A program made the translations under genes and the position numbers. Under the pieces are notes generated by a model that was given only the letters and a program-made list of their open reading frames with translations, was not told where the DNA came from and made no database searches. Shown one piece after another: positions 1 to 64,000 of a stretch of DNA of 64,000 nucleotides; position 1 is the stretch's first letter; every line of letters starts with the position of its first letter. The DNA lies in the NCBI GenBank assembly GCA_947492955.1, contig CANLOV010000002.1, positions 372,001-436,000 of the forward strand. Direction: 5' to 3'. The stretch comes from an uncultured Cellulophaga sp. GTDB lineage: Bacteria; Bacteroidota; Bacteroidia; Flavobacteriales; Flavobacteriaceae.

Positions 1-878
1 TATATTCTGTAAATAAAATAGAAAAGTCTAAAAACTCAAATGGTGCTGTAGTTGCTTTTAAAATTGAAGAAAACAATGCGTTAAAACAAATAAACAACAC
101 CCCAACAGCTAATGCCTATGGGTGTCATGTTGGAATTTCTAAAGATGGTAAATATTTAGCATCCTCTAGCTATGGAGGTGGCAGTATTTCTGTATTTAAC
201 ATTAATGAAAATGGAGCTTTACTTCCAAATCCTCAATTTATAAACCATAAAATATTAGACACACTAAAAATAGCAAAAGCGCACGCTTCTAAATTTACAA
301 AAGATGGACTTTTTACTGCCGATTTAGGGTTAGATGCTATTAAGCGCTACCAATTAAAAGACAACAAATTTATACCTGCAGAACAAGCATCTATTAATTT
401 ACCAGATGGTGCTGGCCCCAGACACTTTACTTTTAATAAAAATAAGAATATACTGTATGTTATAAATGAGCTAAACGCAACCATTACAGTGTTTAAAAAA
501 GATACTAAGGGTAATTACGTAGAGCTAGAAGTAAAAAACACTTTAGCTCCAGATTACAAAGGACAAAAATCCTGTGCTGATATTCATTTATCTAATGATG
601 GTAAATTTTTATACGGATCTAACCGAGGAGAAAATACTATTGTAATTTTTAAGGTTGATGCTGATACTGGGAAACTAACTTTAGTAGGTAGAGAATCTGT
701 GCATGGAGATTGGCCAAGAAATTTTGCTTTAGACCCAACTAATAAATTCTTATTAGTTGCTAACCAAAAAAGTGATAATATCACCGTTTTTAAAAGAGAT
801 TCAGAAAAAGGCACTTTAACATTCTTACAAGAAGTAAAAACGCCTACCCCAGTGTGTTTAGAGTTTTTAGATTTGTAA
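1..878 (+). CDS. Lactonase family protein (6-phosphogluconolactonase-like), 3' part
   Basis: The frame is open from base 3 to the stop at 876-878, about 291 codons, so the N-terminus lies outside the window. The protein is made of repeated seven-bladed-propeller units (for example DGKYLASSSYGGGSISVF and DGKFLYGSNRGENTIVIF). It carries the GPRHF motif near the middle and DWPRNFALDP in the last blade, both typical of the Pfam lactonase family that includes bacterial 6-phosphogluconolactonase (YbhE type) and muconate cycloisomerase-like proteins. The likely role is hydrolysis of a sugar lactone, but the exact substrate cannot be read from the sequence. Any secretion signal would lie upstream of the window. 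The family call is firm; the pentose-phosphate role is an inference. Confidence 0.82.
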   Translation, partial: YSVNKIEKSKNSNGAVVAFKIEENNALKQINNTPTANAYGCHVGISKDGKYLASSSYGGGSISVFNINENGALLPNPQFINHKILDTLKIAKAHASKFTKDGLFTADLGLDAIKRYQLKDNKFIPAEQASINLPDGAGPRHFTFNKNKNILYVINELNATITVFKKDTKGNYVELEVKNTLAPDYKGQKSCADIHLSNDGKFLYGSNRGENTIVIFKVDADTGKLTLVGRESVHGDWPRNFALDPTNKFLLVANQKSDNITVFKRDSEKGTLTFLQEVKTPTPVCLEFLDL

Positions 879-1001
879 TAATCTATGTTTTCTAATTACA
901 GATGGGCATTTTAGGATACCTATTACTACAAAAAATAAAACAATGTACAATTAATTACGTTACAATCTCTACAACAAGGTTTTACAAAAAACAAAAGCGG
1001 G

Positions 1002-1997
1002 ATGAGAAAGTTAGTTATAATTTGTATAAGCTATTTATTAAGTCTTGGATGTTCTTCTCAGGATGAAAAATCATATATAAAATCTGGGGGAGAAATAATA
1101 TATGGCAAGCCAAAAATGCTAGAATTTATTGCTTACAATCCTTTAATAAATAAAAATGGAGAAATAATAAAAGGGAATATTTTAACTAAAAGAGTATGGG
1201 GAGGTGTTAGTTATAATGGCAGTGGAAAATTATTGTATGATAAAGAGGGTAGGCATACACATACCTATGATTATAAACTAGGTAGTAAAGAAGTAGGGAA
1301 ATTAATTAAAGAAGAATATTTTAAAAATAACACAATTAAAACATCAACATTGTATCCGCCATATAAGGCTATAGATTACTTTTTTATTGAACAATATGAT
1401 GCTAATGATAATCTAACTTATGAGAGCCATTATTCGTGTTTGTCCTGTTTTCCTAAAAATAAAGAGGTATTACCAAATCGTGAATATATCTATATATATG
1501 ATTCTTTAAATAATCTAACAAAAAAAAAAATTTACGATTATGATTATGGGTATAATTATGACAAACCTAGAAAAATAAGCGACTCTACTATTAATAGTTA
1601 CCAATTAGAGTACAAGCAAGATCAGTTATACAAGAGCCAATTATTTCAGAAAAAATACGATAGTCTGGGTATTATACAAGAAGAATATGTAGACAAAGCA
1701 TTTATATATAGTAACAATAAAGAAGGAGTTTTAATAAAAAAACAAGAACAAGAATCAGAATATTATTTGGAGTATTACCCAAATGGAATTATGAAAAAAC
1801 ATAATTGGGATAAAGACAAATATTATCTGTATAACAAAGAGGGATATTTAACAAAAGTTAAATTTTATATGTCTGAAAATCCCGTTACTTATACCTATGA
1901 TAAAGAAGATAAGTATGGCAATTGGACCCGTGTAATTGTATCTAAAAAAGGAAAACCAGTTATCTACGGAGAACGCACAATAACTTATTACGAATAA
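1002..1997 (+). CDS. Hypothetical lipoprotein with YD-like repeats
   Basis: A 331-residue protein with a lipoprotein signal: hydrophobic residues 5-15 followed by LSLGCSS, with the lipobox cysteine at position 17. The mature part is rich in Tyr, Lys and Asp and contains several short units of the form YDxxxNLTxKxxYDY and YNKEGYLTKVKFY, which resemble degenerate YD/RHS-type beta-strand repeats. I recognise no catalytic motif. It stands alone between the lactonase and hemJ. It is probably anchored in a periplasm-facing membrane leaflet or the outer membrane; the function is unknown. The start ATG is well placed for the signal peptide. Confidence 0.7.
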   Translation: MRKLVIICISYLLSLGCSSQDEKSYIKSGGEIIYGKPKMLEFIAYNPLINKNGEIIKGNILTKRVWGGVSYNGSGKLLYDKEGRHTHTYDYKLGSKEVGKLIKEEYFKNNTIKTSTLYPPYKAIDYFFIEQYDANDNLTYESHYSCLSCFPKNKEVLPNREYIYIYDSLNNLTKKKIYDYDYGYNYDKPRKISDSTINSYQLEYKQDQLYKSQLFQKKYDSLGIIQEEYVDKAFIYSNNKEGVLIKKQEQESEYYLEYYPNGIMKKHNWDKDKYYLYNKEGYLTKVKFYMSENPVTYTYDKEDKYGNWTRVIVSKKGKPVIYGERTITYYE

Positions 1998-2077
1998 GAA
2001 AATAATGCTTATTATTTATAAGTTTAAAGTAGCATAAAAACTACTAAATACACCAATTAAAATCACTGTTCTTTGTA

Positions 2078-2085
2078 TATCTTTG
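2078..2085 (+). promoter_or_regulatory. -7 promoter element for hemJ
   Basis: TATCTTTG is an exact match to the Bacteroidota -7 consensus TAnnTTTG and lies 22 bases before the hemJ ATG. No TTG was found at the usual -33 distance. Confidence 0.5.
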
Positions 2086-2107
2086 CAACAAGCAGATACT
2101 ATTAGAG

Positions 2108-2659
2108 ATGTCAGAATATTACAATTACATAAAATCGTTACACCTCATCTTTGTAATTACATGGTTTGCTGGCTTATTTTATATTCCTCGCTTATTTATT
2201 TACCACATAGAAGCTTCTTTAAAACCATCTCCAGAGAAAGAAATTTTAAGCAAACAAATGCAACTTATGGCCAAACGTTTGTGGTATATTATTACATGGC
2301 CTTCTGCAATACTGGCTATTATTTTTGCGATTTGGTTACTTATTTTAATGCCCGTGTGGTTACAACAACCTTGGATGCATGTAAAATTAGGTTTTGTAGT
2401 AGCATTAATTATTTATCACCTAAAGAGCCATCAAATATTTTTACAATTACAACGCAATAAAATTAAATACACTTCTAATTTTATGCGCATTTGGAATGAA
2501 GCCTCTACACTTATCCTTTTTGCCGTAGTTTTTTTAGTCATCTTAAAAAATGCTGTTAATTGGATTTACGGAGTTATTGGCATTTTTACGCTCGCAATTC
2601 TTTTAATGCTAGGTATTAAGCTATACAAACGTATTCGCAATAAAAACCCTGAAGCCTAA
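2108..2659 (+). CDS. hemJ: Protoporphyrinogen IX oxidase, HemJ type
   Basis: A 183-residue membrane protein with four to five hydrophobic helices and the HemJ N-terminal signature SLHLIFVITWFAGLFYIPR, including the conserved histidine at position 12 and a second one at YHIEA. HemJ oxidises protoporphyrinogen IX to protoporphyrin IX, the penultimate step of heme synthesis, in the cytoplasmic membrane. The length matches bacterial HemJ. A perfect -7 element precedes the gene, so it is probably a single transcription unit. The alternative name, CopD-like or UPF0093 protein, refers to the same family. Confidence 0.88.
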   Translation: MSEYYNYIKSLHLIFVITWFAGLFYIPRLFIYHIEASLKPSPEKEILSKQMQLMAKRLWYIITWPSAILAIIFAIWLLILMPVWLQQPWMHVKLGFVVALIIYHLKSHQIFLQLQRNKIKYTSNFMRIWNEASTLILFAVVFLVILKNAVNWIYGVIGIFTLAILLMLGIKLYKRIRNKNPEA

Positions 2660-2703
2660 CACACATTGCAGTAATTTATAATAATTACGAGTAAATAAAC
2701 AAC

Positions 2704-2799
2704 CTCGACCCAAGGGCACGAGCTATTAAATAGGAAAACCCTTTATTATTTTTGACGCAAGCGTCGGAGAATTAAACCCAAATAGGCTATCGCCGTGCG
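2704..2799. repeat. Dyad-rich intergenic element
   Basis: The 186-base gap between hemJ and the histidine kinase contains several short dyads in a row: CTCGACCC..GGGCACGAG (2704-2722), CTATTAAATAG (2723-2733), a perfect GACGCAAGCGTC (2754-2765) and CGCCGTGCG (2791-2799). It is richer in G+C than nearby gaps. It has the look of a dispersed intergenic repeat or a short structured RNA, but a second copy is not present in this window, so the repeat status is inferred. Confidence 0.35.
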
Positions 2800-2845
2800 A
2801 TTAAATTGGACTAATATTTGCTATCTTAGTTCAAAATAGTCTGCT

Positions 2846-4297
2846 TTGTTAAAAAACTTATCGTTCCGTTCCCGAATATTTATTTCAATGATTTTATTGG
2901 TGTTTATTGCATCAGTCTTAATTGTTGGTGTAACCATATACCAATATAGAGAACAGACTAACGATTACCACCAAAAACGTTTGGCACGTAAAGAAGCTCA
3001 AATAAAACAAAGTATTATTTATACGCTTAAAGAAACCACCTATCCTGTTATTACAGAAAATTTAAAGGATATTTTTAAGCATGAAATTTATCAGATTGCG
3101 GATGTCCAAAATTTAAATTTCAATATTTATGATTTAGAAGGACAACTTATTAAAAGCTCTAAAGCAACATTTAACAACGATTCTATCTCTAATTGTTTAA
3201 GTGCTAATACGCTAAATAATTTAGAAGCATCTGCCTCTAAAAGATATGTAGAAGAGAATACAAGTCCAAACGATAGATTCCACGCATCGTACAGCTATAT
3301 TACAAACAACAAATTTAAACCAATTGGTATATTAAACTTACCTTACTTAGAAGATAATACTTTTAACAACAAGGAATTAAAAGAATTTCTATTTCGTTTG
3401 GCTTGGGTATATTTAGTTTTACTGGTTATAGCTATTGCCTTAGCTTATATAATTTCTAAATATATAACACGCTCTTTACAGACTATTTCTGATAAATTAA
3501 ACAAAACCAATTTTACACAAAAAAACAAACGAATTATTATTAAAAACCCAGGTGAAGAAATAGGGAAATTAATTAGCTCTTATAACGGAATGATAGATGA
3601 ATTGGAAGAAAGTGCTGTAAAATTAGCCCGTAGTGAAAGAGAGCAAGCTTGGCGAGAAATGGCAAAACAAGTGGCGCATGAAATAAAAAATCCGTTAACT
3701 CCAATGCGTTTAAGTGTACAAAGTTTTGAGCGCAAATTTGACCCTAATGACCCTAAAATTGAGCAAAAAATAGATGAATACTCTAAAACTTTAATTCAGC
3801 AAATAGATACCTTAAGCAGCATTGCTTCTGCCTTTTCTAATTTTGCAAACATGCCAGCACAACAAAATGAAACCTTAAATGTGGTTAAAATTGTAAAATT
3901 AGCATTAGATATTTTTAATGAAAATTATATTCATTTTATAAGTGAGGAAGAAGAGGTAATTGCAAAACTAGACCGAACGCAACTTATAAGAATTGTAACC
4001 AATTTGGTAAAAAATGCCGAACAAGCTATTCCTGAAAATACAGCGCCTAAAATTCTGGTTTCAGTAGCATCAGAAAACGAAATTGTTAAAATTATGGTAG
4101 CAGATAATGGCATTGGTATAGCAGAAGAGTTTAAAGACAAGGTTTTTGAACCTAAATTCACCACAAAAACCAGTGGTATGGGCTTAGGTTTAGGTATGGT
4201 AAAAAATATTATAGAAAACTATAACGGAACTATAGATTTTACTTCAGAAGAGCATCAAGGAACTATTTTTACTGTAAAACTTCCAAAAGGAATATAA
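2846..4297 (+). CDS. Sensor histidine kinase, NtrY-like
   Basis: A 483-residue membrane kinase. It has a first transmembrane helix at about 11-31, an extracytoplasmic sensor region of about 150 residues, a second helix at about 185-205, a HAMP-like linker to about 258, then the phosphoacceptor motif HEIKNPLTP with His278. The ATPase domain follows with an N box (LVKNAEQAI), G1 (DNGIGI) and G2 (GMGLGLGM). The HEIKNPLTPM form is typical of NtrY-type kinases. The start codon is TTG, since no upstream ATG fits, and the N-terminus then begins with a plausible basic stretch and helix. A crotonase gene follows 11 bases downstream, so the two are probably co-transcribed. No response regulator is adjacent, so its partner is encoded elsewhere. 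Confidence 0.85.
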   Translation: MLKNLSFRSRIFISMILLVFIASVLIVGVTIYQYREQTNDYHQKRLARKEAQIKQSIIYTLKETTYPVITENLKDIFKHEIYQIADVQNLNFNIYDLEGQLIKSSKATFNNDSISNCLSANTLNNLEASASKRYVEENTSPNDRFHASYSYITNNKFKPIGILNLPYLEDNTFNNKELKEFLFRLAWVYLVLLVIAIALAYIISKYITRSLQTISDKLNKTNFTQKNKRIIIKNPGEEIGKLISSYNGMIDELEESAVKLARSEREQAWREMAKQVAHEIKNPLTPMRLSVQSFERKFDPNDPKIEQKIDEYSKTLIQQIDTLSSIASAFSNFANMPAQQNETLNVVKIVKLALDIFNENYIHFISEEEEVIAKLDRTQLIRIVTNLVKNAEQAIPENTAPKILVSVASENEIVKIMVADNGIGIAEEFKDKVFEPKFTTKTSGMGLGLGMVKNIIENYNGTIDFTSEEHQGTIFTVKLPKGI

Positions 4298-4308
4298 CAA
4301 CATAAGCT

Positions 4309-5091
4309 ATGAGTTACACAAATATCTTGGTTACAAAAAAGGAAACAATTGCTACTGTTACAATAAACAGACCTAATAAACTAAATGCCTTAAATAAAGA
4401 TACCATAGCAGAATTACACTCAGTATGCAAAGCATTAGATAAGGATAAAAACATAAAAGCTATTCTACTAACTGGTAGTGGAGAAAAAGCTTTTGTCGCT
4501 GGCGCAGATATTGCTGAATTTGCAAATTTTACTAGTAAACAAGGAGCAAAATTAGCAGCAAAAGGACAAGAAACACTTTTTAATTTTATAGAAAACTTAA
4601 GCACTCCTGTAATTGCAGCAATAAACGGCTTTGCTTTAGGTGGCGGATTAGAATTAGCCATGGCATGCCATTTTAGAATTGCTAGTGATAATGCAAAAAT
4701 GGGCTTACCAGAAGTATCCTTAGGAGTAATTCCTGGCTATGGTGGCACGCAGCGTTTACCGCAACTCATAGGAAAAGGAAGGGCTATGGAATTAATTATG
4801 ACAGCCAGCATGATTAATGCAGAAAAAGCAGAAGCTTATGGCCTTGTAAACCATGTAACTACTCTAGAAGAATTACTGCCTTATTGCATTAAGCTCGCAA
4901 GCAAGATATCGAATAATTCGTCTGTTGCCATTAAATATGCAATAAAAGCAATAAATGCTGGTTTTATACATGATGTAGATGGATACGCAACTGAGATTAA
5001 AGCTTTTGGAACCTGTTTTGGAACCCGAGATTTTAAAGAAGGTACTACTGCCTTTTTAGAAAAAAGAAAAGCTAATTTCCCAGGAGCTTAA
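4309..5091 (+). CDS. Enoyl-CoA hydratase/isomerase family protein
   Basis: A 260-residue crotonase-fold enzyme. The oxyanion-hole segments AGADIAEF (about 64-71) and NGFALGGGLELAMAC are present. Both glutamates used by true enoyl-CoA hydratases are found, Glu115 in GGGLELA and Glu135 in GLPEVSLG, spaced 20 residues apart as in the rat enzyme. The expected reaction is hydration of trans-2-enoyl-CoA in fatty acid or short-chain acyl-CoA breakdown in the cytoplasm. It lies directly behind the histidine kinase gene. Related activities (crotonase, methylglutaconyl-CoA hydratase) cannot be excluded from sequence alone. Confidence 0.88.
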   Translation: MSYTNILVTKKETIATVTINRPNKLNALNKDTIAELHSVCKALDKDKNIKAILLTGSGEKAFVAGADIAEFANFTSKQGAKLAAKGQETLFNFIENLSTPVIAAINGFALGGGLELAMACHFRIASDNAKMGLPEVSLGVIPGYGGTQRLPQLIGKGRAMELIMTASMINAEKAEAYGLVNHVTTLEELLPYCIKLASKISNNSSVAIKYAIKAINAGFIHDVDGYATEIKAFGTCFGTRDFKEGTTAFLEKRKANFPGA

Positions 5092-5113
5092 AATCAATTT
5101 TAAACCAATACCT

Positions 5114-6673
5114 ATGATACTTAAAAAGCATTTTATACTCTTATTTCTTTTTGCCTTTAGTATTGCAAAAGCACAAGAAATGCCTGTTTCTTACGCTTTT
5201 GGAGAAAAATATAACGATAAGCATAAATACTCTAACCTAGTATCTATAGCTAACGAGGCAAACGAAGGAACTGTACTAGTTAGAAGTTATTACGGAGGGC
5301 TTATCTTAAAACCCAAAGGCTATTTAATAGAACATTATAATAAAGATTTAGAGTTAATTTCTGAATTTAATTACAAACTTAAAGGGCATAACTTTGTAGA
5401 TGGGTATTTAAAAAACGGACGATTATATCTATTGTTTTTAGACTATAACCTTAGCAAAGGCTCTTACGATTATGTTGTACATAGTAGCTCTTTAAATAAT
5501 ATAGATTTTATAGAAAAAACGATATTATCTATACCATCAGCGGAAGTAGATTTTCCGTTAGATAAAAATTATTACAATAGAAATTTTTCTTCTGGTTTTA
5601 CAACATCTGTATTGTTTAATGATGATAAGTCTGCCTTTGTAATTAGCACTCATTTTAAAAAAAGAAAAGTAAACCAACACTTTATTTATTTGTTTGATGC
5701 TGATTTAAATAAAGTTATAACACACGATTTTTCTAAAGAAGTAGAGGAAAAAAATTATGCTTTTGAAGAAATAGCTATTGCTAAAGATTTAAAACAAGTT
5801 TACATCATTGGAAAAGCCTATTTTAAAAAGAAACGTTTTGGAGCCAAAGAGCGTAAATTTCAGTACGAAATGATACAAGTCTCTAATTCATTAAGTAAAA
5901 TACAAACTTTTGATGATGACGGTAAGTATTCAGAAGGTTTAAAACCTATACTTTCAGAAGACAACAAATTATTCTGTGTTGGTTTTTACTCTAACAGAAA
6001 AGACAATCGCTATAACGGTGTTGGTTATTTTAATGTGGACCCTGGTACTTTAAAAATAATTACAAAAAAATACCATCCGTTTTCCACACAGTTTATGCAA
6101 GATAAGTTTGGAAAAGACGAAGAGAAAGAAATAAAAAATCTAGTCTTTAAAAACCTAAGTATTACCCCAGAAAATAATATCATTTTTAATGCTGAAGAAT
6201 ATTTTGTTACCAGTAATTATAAAATTGAAGCTGGTAGTGGAAACAGAGTTAAAGTAAAAAGATACCATTATAATGATATGGTAAGCGCAAAACTAGATGC
6301 TTCTGGCGACCTTTTATGGACAAGAAACATTAATAAATCTGAAGTAACACAACACGATGAGGCATACGTATCTTATAGCACCTATATTAAAGGAGAAGAC
6401 AGCTATTTCTTTATAAGTACAGCCAGTGAAAATCCAGAGCAACTAGGAAAAGACCGTATTATTTTTAGACAAGGCTTTAGCCGTAACAGAAATGTTTTTC
6501 TTATTAAATTAGATGCAAAAGGAGATATGTCTTATGAAAAAATAATAGATGATAAAGATGCCCGTTTACCTTTAATGGTTTCTAAACCTTTAATAGTACC
6601 TACAGAAGATACTGTATTCTTTTATGCCAAAAGAGGAAATAAAAAACAACTAGCAAAAGTAGTTTTTAAATAA
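5114..6673 (+). CDS. Secreted hypothetical protein
   Basis: A 519-residue protein with a clear signal peptide: a lysine pair, then a hydrophobic core, then a cleavage site after IAKAQ near residue 21. The mature part looks all-beta and has no motif I recognise. It contains repeated KLDASGDLLWTRNI and KLDAKGDMSYEKII segments near the C-terminus that resemble propeller blades of secreted flavobacterial proteins. It has no type IX secretion C-terminal domain that I can identify. It follows the crotonase gene by 22 bases and may share its transcript. Confidence 0.7.
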   Translation: MILKKHFILLFLFAFSIAKAQEMPVSYAFGEKYNDKHKYSNLVSIANEANEGTVLVRSYYGGLILKPKGYLIEHYNKDLELISEFNYKLKGHNFVDGYLKNGRLYLLFLDYNLSKGSYDYVVHSSSLNNIDFIEKTILSIPSAEVDFPLDKNYYNRNFSSGFTTSVLFNDDKSAFVISTHFKKRKVNQHFIYLFDADLNKVITHDFSKEVEEKNYAFEEIAIAKDLKQVYIIGKAYFKKKRFGAKERKFQYEMIQVSNSLSKIQTFDDDGKYSEGLKPILSEDNKLFCVGFYSNRKDNRYNGVGYFNVDPGTLKIITKKYHPFSTQFMQDKFGKDEEKEIKNLVFKNLSITPENNIIFNAEEYFVTSNYKIEAGSGNRVKVKRYHYNDMVSAKLDASGDLLWTRNINKSEVTQHDEAYVSYSTYIKGEDSYFFISTASENPEQLGKDRIIFRQGFSRNRNVFLIKLDAKGDMSYEKIIDDKDARLPLMVSKPLIVPTEDTVFFYAKRGNKKQLAKVVFK

Positions 6674-6730
6674 GCTATCATTGACTTTCTAATAAAATCT
6701 GTTAATTAACATTTGTAAATATATTAAAAA

Positions 6731-6764
6731 TTGGATTTATTCCATAAATTTGGAATAAATCCAA
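6731..6764. promoter_or_regulatory. Perfect 14-bp inverted repeat at the radical SAM start
   Basis: TTGGATTTATTCCA (6731-6744) and TGGAATAAATCCAA (6751-6764) are exact reverse complements around a 6-base loop. The second arm ends 3 bases before the TTG start codon at 6768. No T-run follows on the plus strand, so it is not a standard terminator for the preceding gene. Its position suits an operator or an RNA hairpin acting on translation. Confidence 0.55.
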
Positions 6765-6767
6765 GTT

Positions 6768-7841
6768 TTGAGTCAAAAAGAATACATAAAAGGTCGTGGA
6801 GCACAGCAAAACAGTGCAAACAAATTTCTAGAACACATCTATGAAATACGAGAAGATTTTATGGAATTCTGTAGAATTGAAGGAGAGGAACCAGATAACA
6901 ATCGTACGCAATACATTCCCGTTTTTCCAAAAACAATTGTAAACAAAGTAACAAGTCCAGATATTGGAATGTCGTTTTCTATGAATGCATACCAAGGCTG
7001 CGAACATGGGTGTATTTACTGCTATGCCAGAAATACACACGAGTATTGGGGTTATAGTGCTGGTTTAGATTTTGAACGACGAATTCTAGTAAAAAAAGAT
7101 GCTCCAAAGTTACTAGAGGCTAAGCTAAAAAGTAAACAATGGAAAGCAAGTACTATAATAATGTCTGGCAATACAGATTCTTACCAACCAGCAGAGCAAA
7201 AATTTAAAATAACCAAAGCTTGTTTAGAAGTCTTTCTAAAATACAAACACCCAGTAGGCATTATTACTAAAAACGCTCTTATTTTAAGAGATTTAGATAT
7301 CTTATCGGCCTTAGCAAAAGACAATTTAATAGGAGTAAATATCTCGGTTACCTCTTTATCCGAAGAAACAAGACGTATTCTAGAACCGCGAACAACTACT
7401 ATAAAAAAGCGGCTAAAAACTATCGAAATATTATCTAAAAACGGTATTCCTGTAAATGCTATGTTAGCGCCAATAATTCCGGGTATTAACAGCCACGAAA
7501 TATTAAAACTAGCAAAATCGGTAGCAGATAGCGGAGCAGTATCTTTTGCATTCACTGTAGTGCGTTTAAATGGTGCTATTGGACAAATATTTACCGATTG
7601 GATACGCAAAGCAATGCCAAACAAGGCAGAAAAAGTATTACACCAAATAGCCGCATGCCACGGAGGCAATTTAAACGATAGTAGATTTGGAACACGAACT
7701 CGCGGAGATGGAAAAATAGCAGAATACATACACGATACTGTACGCTTAGCTAGAAATAATTATTTTAAAGACAAAAAGTTCCCTAAACTAAATACAAATT
7801 TACACGAACAATATAAAGATGGGCAAATGAAATTGTTTTAA
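6768..7841 (+). CDS. Radical SAM protein, PA0069 family
   Basis: A 357-residue protein with the N-terminal KGRGAQxN..NKF motif of the PA0069 family and a radical SAM cluster site CEHGCIYC (Cys78, Cys82, Cys85; CX3CX2C) in an SplB-like context (YCYARNTHEYWG). It should bind a [4Fe-4S] cluster and cleave S-adenosylmethionine; the substrate is unknown. TTG is taken as the start because the conserved KGRGA motif begins at residue 8 and the next Met is far downstream. A strong hairpin lies immediately before the start codon, which suggests control at that point. Confidence 0.82.
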   Translation: MSQKEYIKGRGAQQNSANKFLEHIYEIREDFMEFCRIEGEEPDNNRTQYIPVFPKTIVNKVTSPDIGMSFSMNAYQGCEHGCIYCYARNTHEYWGYSAGLDFERRILVKKDAPKLLEAKLKSKQWKASTIIMSGNTDSYQPAEQKFKITKACLEVFLKYKHPVGIITKNALILRDLDILSALAKDNLIGVNISVTSLSEETRRILEPRTTTIKKRLKTIEILSKNGIPVNAMLAPIIPGINSHEILKLAKSVADSGAVSFAFTVVRLNGAIGQIFTDWIRKAMPNKAEKVLHQIAACHGGNLNDSRFGTRTRGDGKIAEYIHDTVRLARNNYFKDKKFPKLNTNLHEQYKDGQMKLF

Positions 7842-7901
7842 AGAATTGTAACAATTATCTATTAAACAAGACTAATGTATTACAAACCAATACTTTATAT
7901 T

Positions 7902-8258
7902 ATGAGTGGAGCTGGACATATGCTACATGCTATTAAAACCTTAAAAGCTAATAGAAATTTATTAAAAAAACGAATTGATCAAAAAAGAGATGGTTTTGCA
8001 AACAATGAAACCGTAACCAAAGTAAACTTTAAAAAATCTACCGCTGCAGATATGATTGCTATTCGCAAAAAAATTAAGCAAACTAAAGCCAAAGAATTAA
8101 GATTAAATATTGCTTTAATGATAACTTCACTTATTATTTTTGCTATTCTAGTATGGTATTTTTTCCTTCTCTTTTTTAAAATTTGTACTGTACCTAATAC
8201 TTATCCCAACAGTACTTCTATTACTTGTATTATTTTCTTGGTCTTCAAATTCAAATGA
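7902..8258 (+). CDS. Small hypothetical protein with a C-terminal membrane helix
   Basis: The ATG at 7902 is preferred because MSGAGHMLHAIKTLKANRN is the start I associate with a common small flavobacterial family; an ATG at 7875 would add nine residues. A basic, probably helical region is followed by one hydrophobic helix (about ALMITSLIIFAILVWYFFLLFF). The last 25 residues do not resemble the family and read antisense through a decayed minus-strand reading frame (8148-8489), so the native 3' end may have been altered. The function is unknown. Confidence 0.55.
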   Translation: MSGAGHMLHAIKTLKANRNLLKKRIDQKRDGFANNETVTKVNFKKSTAADMIAIRKKIKQTKAKELRLNIALMITSLIIFAILVWYFFLLFFKICTVPNTYPNSTSITCIIFLVFKFK

Positions 8259-8489
8259 AGAAAATGGTTTTGCAGAATTAAAGCCAGAATAAATTAAATA
8301 AACTCCTAATTTATCTGTAGAACCTACATTATGTGTTTCTATACCTATTGCAAAAGACCAAAAATTAATTTTTTTAGTGGTTTTTTTTATAATCTTTTCC
8401 TCATTTGAATCTAAAAAAACACCTTCAGATGTAATATTTCCATAATTATATTTAGGAATAAAAACCCACCGAGAAAATTCTTCTTGGTA
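8148..8489 (-). pseudogene. Remnant of a beta-strand-rich protein gene
   Basis: On the minus strand, 113 codons stay open between a stop at 8490-8492 and the tag stop at 8148-8150. The codon choice looks coding, and the product has alternating polar and hydrophobic strands typical of an outer-membrane barrel C-terminus (for example FWSFAIGIETHNVGS, TVGISIRYSTNF). There is no ATG in the frame; an ATG in the neighbouring frame just upstream (MEINTKKN) suggests a frameshifted start. I read it as a decaying fragment whose 5' part is lost. Confidence 0.5.
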
Positions 8490-8590
8490 TTAATCTCCAT
8501 AAATTATCATAAAGAAAACATAATGTTTTTAAAAATAGGAATTAGAATAGGTAACTTTAGCTATCTCTAAAACACTAAAAGCATATTTAA

Positions 8591-9130
8591 ATGGGGAAAA
8601 AATTACCAGCAATAACTCCAGAATTAAGTCAATTTATTAAAGAACAAAAAATATTTTTTGTGGGTACAGCAGCTGAAGAAGGTCAGGTAAATGTATCTCC
8701 AAAAGGTATGGATAGCTTGCGCGTTTTAGGTCCTAATAAAATTATTTGGTTAAACCTAACAGGTAGCGGTAACGAAACAGCAGCACATTTACTTAAAAAT
8801 AATAGGATGACTATTATGTTTTGCGCTTTTGAAGGTAAACCTTTAATTCTTAGGCTTTATGGAACTTCTAAAATATACCACACAAGAGATTCTGAATTTA
8901 AAAACAATATAAACTTATTCCCTAAAATTGCTGGTGCGCGTCAAATTATAGAAATGCAAGTAGATTTAGTACAAACATCTTGTGGTTATGCCGTTCCTTT
9001 TATGGATTTTAAAGAAGAAAGGTCTACATTAAAATCATGGGCAGAAAAACAAGGAACAGAACGAATAGAAAACTATTGGAAAGAAAAAAACACCAAAAGT
9101 ATTGATGGCTTTAAAACAAATATCATTTAA
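8591..9130 (+). CDS. Pyridoxamine 5'-phosphate oxidase family protein
   Basis: A 179-residue split-barrel flavin-binding-type protein. The N-terminal half has the family pattern FFVGTAAEEGQVNVSPKG, followed by WLNLTGSGNETAAHLLKNNRMTIM (split across 18 and 6 residues of one strand-helix unit) and LRLYGTSKIY. These are features of the PPOX-type FMN-binding family rather than of the biosynthetic PdxH. It probably acts as a small FMN or F420-independent reductase or a flavin-binding stress protein in the cytoplasm. It stands alone, with an AT-rich leader. The family is clear; the reaction is not. Confidence 0.75.
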   Translation: MGKKLPAITPELSQFIKEQKIFFVGTAAEEGQVNVSPKGMDSLRVLGPNKIIWLNLTGSGNETAAHLLKNNRMTIMFCAFEGKPLILRLYGTSKIYHTRDSEFKNNINLFPKIAGARQIIEMQVDLVQTSCGYAVPFMDFKEERSTLKSWAEKQGTERIENYWKEKNTKSIDGFKTNII

Positions 9131-9225
9131 ATAAACCACAACCAAAAAATTACAACACAAAATAATAGTATAACAGCCTCCGTTAATTATAATAACAAAC
9201 CCTTATTTACATCCAAAAAAACCTT

Positions 9226-9825
9226 ATGAAAGATTTAAAATTTCCAATCAATTTTGTTTTTAACATTACTACATTTTCCAATGATTTTACTGCCACTGAT
9301 GCTAACGGAAATACTGTAGCTTATGTAAAACAAAAAATGTTTAAACTGAAAGAAGATATTTCAATTTTCGAAAACGAAAGTAAAGCCAAAGTAAACTTTA
9401 AAATTAAAGCAGACAAATGGATAGATTTTTCTACAGCGTATAGTATAACAGACAATAATACAGGGAAGGAACTTGGGAAAGTAGCTCGTAAAGGGTGGCG
9501 TTCTATATGGAAAGCTTCTTATGAATTAATAGATCAGCACCAAAAACTACAATATCATATTAAAGAAGAAAATGCTTGGGTAAAAGTATTTGATGGCCTT
9601 TTAGGAGAAATTCCCATACTAAATTTATTTACTGGCTACTTATTTAACCCTACTTACATTGTTACAGATTTAAAAAATGAAGGTATTGTACGTTTAAAAA
9701 AACAACCTTCTTTTACCGGCAGAAAATTTGAAATATCAAAAATAAAAGAAACAGATGCTGATGATGACCAAAGGATTCTTCTTGGGTTAATGATGATGAT
9801 TTTATTAGAAAGACGTAGAGGATAA
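9226..9825 (+). CDS. LURP-one-related / tubby-like protein
   Basis: A 199-residue cytoplasmic protein. It alternates short beta-strands of the type FTATDANGNTVAYVKQKMFKLKE and YSITDNNTGKELGKVARKGWRS (each quoted in part) with a glycine and leucine-rich hydrophobic stretch near 125-140. This matches the LURP-one/scramblase-related beta-barrel with a central helix. The family has no agreed biochemical role in bacteria. It lies 28 bases upstream of a secreted DUF1287 gene and may be co-transcribed with it. The tail ends in LMMMILLERRRG. Confidence 0.6.
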   Translation: MKDLKFPINFVFNITTFSNDFTATDANGNTVAYVKQKMFKLKEDISIFENESKAKVNFKIKADKWIDFSTAYSITDNNTGKELGKVARKGWRSIWKASYELIDQHQKLQYHIKEENAWVKVFDGLLGEIPILNLFTGYLFNPTYIVTDLKNEGIVRLKKQPSFTGRKFEISKIKETDADDDQRILLGLMMMILLERRRG

Positions 9826-9853
9826 ATTTTACAACTAAAACAAAGCAGCATAA

Positions 9854-10426
9854 ATGAAAAAATGGATTCTATTTTTACTTATTACGTGTAATGTTTCTTT
9901 TGCACAGCTTACAACAGAAACATTATCTCTTTCTGATGCTGCTTTGGCTTTAACCAAACAAAATGTAACTTATGACCCTAGCTATTTTTCTATAGCCTAT
10001 CCTAACGGTGATATTCCTTCGGATAAAGGTGTGTGTACAGACGTTGTTATTAGAGCTTATAGAAAATTAGGCATAGACCTTCAAAAAGAAGTTCATGAAG
10101 ATATGAAAGCACACTTTAGTCTATACCCAAAAATCTGGGGCTTAAAAACAACAGATAAAAATATAGATCACAGAAGAGTGCCTAACTTAATGACCTATTT
10201 TAAAAGAAAAAAAGCAACAATAAAAATAACTCAGCACCCTAAAGATTATATTCCTGGCGATATTGTTTGTTGGAATTTAGGGGGTGCCATAACACATATA
10301 GGCATTGTAGTAAATAAAAAATCTAAAGACCAAAAGAGGTATTTAATAGTACATAATATTGGTGCAGGACAGGTTTTAGAAGATTGCCTTTTTAACTATA
10401 AAATAATTGGACACTACAGATTATAA
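9854..10426 (+). CDS. DUF1287 family secreted protein
   Basis: A 190-residue protein with a signal peptide ending in SFAQ at residue 18. The mature part has the DUF1287 pattern: SDKGVCTDVVIRAYR with a candidate nucleophile Cys61, then HRRVPNLMTYF, PGDIVCWNLGG, a THIGIVV histidine and VHNIGAGQ. The order Cys, His, polar residue is that of NlpC/P60-like amidases, to which DUF1287 is related. It is probably a periplasmic cell-wall or peptide hydrolase. The catalytic assignment is an inference from fold relatives. Confidence 0.78.
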   Translation: MKKWILFLLITCNVSFAQLTTETLSLSDAALALTKQNVTYDPSYFSIAYPNGDIPSDKGVCTDVVIRAYRKLGIDLQKEVHEDMKAHFSLYPKIWGLKTTDKNIDHRRVPNLMTYFKRKKATIKITQHPKDYIPGDIVCWNLGGAITHIGIVVNKKSKDQKRYLIVHNIGAGQVLEDCLFNYKIIGHYRL

Positions 10427-10469
10427 AATTAGTTTTTAACCCCTGACATGTTACGACACTTCCTCGAAT

Positions 10470-10477
10470 TAATTTTG
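10470..10477 (+). promoter_or_regulatory. -7 promoter element
   Basis: TAATTTTG fits TAnnTTTG and lies 29 bases before the VOC protein start codon; the weak -33 region lowers confidence. Confidence 0.35.
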
Positions 10478-10506
10478 CAATACGTCTAATATAAAACTTT
10501 AAAAAA

Positions 10507-10878
10507 ATGACAAATGCAATTAATTGGTTCGAGATTCCTGTAACAGATTACGAAAGAGCAAAAACGTTTTATGCTACAATCATAGGAGAAGACATTATAG
10601 ATCACCATATGCCAAACATGAAATATGGTGTTTTCCCTTATGATATGGAGATGAAATGTATTGGTGGGGCCATTGTTCAAATGGAAGGGATAAAACCTAG
10701 TACAGAGGGTTCAACAGTTTACTTAAACGGAGGCGATGATCTAAATGTTACTTTAAACAAAGTAGAAGCTGCCGGAGGCAAAATAATAATGCCAAAAACA
10801 GATATAGAAGAAAATGGTTTTATTGCTCAGTTCTTAGATACCGAAGGTAATAAAGTAGCCTTACATTCTATGGCTTAG
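10507..10878 (+). CDS. VOC family (glyoxalase-like) protein
   Basis: A 123-residue protein with one vicinal-oxygen-chelate fold. The opening NWFEIPVTDYERAKTFYATI and the end FIAQFLDTEGNKVALHSMA are the paired strand-helix motifs of this superfamily, with a candidate metal ligand Glu in the first strand and His near the C-terminus. The small single-domain form usually dimerises and binds or modifies small electrophiles. A WYL/YafY regulator gene follows 77 bases downstream on the same strand and may control it. The specific substrate is unknown. Confidence 0.78.
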   Translation: MTNAINWFEIPVTDYERAKTFYATIIGEDIIDHHMPNMKYGVFPYDMEMKCIGGAIVQMEGIKPSTEGSTVYLNGGDDLNVTLNKVEAAGGKIIMPKTDIEENGFIAQFLDTEGNKVALHSMA

Positions 10879-10941
10879 GCTATAAGTTTCACAAGTACTT
10901 ACCAAAGAAAACATTAGATAGCAAATCTTAATAGGGTTTGC

Positions 10942-10949
10942 TATCTTCG
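10942..10949 (+). promoter_or_regulatory. -7 promoter element directly before the WYL regulator
   Basis: TATCTTCG differs from TAnnTTTG at one base and lies only 6 bases before the ATG at 10956, so transcription from it would give an almost leaderless mRNA. It also makes the TTG at 10938 an unlikely start. Confidence 0.4.
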
Positions 10950-10955
10950 CTATAT

Positions 10956-11648
10956 ATGTCTCAGTTATCCAGAATCATAGCAATACTTACACTGTTAAAA
11001 TCTAAACGAATTTTAACAGCAACAGAGCTTGCTCATAAATTTGATGTTAGCGTAAGAACGATATACCGAGATATAAGAAAATTAGAAGAAGGAGGAGTTC
11101 CTATAATTACAATAGAAGGCAGAGGCTATTCTTTAATGGATGGTTATACCGTAGCTCCTGTACAATTTACAGAAAAACAAGCCAATGCTTTAATTACAGC
11201 AGAACACCTAGTAAACCTAAGTAACGATTCTTCTTTTGTAACAGATTTTGAAGAGGCCATGACCAAGATTAAATCGGTCTTTAGAACCTCTATTCAGGCA
11301 AAAAGCGAATCTTTAAGTAAAAAAATTCATGTTTTTAATTTTAAAAAAGAAAACATTGCCAGTAATGCACTTTCAGAAATACAATTGGCTATTACCAACT
11401 TTAATTACGTAGAGATAAACTATAAAAAGGCAAATGACACTAATATTTCGTTTCGAAAAATAGAACCTTATGCTTTTTATTCTACGGTAAACAAATGGAT
11501 TCTTATAGCATGGTGCCACCTAAGAAATGAGTATAGAGCTTTTAGAATAGATCGTATTCAGCATTTTAAAATACTCCCCGAAAAATTTGAAGACCGCAAC
11601 TTTAATTTACAATCCTATTTTTCTTCCTGTCCTTACGAGGATAAATAA
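10956..11648 (+). CDS. YafY-type transcriptional regulator (HTH and WYL domains)
   Basis: A 230-residue regulator starting MSQLSRIIAILTLL. The DeoR/HTH_11-type winged helix occupies about 3-60 (ATELAHKFDVSVRTIYRDI, then IEGRGY). The WYL domain follows from about 120 with RKIEPYAFYS, WILIAWCHL and YRAFRIDRI. WYL domains sense small ligands or nucleic acids and control nearby genes. The ATG at 10956 is chosen over an upstream in-frame TTG at 10938 because a -7 element overlaps that extension. The likely target is the adjacent VOC gene or the regulator itself. Confidence 0.82.
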   Translation: MSQLSRIIAILTLLKSKRILTATELAHKFDVSVRTIYRDIRKLEEGGVPIITIEGRGYSLMDGYTVAPVQFTEKQANALITAEHLVNLSNDSSFVTDFEEAMTKIKSVFRTSIQAKSESLSKKIHVFNFKKENIASNALSEIQLAITNFNYVEINYKKANDTNISFRKIEPYAFYSTVNKWILIAWCHLRNEYRAFRIDRIQHFKILPEKFEDRNFNLQSYFSSCPYEDK

Positions 11649-11769
11649 TGTATATTCTACAATCTCCAATTAAAACACTTAATGATTAACTACAAAGTGT
11701 AAAAATTCTTTTTACGTTAATTTCATTATATTTACTACTAACCATTTAATAACTATAAAAATAATAAAC

Positions 11770-12456
11770 ATGAAAAAATTGATTGCAGAATTTATTGGAA
11801 CACTATGGCTTGTTCTAGGTGGCTGTGGAAGTGCAGTTTTAGCTGCTGGTTACCCAGAATTAGGAATAGGATTTGTAGGTGTATCTATTGCTTTTGGTCT
11901 TACTGTATTAACCATGGCTTATGCCATTGGGCATATTTCTGGTTGCCATTTAAACCCCGCAGTATCTATTGGCCTGTGGATGGGCGGTAGATTTGAGAGT
12001 AAAGAATTAATACCCTACATTATTGCCCAAGTGCTAGGTGGTATTGCTGGTGCGGGTATATTATACCTTATTGCTAGCGGAAAACCTGGATTTGAAATTG
12101 GTGGCTTTGCAGCTAACGGTTACGGAGAACATTCTCCTGATGGCTACGGAATGGTTTCTGCCTTAGTTACAGAAATTGTTATGACCTTTATGTTTCTAAT
12201 TATTATACTAGGTGCTACACACTCCAAAGCTCCTAAAGGTTTTGCTGGCTTAGCTATTGGTCTTGGACTAACCCTAATACACTTAATTAGTATACCTGTT
12301 ACCAACACCTCTGTAAACCCTGCAAGAAGTACTAGCCAAGCATTATTTGCTGGCGGATGGGCAGTAGAACAATTGTGGTTGTTTTGGGTAGCTCCAATTA
12401 TTGGTGCAATTATAGCCGGAATTGTATACAAGTTTATATCGCCCGAAAACGACTAG
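11770..12456 (+). CDS. aqpZ: Aquaporin Z
   Basis: A 228-residue six-helix channel with both NPA motifs (62-64 and 183-185). The selectivity-filter residues Phe42, His171, Thr180 and Arg186 align by spacing with E. coli AqpZ Phe43, His174, Thr183 and Arg189, so this should be a water-selective aquaporin rather than a glycerol facilitator. It acts in the cytoplasmic membrane in osmotic adjustment. It appears monocistronic, with a strong hairpin terminator 27 bases after the stop. Confidence 0.93.
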
Positions 12457-12482
12457 ACTAAGCCTTAAATATAAAAGTAAAA

Positions 12483-12511
12483 AAAGATGCTTTGTGTTAC
12501 GAAGCATCTTT
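12483..12511. terminator. Bidirectional terminator
   Basis: AAAGATGCTT (12483-12492) pairs with AAGCATCTTT (12502-12511), with T-rich sequence on the plus strand and A-rich sequence on the other side. It lies between the convergent aqpZ and DsbA-like genes and can serve both. Confidence 0.75.
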
Positions 12512-12532
12512 TTATTTTTAAACTAAGTAAAG

Positions 12533-13174
12533 TTATTTTTCTATTAAATAGGAATCTAAATGATTTTTTAAAACTTCATACGAAGCATAACCTCTGGTTA
12601 ATGCTATTTTTTCATTTCCCTTTTCTAAAATTAGAGTTGGAAAGCCATGTATGTGTTGTGAATTATAAAATAAAAAATCTTTATATGCTTTATTATAATA
12701 CGTTACCTCTTTCATCTTGCTTACAAAGTCCTTTGAGCTAAACCCAATCTTTTCGGCATACTTTCCGTAGGCAGTAATTTCTTCGGGATGCATTCCATCA
12801 AAGTATACCGCTTTGTGTAAAATATCTGCAAACTCAAAAACCTTTTCTGGCATATATTCTTTTATAATACATAAGGCCATAGCAGGGGGTACAGAATTTA
12901 ATATCATTTTCCCATCTTCTAACGGGCCTTTTAAAAATGCCTCTCCAAAAAGAACACCTGTTAAGTTTTCTACACTTTTGTAAGCACCTTGCTTAATATG
13001 TGGAGCCACCTCGTTAATTAAGCCTGCTTCTTTTCCAATAAAAAGCCCTCCGCTAATAAGTGTAAAATCTATTTCTTTACAATACTCATTATATATTTTT
13101 GAAATTACAGGACCAAATCCATAACACCAACCACATAAAACGTCTGTATAGTATATAATCTTAGGTTTATTCAT
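12533..13174 (-). CDS. DsbA family (FrnE-like) thiol oxidoreductase
   Basis: A 213-residue thioredoxin-fold protein starting MNKPKIIYYTDVLCGWCYGF, with the active site CGWC at Cys14 and Cys17, a helical insert, and the cis-proline loop HGFPTLIL near the C-terminus. It has no signal peptide, so it should act in the cytoplasm. The ATG at 13174 is preferred to one at 13210 because a strong promoter (TTG, 20 bases, TAGCTTTG) overlaps the longer form. It is divergent from an HxlR-type regulator, with a palindrome between them. This suggests induction by disulfide or electrophile stress; that link is inferred. Confidence 0.82.
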   Translation of the reverse strand: MNKPKIIYYTDVLCGWCYGFGPVISKIYNEYCKEIDFTLISGGLFIGKEAGLINEVAPHIKQGAYKSVENLTGVLFGEAFLKGPLEDGKMILNSVPPAMALCIIKEYMPEKVFEFADILHKAVYFDGMHPEEITAYGKYAEKIGFSSKDFVSKMKEVTYYNKAYKDFLFYNSQHIHGFPTLILEKGNEKIALTRGYASYEVLKNHLDSYLIEK

Positions 13175-13179
13175 ATCAA

Positions 13180-13210
13180 CAAAGCTATCATTATACATTA
13201 TATTTGTCAA
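13180..13210 (-). promoter_or_regulatory. Promoter of the DsbA-like gene
   Basis: On the minus strand, TTG (13208-13210) and TAGCTTTG (13180-13187) are separated by 20 bases, an excellent match to the Bacteroidota TTG-N17-23-TAnnTTTG promoter. The start codon begins 5 bases downstream, so the mRNA is almost leaderless. Confidence 0.65.
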
Positions 13211-13232
13211 GTACCTACCTTTAGGTAAGTAC
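13211..13232. promoter_or_regulatory. Candidate HxlR operator
   Basis: GTACCTACC and GGTAAGTAC form a 9-base inverted repeat with one mismatch around a 4-base spacer. It sits next to the -33 element of the DsbA-like gene and 17 bases before the hxlR-type ATG, so one bound repressor dimer could control both genes. Confidence 0.6.
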
Positions 13233-13249
13233 CATTATAATTTAATATT

Positions 13250-13585
13250 ATGTCTACAACAGAACAAGAAACTTGCCCAGTAAGTGAAGCTTTAAAAATA
13301 TTAGGAGGCAAATGGCGCCTACAAATTATTAATGAAATAGGAGAAAATACAATACGATTTGGTGTATTAAAAAGAAGTATTCCTGCAATTAGCGAAAAAA
13401 TGCTTATTCAGGAACTCAAAGCTTTAGTTGCTTATGAGGTTGTTCATAGAAAAGCTTACAATACAATTCCTCCTAAGGTAGAATATTCTATTACAACATT
13501 CGGAAAGGGGATATTTCCTATAATAGAACAAATAAAAGTATTTGGAGATAGTAGAGTTGCTAAAATGGCAGGTAAAAAAAGCTAA
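13250..13585 (+). CDS. HxlR/DUF24 family transcriptional regulator
   Basis: A 111-residue winged-helix protein. The family signature CPVSEALKILGGKWRLQII opens it, with Cys9 in the position of the redox-sensing cysteine of YodB-type regulators. The recognition region RFGVLKRSIPAISEKMLIQEL and wing VEYSITTFGKGIFPII follow (quoted in parts). It is divergent from the DsbA-like gene with a palindromic operator between them, the standard layout for an autoregulated HxlR repressor and its target. It is probably a thiol-reactive stress sensor; the inducer is unknown. Its stop overlaps the end of the convergent HD gene by 4 bases. Confidence 0.85.
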   Translation: MSTTEQETCPVSEALKILGGKWRLQIINEIGENTIRFGVLKRSIPAISEKMLIQELKALVAYEVVHRKAYNTIPPKVEYSITTFGKGIFPIIEQIKVFGDSRVAKMAGKKS

Positions 13586-14241
13586 GCTTTACCTTCCCAT
13601 TCTTTATAAAAATGATCTAAATATTGTTGCATAAATTGATGACGCTCTTCTGCTAGCTTTTTACCTGTTAAGGTATTCATTTTATCTTTTAACAATAATA
13701 ATTTCTCGTAAAAATGATTAATTGTTGGTGCAGTAGATTTTTTATACTCCTCCTTAGTCATATTTAAATTTGGAGCAATTTCTGGATCATAAAGCGCTCT
13801 ATTTTTAAACCCTCCATAATTAAAAGCTCTTGCTATACCAATTGCACCAATAGCATCTAACCTATCTGCATCTTGCACTACTTCTAACTCTTTAGATGTA
13901 AATTTTTTAGACTTATTTTCTAAACTAGACTTGTAAGAGATATTATTAATAATATGTACTACATGCACAATTACAGCAGCATCTACATTTAACTTTTTTA
14001 AAAACTCACTAGCTAATTTAGGTCCTATAGTTTCATCTCCGTCATAAAATTTAGCATCAGCAATATCATGCAACAAGGCCCCTAATTGCACAATAAAAGA
14101 ATCTACTTCTTCTCCTTTAGCAATAAGGTTTGCATTATTGTATACTCTAAGTATATGAAACCAATCGTGTCCGCCTTCTGCGCCTTTTAAAGTTTCTTTC
14201 ACAAAGGCTATTGTTTCTTTTATAATTGCATTCTGTTTCAT
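13582..14241 (-). CDS. HD domain phosphohydrolase
   Basis: A 219-residue HD-superfamily protein. The metal-binding order is visible: HDWFHILRV (His25, Asp26, His29), LLHDIADAKF (His58, Asp59) and QDADRLDAIGAIGIARAF with a further Asp. This pattern (H..HD..D) matches the YedJ/YpgQ group of small nucleotidases. It probably hydrolyses a phosphate ester of a nucleotide; the substrate is not evident. Its start overlaps the acyltransferase stop by 4 bases, a translationally coupled pair. Confidence 0.84.
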   Translation of the reverse strand: MKQNAIIKETIAFVKETLKGAEGGHDWFHILRVYNNANLIAKGEEVDSFIVQLGALLHDIADAKFYDGDETIGPKLASEFLKKLNVDAAVIVHVVHIINNISYKSSLENKSKKFTSKELEVVQDADRLDAIGAIGIARAFNYGGFKNRALYDPEIAPNLNMTKEEYKKSTAPTINHFYEKLLLLKDKMNTLTGKKLAEERHQFMQQYLDHFYKEWEGKA

Positions 14242-14975
14242 TCAAAAGAAGTTACGCCAGTTTTAATTTGTTTTTCTACCATTGTAATTAAAGCATCTAA
14301 ATCTCCTGTATTCTCAATAGGTTTATGAACATCAAATGTAATATTAGACCCTAATCCATAAGGAAATTTACCATAACGATGTATTTTCCAAGAATCATTA
14401 ATACTAATTGGTATAATTAAAGCTGAAGGAGCGTTTTTTAGTAATATTTTTAAGCCAGTAGGCTGAAACTTTTTAGGCACTCCTGTTCTACTTCTAGTCC
14501 CTTCAGGAAAAATAACTGCACTTCTTTTATGCTCTTCTATATACTTTCCTAGCTTAGAAATTTCTCTTAATGCCTGCTTAGAATCCTTCCTATCTATTAA
14601 AACAGAACCTCCATGCCTAAGATTAAACGATACACTAGGAATTCCTTTCCCTAATTCTATTTTACTAACAAATTTTGGATGGTGTGCTCTCATATGCCAT
14701 ATAATCGGAGGTATATCGTGCATACTTTGGTGGTTCGCTACAATTATTAAGGGTACATTTTCAGGAATTTCATGTGGGTTATTAAATGTATGCTTTGTTC
14801 CTAAGGCAACGCCACATTTCATAAGAGAAAAATTAAGATAGCTTACAACACGCTTAAGCCCATTATAACCAAATACCCTATAACCTATCCATTGCAATGG
14901 CTCAAAAACAATAAGTGTTAAACCAAATAAAAGAGAATAAAGTGCACTTAAAGGATAAGCTACTATTTTTTGCAT
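14238..14975 (-). CDS. plsC: 1-acyl-sn-glycerol-3-phosphate acyltransferase
   Basis: A 245-residue membrane-associated acyltransferase with the catalytic NHQSMHD motif (His82 and Asp87, the HX4D box) and the glycerol-phosphate-binding FPEGTRSR motif at about 158-165. The N-terminal 30 residues are hydrophobic and probably anchor it. It acylates lysophosphatidic acid to phosphatidic acid in phospholipid synthesis. It is the first gene of a two-gene unit with the HD hydrolase. The symbol is by motif; several paralogues can exist in one genome. Confidence 0.85.
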   Translation of the reverse strand: MQKIVAYPLSALYSLLFGLTLIVFEPLQWIGYRVFGYNGLKRVVSYLNFSLMKCGVALGTKHTFNNPHEIPENVPLIIVANHQSMHDIPPIIWHMRAHHPKFVSKIELGKGIPSVSFNLRHGGSVLIDRKDSKQALREISKLGKYIEEHKRSAVIFPEGTRSRTGVPKKFQPTGLKILLKNAPSALIIPISINDSWKIHRYGKFPYGLGSNITFDVHKPIENTGDLDALITMVEKQIKTGVTSFE

Positions 14976-14987
14976 TTAACAAAAATA

Positions 14988-15018
14988 AAAAACCGCTCTC
15001 TATTAAAGAACGGTTTTT
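14988..15018 (-). terminator. Terminator of the bacilliredoxin gene
   Basis: An AAACCG/CGGTTT stem with an imperfect loop (14988-15018). Read on the minus strand it is followed by a T-run, just downstream of the bacilliredoxin stop. Confidence 0.6.
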
Positions 15019-15040
15019 AAAAAGTTTTATTTACAAATGC

Positions 15041-15451
15041 TTAACAAAACTCATTGTAAGCACCCATTAAATTTTCAGCAATCATTTGTGCTGGTCTACC
15101 TTCAATATGGTGACGCTCTATCATATGAACTAATTCGCCATCTTTAAACAATGCCATACTTGGCGATGATGGAGGAAAAGGAACCATAAGACTTCTAGCT
15201 TTATCTACTGCTTCTTTATCTACACCAGCAAAAACAGTAACTATATGATCTGGTTTTTTTTCATTTGTTAAGCTAAATTTAGCCGCTGGTCTTGCATTTG
15301 CAGCAGCACAACCGCAAACAGAATTTACAACTACCAAAGTAGTTCCTTCTTTTGCAATTGCAGTTTCCACAGCCTCTGCGGTATGTAATTCTTCAAACCC
15401 AGCAGATGCAAGGTCTTCTCTCATAGGTTTAACTAATTCTGCAGGATACAT
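15041..15451 (-). CDS. Bacilliredoxin, BrxA/BrxB (YphP/YqiW) family
   Basis: A 136-residue thioredoxin-fold protein with the family CGC motif at Cys46-Gly47-Cys48 in NSVCGCAAANARPA, and the conserved MALFKDGELVHMIERHHIEGR segment (quoted as one strand-turn unit, two pieces MALFKDGELV and HMIERHHIEGR). Bacilliredoxins remove bacillithiol from mixed disulfides on proteins, and many Bacteroidota make bacillithiol. A good -7 element lies upstream. The role in a bacillithiol redox cycle follows from family knowledge; no bacillithiol synthesis gene is in the window. Confidence 0.88.
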   Translation of the reverse strand: MYPAELVKPMREDLASAGFEELHTAEAVETAIAKEGTTLVVVNSVCGCAAANARPAAKFSLTNEKKPDHIVTVFAGVDKEAVDKARSLMVPFPPSSPSMALFKDGELVHMIERHHIEGRPAQMIAENLMGAYNEFC

Positions 15452-15484
15452 AATCTATATTTTTAATCAATTAATAAAAGTCTT

Positions 15485-15492
15485 CAAAGATA
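15485..15492 (-). promoter_or_regulatory. -7 promoter element of the bacilliredoxin gene
   Basis: Reads TATCTTTG on the minus strand, a perfect TAnnTTTG match, 33 bases before the start codon. Confidence 0.5.
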
Positions 15493-15560
15493 ATCTATTT
15501 GTCGCATTTTTATAGGTTACCTTAACTTTTCCTTAGCGCTTCTTTTTATAGCTAATACCA

Positions 15561-15568
15561 TATCTTTG
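15561..15568 (+). promoter_or_regulatory. -7 promoter element of the TerB-DnaJ gene
   Basis: TATCTTTG, a perfect match to TAnnTTTG, 20 bases before the ATG. Confidence 0.5.
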
Positions 15569-15588
15569 AAAAAAAATTAAATTTTAAA

Positions 15589-16326
15589 ATGATTAAGTGG
15601 GTTGGAGCCTTTCTAGGGTATTATGTGTTAAGACATTGGATAGGCGGTATAGTAGGTTTTTTTATTGGTAGCTTTTTTGATAATACAGGTAAAAATATAA
15701 GAGGAGCGCAATCTGTTTTCGAAGATATTACCAGACAAAAAGTATCTCCTGCAGATTTTGAATTAAAATTACTGTCACTCTGTTCTATAGTTATAAAAGC
15801 AGATGGAACTATAAGTAAAAGTGAAATGGAATATGTGCAGCGTTATTTCGTAGGCACTTATGGCAAAGAAAAAGCAAATGCAATATTTAGAACCTTTAAC
15901 GATGTTATAAAAAAACAAGAAGTTTCTGCGCAACAAATTTGCAGTTACCTAAACCAACGAACCAGACCAGAGGTACGTATGCAATTGTTACACTTTTTGT
16001 TTGGAATAGCACAAGCAGATGGCACCGTAAGTAACCTAGAAATTAATAAAATACAAGAGATAGCTGGGTATCTAAGAATAAATATTCGCGATTTTGAAAG
16101 TATAAAAGCAATGTTTATTAAATCTGTTGATAATGCATATAAAATATTAGAGATTGATAAAAGTGCTTCTGATGATGCTGTTAAAAAAGCCTATAGAACT
16201 ATGGCCAAAAAATACCATCCAGACCGAGTAAATACAGAAAATGAGGCTATTAAAAAAGGTGCCGAGGAAAAATTTAAACAAGTACAAAAAGCATACGAAG
16301 AAATACAAAAAGAACGAGGACTTTAA
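15589..16326 (+). CDS. TerB-DnaJ domain protein (DjlA-like)
   Basis: A 245-residue protein with three parts: an N-terminal membrane segment with glycine repeats (about 5-30), a TerB-like all-helical domain (about 50-165, with [13 protein letters not shown] and [13 protein letters not shown] pseudo-repeats), and a C-terminal J domain (about 180-245) with the HPD tripeptide in [10 protein letters not shown]. The order is that of DjlA, a membrane-anchored DnaK co-chaperone. It is followed 9 bases later by a HupE/UreJ-like membrane protein, probably in one transcript. DnaK partnering is inferred from the HPD motif. Confidence 0.85.
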
Positions 16327-16335
16327 GAATATAAA

Positions 16336-16920
16336 ATGCAAGAATTTTGGTTTTACATAAAATTAGGTTTAGATCATGTATTAGATATAAATGCTTATGA
16401 TCATGTATTATTTTTAGCTGCATTAGCACTCCCATTCTCTTTTAAAGAATGGAAAAAAATAGTTATACTAGCTACCGTATTTACTATTGCTCACTGCTTA
16501 TCTTTAGCTGTTTCTGTATATAATATCTTTACTATAGACACTAGTTTTATAGAGTTTTTAATTCCTATAACTATTCTCTTTACCGCATTTTATAATATTT
16601 ACACTATTGTATTAAAAAAAACAAACACGCACTATCTATTTCAGCTAATAACAACTTCTTTTTTTGGATTTATACACGGTTTTGGCTTCTCTAGTTATTT
16701 TAAAATGTTAATGAACCAAGAAGAAGAAAAACTATTGCCTTTATTAGGTTTTGCAACGGGTATTGAGCTTTCTCAAACTACTGTTATTCTTTTTGTTTTA
16801 ATTTTAATTTACTTCTTAAAATCCATATTACAAATAAAACAGTATATAACTGTGGTAATAATTTCTTTATTAATTATAGGAATAACATTACCGCTAGTAA
16901 TTAAAGCTTTTCCCCAATAA
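16336..16920 (+). CDS. HupE/UreJ family membrane protein
   Basis: A 194-residue protein with about six hydrophobic helices. The N-terminal GLDHVLDINAYDHVLFLAAL holds the conserved HxxxxxxxDH pattern, and FGFIHGFGFSSYF lies in the middle, both typical of the HupE/UreJ_2 family of putative metal (nickel or cobalt) transporters and accessory proteins. Neither urease nor hydrogenase genes are present here, so a role with those enzymes is not supported. In Bacteroidota this family is usually an orphan. It follows the TerB-DnaJ gene closely. Confidence 0.75.
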   Translation: MQEFWFYIKLGLDHVLDINAYDHVLFLAALALPFSFKEWKKIVILATVFTIAHCLSLAVSVYNIFTIDTSFIEFLIPITILFTAFYNIYTIVLKKTNTHYLFQLITTSFFGFIHGFGFSSYFKMLMNQEEEKLLPLLGFATGIELSQTTVILFVLILIYFLKSILQIKQYITVVIISLLIIGITLPLVIKAFPQ

Positions 16921-17047
16921 AATTTTAAATAATTTTAAACGTTTAATTGTTTATAAATTTAAAAACGCAAGTATATTCGTACTTTTACTCTTTGTAACAC
17001 AAAGTATATTATATCGTCAAATAAAGGCATATAATTGAAATGATTTT

Positions 17048-17482
17048 ATGGAAGAAAGAAAACAAAAAAAATATGATCAAGCCTATTTAAGAATGGCTCA
17101 AGAGTGGGGTAAACTATCCTACTGCAAGCGCAAACAAGTAGGCGCCATTGTTGTAAAAAACAGAATGATCATTTCTGATGGTTACAACGGCACCCCTACA
17201 GGTTTTGATAATATTTGTGAGGACGATGAAGGTTATACCAAATGGTATGTTTTGCATGCCGAAGCAAATGCTATCTCTAAAGTAGCAGCTTCTACACAAT
17301 CTTGCAACGGTGCAACTTTATATATTACACTATCGCCTTGTAAAGAATGTAGCAAATTAATACACCAGTCTGGCATAAAACGTGTTGTATACGAAAACGA
17401 ATACAAAGATACATCGGGTTTAAAGTTTTTAGAAAAGGCAGGAGTAGAAATAATACATATGCCTGTAAAGGAGGATTCATAA
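17048..17482 (+). CDS. Deoxycytidylate (dCMP) deaminase family protein
   Basis: A 144-residue zinc deaminase. The zinc-binding and catalytic motifs are HAEANAIS (His70, Glu72) and SPCKECSKLI (Cys98, Cys101). The N-terminal KRKQVGAIVVKNRMIISDGYNGTP is characteristic of dCMP deaminases (ComEB type; quoted as two adjoining strands, KRKQVGAIVVKN and RMIISDGYNGTP). It converts dCMP to dUMP for thymidylate synthesis in the cytoplasm. It is 4 bases from the following CtpA-like protease gene, so both are co-transcribed. A short dyad CTTTGT-AAC-ACAAAG lies upstream at 16990-17004. Confidence 0.88.
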   Translation: MEERKQKKYDQAYLRMAQEWGKLSYCKRKQVGAIVVKNRMIISDGYNGTPTGFDNICEDDEGYTKWYVLHAEANAISKVAASTQSCNGATLYITLSPCKECSKLIHQSGIKRVVYENEYKDTSGLKFLEKAGVEIIHMPVKEDS

Positions 17483-17486
17483 TTAA

Positions 17487-19097
17487 ATGAAAAAAAAATA
17501 CACTTATTTATTACCAATTATAATTGCCTTTGCTTTAGCCATGGGTATCTTAATTGGTGGTAAACTTAATTTTAATGATAGTCCAGAAAAACTTTTTACT
17601 ACCAATTCTAAAAAAGATAAACTTAATAGATTAATAGATTATATTGATTATGAGTATGTAGACGATGTAAATACAGATAGTATTGTAGATGTTACTGTAA
17701 ATAATATTTTAGATAAGCTAGATCCGCATTCTGTATACATTCCTAAAAAAGAAATGGCAAAAATCTCTGAAAACATGAAAGGAGACTTTGTTGGTATCGG
17801 AGTTAACTTTTACATGTATAAAGATACTATTGCTGTTATTAGACCGGTGAAAGACGGTCCAAGTTTCTCTAAAGGCATAAAAGCAGGTGATAGAATACTA
17901 ATGGCTAATAACGATACATTGTTTGGGCAAAGAATGCCTAGTGATGTAATTGTAGATAAACTTAAAGGAAAAGAAGGTACTTCTGTAAAACTCAAAATAT
18001 ACAGACAACAACAAGACTCTACCTTTTCTGTTAATGTAAAAAGAGGAGTAATTCCTCTAAAAAGCGTAGACGCATACTATATGCTTACCTCCGAAATAGG
18101 ATACATAAAAGTAAATAGGTTTGCAGAATCTACCTATAAAGAATTTAAGCATGCACTAACTAGCCTATTAAAACAAGGAGCAAAAAAGCTAACCTTAGAT
18201 CTAAGAGACAACCCAGGTGGTTATTTAAGCATAGCTGAGCAAATGGCAGATGAGTTTTTAAAAGACGGAAAGCTTATTTTATTTACAAAAAACAAAAAAG
18301 GAAAAATAGAAAAATCGTTTGCTACAGATGAAGGCGATTTTGAAGATAAACCCATATATGTTTTAATAAATGAACGTTCTGCATCTGCCAGCGAAATTAT
18401 AGCAGGAGCATTACAAGACAATGATTTAGGTACTATTGTTGGCCGCCGTTCTTTTGGAAAAGGATTAGTGCAAAGAGAAATGGAATTGGGAGATGGTTCT
18501 TCTGTGCGCCTAACAATTTCTAGGTACTATACCCCTACTGGTCGGTCTATTCAAAAAACATATAAAAACGGAAATAAAGACTACTATAATAAATTTACAG
18601 AGCGCTACCATAATGGCGAACTTATTTCTGTAGATAGTATTAAAGTTGCCGATTCGCTAAAATTTACAACCCCTAAAGGAAAAGTTGTTTACGGTGGTGG
18701 CGGTATTATACCAGATATTTTTGTATCCATAGGATCTAATGAAGAAGAAGCCATAAAAAGCTTTGAAAACTTAGGATTCGTATCTAGGTTTGTTTTTGAA
18801 CACTTAGATGAAGATAGAGGTAGGTATGTAGATTACAACAAAGAAAACTTCACTACTTCTTTTTCTGTAGATGATATTCTGTTTGAAAACTTTATTAACT
18901 ATTCGGAACAATCTCCCGTTATTAAAAACTTAAGGCTACAATATTACGAAATGGAAGATGTTTTAAAACTATATATTAAAGCAGCTCTTGCAGAACAATT
19001 ATTCGATACTAATACTAGAGAAAAAATTAAAAGCAAAAACGATAAAATGCTTCAAAAAGTAATTGAAATTGATAGCATAGATTCTAGTAGTAATTAA
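17487..19097 (+). CDS. S41 family carboxy-terminal processing protease (CtpA-like)
   Basis: A 536-residue exported protease. One N-terminal membrane segment (about 7-25) acts as signal or anchor. A PDZ domain lies at about 95-185 (VGIGVNF, GIKAGDRIL). The S41 catalytic domain follows with the Ser-Lys dyad Ser300 in SASASEI and Lys325 in RRSFGKGLVQ, 25 residues apart as in E. coli Tsp. A C-terminal region of about 130 residues is specific to the Bacteroidota form. It cleaves proteins from their C-terminus in the periplasm. It is in a two-gene unit with the dCMP deaminase. Confidence 0.9.
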   Translation: MKKKYTYLLPIIIAFALAMGILIGGKLNFNDSPEKLFTTNSKKDKLNRLIDYIDYEYVDDVNTDSIVDVTVNNILDKLDPHSVYIPKKEMAKISENMKGDFVGIGVNFYMYKDTIAVIRPVKDGPSFSKGIKAGDRILMANNDTLFGQRMPSDVIVDKLKGKEGTSVKLKIYRQQQDSTFSVNVKRGVIPLKSVDAYYMLTSEIGYIKVNRFAESTYKEFKHALTSLLKQGAKKLTLDLRDNPGGYLSIAEQMADEFLKDGKLILFTKNKKGKIEKSFATDEGDFEDKPIYVLINERSASASEIIAGALQDNDLGTIVGRRSFGKGLVQREMELGDGSSVRLTISRYYTPTGRSIQKTYKNGNKDYYNKFTERYHNGELISVDSIKVADSLKFTTPKGKVVYGGGGIIPDIFVSIGSNEEEAIKSFENLGFVSRFVFEHLDEDRGRYVDYNKENFTTSFSVDDILFENFINYSEQSPVIKNLRLQYYEMEDVLKLYIKAALAEQLFDTNTREKIKSKNDKMLQKVIEIDSIDSSSN

Positions 19098-19099
19098 GA

Positions 19100-19306
19100 C
19101 TACTTATCCTCCTCTACCTTTTTTTGTATTTTCTTAGATGTATTGTAAATTAACAGTAATACAATAGCACAAAGTGATGCAAAAACACCTATTAAAGCAA
19201 TAAGACTATTACCTTCTAATGGGTTTTCTAAATCAATTAACGTACAATTATATACAATAAGTCCAATTGCTAAAACAATAAGAATAATAGATAAAGCTTT
19301 ATTCAT
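19100..19306 (-). CDS. Small two-helix membrane protein
   Basis: A 68-residue protein with two hydrophobic helices (about 5-24 and 36-55), a short loop and a lysine-rich C-terminal tail. No family motif was recognised. It is 10 bases downstream of the marC-type gene on the same strand, and together they look like a small membrane-protein operon. Its stop lies 2 bases from the stop of the convergent protease gene. The tight packing and codon use support a real gene. Confidence 0.6.
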   Translation of the reverse strand: MNKALSIILIVLAIGLIVYNCTLIDLENPLEGNSLIALIGVFASLCAIVLLLIYNTSKKIQKKVEEDK

Positions 19307-19316
19307 AATAGTAAAT

Positions 19317-19898
19317 TTACCCTCTTATAAAAAGTTGATTAATATTTGCTGCAAATAATTTAACAGCAATAGCCAACAAAATTACACCAAAAACCTTACG
19401 AATAACACTTAATCCATTTTTTCCCAACAATTTTTCTACTCTCTTAGAAAATTTTAATACCAAATACACAAAAATGATATTAATAATTATGGCTACAATA
19501 ATATTTTCTACATAATATTCTGCTCTTAGAGATAATAAGGTGGTAATAGTTCCTGCTCCTGCTATTAAGGGAAAAGCAATAGGAACAATAGAAGCACTTT
19601 CTGGTTCTTCATCTTTATACAAGGTAATTCCTAAAATCATTTCTAAGGCTAAAAATAACAATACAAAAGATCCAGCAACGGCAAAAGAATTAACATCAAT
19701 CCCAATTAATTTTAAAATTTCTTCGCCAATAAAAAGAAACGCAATCATAATACAAGCCGATACAATAGAAGCTTTCTCGGATTGTATATGTCCTACTTTA
19801 TTTCTAAGACTAATAATAATTGGAATACTTCCTACAATATCTATAACTGCAAAAAGAACCATACTAACAGTAATAATCTCTTTAAAATCAAAATTCAT
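19317..19898 (-). CDS. MarC family integral membrane protein
   Basis: A 193-residue protein with six hydrophobic helices and the MarC signatures DIVGSIPIIISLRNK near the N-terminus, IVPIAFPLIAGAGTITTLLSL in the middle (about 105-125; quoted in part as FPLIAGAGTITTLLSL) and RKVFGVILLAIAVKLFAANI at the end. MarC-type proteins (UPF0056) are inner-membrane proteins of unknown transport function. A small two-helix membrane protein gene follows. The old link to multiple antibiotic resistance is not supported for the family. Confidence 0.85.
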   Translation of the reverse strand: MNFDFKEIITVSMVLFAVIDIVGSIPIIISLRNKVGHIQSEKASIVSACIMIAFLFIGEEILKLIGIDVNSFAVAGSFVLLFLALEMILGITLYKDEEPESASIVPIAFPLIAGAGTITTLLSLRAEYYVENIIVAIIINIIFVYLVLKFSKRVEKLLGKNGLSVIRKVFGVILLAIAVKLFAANINQLFIRG

Positions 19899-19964
19899 AT
19901 GCTATAAGTTTTAATTTTAACCTAAGGTACGCTATAAAAACTACAATAATAATATGTTAGATAG

Positions 19965-19972
19965 TATCTTTG
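19965..19972 (+). promoter_or_regulatory. -7 promoter element of the DUF3109 gene
   Basis: TATCTTTG, a perfect TAnnTTTG match, 19 bases before the ATG at 19992. Confidence 0.5.
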
Positions 19973-19991
19973 CGTACTTAATTTAGTGTGT

Positions 19992-20564
19992 ATGTTTCAA
20001 TTAGGAAAAACATTAGTATCTGAAGAAATTATTGAGAATGATTTTGTTTGCAATTTAAGTGCATGTAAAGGAGCTTGTTGTGTAGATGGCAATGCTGGCG
20101 CTCCTGTTGAGGATAATGAAACTGAGATATTAGTAGATATATTTAATGATGTAAAACCATTTTTACGTCCAGAAGGCATTAAAGAAATTAACGAACAGGG
20201 TGCTTTTATAAAAGGTGAAGATGGAGAATGGGAAACACCATTAGTTAACGGAAGTGAGTGTGCTTATGTTGTTTTTTCAGAAAGTGGCATTACAAAATGT
20301 GGTATAGAAGAAGCTTATAATTCAGGAGCTATTACATGGAAAAAACCAATATCTTGCCACATGTACCCTATTAGAACTAGAAAATACACAGATTTTACAG
20401 CAGTAAATTACCATAAATGGGAAATTTGCGATGATGCTTGCTCCCTTGGCAAAGAATTACAAGTGCCTATATATAAATTTGTAAAAGAGGCTTTAATTAG
20501 AAAGTTTGGAGAGGCTTGGTATACTGAATTAGAAGAAGTGGCAAAAGAACATTCTAAATCGTAG
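19992..20564 (+). CDS. DUF3109 family cysteine-rich protein
   Basis: A 190-residue protein starting MFQLGKTLVSEEII; a GTG two codons upstream is less likely. The conserved cysteines are CNLSACKGACCVDG near residue 19, then CAYVVF, KCGIEEAY, SCHMYPIR and CDDACSLG. This arrangement matches DUF3109 and resembles the zinc or Fe-S-binding YkgJ group. It is a soluble protein of unknown function. It converges on the histidine kinase gene, the last 11 bases overlapping it. A consensus -7 element precedes it. Confidence 0.82.
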   Translation: MFQLGKTLVSEEIIENDFVCNLSACKGACCVDGNAGAPVEDNETEILVDIFNDVKPFLRPEGIKEINEQGAFIKGEDGEWETPLVNGSECAYVVFSESGITKCGIEEAYNSGAITWKKPISCHMYPIRTRKYTDFTAVNYHKWEICDDACSLGKELQVPIYKFVKEALIRKFGEAWYTELEEVAKEHSKS

Positions 20565-22485
20565 GTAAGTAGAGCGATACTTTTGTTCCTAAAGGCTTTT
20601 TATTATCATCATATAAGTCACTAATCTCAACTTCAAAAGAGTTTTGATAATCTTTAGAAAAATTAGACAAACGTTCTTTGGTAATATCTATACCCACAGA
20701 TTTACGCTTTAATAATTTACTTTTCTTTATTTTCTCAGAAGCATCTCTTCCTACCCCATTATCTATAATAGAAATTTCAGTAAAATAATCGTTATGCTTA
20801 CGCACCTGCAAACGAATCTGTTTTTCCCCCTCCTTTGTAGATAATCCGTGCCATAAAGAGTTTTCTAAAAAGGGTTGTAAAATTAAAGATGGAATTTTTA
20901 TATTATTAGCATCTATATCTTTATCTATATTAATTGCAAAATTAATTTCATTTGAAAACCTAATATTTTCGATATTCATATATAACTCTACTGTCTCTAA
21001 TTCTTCTGCCAAAGAAATTTCTTTTAAGGAAGAAGCTTCTAAAATTTTACGAATTAATTTAGAAAACTTGTTTAAATAATAAACAGCATTCTTCTTTTCA
21101 TTATTTATAATATATAATTTAATAGAATTTAATGAATTGAATAAAAAATGAGGGTTCATTTGACTTCGGAGCATTGTTTGCTCTAAGGTTAGTAATTTTT
21201 TATCATTTTTTAATTGGTATTGTCTATATAAAATATAGAGAATACCCGCTAATAAAAGCAATACAATACTACTAACTACTAATGAGGTTTTATTTTTTTG
21301 AAGCTGTAATTTTACAATCTCGTTTTCCTTTGCTAATACTTTTATCTGATTATTTTTCTTCTCGGTATCATACCTTATAATCATGTCATTAACATACCTA
21401 ATATTACGTTCATTAGATATCTCTTTATCAAATTTTTCTGCATTTTTATAATAATTTAAAGCACTAGCATAATTACCTCTTTCTTTAGACAAATCGGATA
21501 ATAAATTATAGGCTTTATACTTTTTTCTTGGTAAATTATATTTTTTTGCCAATGCTAAACCTTTAGACAAAAATTCTTCCGATTTATTATATCGTTTTAA
21601 ATTTAAAAGAGCCCAACCATAATTAATACACACCGCTGCAGTTATATATTGATCACCTAATTTATTTGCAGCAACAAGGTTTTTCTTTAATATATCTAAA
21701 GCTTTATCTGGTGATTTCTGCTTAATAAGAACCTGAGCAATTCTATTATTACATATAATAATACCCTTTTCAGAATTTATCTGCTGATTATAACGCAATG
21801 ATATTCTATAATTTTTTAAAGCTTCTTCTATTTTATTTTGTTCCTCCAAACACTTTCCTACATTCTGGTAATTAATAGCTATACCTAATGTATTTCCTAA
21901 TTCGTCTTCTAATTTTAAAGATTTTTTAAAATAGGTAATAGCTAAATCGTATTGCTTTAACACCTCATAAATATTACCTATACTATTTAAAGATACATTA
22001 ATACTTCTCTTTAATCCATCAGAAGGGTTCTTTATAGTCTCTGCTAACTCTAACGCTTCATGGTTATATTCTAAAGCTGTTTTTATAGCATCTGTTTTTC
22101 TATATGCTACTCCTAACATGTTAAGACTATAAACTCTAAATTCTAAACTTTTAATTTTATTAGCTATATCTAAAGCATTCTTATGAAAATATATAGCCTT
22201 TTTAAACTGAGAAATATTTCTATAACTAGTACCTAACTGATTATAAGAATACATTTGACCTTCCAGATAATTCCTTTCTATCGACCTATTAACTACATAG
22301 CGCATTAATGTTGTATCTCTCCTACTAGATCTTAAAACCGAATCAATACCAGCATAAGTAGTAGGAGCACGTTGTATTAAATTATCAACATTATTTATAA
22401 ACTCTTTAGGTATTTCTTGCGCATTACCTAATTTTAAAAAAAGTATCGCTATAAATGCTATTGTTGTAATACTAAATCTACTCAT
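20554..22485 (-). CDS. TPR sensor histidine kinase of the LytS/YehU type
   Basis: A 643-residue protein. A signal peptide (about 1-22) is followed by about 300 residues of tetratricopeptide repeats (for example AYRKTDAIKTALEYNHEALEL), then a transmembrane helix at about 403-420, a short coiled-coil linker, the His_kinase domain with the phosphoacceptor in MLRSQMNPHFLFNSL, and an ATPase domain with N box (LENSLWHGL), DNGVGRD and GTKVSLYLP. It would sense an extracytoplasmic signal through the TPR array and phosphorylate the LytTR regulator encoded next to it; only 1 base separates the two genes. Confidence 0.88.
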   Translation of the reverse strand: MSRFSITTIAFIAILFLKLGNAQEIPKEFINNVDNLIQRAPTTYAGIDSVLRSSRRDTTLMRYVVNRSIERNYLEGQMYSYNQLGTSYRNISQFKKAIYFHKNALDIANKIKSLEFRVYSLNMLGVAYRKTDAIKTALEYNHEALELAETIKNPSDGLKRSINVSLNSIGNIYEVLKQYDLAITYFKKSLKLEDELGNTLGIAINYQNVGKCLEEQNKIEEALKNYRISLRYNQQINSEKGIIICNNRIAQVLIKQKSPDKALDILKKNLVAANKLGDQYITAAVCINYGWALLNLKRYNKSEEFLSKGLALAKKYNLPRKKYKAYNLLSDLSKERGNYASALNYYKNAEKFDKEISNERNIRYVNDMIIRYDTEKKNNQIKVLAKENEIVKLQLQKNKTSLVVSSIVLLLLAGILYILYRQYQLKNDKKLLTLEQTMLRSQMNPHFLFNSLNSIKLYIINNEKKNAVYYLNKFSKLIRKILEASSLKEISLAEELETVELYMNIENIRFSNEINFAINIDKDIDANNIKIPSLILQPFLENSLWHGLSTKEGEKQIRLQVRKHNDYFTEISIIDNGVGRDASEKIKKSKLLKRKSVGIDITKERLSNFSKDYQNSFEVEISDLYDDNKKPLGTKVSLYLPTI

Positions 22486-22486
22486 A

Positions 22487-23221
22487 CTACAGCAAATCTA
22501 AAAAATCTGATTTTTTCTGTCTAGACACAGGAATTTTATGGTTAGATTTTAGAATAACATAACCATCAGTTTTTATAAACTCTTTTATTTTATTTAAATT
22601 AATAATATATGAATTATGTATTCTAAAAAAAGAGTTTTCGGGAAGTAATTCGTTAACCTCTTTAAGCTTTTTAGTTAACAATATTTTTTGCCCATTTTCT
22701 AAATAAATAGTACTATAATTACCATCTGATGCGGCATATAAAATATCTTCATCTTCTAAAAACAACAACTTGCCATCAGTATTAATGGTAATTTTTTTAT
22801 GTAAGGAATTGGCATTAAAATTCAACAAAATATGTTCTAACTTTTCAGAAGTATTATTTTTTAAATTGTATTTTTTAATTTTCTGTATCGTTATATCTAA
22901 ATCATCTGAGTCTATAGGTTTTAACAAATAATCTATAGCTTCATTCTTAATCGCTTTTATAGCATATTGATTGTAAGCAGTAGTTATAACTATAGGGAAA
23001 TTTTTATTTTTTAATTTTTGAATAAATTGAAAACCGTCCATGGTAGGCATTTCAATATCTAAAAAAAGACAATCAGGTGTTTTTTTTTCTAGATAATCTA
23101 AGGCTTCTAATGGATTTGTAAATGATGCTATTACTTTAATTTCATCACTGAAATTAGTTAACTCCCAAGAAAGACTTTGGAGTGCTTTTATTTCATCATC
23201 TACTATTACAGCTTCTATCAT
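22487..23221 (-). CDS. LytTR response regulator
   Basis: A 244-residue response regulator. The receiver domain (1-120) carries the acidic pair VDDE, the phospho-acceptor Asp55 in CLFLDIEMPTMDG, a Thr in VVITTAYN-type motif and the Lys of LLKPI. The LytTR DNA-binding domain occupies about 145-244 with FFRIHNSYIINLNKI and the final IPVSRQKKSDF. It is the first gene of a two-gene unit with the TPR histidine kinase. Targets are unknown; the large gap upstream, with a small membrane-protein reading frame, is a candidate. Confidence 0.88.
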   Translation of the reverse strand: MIEAVIVDDEIKALQSLSWELTNFSDEIKVIASFTNPLEALDYLEKKTPDCLFLDIEMPTMDGFQFIQKLKNKNFPIVITTAYNQYAIKAIKNEAIDYLLKPIDSDDLDITIQKIKKYNLKNNTSEKLEHILLNFNANSLHKKITINTDGKLLFLEDEDILYAASDGNYSTIYLENGQKILLTKKLKEVNELLPENSFFRIHNSYIINLNKIKEFIKTDGYVILKSNHKIPVSRQKKSDFLDLL

Positions 23222-23537
23222 ATCTTAAGCAAATTAATCAAAAATAATATAATGATGGTGAATGGTATTAAAATATGTATTAATGGAACTTCTAACAGTA
23301 TAGTCTGCCACAAAACAAATAAATTCGGCACAACGTTATATGTTTATTTCTCAATTATATAGCCAAAAATTATACGATTACAGAAATTAAGGAACGTATA
23401 TTTTTCTCTATTTATACAAAAAACAATACTATTTGTACATCTAAGCAACTTACACATAATAGATTACTATAATTTTAGACTCCCCAGAACATTTTAAAAA
23501 CACGATTAAAAATTTTAGTTAATTATAAATAAAAATC

Positions 23538-23699
23538 ATGCGGAAATCCATTATTTTATTTTTGATACTATTACTTGTTTTAGTTCTCACTGTAATAACT
23601 GACACCAAAAAAACGTTATCTTCTAAGAGTACTGTTGATATCGAAAAAACCAATTCCAATAATTACCTATCAACAACACTAAAACAAACAGCTTATTAA
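23538..23699 (+). CDS. Candidate small membrane or secreted protein (53 aa)
   Basis: An open frame from ATG to taa with an N-terminal MRK followed by a hydrophobic run (residues 4-19, IILFLILLLVLVLTVI) and a polar Ser/Thr/Lys-rich tail ending in KQTAY. The hydropathy is that of a small membrane-anchored or secreted peptide and the frame is not explained by another gene. It is divergent from the LytTR regulator and stands alone in a 1.2 kb gap. No homologue or RBS is evident to me, so coding status is likely but unproven. Confidence 0.5.
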   Translation: MRKSIILFLILLLVLVLTVITDTKKTLSSKSTVDIEKTNSNNYLSTTLKQTAY

Positions 23700-23942
23700 C
23701 ATAATAATAACATACCTTAACTTCTATTGAGAAATGTTATAATTACTGGTTATTCAACGAATAAAAAAATAAAATATTAACTATTTTGTAAGATAAATGC
23801 AAAAGAGTTGTAATCATAAGGGGGTTTTAATTAAAAATATAGTTATTTTTGCAACTCCCCCAATTTTTATTATAAAATATAAAATTTATCTCTTCTTTAT
23901 TATTATTTGCGAATTAAGCAATTATAAAGAATAGTTATAATA

Positions 23943-24182
23943 TTTATGAAACTGTCAAACTTTGTACGACCTTAGGATAGTGCGTTAAAAAAAGAACGTT
24001 GCTTTGTTGAAAAACAGCCTTCCGATGGAATTACACTAAATTAAACAACCAAACCAATACGTTGTTTTGGACATATTGATTTTCTAGGTTTCGGGGGAAC
24101 TACCTATGATCAAAGAGTTTAATTACAGTAATTACAAATTTTGATGAATCGGACGGGTCGTACTGTTTGGCGGTATCATAAA
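23943..24182 (+). ncRNA. Candidate structured noncoding RNA of unknown family
   Basis: The ends pair over almost 27 bases: TTTATG with CATAAA (24177-24182), CTGTCAAAC (23952-23960) with GTTTGGCGG (24165-24173), and GTACGACC (23964-23971) with GGTCGTAC (24156-24163). A further inner stem pairs AGGATAGT (23974-23981) with ACTACCT (24099-24105, one bulge). The inside holds local hairpins: CGTT/AACG, GCT..GTT-GAAA-AACAGC, TTCC-GAT-GGAA, CCAAAC/GTTTTGG, and TAATT/AATTA flanked by ATCAAA/TTTGAT. G+C is higher than in the flanks and no reading frame fits. The strand is not settled; plus is taken because it precedes nrdB. A 6S-like or other known RNA is possible. Confidence 0.55.
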
Positions 24183-24194
24183 ATTAATATTAAA

Positions 24195-24323
24195 TATCTT
24201 TCATTCTCCAAAAAACACAATAAACATCACTTGCTAACTTAGATTTCAACATTATGTGTTAAAAACTTTGTATTGAAATTGATAATTTTCTCCTTAAAAA
24301 TTGACCATATTTTTTCATCTTTG
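24195..24323 (+). promoter_or_regulatory. Probable nrdB leader and promoter region
   Basis: Two near-consensus -7 elements lie here, TATCTTTC (24195-24202) and CATCTTTG (24316-24323); either could start nrdB transcription. A 14-base direct repeat, AAAAACACAATAAA, occurs at 24211-24224 and again at 24368-24381 just before the ATG. No clear NrdR box palindrome was recognised. Confidence 0.35.
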
Positions 24324-24384
24324 TTAAAGACAAGAGACAAGGATTTTTTCTCCTTCACCACTTATACAAAAACACAATAAAACT

Positions 24385-25371
24385 ATGTCAGTAGCAGTAG
24401 AGCCTATTTTGGAAGAAAATGAAGATCGTTTTGTAATATTCCCTATAAAACATGATGATTTATGGGAGTGGTATAAAAAATGTGAGGCTTGTTTCTGGAC
24501 TGCTGAAGAAATAGATTTACACGAAGACCTTAACGACTGGAACAATAAATTAAGTGATGATGAGCGTTACTTTATAAAACACATATTAGCTTTCTTTGCA
24601 GCTTCTGATGGTATTGTAAACGAAAACTTAGCAGAAAATTTTGTTAGTGAAGTACAATATGCTGAAGCTAAATTTTTCTATGGTTTCCAAATAATGATGG
24701 AAAACATACACTCTGAAACTTACTCGTTATTAATTGATACTTATGTTAAGGATGAGAAAGAAAAAAATCAGTTATTTAAAGCAATAGAAAACTTTCCTGC
24801 AATTAAAAAGAAAGCAGATTGGGCTTTAAACTGGATAGAATCTCCAAGTTTTGCAGAACGATTAATTGCTTTTGCTGCAGTTGAAGGCATCTTCTTTTCA
24901 GGAGCATTTTGTTCTATTTTCTGGTTAAAGAAAAGAGGGCTTTTACCTGGATTAACTTTTTCTAACGAATTAATATCAAGAGATGAAGGTATGCATTGCG
25001 ATTACGCTGTACACCTACATAACAATCACTTAATAAATAAAGTTTCAAAAGAGCGTATTACCGAAATTTTGGTAGACGCTTTAGATATAGAAAGAGAATT
25101 TATTACAGAATCTCTTCCTGCAAGTCTTATTGGAATGAATGCCAAATTAATGACCCAATATCTTGAGTTTGTAACGGATCGTTTATTAGTAGAATTAGGC
25201 TGCGATAAAGTATACAATTCTACAAATCCGTTCGATTTTATGGATATGATTTCTCTCCAAGGGAAAACAAATTTCTTTGAAAAACGTGTGTCTGAATATC
25301 AAAAAGCAGGCGTTTTGAAAAATGATGATGACGAAGATGCTCAGAAAATTAGTTTCGACGCAGACTTCTAA
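24385..25371 (+). CDS. nrdB: Class Ia ribonucleotide reductase, beta subunit
   Basis: A 328-residue R2 protein most like the eukaryotic-type class Ia small subunits, with the stretch [20 protein letters not shown]. The diiron ligands and radical tyrosine fit mouse R2 by spacing: Asp75, Glu106, His109, Tyr113 (radical), Glu167, Glu201 and His204. It houses the stable tyrosyl radical needed by NrdA to reduce ribonucleoside diphosphates to deoxy forms. nrdA follows 129 bases downstream on the same strand. The ATG start matches the expected N-terminus. Confidence 0.94.
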
Positions 25372-25500
25372 AACATTACAATCTATTAATACCTTTTTGG
25401 AGTAATCCAAAATAGGTTTTTACAAATTACCATCAAATTGTTAAGCCCTCAAAAGGCTTGACCTAGATAACGTATCACTTATAAAAAACAATTGTAGCAC

Positions 25501-27984
25501 ATGTATGTAGTAAAAAGAGACGGCAGAAAAGAACTAGTAATGTTCGACAAAATTACGGCGAGAGTTCGTAAATTATGTTATAGTTTAAATTCATTGGTAG
25601 ATCCATTAAAGGTTGCCATGCGAGTTATTGAAGGTTTATATGATGGCGTAACAACATCTGAACTAGATAACCTTGCAGCAGAGATAGCCGCAACAATGAC
25701 AACTACGCATCCAGATTATGCTAAACTTGCTGCACGTATATCTGTCTCTAACTTACACAAGAACACTAAAAAATCTTTCTCTGAAACAATGAAAGATCTA
25801 TACTTGTATGTAAACCCTAGAACAGAAAAAAAGGCGCCATTACTTTCAGATGAGGTATATAAAGTGATTACTGAAAATGCTGAGCGTTTAGATTCTACTA
25901 TAATATATAACCGCGATTTTAGCTACGATTATTTCGGTTTTAAAACATTAGAACGCTCTTATTTATTAAAAATTAATGGGGCAATTGCCGAACGCCCTCA
26001 ACATATGTTAATGCGTGTTTCTATTGGTATTCATTTAAATAATTTAGATGCTGCTATAGAAACATACGAATTAATGTCTAAAAAATATTTTACGCACGCT
26101 ACACCAACTCTTTTTAATTCGGGGACACCAAAACCTCAAATGTCATCTTGCTTTTTATTAGCTATGCAAGACGATAGTATAGATGGGATATATGATACTT
26201 TAAAGCAAACTGCAAAAATTTCACAATCTGCTGGTGGTATAGGCTTATCTATCCACAATGTAAGAGCAACTGGATCATATATAGCTGGTACAAATGGAAC
26301 ATCAAACGGTATTGTTCCTATGCTTCGTGTATTTAACGATACCGCTAGGTATGTTGATCAAGGCGGTGGAAAACGTAAAGGAAGTTTTGCCATATACATG
26401 GAACCATGGCATGCCGATATCTTTGAGTTTTTAGACCTTAAAAAGAATCATGGTAAAGAAGAAATGCGTGCAAGAGATTTATTCTACGCCATGTGGATTT
26501 CCGATTTATTTATGAAAAGAGTAGAAGCGAATGCTGAATGGACGTTAATGTGCCCTAACGAATGCCCTGGATTATTTACACACCATAGCGAGGAGTTTGA
26601 AGCACTTTACCTAAAGTATGAAGCAGAAGGAAAAGGTCGTAAAAAAATAAAAGCCCGTGAACTTTGGGAAAAAATATTAGAATCTCAAATAGAAACAGGT
26701 ACTCCTTACATGCTTTATAAGGATGCTGCAAACCGTAAGAGTAATCAAAAGAATTTAGGTACCATACGTTCTTCTAACTTATGTACCGAAATAATGGAGT
26801 ACACATCTCCAGATGAGGTTGCTGTATGTAACTTAGCATCTATTGCCTTACCAATGTTTGTTAAAGACGGTGAGTTTAATCATAAAGAACTATTTAAAGT
26901 TACAAAACGTGTAACTAGAAATTTAAATACTGTAATTGACCGTAATTACTATCCGGTAAAAGAAGCAGAAAATTCTAATATGAGACACAGACCTATTGGA
27001 CTAGGAGTTCAAGGTCTTGCAGATGCTTTTATTATGTTACGCATGCCTTTTACAAGTGATGAGGCTAAACAATTAAACCAAGAGATTTTTGAAACTTTAT
27101 ACTTTGCAGCCGTAACAGCTTCAATGGAAATGGCCAAAGAAGAAGGCCCATATTCTACATACGAAGGTTCTCCTATGTCTAAAGGAGAATTTCAATACAA
27201 CCTTTGGGGTATTAAAGACGATGAGCTTTCTGGAAGATGGAACTGGGAAAAGCTAAGAAAAGATATTAAGAAAAATGGTGTTCGTAACTCCCTTTTAGTA
27301 GCTCCTATGCCAACCGCATCTACCTCTCAAATTTTAGGTAATAATGAATGTTTTGAACCTTACACCTCTAACATTTACACAAGAAGAGTACTTTCTGGTG
27401 AATTTATTGTTGTAAATAAGCATTTATTAGAAGACTTAGTTGCTTTAGGACTTTGGAATGAAAACATGAAGCAAGAACTAATGCGTGCAAATGGTTCTAT
27501 ACAACATATAGAAACTATTCCGCAAGATATTAGAGACCTATACAAAACTGTTTGGGAGCTTAGCATGAAAGATATTATTGATATGAGTCGTCAACGTGGA
27601 TACTTTATTGATCAGAGTCAATCACTAAACTTATTCATGGAAAATGCAAACTACTCTAAACTTACTTCTATGCACTTTTATGCTTGGAAAAGCGGCTTAA
27701 AGACGGGAATGTATTACTTACGTACAAAAGCAGCAGTAGACGCTATTAAATTTACGTTAGACAATACCAAAAAAAAAGAAGTTCCTGTAAGTGTTGCCGC
27801 TGAAGCTGAAGTAGAGGCTGCTACACCAGCAAAAGAAAAAGTAGCTTCTATAAAGGTAAACCCTACTCCTGTAGAACAACAAGATGTAGATATACAACCT
27901 ATGAGCGCAGAAGAAATGAAAGAATTAATTGCTAAAGCAAAAGAAGGGCAAGCAGATGATGATTGCTTAATGTGTGGTTCATAA
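25501..27984 (+). CDS. nrdA: Class Ia ribonucleotide reductase, alpha subunit
   Basis: An 827-residue catalytic subunit. It has an N-terminal ATP-cone (about 1-90, [17 protein letters not shown]), the barrel with [29 protein letters not shown] (quoted in part), NLCTEIMEY and [10 protein letters not shown] redox and thiyl-site cysteines, the [18 protein letters not shown] loop, and the C-terminal redox pair CLMC (Cys822, Cys825) that hands electrons from thioredoxin. About 75 residues before the tail are a low-complexity Ala/Glu/Val linker. It works with NrdB. A strong terminator follows. Confidence 0.95.
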
Positions 27985-28004
27985 TAAGCACTATTAGAAC
28001 AATA

Positions 28005-28042
28005 GAAAAGACCGTCTAAATTATTTTTTAGACGGTCTTTTC
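28005..28042 (+). terminator. Terminator of nrdBA
   Basis: AAAAGACCGTCTAAA pairs with TTTAGACGGTCTTTT around a short AT loop, 20 bases after the nrdA stop. Confidence 0.85.
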
Positions 28043-28333
28043 ATATAAAATTATGACGTGATTAACTTAAATTCATTGCTTCAATCAATTTAAAAGCATT
28101 TCACGACTATTTCTATTTTAATAAAAAAAGCTGCCTTAACAACAGCTTCTTTTCTTACTAACCAACCAAACTATGTATAACTAATTTATTCTTCTTCTTT
28201 CATATGCAGGTACACCATTCTTGAGATTAAGAACAGTAAACAATACAGTGCAAGTATGTATATATAATACCTCATATACATACTTAGACGAAGAAATAAC
28301 TATAATATTTCTAAATAATATGTTAAAATAAAA
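28043..28333. other. Intergenic region with one hairpin
   Basis: About 290 bases between the nrdA terminator and the DUF3078 terminator hold no gene that I can support. One hairpin is present, AAGCTG (28128-28133) with CAGCTT (28143-28148), A-rich before and T-rich after, so it could terminate a transcript in either direction. The rest is AT-rich without a recognisable signal. Confidence 0.4.
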
Positions 28334-28366
28334 AAAGTGGTAACAAACTAAGTTTATTACCACTTT
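28334..28366 (-). terminator. Terminator of the sufS-to-DUF3078 unit
   Basis: AAAGTGGTAA (28334-28343) pairs with TTACCACTTT (28357-28366). On the minus strand a T-rich run follows, 20 bases after the DUF3078 stop. Confidence 0.75.
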
Positions 28367-28386
28367 AATATACGATTATTGTTTGC

Positions 28387-29307
28387 TTAGAAAGCGTAGC
28401 TTAAACCAAGTGTCCAATACGTTTGTAATTTATTATCTACTGAATCAAAAGTTTCAGTAGGGTTAGTAATTCTTGCAAAATTTAATGCTTCTTGCTTATT
28501 ACTTCTTAAACCAAAATCAAAACCTACACCAATCATTTTCCATAAAGTATAACCAAAAGAGTTAGTCCAAGTTATGTTAGAAAGGTTTCCGCTTTTATAA
28601 CTTTGGAAAGCAGATATATTTGATTTAAAATTAACAGCTCCTAATTTTCTAGTATAATCTGCTACTATTTTAGCACCTAAAGAAGACTCAAAAACAGAAT
28701 CTCCACTACTAAAAATAAAATTATAGTTTAAAGGGTGTATTACCACTACTAAATCTGTAATAGGAGTCCAAGTAGCACCCACACCAAAATCTAAATAACC
28801 TGGATCGTTAAAATTATTTAAGATAGTAGTTCTATATTCTGCTAAGGCAGATATTGCGAACTTTTCACTTAACTTACGACCGTATAAAGAAGATATATTA
28901 AATACATCTGTAGTTTCTCTAAAGCTATCATCGTCCAATGGATTATTTTTATCATCTAATTTTACCCATGATAAATTAATGTTACCGCTGTTTCTCCAGA
29001 AAAATTTCTCTTGTTGTAAATTAGCAAAAGCGTTTACTGTAAACCCAATGTTCCCAGAACTATTATCTCTTGCGTTTTGTGTATACCAATTGTTAAATCC
29101 AGAAAGCGTACCACCAATAGTACCAAAAGCACCTTTCTTCCACCCTGGTAATGCATCAATCTTAGCCTGTAAAGCATCTACTCTACCCTGTATTGCAGCA
29201 ATAGAATCTTTTTTAGCACCTTGTAAGGTTTTAAGTTCTGCTTCTGTTTGACCATAAGTAAAGGCCATACCTGCAAATAATGCGAAAGCAATAATTACTT
29301 TTTTCAT
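28387..29307 (-). CDS. DUF3078 domain protein, outer-membrane beta-barrel type
   Basis: A 306-residue secreted protein. The signal peptide ends in TYGQ at residue 20. A short coiled coil follows (about 25-55, QGRVDALQAKIDALP), then WKKGAFGTIGGTLSGFNNW (the DUF3078 start) and many amphipathic strands ending in YWTLGLSYAF with a C-terminal aromatic residue, as in outer-membrane barrels. The function is unknown. It sits at the end of the Fe-S assembly gene block, a location I associate with this family in Flavobacteriia, but it has two -7 elements of its own upstream. Confidence 0.8.
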   Translation of the reverse strand: MKKVIIAFALFAGMAFTYGQTEAELKTLQGAKKDSIAAIQGRVDALQAKIDALPGWKKGAFGTIGGTLSGFNNWYTQNARDNSSGNIGFTVNAFANLQQEKFFWRNSGNINLSWVKLDDKNNPLDDDSFRETTDVFNISSLYGRKLSEKFAISALAEYRTTILNNFNDPGYLDFGVGATWTPITDLVVVIHPLNYNFIFSSGDSVFESSLGAKIVADYTRKLGAVNFKSNISAFQSYKSGNLSNITWTNSFGYTLWKMIGVGFDFGLRSNKQEALNFARITNPTETFDSVDNKLQTYWTLGLSYAF

Positions 29308-29339
29308 AATGTAATGTTTAATTTATAGTTAATGTGGCG

Positions 29340-29347
29340 CAAATGTA
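29340..29347 (-). promoter_or_regulatory. -7 promoter element of the DUF3078 gene
   Basis: Reads TACATTTG on the minus strand; a second TATATTTG lies at 29359-29366. Both fit TAnnTTTG and precede the start codon by 32 and 51 bases. Confidence 0.45.
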
Positions 29348-29381
29348 ATAATACTATACAAATATAAAAATGCAGAAAATG

Positions 29382-29885
29382 TTAATTTCTTTTGTATAGG
29401 GGCACCGAAGAACATGCCTCACCATACATAATACTCTTTGCTACTGGTTGTATTTTTGAAACAACCCATAAATACGCATTTGGTGGTACAGGTTTATTAC
29501 TACAACCTTTAATAATTACTGGTTTATCCTTAAAACCAGATACATCTAAACCTTCTATTATAGATAAGTAAAGTGCTGTTTCTAAGTCTTCTAGATTACC
29601 TATTACTGTTTTTTTAGCAAATGTGTTTAGCTTCGTATGTATTAACATATAAGCCCAACCTGGAACTATGGCATCTGTAGAACAGCCTAATGCCACATAA
29701 GCGTCTTGGTATTGCTCCCAATTGTGTTCGGCTATATATGCTCTAAAATCTTTTTCTTTTAATATAAAGCCTTGGAAAAGCCAATCTTTTATATCTAAAA
29801 CAACTCTTTTACCTTCTGGGTAATAGTCTTCTAAATTAAACGTAATTAGTTTACTTTCCGCAACACGATTCTTTATTTCATCCAT
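29382..29885 (-). CDS. DUF2480 family protein
   Basis: A 167-residue soluble protein that matches DUF2480: the N-terminal NRVAESKLITFNLEDYYPEG, then VLDIKDWLFQGFILKEKDFR, VALGCSTDAIVPGWAYMLI and a C-terminal GCSNKPVPPNAYLWVVSKIQP-type segment (quoted here in shortened units). The conserved cysteines in ALGCSTDA and KGCSNK are suggestive of metal or thiol chemistry. It lies 31 bases after the DUF59 gene in the suf block, so a supporting role in Fe-S assembly is plausible but inferred from location only. Confidence 0.8.
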   Translation of the reverse strand: MDEIKNRVAESKLITFNLEDYYPEGKRVVLDIKDWLFQGFILKEKDFRAYIAEHNWEQYQDAYVALGCSTDAIVPGWAYMLIHTKLNTFAKKTVIGNLEDLETALYLSIIEGLDVSGFKDKPVIIKGCSNKPVPPNAYLWVVSKIQPVAKSIMYGEACSSVPLYKRN

Positions 29886-29916
29886 AAGTGTTTAGGTATA
29901 AAAATTCAGAATCAGA

Positions 29917-30246
29917 TTAAAGCATTCCTAATTCTAGCTTAGCTTCTTCACTCATTAGTTCTTGCGTCCATGGTGGATCAAAAGTAATTTCTACCTCAGC
30001 ATCTTTAATTTCATTAATAGACTTTACTTTTTCTTCTACTTCTACTGGTAAAGTTTCTGCTACTGGGCAATTAGGCGATGTTAAAGTCATTAATATTTTA
30101 ACATCGTTATCTTCATTTACAAAAACATCATATATTAATCCTAATTCGTAAATATCTACAGGAATTTCTGGATCGTATATTGTTTTTAAAACGTTTACTA
30201 TTTTATCTCCTAATTGTAGGCTATCTGGTGCTGTTTCTTCGCTCAT
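29917..30246 (-). CDS. DUF59/MIP18 family Fe-S assembly protein
   Basis: A 109-residue protein with the MIP18 fold: IYDPEIPVDIYELGLIYDV opens the conserved core and MTLTSPNCPVAETLP holds the conserved Cys60. Proteins of this family (SufT, PaaD, human CIAO2 relatives) help mature or transfer Fe-S clusters. The gene lies 25 bases downstream of sufE, in the sufS-sufE-DUF59-DUF2480 unit, and works in the cytoplasm. SufT is a reasonable name but the exact paralogue is not certain. Confidence 0.87.
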   Translation of the reverse strand: MSEETAPDSLQLGDKIVNVLKTIYDPEIPVDIYELGLIYDVFVNEDNDVKILMTLTSPNCPVAETLPVEVEEKVKSINEIKDAEVEITFDPPWTQELMSEEAKLELGML

Positions 30247-30271
30247 TTTTTTCAGAATTTAGGCTTAAACC

Positions 30272-30694
30272 TTATTTTATCTGCGTTTGGTATGCAATTG
30301 CATACATTTTTAATTGTTTTACCATGCTTACCAATCCGTTAGCTCTGGTAGGTGATAAATGCTCTTTTAATCCAATTTCATCAATAAAATCGGTGTTTGC
30401 ATCTATAATATCTTGTGGCTTTTGGTTGCTAAAAGCTCGTATTAAAATACCTATAATTCCTTTTGTAATTATAGCATCACTATCTGCCGTAAAAACCAAT
30501 TTATCATTTTCTAATTCGGCATGCACCCAAACCTTACTCTGGCATCCTTTAATAATATTATCATCGGTTTTATACTGCTCATTTATAAGTGGTAATGATT
30601 TTCCAAGATCTATCATGTACTCATAACGCTGCATCCAATCATCGAACATAGAGAACTCGTCTACTATTTCTTCTTGTATTTCTTTTATATTCAT
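30272..30694 (-). CDS. sufE: SufE sulfur acceptor
   Basis: A 140-residue protein with the SufE pattern: IQEEIVDEFSMFDDWMQRYEYMIDLG (residues 6-31; key features Phe, Asp, Trp) and the sulfur-accepting Cys51 in IKGCQSKVW, the same position as in E. coli SufE. It takes persulfide sulfur from SufS and passes it to the SufBCD scaffold in the cytoplasm. It lies 69 bases downstream of sufS in the same unit. The C-terminal helix is typical in length. Confidence 0.92.
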   Translation of the reverse strand: MNIKEIQEEIVDEFSMFDDWMQRYEYMIDLGKSLPLINEQYKTDDNIIKGCQSKVWVHAELENDKLVFTADSDAIITKGIIGILIRAFSNQKPQDIIDANTDFIDEIGLKEHLSPTRANGLVSMVKQLKMYAIAYQTQIK

Positions 30695-30763
30695 TACTTT
30701 ATTTTATGCAAAAATACAATAAGAATTAATGCTTATCAATTATTTAGAAAAATCCTAACAATA

Positions 30764-31978
30764 CTATAACAACATTGCTTTTGCTCGTTTTACAGCCTCT
30801 ACTAAACTATCTATTTCTTCTTTTGTATTATAAAAACTAAAACTAGCTCTCACTGTTCCCGGAATTTTAAAGAAATCCATGATGGGTTGCGCACAATGGT
30901 GTCCTGTTCTTACTGCTATACCCAATTTATCTAGTATTGAGCCTATATCGTAAGGGTGTAGCCCTTCTATGTTAAAAGATATTACTGATGTTTTATTTTT
31001 AGCTGTACCATAAATTTTTAAACCTTCTATAGCTAAAAGTTGCTGGGTAGCATATTGTAAAAGTTCGTGCTCATAGGCTGCAATAGCATTAAAATCTATT
31101 GCATTCATATAATCTAAAGCCGCACCAAATGCAATTCCACCACATATATTTGGTGTTCCTGCTTCAAACTTATGAGGTAATTCTGCATAGGTAGTTTCTT
31201 CAAACGTAACTTCTGCTATCATTTCTCCTCCTCCTTGGTAAGGAGGCAATTTATTTAACCATTCTTCTTTACCATACAACATACCTGTACCTGTAGGTCC
31301 ACAAACTTTATGACCAGAGACAGTATAAAAATCGACATTTAATGCTTGCATATCCGCTTTAATATGTGGTGCTGCTTGCGCTCCATCTATTAAAACCGCA
31401 GCTCCTACCTTATGCGCACTTGCTATTATCTCTTCTATAGGGTTTACAGTTCCTAAGGCATTAGAAACATGGTTTGTAAATACTAATTTGGTTTTAGTAG
31501 AAAGTAAACTATGGTATTGATTCATTAGTAACTCTCCATCTAAATTCATTGGAATTACCTTTAAAATAGCTCCCGTACGCTCGCACAACATTTGCCAAGG
31601 CACTATATTAGAATGATGTTCTAAAGCCGAAACAATAATTTCGTCTCCTTTTTTTAAAATGGCTGAAAAGCCGTTTGCTACTAAATTAATACTATGCGTT
31701 GTTCCTGAAGTAAATATAATTTCATGAGATTTAGCGGCATTAAAATGTTCTTGTATTTTTTTACGTGCCTGCTCATACACATCTGTTGCTTCTTGCGATA
31801 AAGTATGTACTCCTCTATGAATATTGGCATTGTAATTACTATAATAATCTACAATTACATCTATTACCTGCTGTGGCGTTTGCGATGTTGCTGCATTATC
31901 AAAATAAACCAATGGTTTACCATTTACTTCTCTTTTAAGAATAGGAAAATCTTCGCGTATTTTTTTTATATCAATCAT
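30764..31978 (-). CDS. sufS: Cysteine desulfurase SufS
   Basis: A 404-residue group II cysteine desulfurase. The PLP-binding lysine is Lys224 in SGHKVCGPTG, the conserved LIDGAQAAPH precedes it, and the catalytic Cys362 sits in RTGHHCAQP. It releases sulfur from L-cysteine as an enzyme persulfide for SufE. A perfect minus-strand -7 element lies 18 bases upstream, so sufS starts its own transcript (sufS-sufE-DUF59-DUF2480), apart from the sufBCD transcript 4 kb away. Confidence 0.94.
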   Translation of the reverse strand: MIDIKKIREDFPILKREVNGKPLVYFDNAATSQTPQQVIDVIVDYYSNYNANIHRGVHTLSQEATDVYEQARKKIQEHFNAAKSHEIIFTSGTTHSINLVANGFSAILKKGDEIIVSALEHHSNIVPWQMLCERTGAILKVIPMNLDGELLMNQYHSLLSTKTKLVFTNHVSNALGTVNPIEEIIASAHKVGAAVLIDGAQAAPHIKADMQALNVDFYTVSGHKVCGPTGTGMLYGKEEWLNKLPPYQGGGEMIAEVTFEETTYAELPHKFEAGTPNICGGIAFGAALDYMNAIDFNAIAAYEHELLQYATQQLLAIEGLKIYGTAKNKTSVISFNIEGLHPYDIGSILDKLGIAVRTGHHCAQPIMDFFKIPGTVRASFSFYNTKEEIDSLVEAVKRAKAMLL

Positions 31979-31996
31979 AGCACTTATAATAGTCTA

Positions 31997-32004
31997 CAAA
32001 GATA
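31997..32004 (-). promoter_or_regulatory. -7 promoter element of sufS
   Basis: Reads TATCTTTG on the minus strand, a perfect TAnnTTTG match, 18 bases before the ATG. Confidence 0.5.
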
Positions 32005-32108
32005 CCTACTATTTACATTTTTACCTTCTTTTAATTTTTTTTAACCCTTATACTGCATCAAAATAATTTTCTCATAGATTTATAAGATAATTCATTTAAA
32101 ATTCTTTC

Positions 32109-32747
32109 ATGAAAAATGTTATTAAATTATATCGAAGCAACTATTTTATTTTATGTTTTATTTCCTTTATATTTTTGTCTTCATGTTCTAGCACTAAATA
32201 CACCTATTTTTTTGATGCTGGAAAATATATAGATTTTAGTAAAGGGAAATGGATTTTAAATAATTCAAAATCTAACTCTAGAATTTCTGATGCTGACTTA
32301 TATAATACAGCTAAATATGGATTTAGAAGAATATTAGGTGATTCTTTTATAGAGGTACATGATGTTAGAGCAACAAAATTAATTCCTCCGATAATTAATT
32401 TTAATTTATCTAAAGAAGAATTAATAGAATTACACCATTTATCTGATTGCGAATACCTTATTAATATAAAAGGAAATGTTGTTAGTAATGATGCAGGCTC
32501 TATTGCAATTGCTAAAAAGGATACGCCTGATTTTTACGATAAGAACGAATCAAATGTATCTATTAAAATTTATGACTTAAAATTAGGAGTTCTAATATCA
32601 TCTTCATCTGTTATCGGAAAATATATTAATCAAAGTTCTGCTTTTAATGACAAATCGCATACATACATAACCAAAAGTGCCCACCAATCTATGGTAAACG
32701 GAACTAGCAACTTAATTGCAAAATATTACAAGTATGGTAAAAAGTAG
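32109..32747 (+). CDS. Hypothetical lipoprotein
   Basis: A 212-residue protein with a lipoprotein signal: hydrophobic residues 12-24, then LSSCSSTK with the lipobox Cys near 26. The mature part has charged and aromatic segments such as IINFNLSKEELIELHHLSDC and KIYDLKLGVLISSSSV, and I recognise no family. It is the only plus-strand gene inside the suf region, convergent with the 447-residue lipoprotein gene, 7 bases between stops. It is likely a periplasmic membrane-anchored protein; the function is unknown. Confidence 0.65.
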   Translation: MKNVIKLYRSNYFILCFISFIFLSSCSSTKYTYFFDAGKYIDFSKGKWILNNSKSNSRISDADLYNTAKYGFRRILGDSFIEVHDVRATKLIPPIINFNLSKEELIELHHLSDCEYLINIKGNVVSNDAGSIAIAKKDTPDFYDKNESNVSIKIYDLKLGVLISSSSVIGKYINQSSAFNDKSHTYITKSAHQSMVNGTSNLIAKYYKYGKK

Positions 32748-32754
32748 TGTTTGC

Positions 32755-34098
32755 TTACTTTATTTTTAGAACAACTACATCTGTTTTTCCTTTATTTTGA
32801 AGACCTAAGAAATCTGTGCTTGCTGTTTCTCCTATTAGCATAATACTTTTATCGTTATTTTCTACAGCATCAAAAGCATAATCTAAATCTGTACCTCCAA
32901 ATGATTTTTGCCAGACTAGTAACCCTTCTTTATCCGTTTTTATAAGCCAAAAATCATTCTCACCAAAGTTTTCGTCAACATCGGCATTATTACTTTTAGA
33001 ATTTCCAGCAATAATAAACCCTCCTTTTGTAGTTGAACTTACACTCCTAGCAGCATCAAACTGCAAACCTCCGTATGTTTTTTCCCAAAGCAACTCTCCA
33101 TTATCATTAATCTTAATTAACCAAACATCTGACTCCCCTTTATTATTAGTAATATCTATATCTGTACTAAATGTATTTCCTGTTATTACATATCCATTAT
33201 CATTGGTCTTTGCAATATCCCAAGCTTTATCTATTCCTGTTCCCCCAAACGAACTTTGCCATACTAAATCTCCTTTAGACGTAATTTTTATAACCCAAAA
33301 ATCGTAACTGCCTTTACTATCTGAAATATCAAAATCATTACTTTCAGAGGAGCCTATTAACACAAAACCACCATCGTTAGATTGTACCACCCCATAAGCT
33401 CTATCATTAGAAGTGCCTCCAAAAAAGCGTCGCCATTCCAAATTTCCTTGTGCATCTAATTTTGTTCCCCAAAATTCTCCTACACCATGCCTAGTTATAG
33501 AGTTTCTTTTATTGGTATCCGCACCAGCTCCACCAGAGGCAGTAACATCTACAAAACCCACAAAAAAGAAGCCACCATCTGCTGTTTGTAATACATCATA
33601 CGAATGATCATGACCCGAAAATCCAAAACTACGTTCCCATTCTATTATTCCTTCTGAATCTAATTTTAATATCCAATTATCATGAAAACCTTCGTTATTA
33701 CTTCCATCACCATCACTACTCATAGCATAACCTACGATTGCATAACCATCATCGCTGGTTTGTATTACGCTCTGCCCCCTATCATCTTTACTTCCCCCAT
33801 AGGTTTTACTCCATTGTAAATTTCCTTCAGTATCTAATTTTAATAACCAATAATCATTTACATCTGTAGTTTTTCCTATTAAATCACCATCTATGCTATT
33901 AGAATATCCTAAAACAGCATAACCACCATCCGAAGTTCTAATTATAGATTGTGCAGTTTCTTCTCCTGTTCCTCCATAATTTTTAACCCAATCTATTTCT
34001 CCTAAAAAAGTAGATTCAACTATAGTATCATCAGAATTTTTATCATTAGAACAAGACAGAAATAGAGCAATAAAAATGACAACTATTAGTTTTTTCAT
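32755..34098 (-). CDS. Propeller-type repeat lipoprotein
   Basis: A 447-residue protein with a lipoprotein signal (FLSCSN, Cys near 16) and about seven tandem repeats of roughly 50-60 residues. Each has the pattern GGTxxDxAxxVxxTxDGGYxxxGxS, then DxWxxKxDxxGxLxWxKxFGG, for example DDRGQSVIQTSDDGYAIVGY. Such repeats form a beta-propeller. It is probably displayed on the cell surface or in the periplasm. It follows the choice-of-anchor B gene by 14 bases and looks co-transcribed with it. There is no enzymatic motif. Confidence 0.8.
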   Translation of the reverse strand: MKKLIVVIFIALFLSCSNDKNSDDTIVESTFLGEIDWVKNYGGTGEETAQSIIRTSDGGYAVLGYSNSIDGDLIGKTTDVNDYWLLKLDTEGNLQWSKTYGGSKDDRGQSVIQTSDDGYAIVGYAMSSDGDGSNNEGFHDNWILKLDSEGIIEWERSFGFSGHDHSYDVLQTADGGFFFVGFVDVTASGGAGADTNKRNSITRHGVGEFWGTKLDAQGNLEWRRFFGGTSNDRAYGVVQSNDGGFVLIGSSESNDFDISDSKGSYDFWVIKITSKGDLVWQSSFGGTGIDKAWDIAKTNDNGYVITGNTFSTDIDITNNKGESDVWLIKINDNGELLWEKTYGGLQFDAARSVSSTTKGGFIIAGNSKSNNADVDENFGENDFWLIKTDKEGLLVWQKSFGGTDLDYAFDAVENNDKSIMLIGETASTDFLGLQNKGKTDVVVLKIK

Positions 34099-34112
34099 TC
34101 CTTATATTTTAA

Positions 34113-35345
34113 TTATGATTTCTTAAGGATAAATAAACCTTCTTTAATATCACTTACAACTATTTTTTCACTTGAAAAATAAGGGTAAACACTCCAAACA
34201 CCATCAAAACTAGCTGTATTTGTAGACGGATGTGTATCAAAAAAACCTTTCTCTGTAATTACTTTACCATCGATACCTGAAATATCTAACACACGAATAC
34301 CTGCGGTATAATTAGCCAGGTAAAACTCATCTCCTTTTACATAACCATTATGATCTATAGCACTTGTTTCTCCCAAATATGTATGATGTAAAACTGGATT
34401 GTCTAAATCTGAAAAGTCAAAAATTAAGGTTCTAGATTTAAAACCAAAGTCTGTTTCATCTAGCTCATCTCCCAATATAAAATACTGTTGACCCTCTGTA
34501 AACCAACCTTGATGCGTATAGCCAATATTAGAATAATTAATACTTGCTATTTCTACCGGATTCATTTTATCGGTTACATCTGCAATAACTACTCGGTTTT
34601 CATTAGCTCCTATATATATTTCCTTTCCTAAATAATCCACATCTGGTCCGTTATAAGTAACCACCTGTGCATCATGAGAATAACCACCTGCACCATAACC
34701 TCCTTCTGCTGTTGGGTTTTTAGGGGTTTGAATATTTATAAAATGGGCTCCTCCGTCAAAAGCATCATTTCTGGCAGTTCCTACTGCATAGGCAAAACCT
34801 GTTGCTTCGTTAATAACAACATTATGCGCATTTCCAAAGCCTGTGTAACGAGTATCTGCATTAAAAACTTCTGGAGGATTAGTAACATTTCTTAATCTTG
34901 TTAAATCAAAAACTTGCATTCCATGATTTGCAGCTTCTGAAACTATAAAAGCATGATTCTGATATACTTTAACATCTCTCCAAGAACTTACTATAGTAGC
35001 TGTTGGCAGCTTTCCTAAATAAACTACATTTTCTGTATCTGTAATATCTACAAAAGCAGTTCCATTATCTAAGCCTAATACTACATATTCTTTAGCTGTA
35101 ATATCATCTGTCCAGCCCCAAACATCATTTATACTAGCTGCATTAAAAATTGATAAAGGTAGCTTTGCTAATAAATCGTATCCATTACAAGGATAAATTG
35201 AAGCCATGCCATTTTCACAAGGGGTACGCTTTAAAATAGAACTATTTATATCATCTCCTTCATCTAAAGGGCTCTCTGTAAAGAGACTTTCTTTTTTACT
35301 GCAACTCATTACAAGTACTAAAACCAAAAACAACAGTTTTTTCAT
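34113..35345 (-). CDS. Choice-of-anchor B family lipoprotein (LVIVD-like repeats)
   Basis: A 410-residue protein with a lipoprotein signal (VMSCSKKE, Cys near 15) and several repeats of the type LDNGTAFVDITDTENVVYLG, VVIADVTDKMNPVEIASI and FDFSDLDNPVLHHTYLGE. This is the choice-of-anchor B arrangement, a beta-propeller of LVIVD-like units; the conserved AHNVVINEATGFAYAVGT and SHDAQVV stretches also fit. It is likely surface-exposed. It lies in the accessory block inside the suf region. No type IX C-terminal signal was recognised. Confidence 0.82.
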   Translation of the reverse strand: MKKLLFLVLVLVMSCSKKESLFTESPLDEGDDINSSILKRTPCENGMASIYPCNGYDLLAKLPLSIFNAASINDVWGWTDDITAKEYVVLGLDNGTAFVDITDTENVVYLGKLPTATIVSSWRDVKVYQNHAFIVSEAANHGMQVFDLTRLRNVTNPPEVFNADTRYTGFGNAHNVVINEATGFAYAVGTARNDAFDGGAHFINIQTPKNPTAEGGYGAGGYSHDAQVVTYNGPDVDYLGKEIYIGANENRVVIADVTDKMNPVEIASINYSNIGYTHQGWFTEGQQYFILGDELDETDFGFKSRTLIFDFSDLDNPVLHHTYLGETSAIDHNGYVKGDEFYLANYTAGIRVLDISGIDGKVITEKGFFDTHPSTNTASFDGVWSVYPYFSSEKIVVSDIKEGLFILKKS

Positions 35346-35447
35346 AGGAATTTTATTAGCTATTTAAAGATACTAAATTATTTAGCAAACAAATAACCCT
35401 TAAACACAATGTGTGCTTAAGAGCTATCATTACATTAAAACTATTAT

Positions 35448-36098
35448 CTAAAAAAGTAGATAACCTACCGATAAATTAAAAACAGAATTGTTTCTTTTAA
35501 TATCAAAAGGTATTTGTCTAGTAATGTTAGATAGACCATGATAATAACCCAACTGAAGAAAGGTTTTGTCATTTAAATTATATGAAGCTCCTAATTTTAC
35601 ACCATAATCTAACTTAAAATCCCCATTATACCTGATTGTTTCTAAAGAAGAATCAGAGATAAAACCACTTTTAGGCACTGAAACCTCATTTAACAAAAAT
35701 CCTAATTGCACTCCCCCATCTAAGCTAAACTTTTCAGTTAACTTAATTTTAAGTAATAATGGAATACTTAAATAATTTAATCTGTTTGAAACTTTAAAGT
35801 CTTCATCTAAAACAGCAGGGTCTATAAACTGATCACTAAGTAATCTAGAAGTATCTAGCTTACCAATATATCCCTGAGATGAATATACTATTTGAGGCAT
35901 AAACACTAATTTTTCTGATATTGAAAATTCTGCAATACCTCCAATATGAAATGATAATCTATAATTAGAATCTATAAAACCTATATCACCTCTAACATCT
36001 GAATAATTAAAGCCTCCAATAACTCCGAATTTAGAATTTTGAGCTGTTAAAAAATTTAAAAAAAAGAATGTAACTAAAATTAAAATTGGTTGTTTCAT
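35448..36098 (-). CDS. Outer-membrane beta-barrel protein, porin/PorT-like
   Basis: A 216-residue protein with a signal peptide ending in LTAQ near 19, the start FGVIGGFNYSDVRGDIG typical of PorT-like outer-membrane barrels, repeated amphipathic strands, and a C-terminal NSVFNLSVGYLLF ending in an aromatic residue. It is probably an eight-stranded barrel in the outer membrane. It lies downstream of the sufD terminator and upstream of the two lipoprotein genes with 102 bases between, so it may start a separate accessory transcript. Confidence 0.75.
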   Translation of the reverse strand: MKQPILILVTFFFLNFLTAQNSKFGVIGGFNYSDVRGDIGFIDSNYRLSFHIGGIAEFSISEKLVFMPQIVYSSQGYIGKLDTSRLLSDQFIDPAVLDEDFKVSNRLNYLSIPLLLKIKLTEKFSLDGGVQLGFLLNEVSVPKSGFISDSSLETIRYNGDFKLDYGVKLGASYNLNDKTFLQLGYYHGLSNITRQIPFDIKRNNSVFNLSVGYLLF

Positions 36099-36116
36099 TA
36101 TGTTTGGTTTTTAAAC

Positions 36117-36157
36117 AAAGAAACGCCTTTTCTTAGAGTAAGAAAAGGCGTTTCTTT
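36117..36157 (-). terminator. Perfect 19-bp terminator after sufD
   Basis: AAAGAAACGCCTTTTCTTA (36117-36135) and TAAGAAAAGGCGTTTCTTT (36139-36157) pair without a mismatch around GAG. It lies 17 bases after the sufD stop and separates the sufBCD transcript from the outer-membrane gene. Confidence 0.85.
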
Positions 36158-36174
36158 CAAATTTTTATATATAA

Positions 36175-37491
36175 TTACAAATCGAATCCTAAACGGACAC
36201 CTAATTTATTTGCTATTAATTTATTAATTCTAGTTTTTAACTCTGGTATTTTTACACTTTCCAATACATTATTTGCAAAGGCATACATTAATAATGCTTG
36301 CGCTTCTTTCTTCGGAATACCTCTAGATTGAAGATAAAACAAAGCATCTTCATCTAACTGACCTATTGTACAACCATGAGAACATTTTACATCATCTGCA
36401 AAAATCTCTAATTGCGGTTTAGAGTTTATCGTTGCTTTATCGCTAATTAGAATATTATTATTCTTTTGAAAAGCATTTGTTTTTTGAGCAATCTTATCTA
36501 CAATAATTTTTCCGTTAAAAACTCCTGTAGATTTTTCCCCGTATATTCCTTTATAGTCTTGGTGACTTTCGCAATTTGGCTCTATATGGTGTACTAATGT
36601 ATGGTGATCTACATGTTGCTTTTCTCCTAAAATAGTAACTCCTTTCATTACAGAATCTATACGCTCTCCATTTTGGTAGAAATTAAGATTATTTCTTGTT
36701 AATTTCCCTCCAAAAGAAAAGGTATGCACACTAACAATACTAGTATCTTTTTGATCTGTATATGTATTATCTATTAACGAAGCTGTATTAGCATCATTCT
36801 GCAACTTATAATAATCTACAATTGCATTTTTATCTGCAAAAATCTCAGTAACAGAATTTGTAAATGTATCATTAGTTGTTAAACTCTGATGACGTTCTAT
36901 TACCTGCAATTCAGCATTTTCTTCTACTACTATTAAATTACGTGGTTGTAATAATAATGCTGCCTCATTACCTGTAGAAAAATGAATAATCTCTACTGGC
37001 TTTTTTGGTGCTTTATTTTTAGGAATATAGATATATGCTCCTTCTTTACTAAATGCTGTATTTAAAGTTGTAAGAGATTCGTCTTTAGAAGCTACTTTAT
37101 TAAAGTATACATCTATAACTGGCTTATACATTGGCTTTGTTAAAGCTGCACTCATTAAACAAATATCTACCCCGTCGTGTGTTGTTTCAGATAAATACGA
37201 GCTGTATATGCCATCTATAAAAACAATTTTATAGGTATCTATTTCATGTAAAAAATACTTCTTTACATCTTTATATTCTATAGCACTTTCTTTCTTTGGA
37301 AAAAGGCTAAAATCTATCTTTTGTAAACTATTTAAAGAAGTATATTTCCAAGCTTCTTCTTTTTTACTAGGAAAACCTTTTGCCTCAAAGTTTTTTATGG
37401 CTTTAGACCTAATATCATGCACATCATTATCTACATCTATATTGTCTTCAAAAACCAAGAAAGAGGAAACTAATTTTTCTTTTAAATCCAT
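36175..37491 (-). CDS. sufD: Fe-S assembly scaffold protein SufD
   Basis: A 438-residue protein of the SufB/D family. The N-terminal helical part includes KKEEAWKYTSL, the beta-helix core follows, and the C-terminal CSHGCTIGQLDEDALFYLQ (residues about 370-388) contains the conserved SHG..IG residues of SufD. It forms the SufBC2D scaffold where clusters are built. sufC lies 3 bases upstream, so translation is coupled. A strong terminator follows. Confidence 0.92.
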   Translation of the reverse strand: MDLKEKLVSSFLVFEDNIDVDNDVHDIRSKAIKNFEAKGFPSKKEEAWKYTSLNSLQKIDFSLFPKKESAIEYKDVKKYFLHEIDTYKIVFIDGIYSSYLSETTHDGVDICLMSAALTKPMYKPVIDVYFNKVASKDESLTTLNTAFSKEGAYIYIPKNKAPKKPVEIIHFSTGNEAALLLQPRNLIVVEENAELQVIERHQSLTTNDTFTNSVTEIFADKNAIVDYYKLQNDANTASLIDNTYTDQKDTSIVSVHTFSFGGKLTRNNLNFYQNGERIDSVMKGVTILGEKQHVDHHTLVHHIEPNCESHQDYKGIYGEKSTGVFNGKIIVDKIAQKTNAFQKNNNILISDKATINSKPQLEIFADDVKCSHGCTIGQLDEDALFYLQSRGIPKKEAQALLMYAFANNVLESVKIPELKTRINKLIANKLGVRLGFDL

Positions 37492-37494
37492 CTT

Positions 37495-38250
37495 TTAACT
37501 TTCAATTGTTTCGTTTTTAAGCCAATCGTATCCTTTTTCCTCTAGTTCTAAAGCTAATTCTTTAGTACCAGATTTTACAATTTTACCATTGTGCAATACG
37601 TGTACATAATCTGGAACTATATAGTCTAATAAACGTTGGTAATGCGTTATTACAATTACTGCATTATCCTTGCTTTTTAATTTATTTACACCGTTAGCAA
37701 CAATACGAAGTGCATCTATATCTAATCCTGAATCTGTTTCATCTAAAATAGCTAGTTTAGGTTCTAACATAGCCATTTGAAAAATTTCGTTTCTCTTTTT
37801 TTCTCCTCCAGAAAATCCTTCATTTAAGGAACGAGATAAAAATTTACGGTCAATTTCTAATAAATCAGATTTTTCACGAATTAATTTCAACATATCCTTA
37901 GCAGGCATATCTTCTTCTCCTCTTGCTTTTCTAGACTCGTTAATTGCCGTCTTTACAAAATTTGTAACAGATACTCCAGGAATTTCTACTGGGTATTGGA
38001 ATGACAAGAATACTCCTTTGTGCGCTCTTTCTTCTGGAGAATCTTCTTCTAAATTTTCTCCGTCTAAAACAACATCTCCTTTGGTAACCTCAAATTCTTC
38101 TTTACCTGCAATTACAGAAGCTAAAGTACTTTTTCCTGCACCATTTGGCCCCATAATAGCATGTACTTCCCCTGCCTTTACCTCTAGGTTAATACCTTTT
38201 AATATTTCCTTATCTTCTACTTGCGCGTGTAGATTGTTAATTTTCAACAT
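37495..38250 (-). CDS. sufC: Fe-S assembly ATPase SufC
   Basis: A 251-residue ABC-type ATPase. Walker A is GPNGAGKS (34-41), the signature is SGGEKKR at about 145-151, and Walker B is KLAILDETDSGLDIDAL, with the SufC-specific SGLD. It has no membrane domain; it binds SufB and SufD and drives conformational change in the cytoplasm. It lies between sufB (62-base gap) and sufD (3-base gap) in one unit. Confidence 0.95.
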   Translation of the reverse strand: MLKINNLHAQVEDKEILKGINLEVKAGEVHAIMGPNGAGKSTLASVIAGKEEFEVTKGDVVLDGENLEEDSPEERAHKGVFLSFQYPVEIPGVSVTNFVKTAINESRKARGEEDMPAKDMLKLIREKSDLLEIDRKFLSRSLNEGFSGGEKKRNEIFQMAMLEPKLAILDETDSGLDIDALRIVANGVNKLKSKDNAVIVITHYQRLLDYIVPDYVHVLHNGKIVKSGTKELALELEEKGYDWLKNETIES

Positions 38251-38312
38251 AATATTCTACTTTGTTGTGTTGTCGCTTTTAGCGTTTATTTTAAGCTTCG
38301 TTATAATTGTAA

Positions 38313-39758
38313 TTATCCTACCGAACCTTCTAAGCTTATTTCTAATAATTTTTGTGCTTCTACAGCAAATTCCATAGGTAACTTATTTAGTACTTCTTTA
38401 CTAAATCCGTTTACAATTAATGCAATTGCTTTTTCTGTATCTATACCACGCTGGTTACAATAAAAAATTTGGTCTTCACCAATTTTACTTGTTGTAGCCT
38501 CGTGCTCTATTTGTGCTGTTTTATTTTTAGCTTCTATGTAAGGGAATGTATGTGCTCCACATTCGTTACCCATTAATAGAGAATCGCATTGAGAAAAGTT
38601 TCTTGCATTTTCTGCTCTACTATTTATTTGTACTAACCCTCTGTAGCTATTCTGTGATTTACCAGCAGATATCCCTTTAGATATAATAGTACTTCTAGTA
38701 TTTTTACCTAAATGAACCATTTTTGTTCCTGTATCTGCTTGCTGGTAATTGTTAGTTACTGCAATAGAATAAAATTCTCCGATGGAATTATCTCCTTTTA
38801 AAATACATGATGGATATTTCCAGGTAACAGCAGAACCTGTTTCTACCTGTGTCCAAGAAATTTTTGCGTTCTTTTCGCACAATCCTCTTTTTGTTACAAA
38901 ATTATAGACTCCACCTTTACCTTCTGAATTCCCTGGATACCAATTTTGTACTGTAGAATATTTTATTTCTGCATCATCCAAAGCTATTAATTCTACCACT
39001 GCAGCATGCAATTGATTTTCATCTCTTGAAGGTGCTGTACAACCCTCTAAGTAACTTACATAACTCTCTTCGTCTGCAATTACTAAAGTACGCTCGAACT
39101 GACCTGTACCTCCTTCGTTAATTCTAAAGTAAGTAGACAACTCCATAGGGCATTTTACTCCTTTTGGGATATAACAAAAAGACCCATCTGTAAATACTGC
39201 AGAATTTAAAGCTGCATAAAAATTGTCTGTTTTAGGAACAATTGTTCCCATATATTTTTTTACTAATTCTGGATGTTCTTGAATAGCTTCTGAAATAGGC
39301 ATAAAAATAATTCCTTTTTCTGCTAGTGTTTCTTTAAATGTTGTAGCTACAGAAACAGAATCTACTACTATATCTACGGCAACATTTTGCAATTTCTTTT
39401 GCTCATCTACAGAAATTCCTAATTTTCTATACATTTCTAATAAATCTGGATCTACATCGTCTAAAGATTTATTTGGGTCTGCTTTTTTAGGAGCAGAATA
39501 ATAACTTATAGCCTGAAAATCTGGCTTTTCATAATTTACATTTGCCCACTCTGGCTCTTCCATTTTTTCCCAAATACGAAAAGCATCTAAACGCCAGTCC
39601 GTCATCCATTCTGGTTCGTTTTTCTTTTTAGAAATAGCACGAACAATATCTTCGTTCAGTCCTTTAGGAAAAGTATCTGACTCTATATCGGTATAAAAAC
39701 CGTATTCATATTCTTGAGTTTCTAACTCTTTCTTTAATTCTTCTTCTGTATATGCCAT
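38313..39758 (-). CDS. sufB: Fe-S assembly scaffold protein SufB
   Basis: A 481-residue protein with the SufB order: N-terminal [17 protein letters not shown], the [19 protein letters not shown] region, [32 protein letters not shown] and the end [20 protein letters not shown]. The conserved cysteines and the C-terminal segment are the cluster-binding parts. It is the main scaffold of the SufBC2D complex. A four-helix-bundle gene sits 45 bases upstream, between it and the HesB-type gene. Confidence 0.95.
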
Positions 39759-39803
39759 AATATTAGTTAAATAAGTTAAAAAGTAAATAAGAAAATAAGA
39801 AAA

Positions 39804-40169
39804 CTATCCTATTCGCTTCTTAACATATTTTATATAGTTAGCAAGTTGTCTTGAAATATTCAAAACTGAACTTCTGTATTCTATTAATTCTTCCTTTTTA
39901 AAATAACCAATTGTCTCCATTACATTAAAAAGGTTTCTCACCTCACCAGCAGAGCCTTTTGAAAAATAAAGAAATCTAATTAACTCTTTATCTGTTTCTC
40001 TTTCGAACCCTTCTGCTATATTATTAGAAATTGATATTGTTGCTCTTCTCAATTGATCAACCAATGCAAAATCATTTTTTAATGGTTGTTTTTCTAATAA
40101 TTTATATATCATACTTGTAAAAACAATAGCTTCTTTGTAAACATCTAAATCTTCAAAAGAGCTATACAT
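39804..40169 (-). CDS. Four-helix-bundle protein (23S rRNA intervening-sequence / S23 family)
   Basis: A 121-residue all-helical protein: FEDLDVYKEAIVFTSMIY opens helix 1, then LRRATISISNNIAEGFERET (the family signature), RFLYFSKGSAGEVRNLFNV and a final LNISRQLANYIKYVKKRIG. The family occurs as intervening sequences in 23S rRNA and, in Bacteroidota, as stand-alone genes. It has no Fe-S motif, although it lies between hesB/sufA and sufB. It shares the boundary motif AAAGGTTAA just before its start with the gene at 54419-54769. It is probably an inserted element. Confidence 0.85.
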   Translation of the reverse strand: MYSSFEDLDVYKEAIVFTSMIYKLLEKQPLKNDFALVDQLRRATISISNNIAEGFERETDKELIRFLYFSKGSAGEVRNLFNVMETIGYFKKEELIEYRSSVLNISRQLANYIKYVKKRIG

Positions 40170-40217
40170 TTTTTAACCTTTACTTGTTCCCTTTTTGTCT
40201 ATTAACTTTTTTAATAA

Positions 40218-40547
40218 TTACAATGAGAAACTTTCTCCACAACCACAGGTTCTTTGCGCATTTGGATTATTAAAAACAAATCCTTTTCCGTTAAGCCCGC
40301 CTGAATATTCTAAAACTGTTCCTACTAAGTATAAAAAACTCTTTTTATCTACAATAATTCTTACTTCGTTATCTTCAAAAACTTTGTCTGCTTCTTCCTT
40401 TTTATCATCAAACTTTAATTCATAAGATAATCCACTGCATCCGCCACTTTTTACACCAACACGCACGAAATCTTTTGTAGCATCATAGCCTTCCTCTGTC
40501 ATTAGCATGACAACCCTTTGCTTAGCTGTTTCCGTTACTTTTATCAT
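40218..40547 (-). CDS. HesB/IscA/SufA-type Fe-S carrier
   Basis: A 109-residue A-type carrier with the three conserved cysteines: Cys37 in KSGGCSGLSYELKF and Cys101 and Cys103 in the C-terminal TCGCGESFSL. It binds and passes on Fe-S clusters in the cytoplasm. It is the first gene of the hesB, four-helix-bundle, sufB, sufC, sufD unit, with a -7 element TATATTTG 29 bases upstream. ErpA, IscA and SufA cannot be told apart here, so no symbol is given. Confidence 0.92.
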   Translation of the reverse strand: MIKVTETAKQRVVMLMTEEGYDATKDFVRVGVKSGGCSGLSYELKFDDKKEEADKVFEDNEVRIIVDKKSFLYLVGTVLEYSGGLNGKGFVFNNPNAQRTCGCGESFSL

Positions 40548-40576
40548 TTCTAATTGGTTTTAATCTAAATAATTTA

Positions 40577-40584
40577 CAAATATA
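40577..40584 (-). promoter_or_regulatory. -7 promoter element of the sufA-like/sufBCD unit
   Basis: Reads TATATTTG on the minus strand, matching TAnnTTTG, 29 bases before the start codon. Confidence 0.5.
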
Positions 40585-40721
40585 CTATATAAGTAGTTCT
40601 TTTTCATTATTCCTAACATTAATATAACAGATTATAGCATAAGCTTTTTCTATACTTAAAAAATTATGACTCATTCCTTTACCTATTAAATCCTTCCTTT
40701 TATTAAGATTTACAAAAAATA

Positions 40722-40729
40722 TACCTTTG
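40722..40729 (+). promoter_or_regulatory. -7 promoter element of thiL
   Basis: TACCTTTG fits TAnnTTTG. It puts the transcript start near 40736, so the GTG at 40735 cannot be the start codon and the ATG at 40759 is preferred. Confidence 0.5.
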
Positions 40730-40758
40730 TTTTAGTGCATCCTGCCTATTTTTGCAAC

Positions 40759-41811
40759 ATGTTAGAAGATAAAAACAACGAAAAAACTTCCTTAGAACAA
40801 CTAGGTGAGTTTGGTTTAATAGAACATTTAACTAAAGATTTTTCTATACAACATTCTAGTACTTTTAAAGGAATTGGAGATGATGCTGCTGTACTAGATT
40901 TTAAAGATAAAAAAACGGTAGTTTCTACCGATTTATTAGTAGAGGGTGTGCATTTTGATTTAAGTTATGTACCCTTAAAGCATTTAGGTTATAAAACTGT
41001 TATGGTTAATTTATCTGACATTTATGCCATGAATGCTACCGCTACACAAATAACTATTTCTATAGCAGTATCTAATCGTTTTCCTTTAGAAGCCTTAGAA
41101 GAATTTTATAGTGGAGTAGCATTAGCTGCAAAAATTTATAATGTAGATTTAATTGGTGGCGACACCACTTCTTCTAACAAAGGTATGCTCATAAGTGTTA
41201 CTGCAATTGGAGAAGCTAATGAAGAAAATATTGTTTACCGTAATGGAGCAAAAGCTAATGACTTATTAGTTTTAACTGGCGACATAGGCGCTGCTTACAT
41301 GGGCTTACAAGTTTTAGAACGAGAAAAAGAAGTATTTAAGGTTAACCCTAATAGCAACCCTGATCTTTCTATGTATTCTTATATTGTTGAAAGACAACTA
41401 AAACCCGAAGCCAGAAAAGATATTGTTGAATTACTAGAAAAATTAGAAGTGAAACCTACTGCTATGATTGATATTAGTGATGGTCTTTCTTCTGAAATAC
41501 TACACTTGTGTAAAAATAGTGATGTAGGTTGTAATTTATACGAAGATAAAATTCCGCTAGATCCAACCGTAATCTCTACTTGCGAAGAATTTAAAATAGA
41601 TAGTACCACTGTTGCCTTAAGTAGCGGCGAGGATTATGAGCTTTTATTCACTATAGACCAAAAAGAATTCCCAAAAATTAAAGGCAATCCTAACCTTACT
41701 GTCATAGGGCACATGACAGAAAAGAATGAAGGTGCACATTTAATTTCTAGGAATAACTCTAAAATTCCGATTACCGCTCAGGGCTGGAATTCATTTGCCA
41801 AGCATAATTAA
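40759..41811 (+). CDS. thiL: Thiamine-phosphate kinase
   Basis: A 350-residue AIR synthase-like enzyme. The nucleotide-metal motifs are GIGDDAAVLD near the N-terminus, STDLLVEGVHFDL, NLSDIYAM, IGGDTTSS, MIDISDGL and SSGEDYELLFT. These are the family landmarks of ThiL. It phosphorylates thiamine phosphate to thiamine pyrophosphate. The ATG at 40759 is used rather than a GTG eight codons upstream because of the -7 element position. It stands alone; its stop overlaps the convergent small zinc-ribbon gene by 4 bases. Confidence 0.92.
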   Translation: MLEDKNNEKTSLEQLGEFGLIEHLTKDFSIQHSSTFKGIGDDAAVLDFKDKKTVVSTDLLVEGVHFDLSYVPLKHLGYKTVMVNLSDIYAMNATATQITISIAVSNRFPLEALEEFYSGVALAAKIYNVDLIGGDTTSSNKGMLISVTAIGEANEENIVYRNGAKANDLLVLTGDIGAAYMGLQVLEREKEVFKVNPNSNPDLSMYSYIVERQLKPEARKDIVELLEKLEVKPTAMIDISDGLSSEILHLCKNSDVGCNLYEDKIPLDPTVISTCEEFKIDSTTVALSSGEDYELLFTIDQKEFPKIKGNPNLTVIGHMTEKNEGAHLISRNNSKIPITAQGWNSFAKHN

Positions 41812-42059
41812 GCTACGTTTTGCGTAGTTCTATGTCTTTTTTGGTATAAATCGTGTAAGGTTACATTAATATCTTGCAACTCTGGTGTTAATTCTGATAA
41901 GTTACCGCTAACATTAGTTGTAACTTCTTTAGAACAATGTATACATTTATACTCTTTAATGTGAAATGTTACTCTTTTAGATACGGCATAATGATGCCCA
42001 AAAATATTACAGCATAAGGAAGAGAATTTACTGCCGTAATTAGAAAATACTTTTTTCAT
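41808..42059 (-). CDS. Small zinc-ribbon-like protein
   Basis: An 83-residue protein with the arrangement CCNIFGHHYAVSKRVTFHIKEYKCIHCSKEV (key residues Cys17-Cys18, GHH and CxxC). The Cys/His pattern followed by a beta-strand and a second CxxC is typical of a one-site zinc ribbon; I recognise it as a widespread but unnamed flavobacterial family. It could bind nucleic acid or protein. It converges on thiL. Coding is supported by the zinc pattern and clean gene borders. Confidence 0.65.
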   Translation of the reverse strand: MKKVFSNYGSKFSSLCCNIFGHHYAVSKRVTFHIKEYKCIHCSKEVTTNVSGNLSELTPELQDINVTLHDLYQKRHRTTQNVA

Positions 42060-42311
42060 AATTAGTAGGTTTTTGTTTTAGAATGCATTTATAAAACTTG
42101 GGGAGTATATAAATACTATGGTTTGTTGTAATCAGTTTATTTTTTTTACAAGCCTGCCTATTATTGCAAGCTTGTTTTAATATAACGCACTACAACTATT
42201 TTTTATTGAGTGTATACTACTGATTTTCAGCAGATATTCGATGAACGACATTTTTTTCGACCAAATGGCATAATTAATAGATTATTAGACTTCTTTTTAT
42301 GAAGAAAAAAC
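42060..42311. other. Intergenic region with a hairpin
   Basis: No gene is supported here. One stem is clear: ACAAGC (42148-42153) with GCTTGT (42170-42175), with an inner GC pair, a T-run on its left on the plus strand and TTTTAA on its right. It could be a weak terminator or a structured leader; I cannot assign it. Confidence 0.35.
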
Positions 42312-43616
42312 CTACTTTTTGTTTTTATTAGACATTAAATCTTCTATCTCTTCAACCTCAATAGGTATATTTTTCATTAAATTAATAGGCTCTCCACTTT
42401 TTTGTATTACCACATTATCTTCTAAACGTATTCCTATTTTCTCTTCTGGAATATATATACCTGGTTCTACTGTAAAAACCATATGTTCTTTCATTGGCGT
42501 TTTAAGAGCTCCATAATCATGTGTATCTAAACCTAAGTGATGACTTGTTCCGTGCATAAAATATTTTTTATAGGCTGGCCATTCTTTACTTTGATTTTGG
42601 ATAGCAGCTTTATCTAATAATCCAAGCCCTAAAAGCTCACTAGTCATTATTTTACCTACCTCAACATTGTAAGCCTCCCAGAGGGTTCCTGGCACCAAGA
42701 GTTTTGTAGCTTCTTTTTTAACTCTAAGTACCGCCTCATAAACAGCCTTTTGTCTAGGAGTAAATTTCCCGTTAACAGGAATAGTCCTAGTCATATCACT
42801 AGAATAATTAGCATATTCTGCCGCAACATCCATTAACAATAAATCTCCGTCTTTACATTGTTGGTTATTTAAAATATAGTGCAATACATTGGCATTATTC
42901 CCTGATGCTATAATAGGTGTGTAAGCAAAACCCTTAGATCTATTTTTAATAAACTCGTGTATATATTCGGCTTCTATTTCATATTCCCAAACACCTGGTT
43001 TTACAAACTCTAAAATTCTTCTAAATCCTTTTTCTGTAATATTACATGCCTTTTGAATCTGCTCTATTTCTTCAGGCTCTTTTACTCCTCTTATTTGCTG
43101 TAAAATAGGATTACTCTTTGCCCATTGGTGCGCAGGAAATTTAAGCTTACAATCTTTAATAAAACGATCTTCTCTTGTTTCTGTTTCTACAGCTTGCCTG
43201 TAATGCTCATTAGTATTAAAATAGATAGTATCTGCAGCTGTCATTAACCCAAAGAAAATTTTATCAAAATCTGATAGCCAATATATAGTTGCAACTCCTG
43301 AAATTGCAGTGGCCTTTTCTTTAGTAAGTTTCTCTCCTTCCCATACTGCTATATGCTCATTTGTTTCTCTAACAAACAACACCTCTTTATGCTTTTGATC
43401 CAAAGCATCTGGAAAAAGTACTAGTATACTTTCTTCCTGATCTATTCCACTTAAATAAAAAATATCTCTGTGCTGCTGAAAAGGTAAAGTACTATCTGCA
43501 CTAATAGGATAAATATCATTAGAATTAAAAACAGCAATACTTTTGGGCTTCATTTCTGCTGTAAACTTTTTTCTATTCTTTATAAATAATTGATTGTCTA
43601 TTTGTTGATATTTCAT
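42312..43616 (-). CDS. pepP: Xaa-Pro aminopeptidase (M24B, PepP-like)
   Basis: A 434-residue metallopeptidase with an N-terminal AMP_N domain (FKIYLSGIDQEES-like region with FYLSGIDQEES) and a pita-bread catalytic domain. The metal ligands are in LLLMDVAAEY and SSDMTRTIPV (two Asp), HGTSHHLGLD (His), VEPGIYI (Glu) and IRLEDNV (Glu). It removes an N-terminal residue next to proline and works in the cytoplasm. The start ATG and length fit the family. It seems to be monocistronic. Confidence 0.9.
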   Translation of the reverse strand: MKYQQIDNQLFIKNRKKFTAEMKPKSIAVFNSNDIYPISADSTLPFQQHRDIFYLSGIDQEESILVLFPDALDQKHKEVLFVRETNEHIAVWEGEKLTKEKATAISGVATIYWLSDFDKIFFGLMTAADTIYFNTNEHYRQAVETETREDRFIKDCKLKFPAHQWAKSNPILQQIRGVKEPEEIEQIQKACNITEKGFRRILEFVKPGVWEYEIEAEYIHEFIKNRSKGFAYTPIIASGNNANVLHYILNNQQCKDGDLLLMDVAAEYANYSSDMTRTIPVNGKFTPRQKAVYEAVLRVKKEATKLLVPGTLWEAYNVEVGKIMTSELLGLGLLDKAAIQNQSKEWPAYKKYFMHGTSHHLGLDTHDYGALKTPMKEHMVFTVEPGIYIPEEKIGIRLEDNVVIQKSGEPINLMKNIPIEVEEIEDLMSNKNKK

Positions 43617-43666
43617 AGGAGTACATTATACTCAAAAATACTTATTTCAATTTTATATAAAACAAA

Positions 43667-43691
43667 AAAAGGAGCTTAATAAGCTCCTTTT
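43667..43691 (-). terminator. Terminator of the glycine-rich protein gene
   Basis: AAAAGGAGCTT pairs with AAGCTCCTTTT around AAT. It follows the glycine-rich gene on the minus strand, where a T-rich run continues, and sits between it and pepP. Confidence 0.7.
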
Positions 43692-43712
43692 CTAATAAAA
43701 ATTTGTTTAGTA

Positions 43713-44009
43713 TTATTTTGACATTGCATTTTTTATAACTCCAATGATAGCCATTACTACTCCACCGCCTACTCCACCACCAGCAACACTTCCTAAAATG
43801 TTAGAGATATCCATGGCATCTCCTCCAGAAGCAGCACCTGCTCCAATACCTAACATCCCTAAAAGCTGACCTCCAAGTCCGCCTCCTAAAATACCAGCAA
43901 TTGAATTTCCAACCGTCCCTAAAGACATGTTTTTTAATAATTTTCCTGCTACATTACCACCTACGGCTCCTGTAACAAGTTGAATAATTAACGGTAGATA
44001 CTGTTCCAT
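43713..44009 (-). CDS. Small glycine-rich hydrophobic protein
   Basis: A 98-residue protein made mostly of Gly, Ala, Ile, Leu and Val, with glycine-zipper-like runs (GGNVAGKLL, GILGGGLGGQLLGMLG, GSVAGGGVGGGVVMAIIG). There is no signal peptide I trust. Similar short flavobacterial proteins are annotated only as hypothetical. It may associate with membranes or self-assemble. It is monocistronic, with a hairpin terminator. Confidence 0.65.
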   Translation of the reverse strand: MEQYLPLIIQLVTGAVGGNVAGKLLKNMSLGTVGNSIAGILGGGLGGQLLGMLGIGAGAASGGDAMDISNILGSVAGGGVGGGVVMAIIGVIKNAMSK

Positions 44010-44184
44010 TGTATATTGTTTTTATGTTAATATTATAATAAATTAACAAAAATTTAATGTAATTAACAATTTTAATGGTATTAAAATATCATATTACAAA
44101 ATACAAACTAAAAACACAAAAGCTTAAATTTAAGGTTTGTTAGCTTATAAAGTTATACTTAACTTTCCGTTAAAATACCACTAA

Positions 44185-44577
44185 ATGCAATTATCTCTTA
44201 GTATACCAGCATTATTATTCCCTGCAATATCATTAACAATGCTAGCCTATAATGCCCGCTATTTAGCCATAGCATCTCTTATTAGGCAATTACACCAAAA
44301 ATATCAGGAAACAGAATCTCAAACTATTGGTTTACAAGTAAAAAAACTTAGAAAACGCCTGTCTATTATTAAAAATATGCAAGCCGTGGCTATTATAAGC
44401 TTTTTATTAGCTGTTATAACCATGTTTTTAATCTATATTAATCAAGATTTTTGGGCTAATACTATTTTTGGAATTAGCCTTTTAGCATTACTAATTTCTT
44501 TAATACTTTCATTAATAGAAGTACAATTATCTACCAAAGCATTATCTATACAACTAAAAGACATGGAGAAGAATTAA
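44185..44577 (+). CDS. DUF2721 family membrane protein
   Basis: A 130-residue protein with three hydrophobic segments (about 5-25, 68-88 and 93-112) separated by a basic region RQLHQKY..KKLRKRLSIIKN, and a start PALLFPAISLTMLAYNARY typical of DUF2721. The function is unknown; the family is a small inner-membrane protein. It is followed by an IS3-type transposase fragment on the other strand, so the region is partly degraded. The start ATG is preceded by no strong RBS, which is usual here. Confidence 0.78.
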   Translation: MQLSLSIPALLFPAISLTMLAYNARYLAIASLIRQLHQKYQETESQTIGLQVKKLRKRLSIIKNMQAVAIISFLLAVITMFLIYINQDFWANTIFGISLLALLISLILSLIEVQLSTKALSIQLKDMEKN

Positions 44578-44643
44578 ATGAATCTTAAAATAATACTAAA
44601 CACACACCAGAAACTATTTTATATCTTTTTATAATCGCTACTT

Positions 44644-44772
44644 TTATTGATTAACATAAATCATTTGTATAGGCCATTCATCAATAGACTTTAGCCCTAA
44701 AGCAGAATGTAATCGCTTTTTTTAACACCAAGTTTCTACCCATTTAAATACAGATAACTTAGCTTGATTTAT
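44644..44772 (-). pseudogene. Fragment of an IS3-family transposase
   Basis: Reading the minus strand, about 42 codons give NQAKLSVFKWVETWC, a stop, then KKRLHSALGLKSIDEW. This is the C-terminal end of the integrase (OrfB) domain of IS3/IS150 elements, whose usual form is W-Y/F-N-x-K-R-L-H-S-A-L-G-Y-x-S. The internal stop and missing rest show it is dead. I found no terminal inverted repeats nearby. Confidence 0.75.
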
Positions 44773-44875
44773 TTAGTATAATAATTTCTCGATTTTTGAC
44801 ATTAATTAATTTTTAAAGATTATAAATATATAATCCTTTTTCTTTATGCCCTGACTAATATATTATGTTCAATTA

Positions 44876-45538
44876 TTACTCCAAACCAAAGTATACGCAA
44901 ATTACAGCAAAGGTGTCAAAAAAACCATGGACAGCAATAACAAACCATAAATCGTATTTGCGCAAGTAAAATATCAGTGCTATAAGCGCACTAACAATAC
45001 CTGTAACTAATTGTCCGGTTATGCCCTGATAACTATGCATAAAGCCGAAAAAGCATGATAATAGGATAATATTAAGTGCAATACTAACTTTGCTTTCTCC
45101 AAAGAATTTTACAAATTGTCGCATAAAATAACCTCTAAAAATAATTTCTTCACCAAACCCTGCAGTTGCCCATACAAATAATATAGCTATTAAACATGCC
45201 GGAAGATTACCTACTAATTCATTAAAAGCAGAATAATCTATAGGTGCTCCTGTGAGTTTTGTAATGCCAGGAACCAATATAAACACATAAAAAGCAAAAA
45301 GTACTGCTGCAACTAATGGCGCGAGTATAAAGATGTTTTTGAATTTGAATTTTTCACGTTGAAATCCAAGTGCAGCAAATGGTTTTCCTTCGTATTCTAT
45401 ATAATTCATTATTACTATTAATATAGAAACAATAATATTTACTATATAAGGAATCTGAATTGGACCATACCATAAAAAGCATATAATTGCAGTAGTGATT
45501 AATGGAATTGTTATTTGTTTTAAACTAAGATTATTCAT
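44876..45538 (-). CDS. CPBP family intramembrane protease
   Basis: A 220-residue membrane protein with about seven hydrophobic helices and the CPBP motifs: FGEEIIFRGYFMRQF (EExxxR), CFFGFMHSYQG with a conserved His and a final AVHGFFDTF with another His. These form the glutamate-histidine active site of the Rce1/CAAX-protease-like family. The role may be peptide processing or self-immunity. The membrane LytTR regulator gene lies 127 bases upstream on the same strand; a functional link is plausible. Confidence 0.83.
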   Translation of the reverse strand: MNNLSLKQITIPLITTAIICFLWYGPIQIPYIVNIIVSILIVIMNYIEYEGKPFAALGFQREKFKFKNIFILAPLVAAVLFAFYVFILVPGITKLTGAPIDYSAFNELVGNLPACLIAILFVWATAGFGEEIIFRGYFMRQFVKFFGESKVSIALNIILLSCFFGFMHSYQGITGQLVTGIVSALIALIFYLRKYDLWFVIAVHGFFDTFAVICVYFGLE

Positions 45539-45665
45539 TTTTTTTGATTTTAAATTCTAAACGAATTAATGACCAAAATCCTTGAAAATCTCTTAAAATA
45601 GGAGTGTTTTTACTGAATGGTAGTAAATTTACAGCTGAATAGTCGGTAGTTTTTAGTATCTCTTG

Positions 45666-46445
45666 TTAAAACCAATCCACAAATGCTTTTCTCTTATAAC
45701 GACTTATATTGATTTTTGTAATTGCATCATTTTCAATAAAGGCTTTTAAGCGAATTCGTAACTTGCCATTTTCAATCTTTTCAATTTGGTCTACCGAGTC
45801 TTTATGAATAATAATTTGCCGATTAGCTCTAAAAAACAATTGATCGTTTATTTTTTCCTCGAGCTCATTTAAAGTAAAATCAGTGGTAATTGTAGTGCCA
45901 TCATTTTGAACAGTATATACAATTTTGTTTTCGCTATAAAAGCACGCAATATTTTCATAGGTAAGCTTTGTCGTTTTAGCTCCACTTTCAATTGTAATTT
46001 CAGCATCTTTTATGGATAGCTTATACAAGCTATATATGTCTTGTGCATATGTTAAGCCTAAAAGAATAAAACTTATCAATAAGGTAATTAGTAGTCCAAT
46101 TAACAAATAATAAAACTCTGGCTGTCCTCCTGCAACTAAATTTATAATAATAAATACAGGAATATAAATGATTGTAATATAAACTAGATTAGAGACCATA
46201 TACCATGAGATAGAGATGATTTCTACTTTTTTAGAGAAATGCTTTTTCTTGTAATATCTAAAATTAAGTTCTGCTATAATTCCAATGAGAATGCATAAAA
46301 GATTGCTCGATAAAAACCCTTCAATGGGGAATCTATACGATTCACCTCCTGGAAAACTTTCACGGTATGCTATATGATTGACTACTAATGAGAAAATTGT
46401 GAATATAATTAGTTGTTTCAACAACCGCCATATTGAATTATTCAT
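45666..46445 (-). CDS. Membrane LytTR-domain transcriptional regulator
   Basis: A 259-residue protein with four hydrophobic helices in the first 150 residues and a C-terminal LytTR DNA-binding domain (about 158-259: ENIACFYSENKIVYTV, FFRANRQIIIHKDSV, INISRYKRKAFVDW). It has no receiver domain, so it belongs to the one-component membrane LytTR group. It lies upstream of a CPBP protease gene. It probably regulates adjacent genes in response to a membrane signal; the target is inferred only from location. Confidence 0.82.
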   Translation of the reverse strand: MNNSIWRLLKQLIIFTIFSLVVNHIAYRESFPGGESYRFPIEGFLSSNLLCILIGIIAELNFRYYKKKHFSKKVEIISISWYMVSNLVYITIIYIPVFIIINLVAGGQPEFYYLLIGLLITLLISFILLGLTYAQDIYSLYKLSIKDAEITIESGAKTTKLTYENIACFYSENKIVYTVQNDGTTITTDFTLNELEEKINDQLFFRANRQIIIHKDSVDQIEKIENGKLRIRLKAFIENDAITKINISRYKRKAFVDWF

Positions 46446-46612
46446 AAATAAACATCACTTTTTTTTAACGCTATTCTTAGCTGATTGTAAAGTATTCATA
46501 TTATTAGAAACTCTTTATTATTGGTAAAACTTCTCTATTCCATTTTTGTTATAACAATTTGAGGAAAAAATAAATAACAATATCAACATTTGTTTCGTTC
46601 TAACTTTTTAAC

Positions 46613-47581
46613 CTAAATTTCTGGTTTACCAACATGAAAAATTGCATCTCCCTGATTTACAACTGCCTGATTATTTACACAAAAAACATAACCATTATAG
46701 GGAGCTTTTATTTCTTTATTATAATTACCATAAGTATCTGTTACAATACCTAGAACCTGCCCTTTTTCTATTTGGCTACCATTCATAATTTTTGGGATAA
46801 ACATACCTGCTGTAGGAGCTCTTAACCATTTTCTTTGGGTAAGCTCTATAGTTTTATCTTCTTCGTTTCCTTTTTTAGCTATTATAACTTTAAAATACGC
46901 TAATACATTTAAAATTCCTTTAATACCTTCTTGTATAGAAAAATCATCAAAACGCATGCTTTCTCCTGCTTCGTAAACAATAGTTGGCACTCCTTTTTTA
47001 TAAGCCTCTTTACGAAAAGATTTACTAATTAAATCGGATGAAAAAGTAAATGGCGCCTTAAAAATTTCGGCTAGTTTTTTACTACTCTTATCTTCTTTTG
47101 TGTACCTTATTTGCGGAAAATTTTCTCGCCTTCCGCCTCCAGTATGCAAATCTATTCCAAAATCTACCTGTGGCAATATTTGTGAAGTGTAATGATAAGC
47201 TATTCTGCCCGCCATAGAACCATTTTTAGCTCCTGGAAAACTTCTATTCACATCTTTACCATCTGGAACATCTCTAGAAAAATGTAAAAAACCAAAAACA
47301 TTTAAAAGCGGCACCACTATAACAGCACCACATTCTATTTTAAATAATTTATGATGCAGCATACGCCTTAATATTTCTATTCCATTTATCTCATCACCAT
47401 GTAAACCTGCTTGTAGCAAAATAGTTGGCCCTGGATTTTTAGCATTAAAAACATATACCGGAATATCTATTAAGGTCCCTGTTGGCAGCCTATCAATATT
47501 AATTTTAAGTAATTTATCTTCTCCCGGAGCTACCTTTTCTCCTGAAATTATAATTGTTTTATTTTCTTCTTTTATGTCCAT
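46613..47581 (-). CDS. Succinylglutamate desuccinylase/aspartoacylase family protein
   Basis: A 322-residue zinc amidohydrolase of the M14-like AstE/ASPA family. The metal-site motif is GLHGDEINGIEIL, followed by NVFGFLHFSRDVPDGKDVNRSFPG, DFGIDLHTGGGRR and VYEAGESMRF with a catalytic Glu (partial quotes). A C-terminal beta-barrel carries the family PxxG-type WLRAPTAGMF segment. It overlaps the rimK-like gene by 23 bases, and the pair probably form an operon. The family normally removes an acyl or amino-acid group from an amide. Confidence 0.85.
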   Translation of the reverse strand: MDIKEENKTIIISGEKVAPGEDKLLKINIDRLPTGTLIDIPVYVFNAKNPGPTILLQAGLHGDEINGIEILRRMLHHKLFKIECGAVIVVPLLNVFGFLHFSRDVPDGKDVNRSFPGAKNGSMAGRIAYHYTSQILPQVDFGIDLHTGGGRRENFPQIRYTKEDKSSKKLAEIFKAPFTFSSDLISKSFRKEAYKKGVPTIVYEAGESMRFDDFSIQEGIKGILNVLAYFKVIIAKKGNEEDKTIELTQRKWLRAPTAGMFIPKIMNGSQIEKGQVLGIVTDTYGNYNKEIKAPYNGYVFCVNNQAVVNQGDAIFHVGKPEI

Positions 47582-48449
47582 TATTTTCTATATACAGAAT
47601 AATTTCTTTTGCCACATTTACCCCAGTAGCAGCTTCTATACCCTGCAAACCTGGAGAAGCATTTACTTCTATAAGTAAAGGTCCTTTTTTAGACCTTATT
47701 AAATCTACACCTGCTACCCCCAAACCTAATTGTTTTACGGCCATAAGCGCCATATTTTCTTCTTTAGCAGATAATTTTACCTTTTCTGTTATACCGCCTC
47801 TATGCACATTAGACCTAAAATCATCTTTAACACTTTTACGTTTCATGCTGGCAATTATTTTTTGGCCAACAACAAAAATGCGAATATCCTCTCCATTAGC
47901 TTCTTCTATATATTCTTGCATAAGAATATCAGCATCCATCTTATAAAAAGTATCTATAATAGATTTAGCAGACTTATCGGTTTCTGCTAATATTACTCCA
48001 AGACCTTGAGTTCCTTCTAATAATTTTATAATAACTGGAGCACCTCCTAAAAGATGAATTTGTTGCTCAATAGTATCTGGGTTAATAGAAAATAAGCTTT
48101 CCGGAATCGGAATACCTTTTTGGGTCATTATTTGTAGCGTAAGAACTTTATCTCTAGCTCTTAAAATAGATAAAGAGCGAGCAGTACTAAAAACATTATT
48201 AGCTTCAAATTGCTTTACAATAGCACTACCATGCTTTGTATATTTTACACCAATTCTAGGTACAACAACATCAAACTCATCTATAATATCTTCGCCTTTA
48301 TATATTATCTGAGGGGCTCTTCTTCCAATTTTAACATTACACTTGGTATAATCTATGTGTTCTATATAATGCCCTCGTTTTTCTGCTTCTTCTGCTATTC
48401 TATTGGTAGAATACACTTGCATGCTAAGGGACAACAATCCAATATCCAT
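47559..48449 (-). CDS. rimK: RimK-like ATP-grasp ligase
   Basis: A 296-residue ATP-grasp enzyme starting MDIGLLSLSMQVYSTNRIAE. Typical RimK features are DVVVPRIGVKYTKHGSA, PVIIKLLEGTQGLGV (the grasp loop), ADILMQEYIEEANGEDIRIFV and LLIEVNASPGLQGIEAATG (metal-binding Asn and Glu). Quoted strings are parts of longer motifs. RimK adds glutamate to the C-terminus of ribosomal protein S6 or makes polyglutamate. The downstream gene overlaps it and encodes a hydrolase of the aspartoacylase type. The substrate here is not proven. Confidence 0.88.
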   Translation of the reverse strand: MDIGLLSLSMQVYSTNRIAEEAEKRGHYIEHIDYTKCNVKIGRRAPQIIYKGEDIIDEFDVVVPRIGVKYTKHGSAIVKQFEANNVFSTARSLSILRARDKVLTLQIMTQKGIPIPESLFSINPDTIEQQIHLLGGAPVIIKLLEGTQGLGVILAETDKSAKSIIDTFYKMDADILMQEYIEEANGEDIRIFVVGQKIIASMKRKSVKDDFRSNVHRGGITEKVKLSAKEENMALMAVKQLGLGVAGVDLIRSKKGPLLIEVNASPGLQGIEAATGVNVAKEIILYIENNGHKRRK

Positions 48450-48634
48450 ACTATAGATTTAATTTACAATGTAATATCGTACAAAAACATAATACTGCAA
48501 AGCTCTCTAAAATAATATTTCTTATTTGTTTCATGTTTTTATTCATTAAATATGTTTTTAGCCTCAAAAAATAAACAGTTTAATAAGATGTTATCTTTAC
48601 TAAGTATAAATACTGAGTTAAAATAAAACAAAGT

Positions 48635-48665
48635 TTGTGAGTCAGCCGTTTGTGCTGTAACTTTG
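48635..48665 (+). promoter_or_regulatory. Promoter of sdhCAB
   Basis: TTG (48635-48637), a 20-base spacer and TAACTTTG (48658-48665) fit TTG-N17-23-TAnnTTTG, 18 bases before the sdhC ATG. Confidence 0.65.
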
Positions 48666-48683
48666 CCCAAAAATAAATAACCA

Positions 48684-49361
48684 ATGAGTGGATTTTTTAA
48701 CTCTTCTATAGGTAGAAAGATAGCAATGGCTCTTTCTGCTTTATTTCTAATGTTCTTTTTATTGCAACATTTAGCTATTAACATTTTATCTGTTTTTAGC
48801 CCAGACACTTTTAATGAAGTTTCTCATTTTATGGGAACTAATCCTTTAGTCCAGTATGCTTTACAACCTGTATTACTTTTTGGAGTTATATTCCATTTTG
48901 TAATGGGTTTTATTTTAGAAATAAAAAATAAAAAGGCAAGAACTGTAAAGTATGCCAAAAATAATGGCGCAGCTAATTCTACTTGGATGAGTAGAAATAT
49001 GATTTATAGTGGACTATTTATCCTTATTTTCATGATTATTCACTTTTTAGATTTCTGGATTCCAGAAATAAACACAAAGTATATTGTTGGTGATATGTCT
49101 GGACAATTACCAAACGGAGAAGGATTTCGTTATTACGAAGAATTGGTTCATAAATTTGAACCTATTTGGCGTGTGGCATTATACTGCATAGGATTTGTTT
49201 TCTTATCGCTACACTTATTACACGGTTTTAATTCTGCTTTCCAATCTGTGGGGGCAAACAATAAATATACAAAAGGATTGAAAACATTCAGTAAAATTTA
49301 TTCAATAGGTATACCTGTTGGATTTATCCTTATTGCTTTAGTTCATCATATCTGTCACTAA
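48684..49361 (+). CDS. sdhC: Succinate dehydrogenase cytochrome b subunit
   Basis: A 225-residue membrane protein with five hydrophobic helices. Conserved histidines for two hemes are present, for example LLQHLAIN, FGVIFHFVMG, MIIHFLDFW, LLHGFNSAF and LVHHICH. This is the Bacteroidota type B quinone-binding cytochrome b558 that anchors SdhA and SdhB without a second small subunit. It carries electrons to menaquinone. It is the first gene of sdhC-sdhA-sdhB, with a strong promoter. Confidence 0.93.
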   Translation: MSGFFNSSIGRKIAMALSALFLMFFLLQHLAINILSVFSPDTFNEVSHFMGTNPLVQYALQPVLLFGVIFHFVMGFILEIKNKKARTVKYAKNNGAANSTWMSRNMIYSGLFILIFMIIHFLDFWIPEINTKYIVGDMSGQLPNGEGFRYYEELVHKFEPIWRVALYCIGFVFLSLHLLHGFNSAFQSVGANNKYTKGLKTFSKIYSIGIPVGFILIALVHHICH

Positions 49362-49373
49362 TAATACAATACT

Positions 49374-51389
49374 ATGTCTGTATTAGATTCAAAAGTACCT
49401 AAAGGCCCATTAAAAGATAAATGGACCGATTATAAAGACCATATCGATTTAGTAAACCCTGCCAACAAACGTAATATAGACGTTATTGTTGTTGGTACTG
49501 GTTTAGCAGGTGGTTCTGCATCTGCAACTTTAGCAGAGTTAGGGTATAATGTAAAAGCATTTTGTTACCAAGATTCTCCTCGTAGAGCACACTCTATTGC
49601 AGCTCAAGGAGGTATTAATGCTGCTAAAAATTACCAAGGAGATGGCGATTCTACCTACCGTTTATTTTACGATACAGTTAAAGGTGGCGATTACCGTTCT
49701 CGTGAAGCTAATGTATATCGTTTAGCAGAAGTATCTGCTAACATTATAGATCAATGTGTAGCACAAGGTGTTCCTTTTGCTCGTGATTATGGTGGGTTAT
49801 TAGATAACCGCTCTTTTGGTGGTGTATTAGTTTCTCGTACTTTTTATGCAAAAGGACAAACAGGGCAACAATTATTGCTAGGGGCTTATTCTGCAATGAA
49901 CAGACAAATTGCGCGTGGTAAAATAACTATGAACAACAGACACGAAATGTTAGATGTTGTTAAGGTTAATGGCAAAGCGCGTGGTATAATTGCTCGTAAT
50001 TTAATTACAGGAGAAATAGAGCGCCACTCTGCGCATGCTGTAGTAATTGCTTCTGGTGGTTATGGTAATGTATATTTCTTATCTACCAACGCTATGGGGT
50101 CTAACACCACTGCTGCTTGGAAAATACACAAAAAGGGAGCATTCTTTGCAAACCCTTGTTATACACAAATACACCCTACATGTATTCCTCGTTCCGGAGA
50201 TTATCAGTCTAAATTAACATTAATGTCTGAGTCTTTACGTAATGATGGACGTATATGGGTACCTAAAAATATAGAAGACGTAAAAGCCATAAGAGAAGGC
50301 AGTAAAAAACCAACTGATTTATCTGAAGACGAACGCGATTATTACTTAGAGCGTCGTTACCCAGCTTTTGGTAACTTAGTACCACGTGATGTTGCTTCTA
50401 GAGCTGCTAAAGAACGTTGCGATGCTGGTTATGGTGTTAATGCTACTGGCGAAGCTGTTTATTTAGATTTTGCTTCTGCGATAACACGTTACGGAAAAGA
50501 ACAAGCAAAAATACAAGGTATAACAAACGCTTCTGAAGCTAAGATATACGAGTTAGGACAAGCAATTGTAGAAGCAAAGTATGGTAACTTGTTTCAAATG
50601 TATGAGAAAATTGTAGATCAAAATCCATACAAAACACCAATGATGATATACCCAGCTGTACATTATACTATGGGTGGTATTTGGGTAGATTACAATTTAA
50701 TGACTACAATTCCTGGTTGTTATGCAATTGGTGAGGCTAATTTCTCTGACCATGGAGCTAACAGATTAGGAGCTTCTGCCTTAATGCAAGGTTTGGCAGA
50801 TGGTTACTTTGTATTGCCTTATACTATAGGTGATTATTTATCTGATGATATTAGAACAGGTAAAATAGCTACTGACACACCAGAATTTGATGCTGCAGAA
50901 AAAGAAGTTAAAGAACGTTTAGAATTCTTTACCACTAATAAAGGAGAACATTCTGTTGATTATTACCACAAAAAATTAGGTAAAATTATGTGGGATAAAT
51001 GTGGAATGTCTCGTAATGCCGAAGGTTTAAAAGAAGCTATGACAGAAATTAAAGCTTTACGCGAAGATTTCTGGAAAAATGTTTCTGTTCCTGGTGGAGC
51101 AAATGAAATGAATCCTGAGTTAGAAAAAGCAGGCAGAGTAGCAGATTTCTTAGAACTAGGAGAACTGTTTGCTAAAGATGCTTTAACACGTGAAGAATCT
51201 TGTGGTGGTCACTTTAGAGAAGAATCTGTAGAGTTAGATGGAGAACAAGAAGGAGAAGCAAAACGTAACGATACCGATTTTGCATTTGTTTCTGCTTGGG
51301 AATATAAAGGAGAGCCTTCAGATGCTGTTTTACATAAAGAAGAGCTAGAATTTAACGATATAGAATTAAAGCAAAGAAGTTATAAATAA
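49374..51389 (+). CDS. sdhA: Succinate dehydrogenase/fumarate reductase flavoprotein subunit
   Basis: A 671-residue flavoprotein. The dinucleotide-binding motif is [13 protein letters not shown], the covalent FAD histidine is in [16 protein letters not shown], the substrate site includes [10 protein letters not shown] and the catalytic Arg region, and [17 protein letters not shown] lies near the end of the FAD domain. A long helical C-terminal domain follows, ending in [14 protein letters not shown]. It oxidises succinate to fumarate at the inner face of the cytoplasmic membrane. It follows sdhC by 12 bases. The sdhB gene follows after a 71-base gap with inverted repeats. Confidence 0.96.
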
Positions 51390-51454
51390 TAGTATTGAGA
51401 TATTAGATGTGAGCAGCAAATTACTCACTACTTAATACTCATTACTCAATACTA
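51390..51454. repeat. Inverted-repeat-bounded spacer between sdhA and sdhB
   Basis: TAGTATTGAG (51390-51399) and CTCAATACTA (51445-51454) are perfect inverted repeats. Between them are degenerate direct units such as TTACTCACTACTTAATACTC and ATTACTCAATAC. The first arm starts right at the sdhA stop. It could be a scar of a removed small insertion or a hairpin that balances sdhA and sdhB expression. See the findings for its possible link to the four-helix-bundle elements. Confidence 0.6.
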
Positions 51455-51460
51455 AAAAGT

Positions 51461-52207
51461 ATGAATCTTACATTAAAAATCTGGAGACAAAAAAGCCCTG
51501 AAAAAAAAGGGAAAATGGTTGACTACAAAGTAACCGATATCTCCGAACATATGTCTTTCTTAGAAATGATGGATGTTTTAAACGAACAACTTATCAATTC
51601 TGGAGAAGAACCCGTTGCATTTGACCATGATTGTCGTGAAGGAATTTGTGGAATGTGTTCTATGTATATTAATGGTGAAGCTCATGGGCCAGACAGAGGC
51701 GTTACTACATGCCAATTACACATGCGTATGTTTAAAGATGGTGATACTATTACAATAGAACCATTTAGAGCAACTGCATTTCCTGTATTAAAAGATTTAG
51801 TAGTAGACAGAAGCTCTTTTGACCGCATACAACATGCAGGCGGATACATATCTGTAAACACATCTGGTAATACACAAGATGCAAATGCAACTCCTATTTC
51901 TAAACACGATGCTGATGAAGCTATGGATGCTGCAACTTGTATTGGTTGTGGTGCTTGTGTGGCAAGTTGTAAAAACTCTTCTGCAATGCTATTTGTAGGT
52001 GCTAAAGTATCTCAATATGCATTATTGCCTCAAGGGCAAGTAGAGGCCGTAGATCGTGTTAAAAACATGGTTGCACAAATGGATTTAGAAGGTTTTGGAA
52101 ACTGTACAAACACTGGTGCTTGTGAAGTAGAATGTCCTAAAGGAATTTCTTTAGAAAATATAGCTAGAATGAACCGTGAGTTTTTAAGTGCAAACTTAAA
52201 AGGCTAA
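51461..52207 (+). CDS. sdhB: Succinate dehydrogenase/fumarate reductase iron-sulfur subunit
   Basis: A 248-residue protein with three clusters readable in order. The [2Fe-2S] ligands are in CREGICGMC and the later TTCQLH, the [4Fe-4S] site is [11 protein letters not shown], and the final site has [14 protein letters not shown]. It carries electrons from FAD to the cytochrome b. It is the last gene of sdhCAB, and a palindromic terminator follows. The start ATG follows a 6-base A/G-rich stretch. Confidence 0.95.
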
Positions 52208-52230
52208 ACCACAACATACTACAAAAAATT

Positions 52231-52266
52231 AAACCATAAATTCTATTAATAGAATTTATGGTTTTT
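52231..52266. terminator. 17-bp palindromic bidirectional terminator
   Basis: AAACCATAAATTCTATT and AATAGAATTTATGGTTT form a perfect palindrome (52231-52264), followed by T6 on the plus strand. It ends sdhCAB and may also end the convergent XRE gene. Confidence 0.85.
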
Positions 52267-52982
52267 TAATATAAGTCTATCTGCTTTTTAACCACCATAA
52301 ACAACTGTTTTACAGCTTGTAAATCAATGGTGAAATCTGAAAATTCTGGAGAAGTATTTAAACTGTGGCAAGTTATAGTATCGTCTTCTGTATTATAATT
52401 CACAATTTGCTTACACATAATAATATTATCATATACTATAACCCAATACGGATTATTAGTATATGCTGCTATAAATTCCTTTTTAGTTAGCAACTTACCG
52501 TAAACAATTGATTTTTCTGGAAAGCTATTTAACAACCCATTACTCATAGCATTATTAGTAATCTCAAAAGCCGTATAAAACCCATCTGATAAACTATTAT
52601 GCATAAAGTCTACGTACGGGAGCTCACTAATAAATTTATCATTATTAAACTCTCTTGTGTATTTTTCCTGAATTTCTCTACAAATTAGAGGTACATTTAT
52701 GATATACGTATTTACATAAGGCACCCTAACGTTATTCTCTACCTTTTCAATTTTCTTTTGCGTATCATAAGCTAATTCGGGTTCTCTAATGTTATTTTCC
52801 ATAGCATATAATTCAGCTATAGTAATATCAAAGAATTGAGCAATTTTTGTAAGGTTTTTTATTGGGATATTAGCATCCTTTTTTTCATAAAGCTGAATTG
52901 TACGTAAACTAACAGCAACGGCTACTGCCAAATCTGTCTGACTTGCATTTTTTTTACGTCTTAATTGCTTTAATATAAACAT
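52266..52982 (-). CDS. XRE family regulator with S24-like C-terminal domain
   Basis: A 238-residue protein. The helix-turn-helix is at about 5-60 (KNASQTDLAVAVAVSLRTIQLYEKK), followed by a linker and a C-terminal domain with IREPELAYDTQ, NVPLICREIQEKY, FYTAFEITNNAMSNGL and VYGKLLTKKEFIAAYTNNPYWVIVYDN, which resembles the LexA/CI-type S24 fold. I see no clear Ser-Lys catalytic dyad, so it may be a non-cleaving repressor. It is divergent from a small protein gene with several dyads between, and probably represses that gene and itself. Confidence 0.75.
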   Translation of the reverse strand: MFILKQLRRKKNASQTDLAVAVAVSLRTIQLYEKKDANIPIKNLTKIAQFFDITIAELYAMENNIREPELAYDTQKKIEKVENNVRVPYVNTYIINVPLICREIQEKYTREFNNDKFISELPYVDFMHNSLSDGFYTAFEITNNAMSNGLLNSFPEKSIVYGKLLTKKEFIAAYTNNPYWVIVYDNIIMCKQIVNYNTEDDTITCHSLNTSPEFSDFTIDLQAVKQLFMVVKKQIDLY

Positions 52983-52990
52983 AATATTGT

Positions 52991-53064
52991 ATTATTGCGT
53001 AATAATCTTACATATATTGTTGTATGCGAAATTAAAATTCGCATATTTGTAATTCGATTACAAA
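52991..53064. promoter_or_regulatory. Candidate operator cluster of the XRE regulator
   Basis: Three dyads lie in the 159-base divergent gap: ATTATT-GCGT-AATAAT (52991-53006), TATGCGAA..TTCGCATA (53023-53045) and TTTGTAAT-TCG-ATTACAAA (53046-53064). The core TGCG-A recurs again at 53078 (ATGCGTAACA). The density is unusual for a spacer and suits cooperative repressor sites. Confidence 0.55.
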
Positions 53065-53141
53065 CAAATATAACAAAATGCGTAACAATTTTATGTATCT
53101 CAAAACTTAAGTAATAACACTAACTAAAATTCTTTAAAATT

Positions 53142-53423
53142 ATGTTTAGAAAAGATGATTATGGAAAACCTATTAGCGAAAAACTAGCAACTACATTACG
53201 AAGAAATACAAGTAAAGATGATTATGCAAATGTAGCCGGAAAGACAAATATTAGTTTTTCTACCATAAGAGATGTTGTGTACAGAACTAATAGCTTAACA
53301 AAATCTAACTCAATAGCAATTGCAATACTCATAAAAATTGCATTTGAAAATTCCTTTGCTAAACAATTACTATCCGAAAGTGATAAGCTTTATTTAGATA
53401 ACATACTAAGTAAGCAATTGTAA
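53142..53423 (+). CDS. Small protein divergent from the XRE regulator
   Basis: A 93-residue protein starting MFRKDDYGKPISEKLATTLR. It is rich in Lys, Asn, Ser and Ile, with a likely helix-turn-helix-like stretch (KDDYANVAGKTNISFSTIRDVVYR, shown as two adjoining pieces KDDYANVAGKT and NISFSTIRDVVYR). I do not recognise the family. The gene is divergent from the XRE repressor over the operator cluster and ends at a strong bidirectional terminator. This is a two-gene, phage-like switch layout, but no phage genes are nearby. Confidence 0.6.
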   Translation: MFRKDDYGKPISEKLATTLRRNTSKDDYANVAGKTNISFSTIRDVVYRTNSLTKSNSIAIAILIKIAFENSFAKQLLSESDKLYLDNILSKQL

Positions 53424-53429
53424 AAAATA

Positions 53430-53464
53430 AAAAAGGAGTACGATTCTTAACCGTACTCCTTTTT
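53430..53464. terminator. Bidirectional terminator
   Basis: AAAAGGAGTACG (53431-53442) pairs with CGTACTCCTTTT (53452-53463). It lies 8 bases after the small protein stop and before the convergent small frame at 53486-53584, so it can serve both strands. Confidence 0.8.
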
Positions 53465-53485
53465 AAATGTTTTTTAGAATCAAAA

Positions 53486-53584
53486 CTATAACATAAAAAG
53501 CTTCTTAATTAAAGTTAAGAAACCAGTATAAAAGTTATTTTGATTAACGTAAACTACATCTCCTTGGTTTGTTTCTTGACTCAT
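53486..53584 (-). CDS. Candidate 32-residue small protein
   Basis: On the minus strand an ATG frame encodes MSQETNQGDVVYVNQNNFY followed by TGFLTLIKKLFML, a polar start and a hydrophobic, basic end that could be an amphipathic or membrane segment. A -7-like TATATTTA lies about 45 bases upstream on the minus strand, and the bidirectional terminator at 53430-53464 is just beyond its stop. It fills the gap downstream of the CoA transferase operon. Coding status is not proven. Confidence 0.45.
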   Translation of the reverse strand: MSQETNQGDVVYVNQNNFYTGFLTLIKKLFML

Positions 53585-53693
53585 TTTGATTGTTGATTAG
53601 GGTAATGCTTAAATATAATAAACTATTATCGATAAACGGTATAATTTGTTCGATATTGCCCCTTAATAACAAAAATTTGACAGTCTGTTAATT

Positions 53694-54347
53694 TTATAAT
53701 ATCATTTCTGGTATATCAGCATCAACAATTAAAGAGCCTTCTGTAGCTTTTTTAATAGTTTCTATACTTACACCTGGTGCTCGTTCTAATAATTTAAAAC
53801 CATTAGATACAACCTCTAATACTGCCAAATTGGTAACTATTTTTTTTACACAACCTACTCCTGTAAGTGGTAATGTACATTTCTTTAATAATTTAGAAGC
53901 CCCTTTTCTATTGGTATGCATCATGGCTACAATAATATTTTCTGCAGAAGCTACTAAATCCATAGCGCCACCCATACCTTTTACCAATTTACCTGGTATT
54001 TTCCAATTAGCAATATCTCCATTCTCTGCCACTTCCATAGCTCCTAAAATGGTTAAATCTACGTGCTTGCCTCTAATCATTCCAAAACTAGTAGCAGAAT
54101 CAAAGAAAGAAGCCCCAGGAAGCGTTGTAATGGTTTGTTTACCTGCATTAATAATATCTGCATCTTCTTCACCTTCAAAAGGAAATGGTCCCATCCCTAA
54201 AACACCATTTTCGCTCTGAAACTCTACATTAATATCTTCTCTAACAAAATTAGCCACCAATGTAGGAATACCTATGCCCAAATTAACATAATAACCATCT
54301 TGCACCTCTCTGGCAATTCGTCTTGCAATTCCGTTTTTATCTAACAT
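53694..54347 (-). CDS. scoB: 3-oxoacid CoA-transferase subunit B
   Basis: A 217-residue protein of the CoA transferase family I, beta type. It has NLGIGIPTLVANFV, the catalytic glutamate in FQSENGVLGMGPFP, GASFFDSATSFGMIRGKHVD, and AMMHTNRKGASKLLKKCTLPLTG (partial quotes). It moves CoA between succinyl-CoA and an oxo acid such as acetoacetate. The partner subunit A gene lies upstream, with a four-helix-bundle gene between. Confidence 0.9.
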   Translation of the reverse strand: MLDKNGIARRIAREVQDGYYVNLGIGIPTLVANFVREDINVEFQSENGVLGMGPFPFEGEEDADIINAGKQTITTLPGASFFDSATSFGMIRGKHVDLTILGAMEVAENGDIANWKIPGKLVKGMGGAMDLVASAENIIVAMMHTNRKGASKLLKKCTLPLTGVGCVKKIVTNLAVLEVVSNGFKLLERAPGVSIETIKKATEGSLIVDADIPEMIL

Positions 54348-54418
54348 AATAAATCAATGTAATAATTTAGAAATCTATTTAATATAACAATTTAGTCCTA
54401 CACTAATTCTAAATGTTT

Positions 54419-54769
54419 TTATTCTTTCTTAATATTTTTTTTACTTGTACTCACAATTTTATACATAATTAACCCCAACTGATTAATTTCATTTTCTAAC
54501 TGAATATCAAAAGGATACGTTTTAGATTCTTTACAAAGTATTAACCAATATTTAGTTTCTTCTAACTCTTTTAAAGCAATTTTAATTTTATGAATAAAAT
54601 CTAATCTACTCTCTGCATTTTGTGCTTCATGAATATTTGCTCCTATACTAGTACCAGATTTCAATAGTTGCTTTGCAATTACATACTTCTTTTTTTCTTC
54701 GAGTAATTCGCAAAATTTGATTATCAACAAAGCAAGTTTTATTGATTTTTCAACAACAGGATTTCCCAT
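54419..54769 (-). CDS. Four-helix-bundle protein (23S intervening-sequence / S23 family), second copy
   Basis: A 116-residue helical protein with the family core LLKSGTSIGANIHEAQNAES, then HKIKIALKELEETKYWLILCKES and a lysine-rich end. It is clearly distinct in sequence from the copy at 39804-40169 but of the same family. It sits between the CoA transferase A and B genes, splitting a conserved pair. Its start is preceded by the same boundary motif (AAAGGTTAA on the minus strand, TTAACCTTT at 54771-54779). It is likely an inserted element. Confidence 0.83.
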   Translation of the reverse strand: MGNPVVEKSIKLALLIIKFCELLEEKKKYVIAKQLLKSGTSIGANIHEAQNAESRLDFIHKIKIALKELEETKYWLILCKESKTYPFDIQLENEINQLGLIMYKIVSTSKKNIKKE

Positions 54770-54810
54770 ATTAACCTTTATAATTTATACATTAAATCAT
54801 TAATACATTG

Positions 54811-55512
54811 CTACATTTTTTTCTGAACTGTTCTTTGCTCAATACGCTTTTCGTAATTTTCTCCTTGAAAAATTCGCTGTACAAATATTCCTGAAACGTG
54901 AATTTGATTTGGGTCTAACTCACCCGCTGGCACTAATTCTTCTACCTCTGCAACTGTAATTTTTGCAGCACCACACATACAGGGGTTAAAATTACGGGCT
55001 GTTCCTTTAAAAATAAGGTTACCAGCCTCATCTCCTTTCCATGCTTTTACAAAAGCATAATCTGCTTTATAAGCTTCTTCTAAAACATACATTTTACCGT
55101 TAAAATCTCTTGTTTCTTTTCCTTGTGCAACCTCGGTTCCATATCCTGCTGGCGTATAAAAAGCAGGGAAACCAGCTTGGGCAGCTCTACACTTTTCGGC
55201 TAGTGTTCCTTGCGGTGTTAATTCTACCTCTAACTCACCGCTTAACATTTGCCTTTCGAACTCATCATTCTCCCCAACATAAGAAGAAATCATTTTTTTA
55301 ATTTGATGCTTTTGTAATAATAGCCCAAGTCCAAAATCGTCTACCCCTGCATTATTGGAGATACAAGTAATGTCTTTTACCTCTATACGCACCAATTCTT
55401 CTATAGCTTTCTCTGGAATACCACACAAACCAAAACCTCCGAGCATAAAAGTCATTCCGTTTGCGACTCCTGCTAAAGCTTCTTGCACATTATTTACTTG
55501 TTTTCGTATCAT
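54811..55512 (-). CDS. scoA: 3-oxoacid CoA-transferase subunit A
   Basis: A 233-residue CoA transferase family I alpha subunit. It begins [32 protein letters not shown], a glycine-rich CoA loop, and carries [40 protein letters not shown] (shown in short as [10 protein letters not shown] and [13 protein letters not shown]) and [16 protein letters not shown]. It works with subunit B. A four-helix-bundle gene separates the two. The unit ends upstream of PBP1A at a palindromic terminator. Confidence 0.9.
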
Positions 55513-55554
55513 CTTAATAGATTATATTCCTATTAAAAATACGAGTTTAAAACC

Positions 55555-55590
55555 AAAAAAGCGTTTCTATTTAAATAGAAACGCTTTTTT
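55555..55590. terminator. Palindromic terminator before scoA / after PBP1A
   Basis: GCGTTTCTATTT and AAATAGAAACGC (55561-55584) form a perfect palindrome flanked by A6 and T6. It lies after the PBP1A stop on the minus strand. Confidence 0.8.
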
Positions 55591-55615
55591 TATACCATTT
55601 TAGAAATTGAAATAA

Positions 55616-57958
55616 TTAGAAATTTATATCATCTAAATCATCATCAACATCTATATTATCAATAGCTTCTGCAACTTTAGAACAATCTACATTTATAGAT
55701 AAATCTTTTGGTTTTTCAAACGCCTTGTCTGATATCCCTAATTCTTTATTCTTATAATTCTCTTTCATATACATTCCCCATATTGGCAACGCCATAGATG
55801 CTCCCTGACCATAAGTAATGGTTTTAAAATGCGTAGCTCTTTCTTCGCCACCAACCCAAACGCCAGTAACTAAATTAGGCACTATTCCCATAAACCAACC
55901 ATCACTCTGGTTTTGTGTAGTTCCTGTTTTTCCTGCTATTGGGTTTTTAAATGCATACGGATAGCCTGTTATAATTTCTTTATATTCTGCTCTCCATTTA
56001 TCGTAGCCCCTGGTTCTTAAACGTGTTCCTGAGCCTCCTTCTGTAACTCCTTGCATTAAATCTAGCATAGCATAAGAGACATCTTTACTTAATACATCTC
56101 TGGTTTCTGGCACATACTCGTACAAGACCGTACCGTTTTTATCTTCGATACGAGTAACCATTACTGGTTTTACATATACTCCTTGGTTAGCAAAAGTTCC
56201 ATAGGCCCCTACCATCTCGTATACATTCATGTCTGGTGTTCCTAAAGCTATAGAAGGCACTTCTGGTATTTCTCTAGTAATTCCAAGATTTTTTGCTATT
56301 AGCGCTACTGATTTAGGCCCTACTTTATCTATTAATTGTGCCGTTACTGTATTTACCGAATTTGCCAGTGCACTTTTAAGCGTTAACATATTACCAGAAT
56401 ACTTTCCGCTAGAGTTTTTTGGACACCATGGTTCTGGATTTCCATGCTTCTCTGCTTCTATACAGTATTGATTATCTGGTAACGAATCACAGGGAGAATA
56501 ACGCAATTGATCTATAGCTGCTGCATACACTAAAGGCTTAAACGTAGAACCTGCTTGCCTAGCTCCTTGTATTACATTATCGTACTGAAAATGTTTATAG
56601 TTAATACCACCTACCCATGCTTTTACATGACCTGTTTGTGGCTCCATAGACATCATTGCTGTTCTTAAAAAACTTTTATAATAACGAATAGAGTCCATTG
56701 GAGTCATAACAGTATCTTTTTCTTTGGTTTCACTCTCCCAATCAAAAACTGTCATTTCTACTGGTTTATTAAAAGATGCCTTAATTTCTTTCTCCGATTT
56801 TCCTTGAGCTTTCATTATACGTCTACGTTCAGACGTTTTTATAGCTCTATTCATTATTCTTTTTATTTCAGAATCTTTTAAATCTAAAAATGGAGCTGTT
56901 TTGTTTCTGTCTGGTGTATTCTGATGAAAAAACTCCGCTTGCAATCTTTGCATATGACTCTCTACGGCATACTCCGCATTAGTTTGCATACGAGAGTCTA
57001 TAGTTGTGTATATTTTTAAGCCATCTAAATATAGATTCCATTTATCTCGCTCACCTTCTAAAGCTGGTTTTGGATTTTTCTTTATCCATCCGTTCATAAA
57101 TCGCTGCAAATGCATTCTAAAATATGTTGCTATACCATCACGATGTGATTCAGGATTATAGTTCAAATCAATCTTTAATCCCTTTAAAGAATCTTTTTCG
57201 ATTTCATTTATATATTCATATTTTTCCAATTGTCGCAAAACTAAATTCCTCTTATCCTGTGTTTTATCTAAGCGACGAAGAGGATTGAAATAAGATGAAT
57301 TTTGAAGCATGCCCACTAACATTGCTGATTCTTCAATTTTCAAATTCTTAGGTTCTTTTCCAAAGTAAATTTTAGATGCTGATCGTATACCATCTGCATT
57401 ATTACCAAAATCATATATATTTAGATACATCGTCATGATTTCTTCTTTGGTATATCTACGCTCTAATTGAATAGCAATCACCCATTCTTTTACCTTTTGC
57501 TTTATAGTCTCAAATTTGCTACTTGATCTTGGACCAACATAAATTTGTCTTGCCAATTGCTGAGTAATAGTACTAGCGCCTCCTCGTTTTCCTAAGAAGA
57601 ATAAAGCCCTTAATGTTCCGCGGGGATCAATACCCGAATGATCATAAAAACGAACATCTTCACTAGCAATCAATGCATCGACCAAGTTCTGAGGTAAATC
57701 ATCATAGGATACATCAGTACGATTATCATCTAGATAAAATTTCCCTAATAGCTTACCATCTGAGGAAATAATCTGTGAAGCTAAATTTGTCTGAGGATTT
57801 TCAAGTAATTCATAAGTTGGTAATGGCCCCAATAACCCCCATGAAGCTAATAAAAATATAAGCACTGCTAATCCTATTCCGCTAGCAAATAGAATCCAAA
57901 ACCATTTTATAAATTTAAAAAAACTTGTCCCCTTTTTTTTCTTTACAGTCGTTGCCAT
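55616..57958 (-). CDS. mrcA: Penicillin-binding protein 1A (bifunctional)
   Basis: A 780-residue class A PBP. One N-terminal membrane helix at about 13-40 is followed by the GT51 domain (EDVRFYDHSGIDPRGTLR with the catalytic Glu, GGASTITQQLARQ). The transpeptidase domain follows with the Ser of STFKPL, the SANSVNTVTAQ (SxN) box and KTGTTQNQSDGWF (KTG box). It polymerises and cross-links peptidoglycan. It is the last gene of ricT-gldH-mrcA with a 3-base gap from gldH. Confidence 0.93.
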   Translation of the reverse strand: MATTVKKKKGTSFFKFIKWFWILFASGIGLAVLIFLLASWGLLGPLPTYELLENPQTNLASQIISSDGKLLGKFYLDDNRTDVSYDDLPQNLVDALIASEDVRFYDHSGIDPRGTLRALFFLGKRGGASTITQQLARQIYVGPRSSSKFETIKQKVKEWVIAIQLERRYTKEEIMTMYLNIYDFGNNADGIRSASKIYFGKEPKNLKIEESAMLVGMLQNSSYFNPLRRLDKTQDKRNLVLRQLEKYEYINEIEKDSLKGLKIDLNYNPESHRDGIATYFRMHLQRFMNGWIKKNPKPALEGERDKWNLYLDGLKIYTTIDSRMQTNAEYAVESHMQRLQAEFFHQNTPDRNKTAPFLDLKDSEIKRIMNRAIKTSERRRIMKAQGKSEKEIKASFNKPVEMTVFDWESETKEKDTVMTPMDSIRYYKSFLRTAMMSMEPQTGHVKAWVGGINYKHFQYDNVIQGARQAGSTFKPLVYAAAIDQLRYSPCDSLPDNQYCIEAEKHGNPEPWCPKNSSGKYSGNMLTLKSALANSVNTVTAQLIDKVGPKSVALIAKNLGITREIPEVPSIALGTPDMNVYEMVGAYGTFANQGVYVKPVMVTRIEDKNGTVLYEYVPETRDVLSKDVSYAMLDLMQGVTEGGSGTRLRTRGYDKWRAEYKEIITGYPYAFKNPIAGKTGTTQNQSDGWFMGIVPNLVTGVWVGGEERATHFKTITYGQGASMALPIWGMYMKENYKNKELGISDKAFEKPKDLSINVDCSKVAEAIDNIDVDDDLDDINF

Positions 57959-57961
57959 AGA

Positions 57962-58444
57962 CTATTTACTTTTTTCTATTTGAAATCCAACATCTATGAT
58001 GCCTTCTAAATTTATTACCCCGTCTACTTTGCCATTTTTACGCATAGCATGAGATATATCTATTGTATATACGCCGTTAGATTTAAAAACGATGTTTTCT
58101 TTATACCACAATTTGTTTTCTTTAACTCCGCTATATCCTTTACCCAACCATTCTCCATTTGGTTTTGCCATTTCGTACTCTAAAGTATCTTTAATGGTTT
58201 CTCCTTCAGGAGTATTTAACTCTGTTATTAAAAATAAATTGCTGTAAGGATAATTTTCATCATTTCTAATATTAATAAATAAATGATGAGGCTGAATTGT
58301 ATCTAGCTCAGAAAATTCAAACTTTATACTATTTTCTTTGTTCCAAACACCATCATTTACAGATTGATATTTAGACCAAATTAGTTTACTATTACACGAA
58401 ACTATTAACAAAACAACTAATAGTAATAAAAAATTCCTATGCAT
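57962..58444 (-). CDS. gldH: Gliding motility lipoprotein GldH
   Basis: A 160-residue protein with a lipoprotein signal (LLIVSCNSK, Cys17) and the GldH pattern KYQSVNDGVWNKENSIKFEF, FINIRNDENYPYSNLFLITE, MAKPNGEWLGKGYSGVKENK (partial quotes) and IDISHAMRKNGKVDGV. GldH is needed for gliding and chitin use in flavobacteria. The order ricT-gldH-mrcA is conserved in this group. Its first bases overlap ricT by 8. Confidence 0.92.
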   Translation of the reverse strand: MHRNFLLLLVVLLIVSCNSKLIWSKYQSVNDGVWNKENSIKFEFSELDTIQPHHLFINIRNDENYPYSNLFLITELNTPEGETIKDTLEYEMAKPNGEWLGKGYSGVKENKLWYKENIVFKSNGVYTIDISHAMRKNGKVDGVINLEGIIDVGFQIEKSK

Positions 58445-59612
58445 TTTTAGCGGGTCTTTTTCTATTATTTCTCCTTTTCTTGTTCTTATTATTTCTTTTA
58501 TTCTTACTGCGCTTAGGCTTATCGAAACGCGTAAGACTATCTTGCCCCACTACATTCTCGAAAACTACTTCTTTTTCCTCAGTAGTGTCGTTTAATAATG
58601 TGTACTCTTCTAAACTAACTACTTTTTGTTTTTTCTTATTTTTTTCAACAATTTCGTGTACTTGTTGTTTTGTTAAAACATGCCAATTAGAAGGGTCGTC
58701 TCTATATGTAAACCAAAGTAGTCCTTTAAATATGTCCGTTTTTTGACAATATGCTAATCCTTTTTCTGTATATAATTTTATGTCTTGCCCTGGAAAGTCT
58801 TTTAAAGCTTCTAAATACACATCTAACTCATAATTTAAACAGCACTTTAATTTTCCACACTGTCCTGCTAATTTCTGAGGATTTAAAGAAAGCTGCTGGT
58901 AACGCGCAGCAGATGTGCTTACCGATCTAAAATCTGTTAACCAAGTAGAGCAGCATAATTCTCTTCCGCAAGAGCCTATTCCTCCTAAACGTTGCGCTTC
59001 TTGCCTATAGCCTATCTGGCGCATTTCTATACGAATACCAAATGCAGAAGCCATATCTTTTATTAGCTGCCTAAAATCTACACGCTCTTCTGCTGTGTAA
59101 AAAAAAGTGGCTTTTGAGCCATCTCCCTGAAATTCAACATCGGACAACTTCATTTCTAGATTAAGTGCTATAGCAATTTCTCTAGAACGCTTTTGTATTT
59201 CTGCTTCTCGATCTCGGCATTTTTGCCATATATCTATATCTTTCTGTGATGCTTTTCTATAAATTTTAGGAACATCTTTACTATTAAAGTCTTCCTTTTT
59301 CTTTTTCATTTGCACTTTAACCAGCTCTCCCACAAGGGTTACCATACCAATATCATGACCCGATTTCGCCTGTGTAGCTACCAAATCGCCTATGGATAAA
59401 GACAAATTTTCTGTATTCCTAAAAAATTCTTTTCTGCTATTTTTAAAGCGAACCTCAACGCAATCGAAAGGTTTTTCTCCGCCAGGAAGAGACATATTGG
59501 AAAGCCAATCAAAAACGGTTAGTTTATTACAACTATCTGTGCCACAAGTACCATTGTTCTTGCATCCACCTGGTTTTCCGTCTTTGCCAGTTGAACAACT
59601 GCTACAACTCAT
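58437..59612 (-). CDS. ricT: RicT/PSP1 domain protein
   Basis: A 391-residue protein with the PSP1 core (about 60-290: VEVRFKNSRKEFFRN, HDIGMVTLVGELVKVQM, RIEMRQIGYRQEAQRLGGIGSCGRELCCSTWL, CGKLKCCLNYELDVY; shown in pieces). The N-terminal 30 residues are Cys-rich and the C-terminal 40 are strongly basic. RicT-type proteins form a Fe-S complex linked to RNA turnover and cell signalling. It starts the ricT-gldH-mrcA unit. Confidence 0.85.
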   Translation of the reverse strand: MSCSSCSTGKDGKPGGCKNNGTCGTDSCNKLTVFDWLSNMSLPGGEKPFDCVEVRFKNSRKEFFRNTENLSLSIGDLVATQAKSGHDIGMVTLVGELVKVQMKKKKEDFNSKDVPKIYRKASQKDIDIWQKCRDREAEIQKRSREIAIALNLEMKLSDVEFQGDGSKATFFYTAEERVDFRQLIKDMASAFGIRIEMRQIGYRQEAQRLGGIGSCGRELCCSTWLTDFRSVSTSAARYQQLSLNPQKLAGQCGKLKCCLNYELDVYLEALKDFPGQDIKLYTEKGLAYCQKTDIFKGLLWFTYRDDPSNWHVLTKQQVHEIVEKNKKKQKVVSLEEYTLLNDTTEEKEVVFENVVGQDSLTRFDKPKRSKNKRNNKNKKRRNNRKRPAKNA

Positions 59613-59776
59613 ATTATATATATTGATTTAGTAAAAATGCCTATTTCTACTAAAGAAGGTTCATAAAAATTAATACGCCAAAACAATATTTTGGACTTAA
59701 CCGTAAAGATAACATATTTTTAATATGATAAAGTCTAAGGAACGCCATTGACCATAATCCACTAAAAATAATTATT

Positions 59777-60808
59777 TTACTTTTTATACTTTAATACTTC
59801 TGATCGTCCTTTTTTAAAGATCTTATTGCTTACCGTTTTTCCTTTTCTTAATGCTTTTTGCTCTTCTTGCGGTAATGCGTGTATTTCTTTACACTCATTA
59901 GAACAACACCCGTTCATTTCTTCTTTACAATTTTCGCATTGTATAAAAAGTAAATGACAAGCTTCATTTGCACAATTCTCGTGTGTATCGCAAGGGTTTC
60001 CACATTGGTGGCAATTTGCAATTACATCATTAGAGATACGCTCTCCTCTTCTATGATCAAAAACAAAGTTTTTGCCTAAAAACTTATTCTCTAAATTATT
60101 AGAATTTACCTGTCTTGTATATTCTATAATACCACCTTCTAACTGGTACACATTTTTAAAGCCCTTGTGTTTATAATAAGCACTTGCTTTCTCGCAACGA
60201 ATACCACCAGTACAATACATTACTAGTTTTTTATCTTCTTTGTGTTCTTCTAAGTCTTTTTCTATAATATCTAAAGAATCTCTAAAGGTATCTACATCTG
60301 GTGTTATAGCATTTTTAAAATGTCCTATTTCACTTTCGTAGTGGTTACGCATGTCTACAAGAACCGTATCTGGGTCTTCTATTAGCTCATTAAATTGCTC
60401 TGCGCCTACATGGATTCCTTTATTGGTAACATCAAAAGCATCATCATTAAGACCATCTGCAACAATCTTTTTTCTAACTTTTACCTTTAATTTTAAAAAC
60501 GATTTATTGTCTTGTTCTATGGCAATATTTAACCGCACGTTTTCTAAAAAAACAATGCTATCTAAATGCGTTTTAAAGGCTTCAAAATTTTCTGCTGGCA
60601 CAGATAATTGGGCATTAATACCTTCATAGGCCACATAAATACGACCTAAAACATCTAATGCATCCCAATTAATGAATAAATGATTTCTAAAAATAGTTGG
60701 ATTTCCTATGTGTGCATATTTGTAGAAAGAAATGGTAAGGCGTTCTTTTCCTGCCTCTTCTATAAGCGCCGCTCTTTCTTTTGCACTTAATGTATTGTAC
60801 AGTTGCAT
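59777..60808 (-). CDS. trhO: tRNA uridine(34) hydroxylase, rhodanese-type (TrhO)
   Basis: A 343-residue protein with an N-terminal acylphosphatase-like part (to about 110), a rhodanese domain (VLVDMRNHYESEIGHFKNAI and the catalytic loop YCTGGIRCEKASAYY, Cys near 199) and a C-terminal zinc-like cluster of cysteines (CHQCGNPCDTHENC, CENCKEEMNGCCSNEC). This is the TrhO/YceA layout. TrhO hydroxylates uridine 34 of tRNA with oxygen. A -7 element precedes it. Confidence 0.92.
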   Translation of the reverse strand: MQLYNTLSAKERAALIEEAGKERLTISFYKYAHIGNPTIFRNHLFINWDALDVLGRIYVAYEGINAQLSVPAENFEAFKTHLDSIVFLENVRLNIAIEQDNKSFLKLKVKVRKKIVADGLNDDAFDVTNKGIHVGAEQFNELIEDPDTVLVDMRNHYESEIGHFKNAITPDVDTFRDSLDIIEKDLEEHKEDKKLVMYCTGGIRCEKASAYYKHKGFKNVYQLEGGIIEYTRQVNSNNLENKFLGKNFVFDHRRGERISNDVIANCHQCGNPCDTHENCANEACHLLFIQCENCKEEMNGCCSNECKEIHALPQEEQKALRKGKTVSNKIFKKGRSEVLKYKK

Positions 60809-60848
60809 GCTATACTAATTATTTAAGATTAAAGAATTTTATAAGCCA

Positions 60849-60856
60849 CAAAAGTA
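60849..60856 (-). promoter_or_regulatory. -7 promoter element of trhO
   Basis: Reads TACTTTTG on the minus strand, fits TAnnTTTG, 40 bases before the ATG. Confidence 0.45.
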
Positions 60857-60875
60857 ACTATAATTGTTATCAAAA

Positions 60876-60907
60876 AAAAGAGTCTTAGGTGCACCTAAGA
60901 CTCTTTT
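60876..60907 (-). terminator. Perfect 16-bp palindromic terminator
   Basis: AAAAGAGTCTTAGGTG and CACCTAAGACTCTTTT are exact complements, with T8 on the minus strand. It lies 15 bases beyond the stop of the 18-codon frame at 60923-60979, so it must end a short minus-strand transcript of that region, and it also insulates trhO. Confidence 0.85.
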
Positions 60908-60922
60908 AAGACCATTCCTTTT

Positions 60923-60979
60923 TCATTTTTTCTTTTTCATAGGAACTTCTACAAAAGGAAAATAGTCATCGTTGCCCAT
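60923..60979 (-). CDS. Candidate 18-residue peptide
   Basis: MGNDDYFPFVEVPMKKKK, an ATG-to-TGA frame whose stop lies 15 bases before a strong minus-strand terminator. Its start codon lies inside a CCATTGT/ACAATGG hairpin (60976-60995), which could expose or hide initiation. The whole 364-base gap between trhO and recA has no other gene. It could equally be a small RNA with an accidental frame. Expression is unknown. Confidence 0.4.
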   Translation of the reverse strand: MGNDDYFPFVEVPMKKKK

Positions 60980-61172
60980 TGTATAAAAACAATGGTATTA
61001 CAATTTAAAACTTGGTTGGTTCACTTAATAAGATGCTGATTTTTAAAAAGGTTGCGTTAGCCAAACACATTTTATTTATTATTTTAAAAATAAAACAGAA
61101 ATATAAATTCCATTTCATTTATGGCATTTTGAAAAAAGAAATGTTAATTTAGCCTTCCTAATAAGAGAACAA

Positions 61173-62180
61173 ATGAGCAACGACAAAGAAGCAAAATTAA
61201 AAGCACTAAAACTTACCTTAGACAAATTAGATAAAACATACGGAAAAGGTTCCGTAATGAAATTAGGAGACAGTGTTGTAGAAGATGTAGATGTAATTCC
61301 TTCTGGTTCTTTAGGATTAGATGTTGCTTTAGGAGTTGGTGGTTACCCAAGAGGTAGAGTTATAGAAATATACGGACCAGAATCTTCTGGTAAAACAACG
61401 CTTACTTTACATGCCATTGCCGAAGCTCAAAAAAATGGTGGTATTGCAGCTTTTATTGATGCAGAACATGCTTTTGACCGTTTTTATGCTAAAAAATTAG
61501 GTATAGATATAGATAATCTAATTATTTCTCAGCCAGACCATGGAGAACAGGCTTTAGAAATTGCCGATAATTTAATTCGCTCTGGAGCTATTGATATTAT
61601 TGTAGTAGATTCTGTGGCAGCCTTAACTCCTAAGAGCGAAATTGAAGGAGAAATGGGAGACTCTAAAATGGGCTTACACGCAAGGTTAATGTCACAAGCA
61701 TTAAGAAAATTAACTAGTTCTATTAGCAAAACTAATTGTACTGTAATTTTTATAAATCAGTTAAGAGAAAAAATTGGAGTTATGTTTGGTAACCCAGAAA
61801 CAACTACTGGTGGTAATGCCCTTAAATTTTATGCTTCTGTTCGTTTAGATATCAGACGATCTACACAAATTAAAAATAGTGATGGTGAAGTACAAGGTAA
61901 CAAAACACGTGTAAAGGTTGTTAAAAATAAAGTAGCACCACCGTTTAGAATGGCAGAGTTCGATATTATGTATGGAGAAGGCGTTTCTAAAGTAGGAGAA
62001 ATTATAGATTTAGGTGTAGAATACGAAATTATTAAAAAGAGTGGTTCGTGGTTTAGTTATGGAGACACCAAACTAGGACAAGGTAGAGATGCTGTTAAAA
62101 ATTTACTATTAGACAACCCTGAGTTATTTGAAGAACTCGATGTAAAAATAAGAGAAGCTATAAAAGCTGTTAAAAGTTAA
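61173..62180 (+). CDS. recA: Recombinase RecA
   Basis: A 335-residue RecA. Walker A is GPESSGKT (68-75), Walker B is [11 protein letters not shown], and [37 protein letters not shown] holds loops L1 and L2 (shown in pieces: [16 protein letters not shown] and [12 protein letters not shown]). It is the strand-exchange ATPase for homologous recombination and SOS induction. It is monocistronic with a strong terminator. The length is within the family range. Confidence 0.97.
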
Positions 62181-62212
62181 AAAAAACGCCCGATAATATC
62201 GGGCGTTTTTTT
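62181..62212 (+). terminator. Terminator of recA
   Basis: AAACGCCCGATA pairs with TATCGGGCGTTT, followed by a T8 run, directly behind the recA stop. Confidence 0.88.
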
Positions 62213-62267
62213 TATTATACACGCAACCTTTTCATAAAATAAGCATCTTTAAAAAAAAGAAAATGTT

Positions 62268-62684
62268 ATGAAAAAGTTATTTTTATTTCTAGTAATTATT
62301 ATACTAGCTGTATCTTATAACTCATGTAGTGTAGATGATGGTCCAAATTTTAGAATTGCAGCGCTACAGATTACAGATGCAGAATTCCCAGATGCATTTA
62401 AAAAAGATTCAACATACACTATAAAAGTAAAATATATAAGGCCAGATAGCTGTACTTTTTTCGAAGGTTTTGAAGTAGTTAGAGAAGCCGATACTATTAG
62501 AAACGTAGCCGTTATTGGATCTATAATGACAGATTCTAATGATTGTAGAGAAATTGCAGAAGAATTAGAAACAAGTTTTGAGTTTAAAGTTTTATATTCT
62601 GACACCTATTTGTTTAAATTTTTAACTGGAAACAACCAAGACGGAGAAGCTCAATATTTAGAAATAGAAGTTCCCGTAAATTAA
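62268..62684 (+). CDS. Hypothetical lipoprotein
   Basis: A 138-residue protein with a hydrophobic N-terminus (about 4-16) and a likely lipobox near LAVSYNSCSVDD (Cys20). The rest has short beta-strands such as DSTYTIKVKYIRPDSCTFF, FEGFEVVREADTIRN and EFKVLYSDTYLFKF, and two Cys that may pair. I recognise no family. It lies 22 bases upstream of an ECF sigma factor gene and may be read from the same promoter. It could be the stress signal or a target; both are inferences. Confidence 0.65.
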   Translation: MKKLFLFLVIIILAVSYNSCSVDDGPNFRIAALQITDAEFPDAFKKDSTYTIKVKYIRPDSCTFFEGFEVVREADTIRNVAVIGSIMTDSNDCREIAEELETSFEFKVLYSDTYLFKFLTGNNQDGEAQYLEIEVPVN

Positions 62685-62706
62685 GAACCAACAATTAAAC
62701 CCTATT

Positions 62707-63249
62707 TTGAGTTTAGAAGAGCTCATAAACAATTGCAAAAAAGGAAACAGAAAGGCACACGAACAGTTATATAGAGATTACTCTAAAATACTGTTTGGTA
62801 TATGCCTTAAGTACTCGCGCAATAAAGTGGAGGCAGAAGATAACCTCCATGATAGTTTTATGACTATTTTTAATAAGATAGCTCAATACAAATCCAAAGG
62901 GTCTTTTGAAGGGTGGATTAAAAGAATTACTGTAAATACAGTATTGCAGAAATACAGAAAAGAAGAATTTTTAAATGTAATTTCTGAAAATACCGCAGAA
63001 GTACCTGTAGAAGTTTCTTCTAATGAAACCGACATCCCTTTACAAACTCTTTTAAGCTACATACAAGAATTACCTAATAAGTATAGACTTACTTTTAATT
63101 TATATGTTTTAGATGGATATTCCCATAAAGAAATTGCAGAAATGCTTGGAACATCTACAGGAACATCAAAATCTAACTTAGCAAGAGCAAGAATGTTGCT
63201 AAGAGAAAAAATAGAAATCGCTAATAAGGCAAAAATATCAATAGGCTAA
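62707..63249 (+). CDS. ECF-type RNA polymerase sigma factor
   Basis: A 180-residue sigma factor with region 2 (AHEQLYRDYSKILFGICLKY, DNLHDSFMTIF, FEGWIKRITVN) and region 4 (LPNKYRLTFNLYVLDGYSHKEIAEMLGTS followed by KSNLARARMLLREK; shown in pieces). There is no extra domain. It starts with TTG at 62707; the next internal ATG would cut into region 2. A membrane protein with an N-terminal cytoplasmic segment follows and is its likely anti-sigma factor. The regulon is unknown. Confidence 0.88.
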   Translation: MSLEELINNCKKGNRKAHEQLYRDYSKILFGICLKYSRNKVEAEDNLHDSFMTIFNKIAQYKSKGSFEGWIKRITVNTVLQKYRKEEFLNVISENTAEVPVEVSSNETDIPLQTLLSYIQELPNKYRLTFNLYVLDGYSHKEIAEMLGTSTGTSKSNLARARMLLREKIEIANKAKISIG

Positions 63250-63292
63250 CACCTATTAAAAAATAGAAGATTACTTATGTAATCACGGAAAA

Positions 63293-64000
63293 ATGATGAA
63301 GAAGAATATAGACCACTTGTTTCAAGAGAAGTTAAAAGACTTCCATGAGGTTCCAGACCCAAAAGTTTGGAAAAGCATTGAAGCTTCCTTGGACAACAAA
63401 AAAGACAAACGAAGAGTAATTCCTATTTGGTGGAAATTAGGTGGCGTAGCCGCAGTATTAGCGCTATTATTATATATAATTAACCCATTTAACACCGAAG
63501 AAGGGCAAATAACTCCTAGTATAACAGACACAGAAACAACAACCAAACCGTCTGCTAAAGAAGAAGATTCAGATGCTATAAACAAAAGCATTAATAACAC
63601 TGTAGAATACACTGAGAAAGGAACAACAATAACACCATCAATAGAAAATTCTAAAAATAAGGAAGCTACAGAGAAAAAAACTGAAAATATTGCTAACACT
63701 AACAGCTTTGTAAAAAATACTGAAAATAGCATAAAACCTAGCAATACAAATTTAGATGTAACACCTATTGTTTCGCACCCAAACACTGAAAACTTAAAAC
63801 AGCAAATTACTAGTAATAAAACTAAAAATAACAACCCTAACATTACACCAAAAAACAATAACGAAAAAGCTATTGTTTCTAATGATAGTAAAGATAGTAT
63901 TGAAAAAAATAGTACTTCTAATACCAACGAAAAAGAAACTGTTACTAAAATTATAGAAGAAGAAAAGGCTATTGTAAAAGAAAATAACAAAAAGTCAATC
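63293..64000 (+). CDS. Putative anti-sigma factor, 5' part
   Basis: An ATG frame open to the window end: 236 codons, so the C-terminus is missing. The cytoplasmic part (about 1-45, MMKKNIDHLFQEKLKDFHEV then PDPKVWKSIEASL) looks like flavobacterial anti-sigma N-termini. One transmembrane helix follows at about 48-64 (GGVAAVLALLLYII). The rest is very rich in Asn, Thr, Ser, Lys and Glu and looks disordered, as in periplasmic linkers. It follows the ECF sigma gene by 43 bases. An outer-membrane barrel gene is expected next but is outside the window. Confidence 0.75.
   Translation, partial: MMKKNIDHLFQEKLKDFHEVPDPKVWKSIEASLDNKKDKRRVIPIWWKLGGVAAVLALLLYIINPFNTEEGQITPSITDTETTTKPSAKEEDSDAINKSINNTVEYTEKGTTITPSIENSKNKEATEKKTENIANTNSFVKNTENSIKPSNTNLDVTPIVSHPNTENLKQQITSNKTKNNNPNITPKNNNEKAIVSNDSKDSIEKNSTSNTNEKETVTKIIEEEKAIVKENNKKSI

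Follow-up and report, generated by a model that had tools for sequence, protein, structure and literature searches.

Few regulatory RNAs are understood in the Flavobacteriaceae, a family that has been called understudied (PMC9723704). Among those described, Rfp18 is a structured small RNA of Flavobacterium psychrophilum; pairing is predicted between its third stem-loop and metalloprotease mRNAs, and deletion of Rfp18 lowers two of these mRNAs (PMC9723704). In the agr system of Staphylococcus aureus, the promoter-proximal repeats of AgrA are centred near −60 and RNAIII encodes delta-hemolysin (PMC4227749). The window, by which we mean the whole 64,000-nt stretch of DNA analysed, contains a locus that resembles agr P3/RNAIII in that a LytTR regulator and a histidine kinase are encoded divergently from a structured RNA.

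Structure and reach of the RNA

The conserved structured RNA (hereafter the element) was placed at 23943..24182 on the plus strand from covariation and homologues. Its plus-strand fold reached −64.3 kcal/mol, compared with a mean of −45.42 (sd 3.89) for 200 dinucleotide shuffles (z −4.85), and none of the 200 shuffles folded equally well. The initial annotation had described a strongly structured 240-nt element, and this fold, together with compensatory changes in relatives, confirms at the sequence level that the element is a real structured RNA beyond chance. The minus strand is also well folded (z −4.11), so the strand is not given by the fold alone; on the plus strand, two end positions that are non-complementary as DNA form G-U pairs. 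The ends had been annotated as pairing over almost 27 bases in three blocks, and the predicted fold contains 25 outer pairs in three blocks (23944-23949/24176-24181, 23951-23960/24165-24174 and 23964-23972/24155-24163), with 5' sides spanning 23944..23972 and 3' sides 24155..24181, both backed by fold pairing and covariation counts. The inner stem, the side hairpins and the hairpin with a GAAA loop are likewise all present in the predicted fold. The GC content, which had been described as elevated, is 0.30–0.36 over the element vs 0.19–0.29 upstream (120-nt windows), and no ORF of at least 60 aa lies inside the element, in line with the earlier statement that no frame explains it. A near-invariant core hairpin, UAGGUUUCGGGGGAACUACCUA, lies at 24085..24106 on the plus strand, as identified from the core pattern, the alignment and congeners.

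Across relatives, the near-invariant hairpin UAGGUUUCGGGGG(G)AACUACCU is enclosed by outer stems with compensatory changes, which were found in separate alignments of 43, 35 and 17 sequences; a search for such changes in other Flavobacteriaceae had been proposed in the initial annotation as a check. Of 120 distinct sequences, 95 passed a filter for the second-stem motif at set distances (59 long-type, 36 short-type) and 25 were left out, including L050 and L113, where the anchor was misled by an upstream GGGGGAA. Near-duplicate removal reduced the long type to 57 sequences, all used in a wider covariation count, and exclusion of 8 Maribacter-variant and 6 other sequences gave alignment A1 (43 sequences), while exclusion of L154 gave the short-type alignment A7. 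A1, like A7, was picked by a motif filter that favours pairing in a portion of the second stem; both sides changed in 20 of its 36 RNAalifold pairs. The named 35-pair structure, in which 9 of the 16 pairs of helices 1 and 2 changed on both sides, had 96.7% of A1 cells paired, compared with 29–49% in slid-structure controls, and 105 double-change cells vs 28.8 in shuffles that ignore the relatedness of the sequences (0/500 as high). Using structures predicted from the very sequences counted and shuffles with the same blindness to relatedness (0/200 as high in each case), we obtained 91.6% paired cells and 155 double-change cells vs 45.2 for the 57 long-type sequences, 92.7% and 53 vs 22.0 for the 35 short-type sequences, and 91.5% and 75 vs 25.5 for 17 congeners that were picked by covariance model, not by the motif filter, and aligned without a model. 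In the core hairpin of A1 the loop and six inner pairs are invariant, with variation only in the two outermost pairs. In the 17 congeners, the core has six G's in 16 cases and contains AACUUCC in 10 and AACUGCC in one.

A blastn search with the element in 60 genomes returned two real relatives (genomes G028 and G018) and one in-gene match (G049). Both relatives share the element ends and an inner 17-mer, GTTTCGGGGGAACTACC, and have a terminator directly downstream (L083, L093). With at most one mismatch, the 17-mer occurred at 64 places (59 of them exact matches), spread over 60 of 397 Flavobacteriaceae genomes, vs 11 places for its reversed control, and named genomes contributed at least 119 stretches with the 17-mer, with genera taken from at least 80 loci; among the matches listed are Maribacter, Zobellia, Muricauda/Allomuricauda, Flagellimonas, Robiginitalea, Arenibacter, Eudoraea, Pricia, Croceitalea and others. 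Matches on an Acidobacteriaceae contig (L108) and a Methanophagales contig (L153) look like chance, as the flanking motifs are absent at the usual distance.

The covariance model R1 matched in 18/18 genomes of the window's genus, at one place each apart from an additional minus-strand shadow in the window's own genome; blastn, unlike R1, found none of the 17 other genomes. By both methods, leaving that shadow aside, the element occupies one place in its own genome. R1 gave 0/33 in other chosen genomes of the family, for which the positive comparison is the separate genus search; it missed one incomplete copy in this set, in G077, where the copy is truncated at the end of the contig (46.7 bits). 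An order-wide R1 scan matched 4 of 148 genomes including the window's own, under stricter filters that keep this low count from being evidence of absence, and the core pattern with five or six G's occurred in 13 of 395 genomes of the order, all Flavobacteriaceae. The homologues and their compensatory changes support both the structure and the family: by sequence comparison, the element belongs to a conserved flavobacterial RNA family, as the initial annotation had suspected, and this family is absent from Rfam 15.

The Rfam scan that the initial annotation had proposed gave no match to a known family, with 0 matches at gathering score over the window and 0 in 17 related loci; at E ≤ 10 the region gave four weak, unrelated matches far under their gathering scores. 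The exclusion of tmRNA, RNase P and SRP RNA, already made from motifs, agrees with the lack of any Rfam or ARAGORN match, and these identities were rejected. A 6S-like RNA, which had been offered as one option, was also rejected: a separate 6S-Flavo locus is present in 18/18 genus genomes (G000:C3:144895-145004 in the window's own), and the element has no match to 6S-Flavo. The end of a MITE or insertion sequence was considered because the element ends resemble terminal inverted repeats, and was rejected on the single copy in the window's own genome and the conserved gene order. Among the open-access papers listed in literature searches, none described the element RNA in its title or at the start of its abstract, and term searches of PMC11109978 and PMC8632094 gave no relevant occurrences. 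As far as Rfam 15 and the open-access literature searched show, this is a new RNA family.

Two-component system, predicted promoter and transcript

The neighbourhood was compared in 61 loci of up to 12 kb, comprising the window and 60 of the 63 places outside its own genome (the unfetched places being G415:C7, G256:C4 and G379); L060, L072 and L077, one-mismatch matches inside ORFs, were dropped to leave 58 member loci. A LytTR response regulator (Response_reg and LytTR domains; 22487..23221, minus strand) and a TPR sensor histidine kinase (PF06580; 20554..22485, minus strand), identified by their domains and as conserved neighbours, lie upstream of the element in the window, and this divergent pair adjoins the RNA in 55/58 member loci. 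It is not adjacent in L081 and L082, which belong to one genus, and L056 ends at a contig edge. The regulator also adjoins the RNA in 17/17 congener loci. Among 130 genera, represented by one genome each, 18 have a regulator of at least 79% identity; the RNA core is present in all of these but one, that is in 17, and the remaining genome is G077, with its truncated partial match. The initial annotation had called the position next to ribonucleotide reductase and a two-component system suggestive, and only the second half of this stands. Although nrdB (24385..25371, plus strand; from its ORF and the neighbourhood comparison) is the downstream neighbour in the window, it lies within 6 kb downstream in 37/58 member loci, where its distance from the core ranges from 297 to 4845 nt, with other genes there in the rest; among congeners it is within the 3.2-kb locus in 13/17, and many relatives with a more distant regulator keep nrdB without the RNA. 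The linkage to the regulator is thus supported by gene order, and the telling neighbour is the divergent LytTR two-component system, not nrdB, which we do not think is part of the unit.

A predicted site for the LytTR regulator, found by repeat scans, lies at 23408..23439 on the plus strand (repeats 23408-23418 and 23429-23439, period 21), followed by a predicted −7 promoter box, TAATTTTA, at 23470..23477, recognised by TAnnTT spacing, with a start predicted near 23482. The repeated ACCAACTATACA was first noticed beside more distant regulators. Scored as NCNANYTATACA twice with a threshold of at least 14 of 18, a direct repeat of period 21 is present upstream of the RNA in 57/57 examinable loci, a count that excludes L056 (contig end). 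In a first 330-nt scan, 52/55 loci had at most 1 of 100 shuffles scoring as high; the repeats of L071, L073 and L076 lie outside that stretch and were found in a wider scan. Over both strands of 61 loci, 46 of 64 repeats scoring at least 16 are on the plus strand in the 1.7 kb before the RNA. A TAnnTT box follows the repeat at 29 bp (7 loci) or 30 bp (49 loci), that is in 56/57 loci, matching the core of the flavobacterial −7 consensus TAnnTTTG (PMC9723704), and a purine stands 42 bp after the repeat, where the start is expected, in 46/57 loci. The repeat and promoter box are thereby supported as predicted elements, with the repeat centre near −58 relative to the predicted start site. In L081 and L082, the repeat precedes the peptide gene and the RNA (scores of 16 and 18 out of 18); L300, the separately located regulator that goes with one of these two loci (genome G120), has no repeat (best score 12).

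With at most one mismatch, 23408-23439 is the sole repeat match in the window's own genome. A strict repeat pattern gave 17 matches in the 18 genus genomes (3 for the reversed control). Of these, 7 lie at the RNA; the other 10 lie away from it, and further sites for the regulator are therefore possible. An identical repeat-like site is present away from the RNA in two congeners (G006:C8:777569-777600 and G015:C1:2698597-2698628), and is perhaps a second regulator site. A second repeat of the same kind also occurs at L037 +1282 and L038 +2029 (from the core), ~500 nt before a gene of ~307 aa.

Between promoter and element, a small ORF at 23538..23699 on the plus strand encodes a predicted 53-aa membrane peptide, MRKSIILFLILLLVLVLTVITDTKK..., with Ser where its relatives, which mostly begin M(K/R)KC, have Cys. 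A hairpin of the form GGGGG...CCCCC, seen in sequence and fold, lies between this ORF and the RNA at 23820..23861 (plus strand). Across the loci, the gap between regulator and RNA encodes one of two kinds of product: in 29 loci a ~184-aa protein whose N-terminus forms a helix, in 22 others (by the strict start motif) a membrane-type peptide of 35–70 aa, mostly with M(K/R)KC. The upstream proteins and peptides tried (three and two, respectively, in Pfam, two and one in NCBIfam) matched no family at cut-off. The ~184-aa family is represented upstream of the RNA at L083:5076-5627 and in 28 other loci, and the model of a relative consists of a helix and a beta-rich domain (pLDDT 88.5), a fold for which the PDB gave no match at E ≤ 0.001. 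About 650 nt before the core of L090, an ORF that starts like the ~184-aa protein ends after 26 codons; at L089, in a genome belonging to that genus, the protein is complete.

Terminators were found downstream of the RNA in 22/58 loci, vs 3 for the reverse strand and 4 for shuffles, and none was found after the window's own copy. In eight short-type loci, only 12–59 nt separate the small-ORF stop from the second stem, so that a promoter for the RNA alone would hardly fit there. The simplest reading is one transcript from the regulated promoter, coding in its 5' part and structured in its 3' part. The initial annotation had proposed a discrete, conserved RNA; conservation holds, whereas the promoter evidence leads us to place the element within a longer transcript, as its 3' domain, and not to read it as a stand-alone RNA gene.

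Sister elements beside more distant regulators

In 24 loci with a regulator at about 53–72% identity, R1 gave no RNA at E up to 0.01. The direct repeat is present in 21/24 of these loci, with TTT at the same distance after it and the full TAnnTT box absent, so the promoter match there is partial. The gap between regulator and nrdB in these loci contains two other conserved RNA-like elements, which are preceded by the same direct repeat and located ~200–450 nt from the start of the regulator (L276-L296). One, around GUGAUCGUGGGGAUUCAC, is followed by a hairpin and a terminator (12 loci aligned, GGGG in 5); the other, around UUAAUUAUUGGGGAAAAAGAGAGC, is followed by a terminator (11 loci aligned, GGGG in 6 and GGG in the other 5). 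Rfam matched no family in the 14 distant-regulator loci scanned. As the same repeat precedes two unrelated elements that often bear GGG or GGGG, the G-rich output may persist while the scaffold is replaced. It is possible, although tentative, that the Bacteroidota have an independent counterpart of agr-RNAIII in which the main direct output of a dedicated sensor pair is a dual-function RNA, combining a membrane peptide with a structured regulator, and in which the RNA part is exchangeable.

Proposed mechanism and comparison with known systems

We consider it fairly probable that the regulator drives a single transcript that carries a peptide (or the ~184-aa protein) and a 3' regulatory RNA domain. 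Stimulation of the TPR histidine kinase would lead to phosphorylation of the LytTR regulator, which would bind the 21-bp-period repeat centred ~58 bp before the start and recruit RNA polymerase. The resulting RNA of ~700 nt, from about 23482 to at least 24182, would encode the 53-aa membrane peptide (in other loci the ~184-aa protein instead) and would end in a closed structured domain displaying the near-invariant G-rich hairpin. This domain would most likely be the regulatory RNA output, with its GGGGG loop pairing to C-rich targets or binding a protein. Transcription, regulator binding, translation of the peptide and the existence of targets are what we infer from these comparisons, and the mode of action of the RNA domain is the least certain step.

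The exact loop complement TTCCCCCGAA gave 304 matches in 20 genomes, the RNAs included, vs 165 for the reversed control. The 30 loci listed from these matches comprise 4 copies of the RNA itself, 20 sites within ORFs of at least 90 aa and 6 sites outside such ORFs, and no shared antisense target was seen among the 30. In G120 and G328, the genomes where the RNA is not adjacent to the regulator, TTCCCCCGAA occurs 44 times each vs 5 for the reversed control. C-rich motifs such as UUCCCC or TTCCCC(C) are present in the RNA's own 5' leader in 17/57 loci vs 2.7 expected, and also ~240 nt before the core in some loci; the same test found no C-rich partner in the window's own leader. These motifs could reflect long-range pairing within the transcript, which is suggestive and not general. 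The near-invariant hairpin itself fits protein binding as well as antisense pairing.

Three other explanations were weighed against a regulatory 3' domain. The domain might itself regulate nothing and serve only to stabilise or terminate, at its 3' end, the mRNA of the peptide or of the ~184-aa protein; its position where a coding transcript is predicted to end, a closed outer stem that could stop 3' exonucleases and the lack of targets found are all in keeping with this, but a stabiliser has no need of a 17–18-nt core hairpin that is near-invariant across genera, and a separate terminator lies downstream in 22/58 loci, making this account rather unlikely. The invariance of the loop and inner closing pairs in A1, as expected of a protein site, would suit a scaffold or sponge whose hairpin titrates an RNA-binding protein with a logic like that of CsrB or 6S; each RNA, however, has a single copy of the motif, no candidate protein emerged and 6S is a separate RNA, and we judge such a sponge quite improbable.

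A cis-acting nrdB leader, whether riboswitch or attenuator, would be compatible with the position of nrdB, which follows the element in the window and is found no more than 6 kb downstream in 37/58 member loci. Against it stand the other genes in the remaining loci, the terminators after the RNA and the many distant-regulator loci that have nrdB without the RNA; a leader with neither a constant position before nrdB nor constant company was rejected, and we give it hardly any credence.

Compared with the flavobacterial RNAs already described, the element is, like Rfp18, a structured RNA, a likeness drawn from the description in PMC9723704; R1 had no match in four genomes of the large genus g147, taken by guess as Flavobacterium. 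It is likewise, as 6S-Flavo RNA (RF01685), a conserved flavobacterial RNA, with a separate locus and without a match to that family. The best NCBIfam model for the kinase is FimS of Porphyromonas (NF053520), of which the kinase is not a member (84.6 bits against a cut-off of 600).

The best reading of the unit, by analogy, is an independent layout analogue of agr/RNAIII. RNAIII loops are C-rich, unlike the conserved loop here, which is G-rich, and the kinase, unlike that of agr, is of the TPR-PF06580 type. Rfam includes an RNAIII family, so the absence of an Rfam match means that no homology to RNAIII was seen. The repeat centre at about −58, derived here from sequence and a predicted start site, corresponds to that of AgrA near −60, and a small peptide gene precedes the RNA here where RNAIII encodes delta-hemolysin (PMC4227749). 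Across many genera, the RNA forms a conserved class whose likely on-switch is visible. If the proposed mechanism is true, it links a TPR histidine kinase and LytTR regulator to a defined output and provides a precisely located promoter, peptide and RNA, each of them testable. The RNA family itself is new as far as Rfam 15 and the literature searched show, without detected homology to RNAIII, and the control layout is one known from RNAIII; the design in which a LytTR regulator governs a structured RNA would then have a second, unrelated example here.
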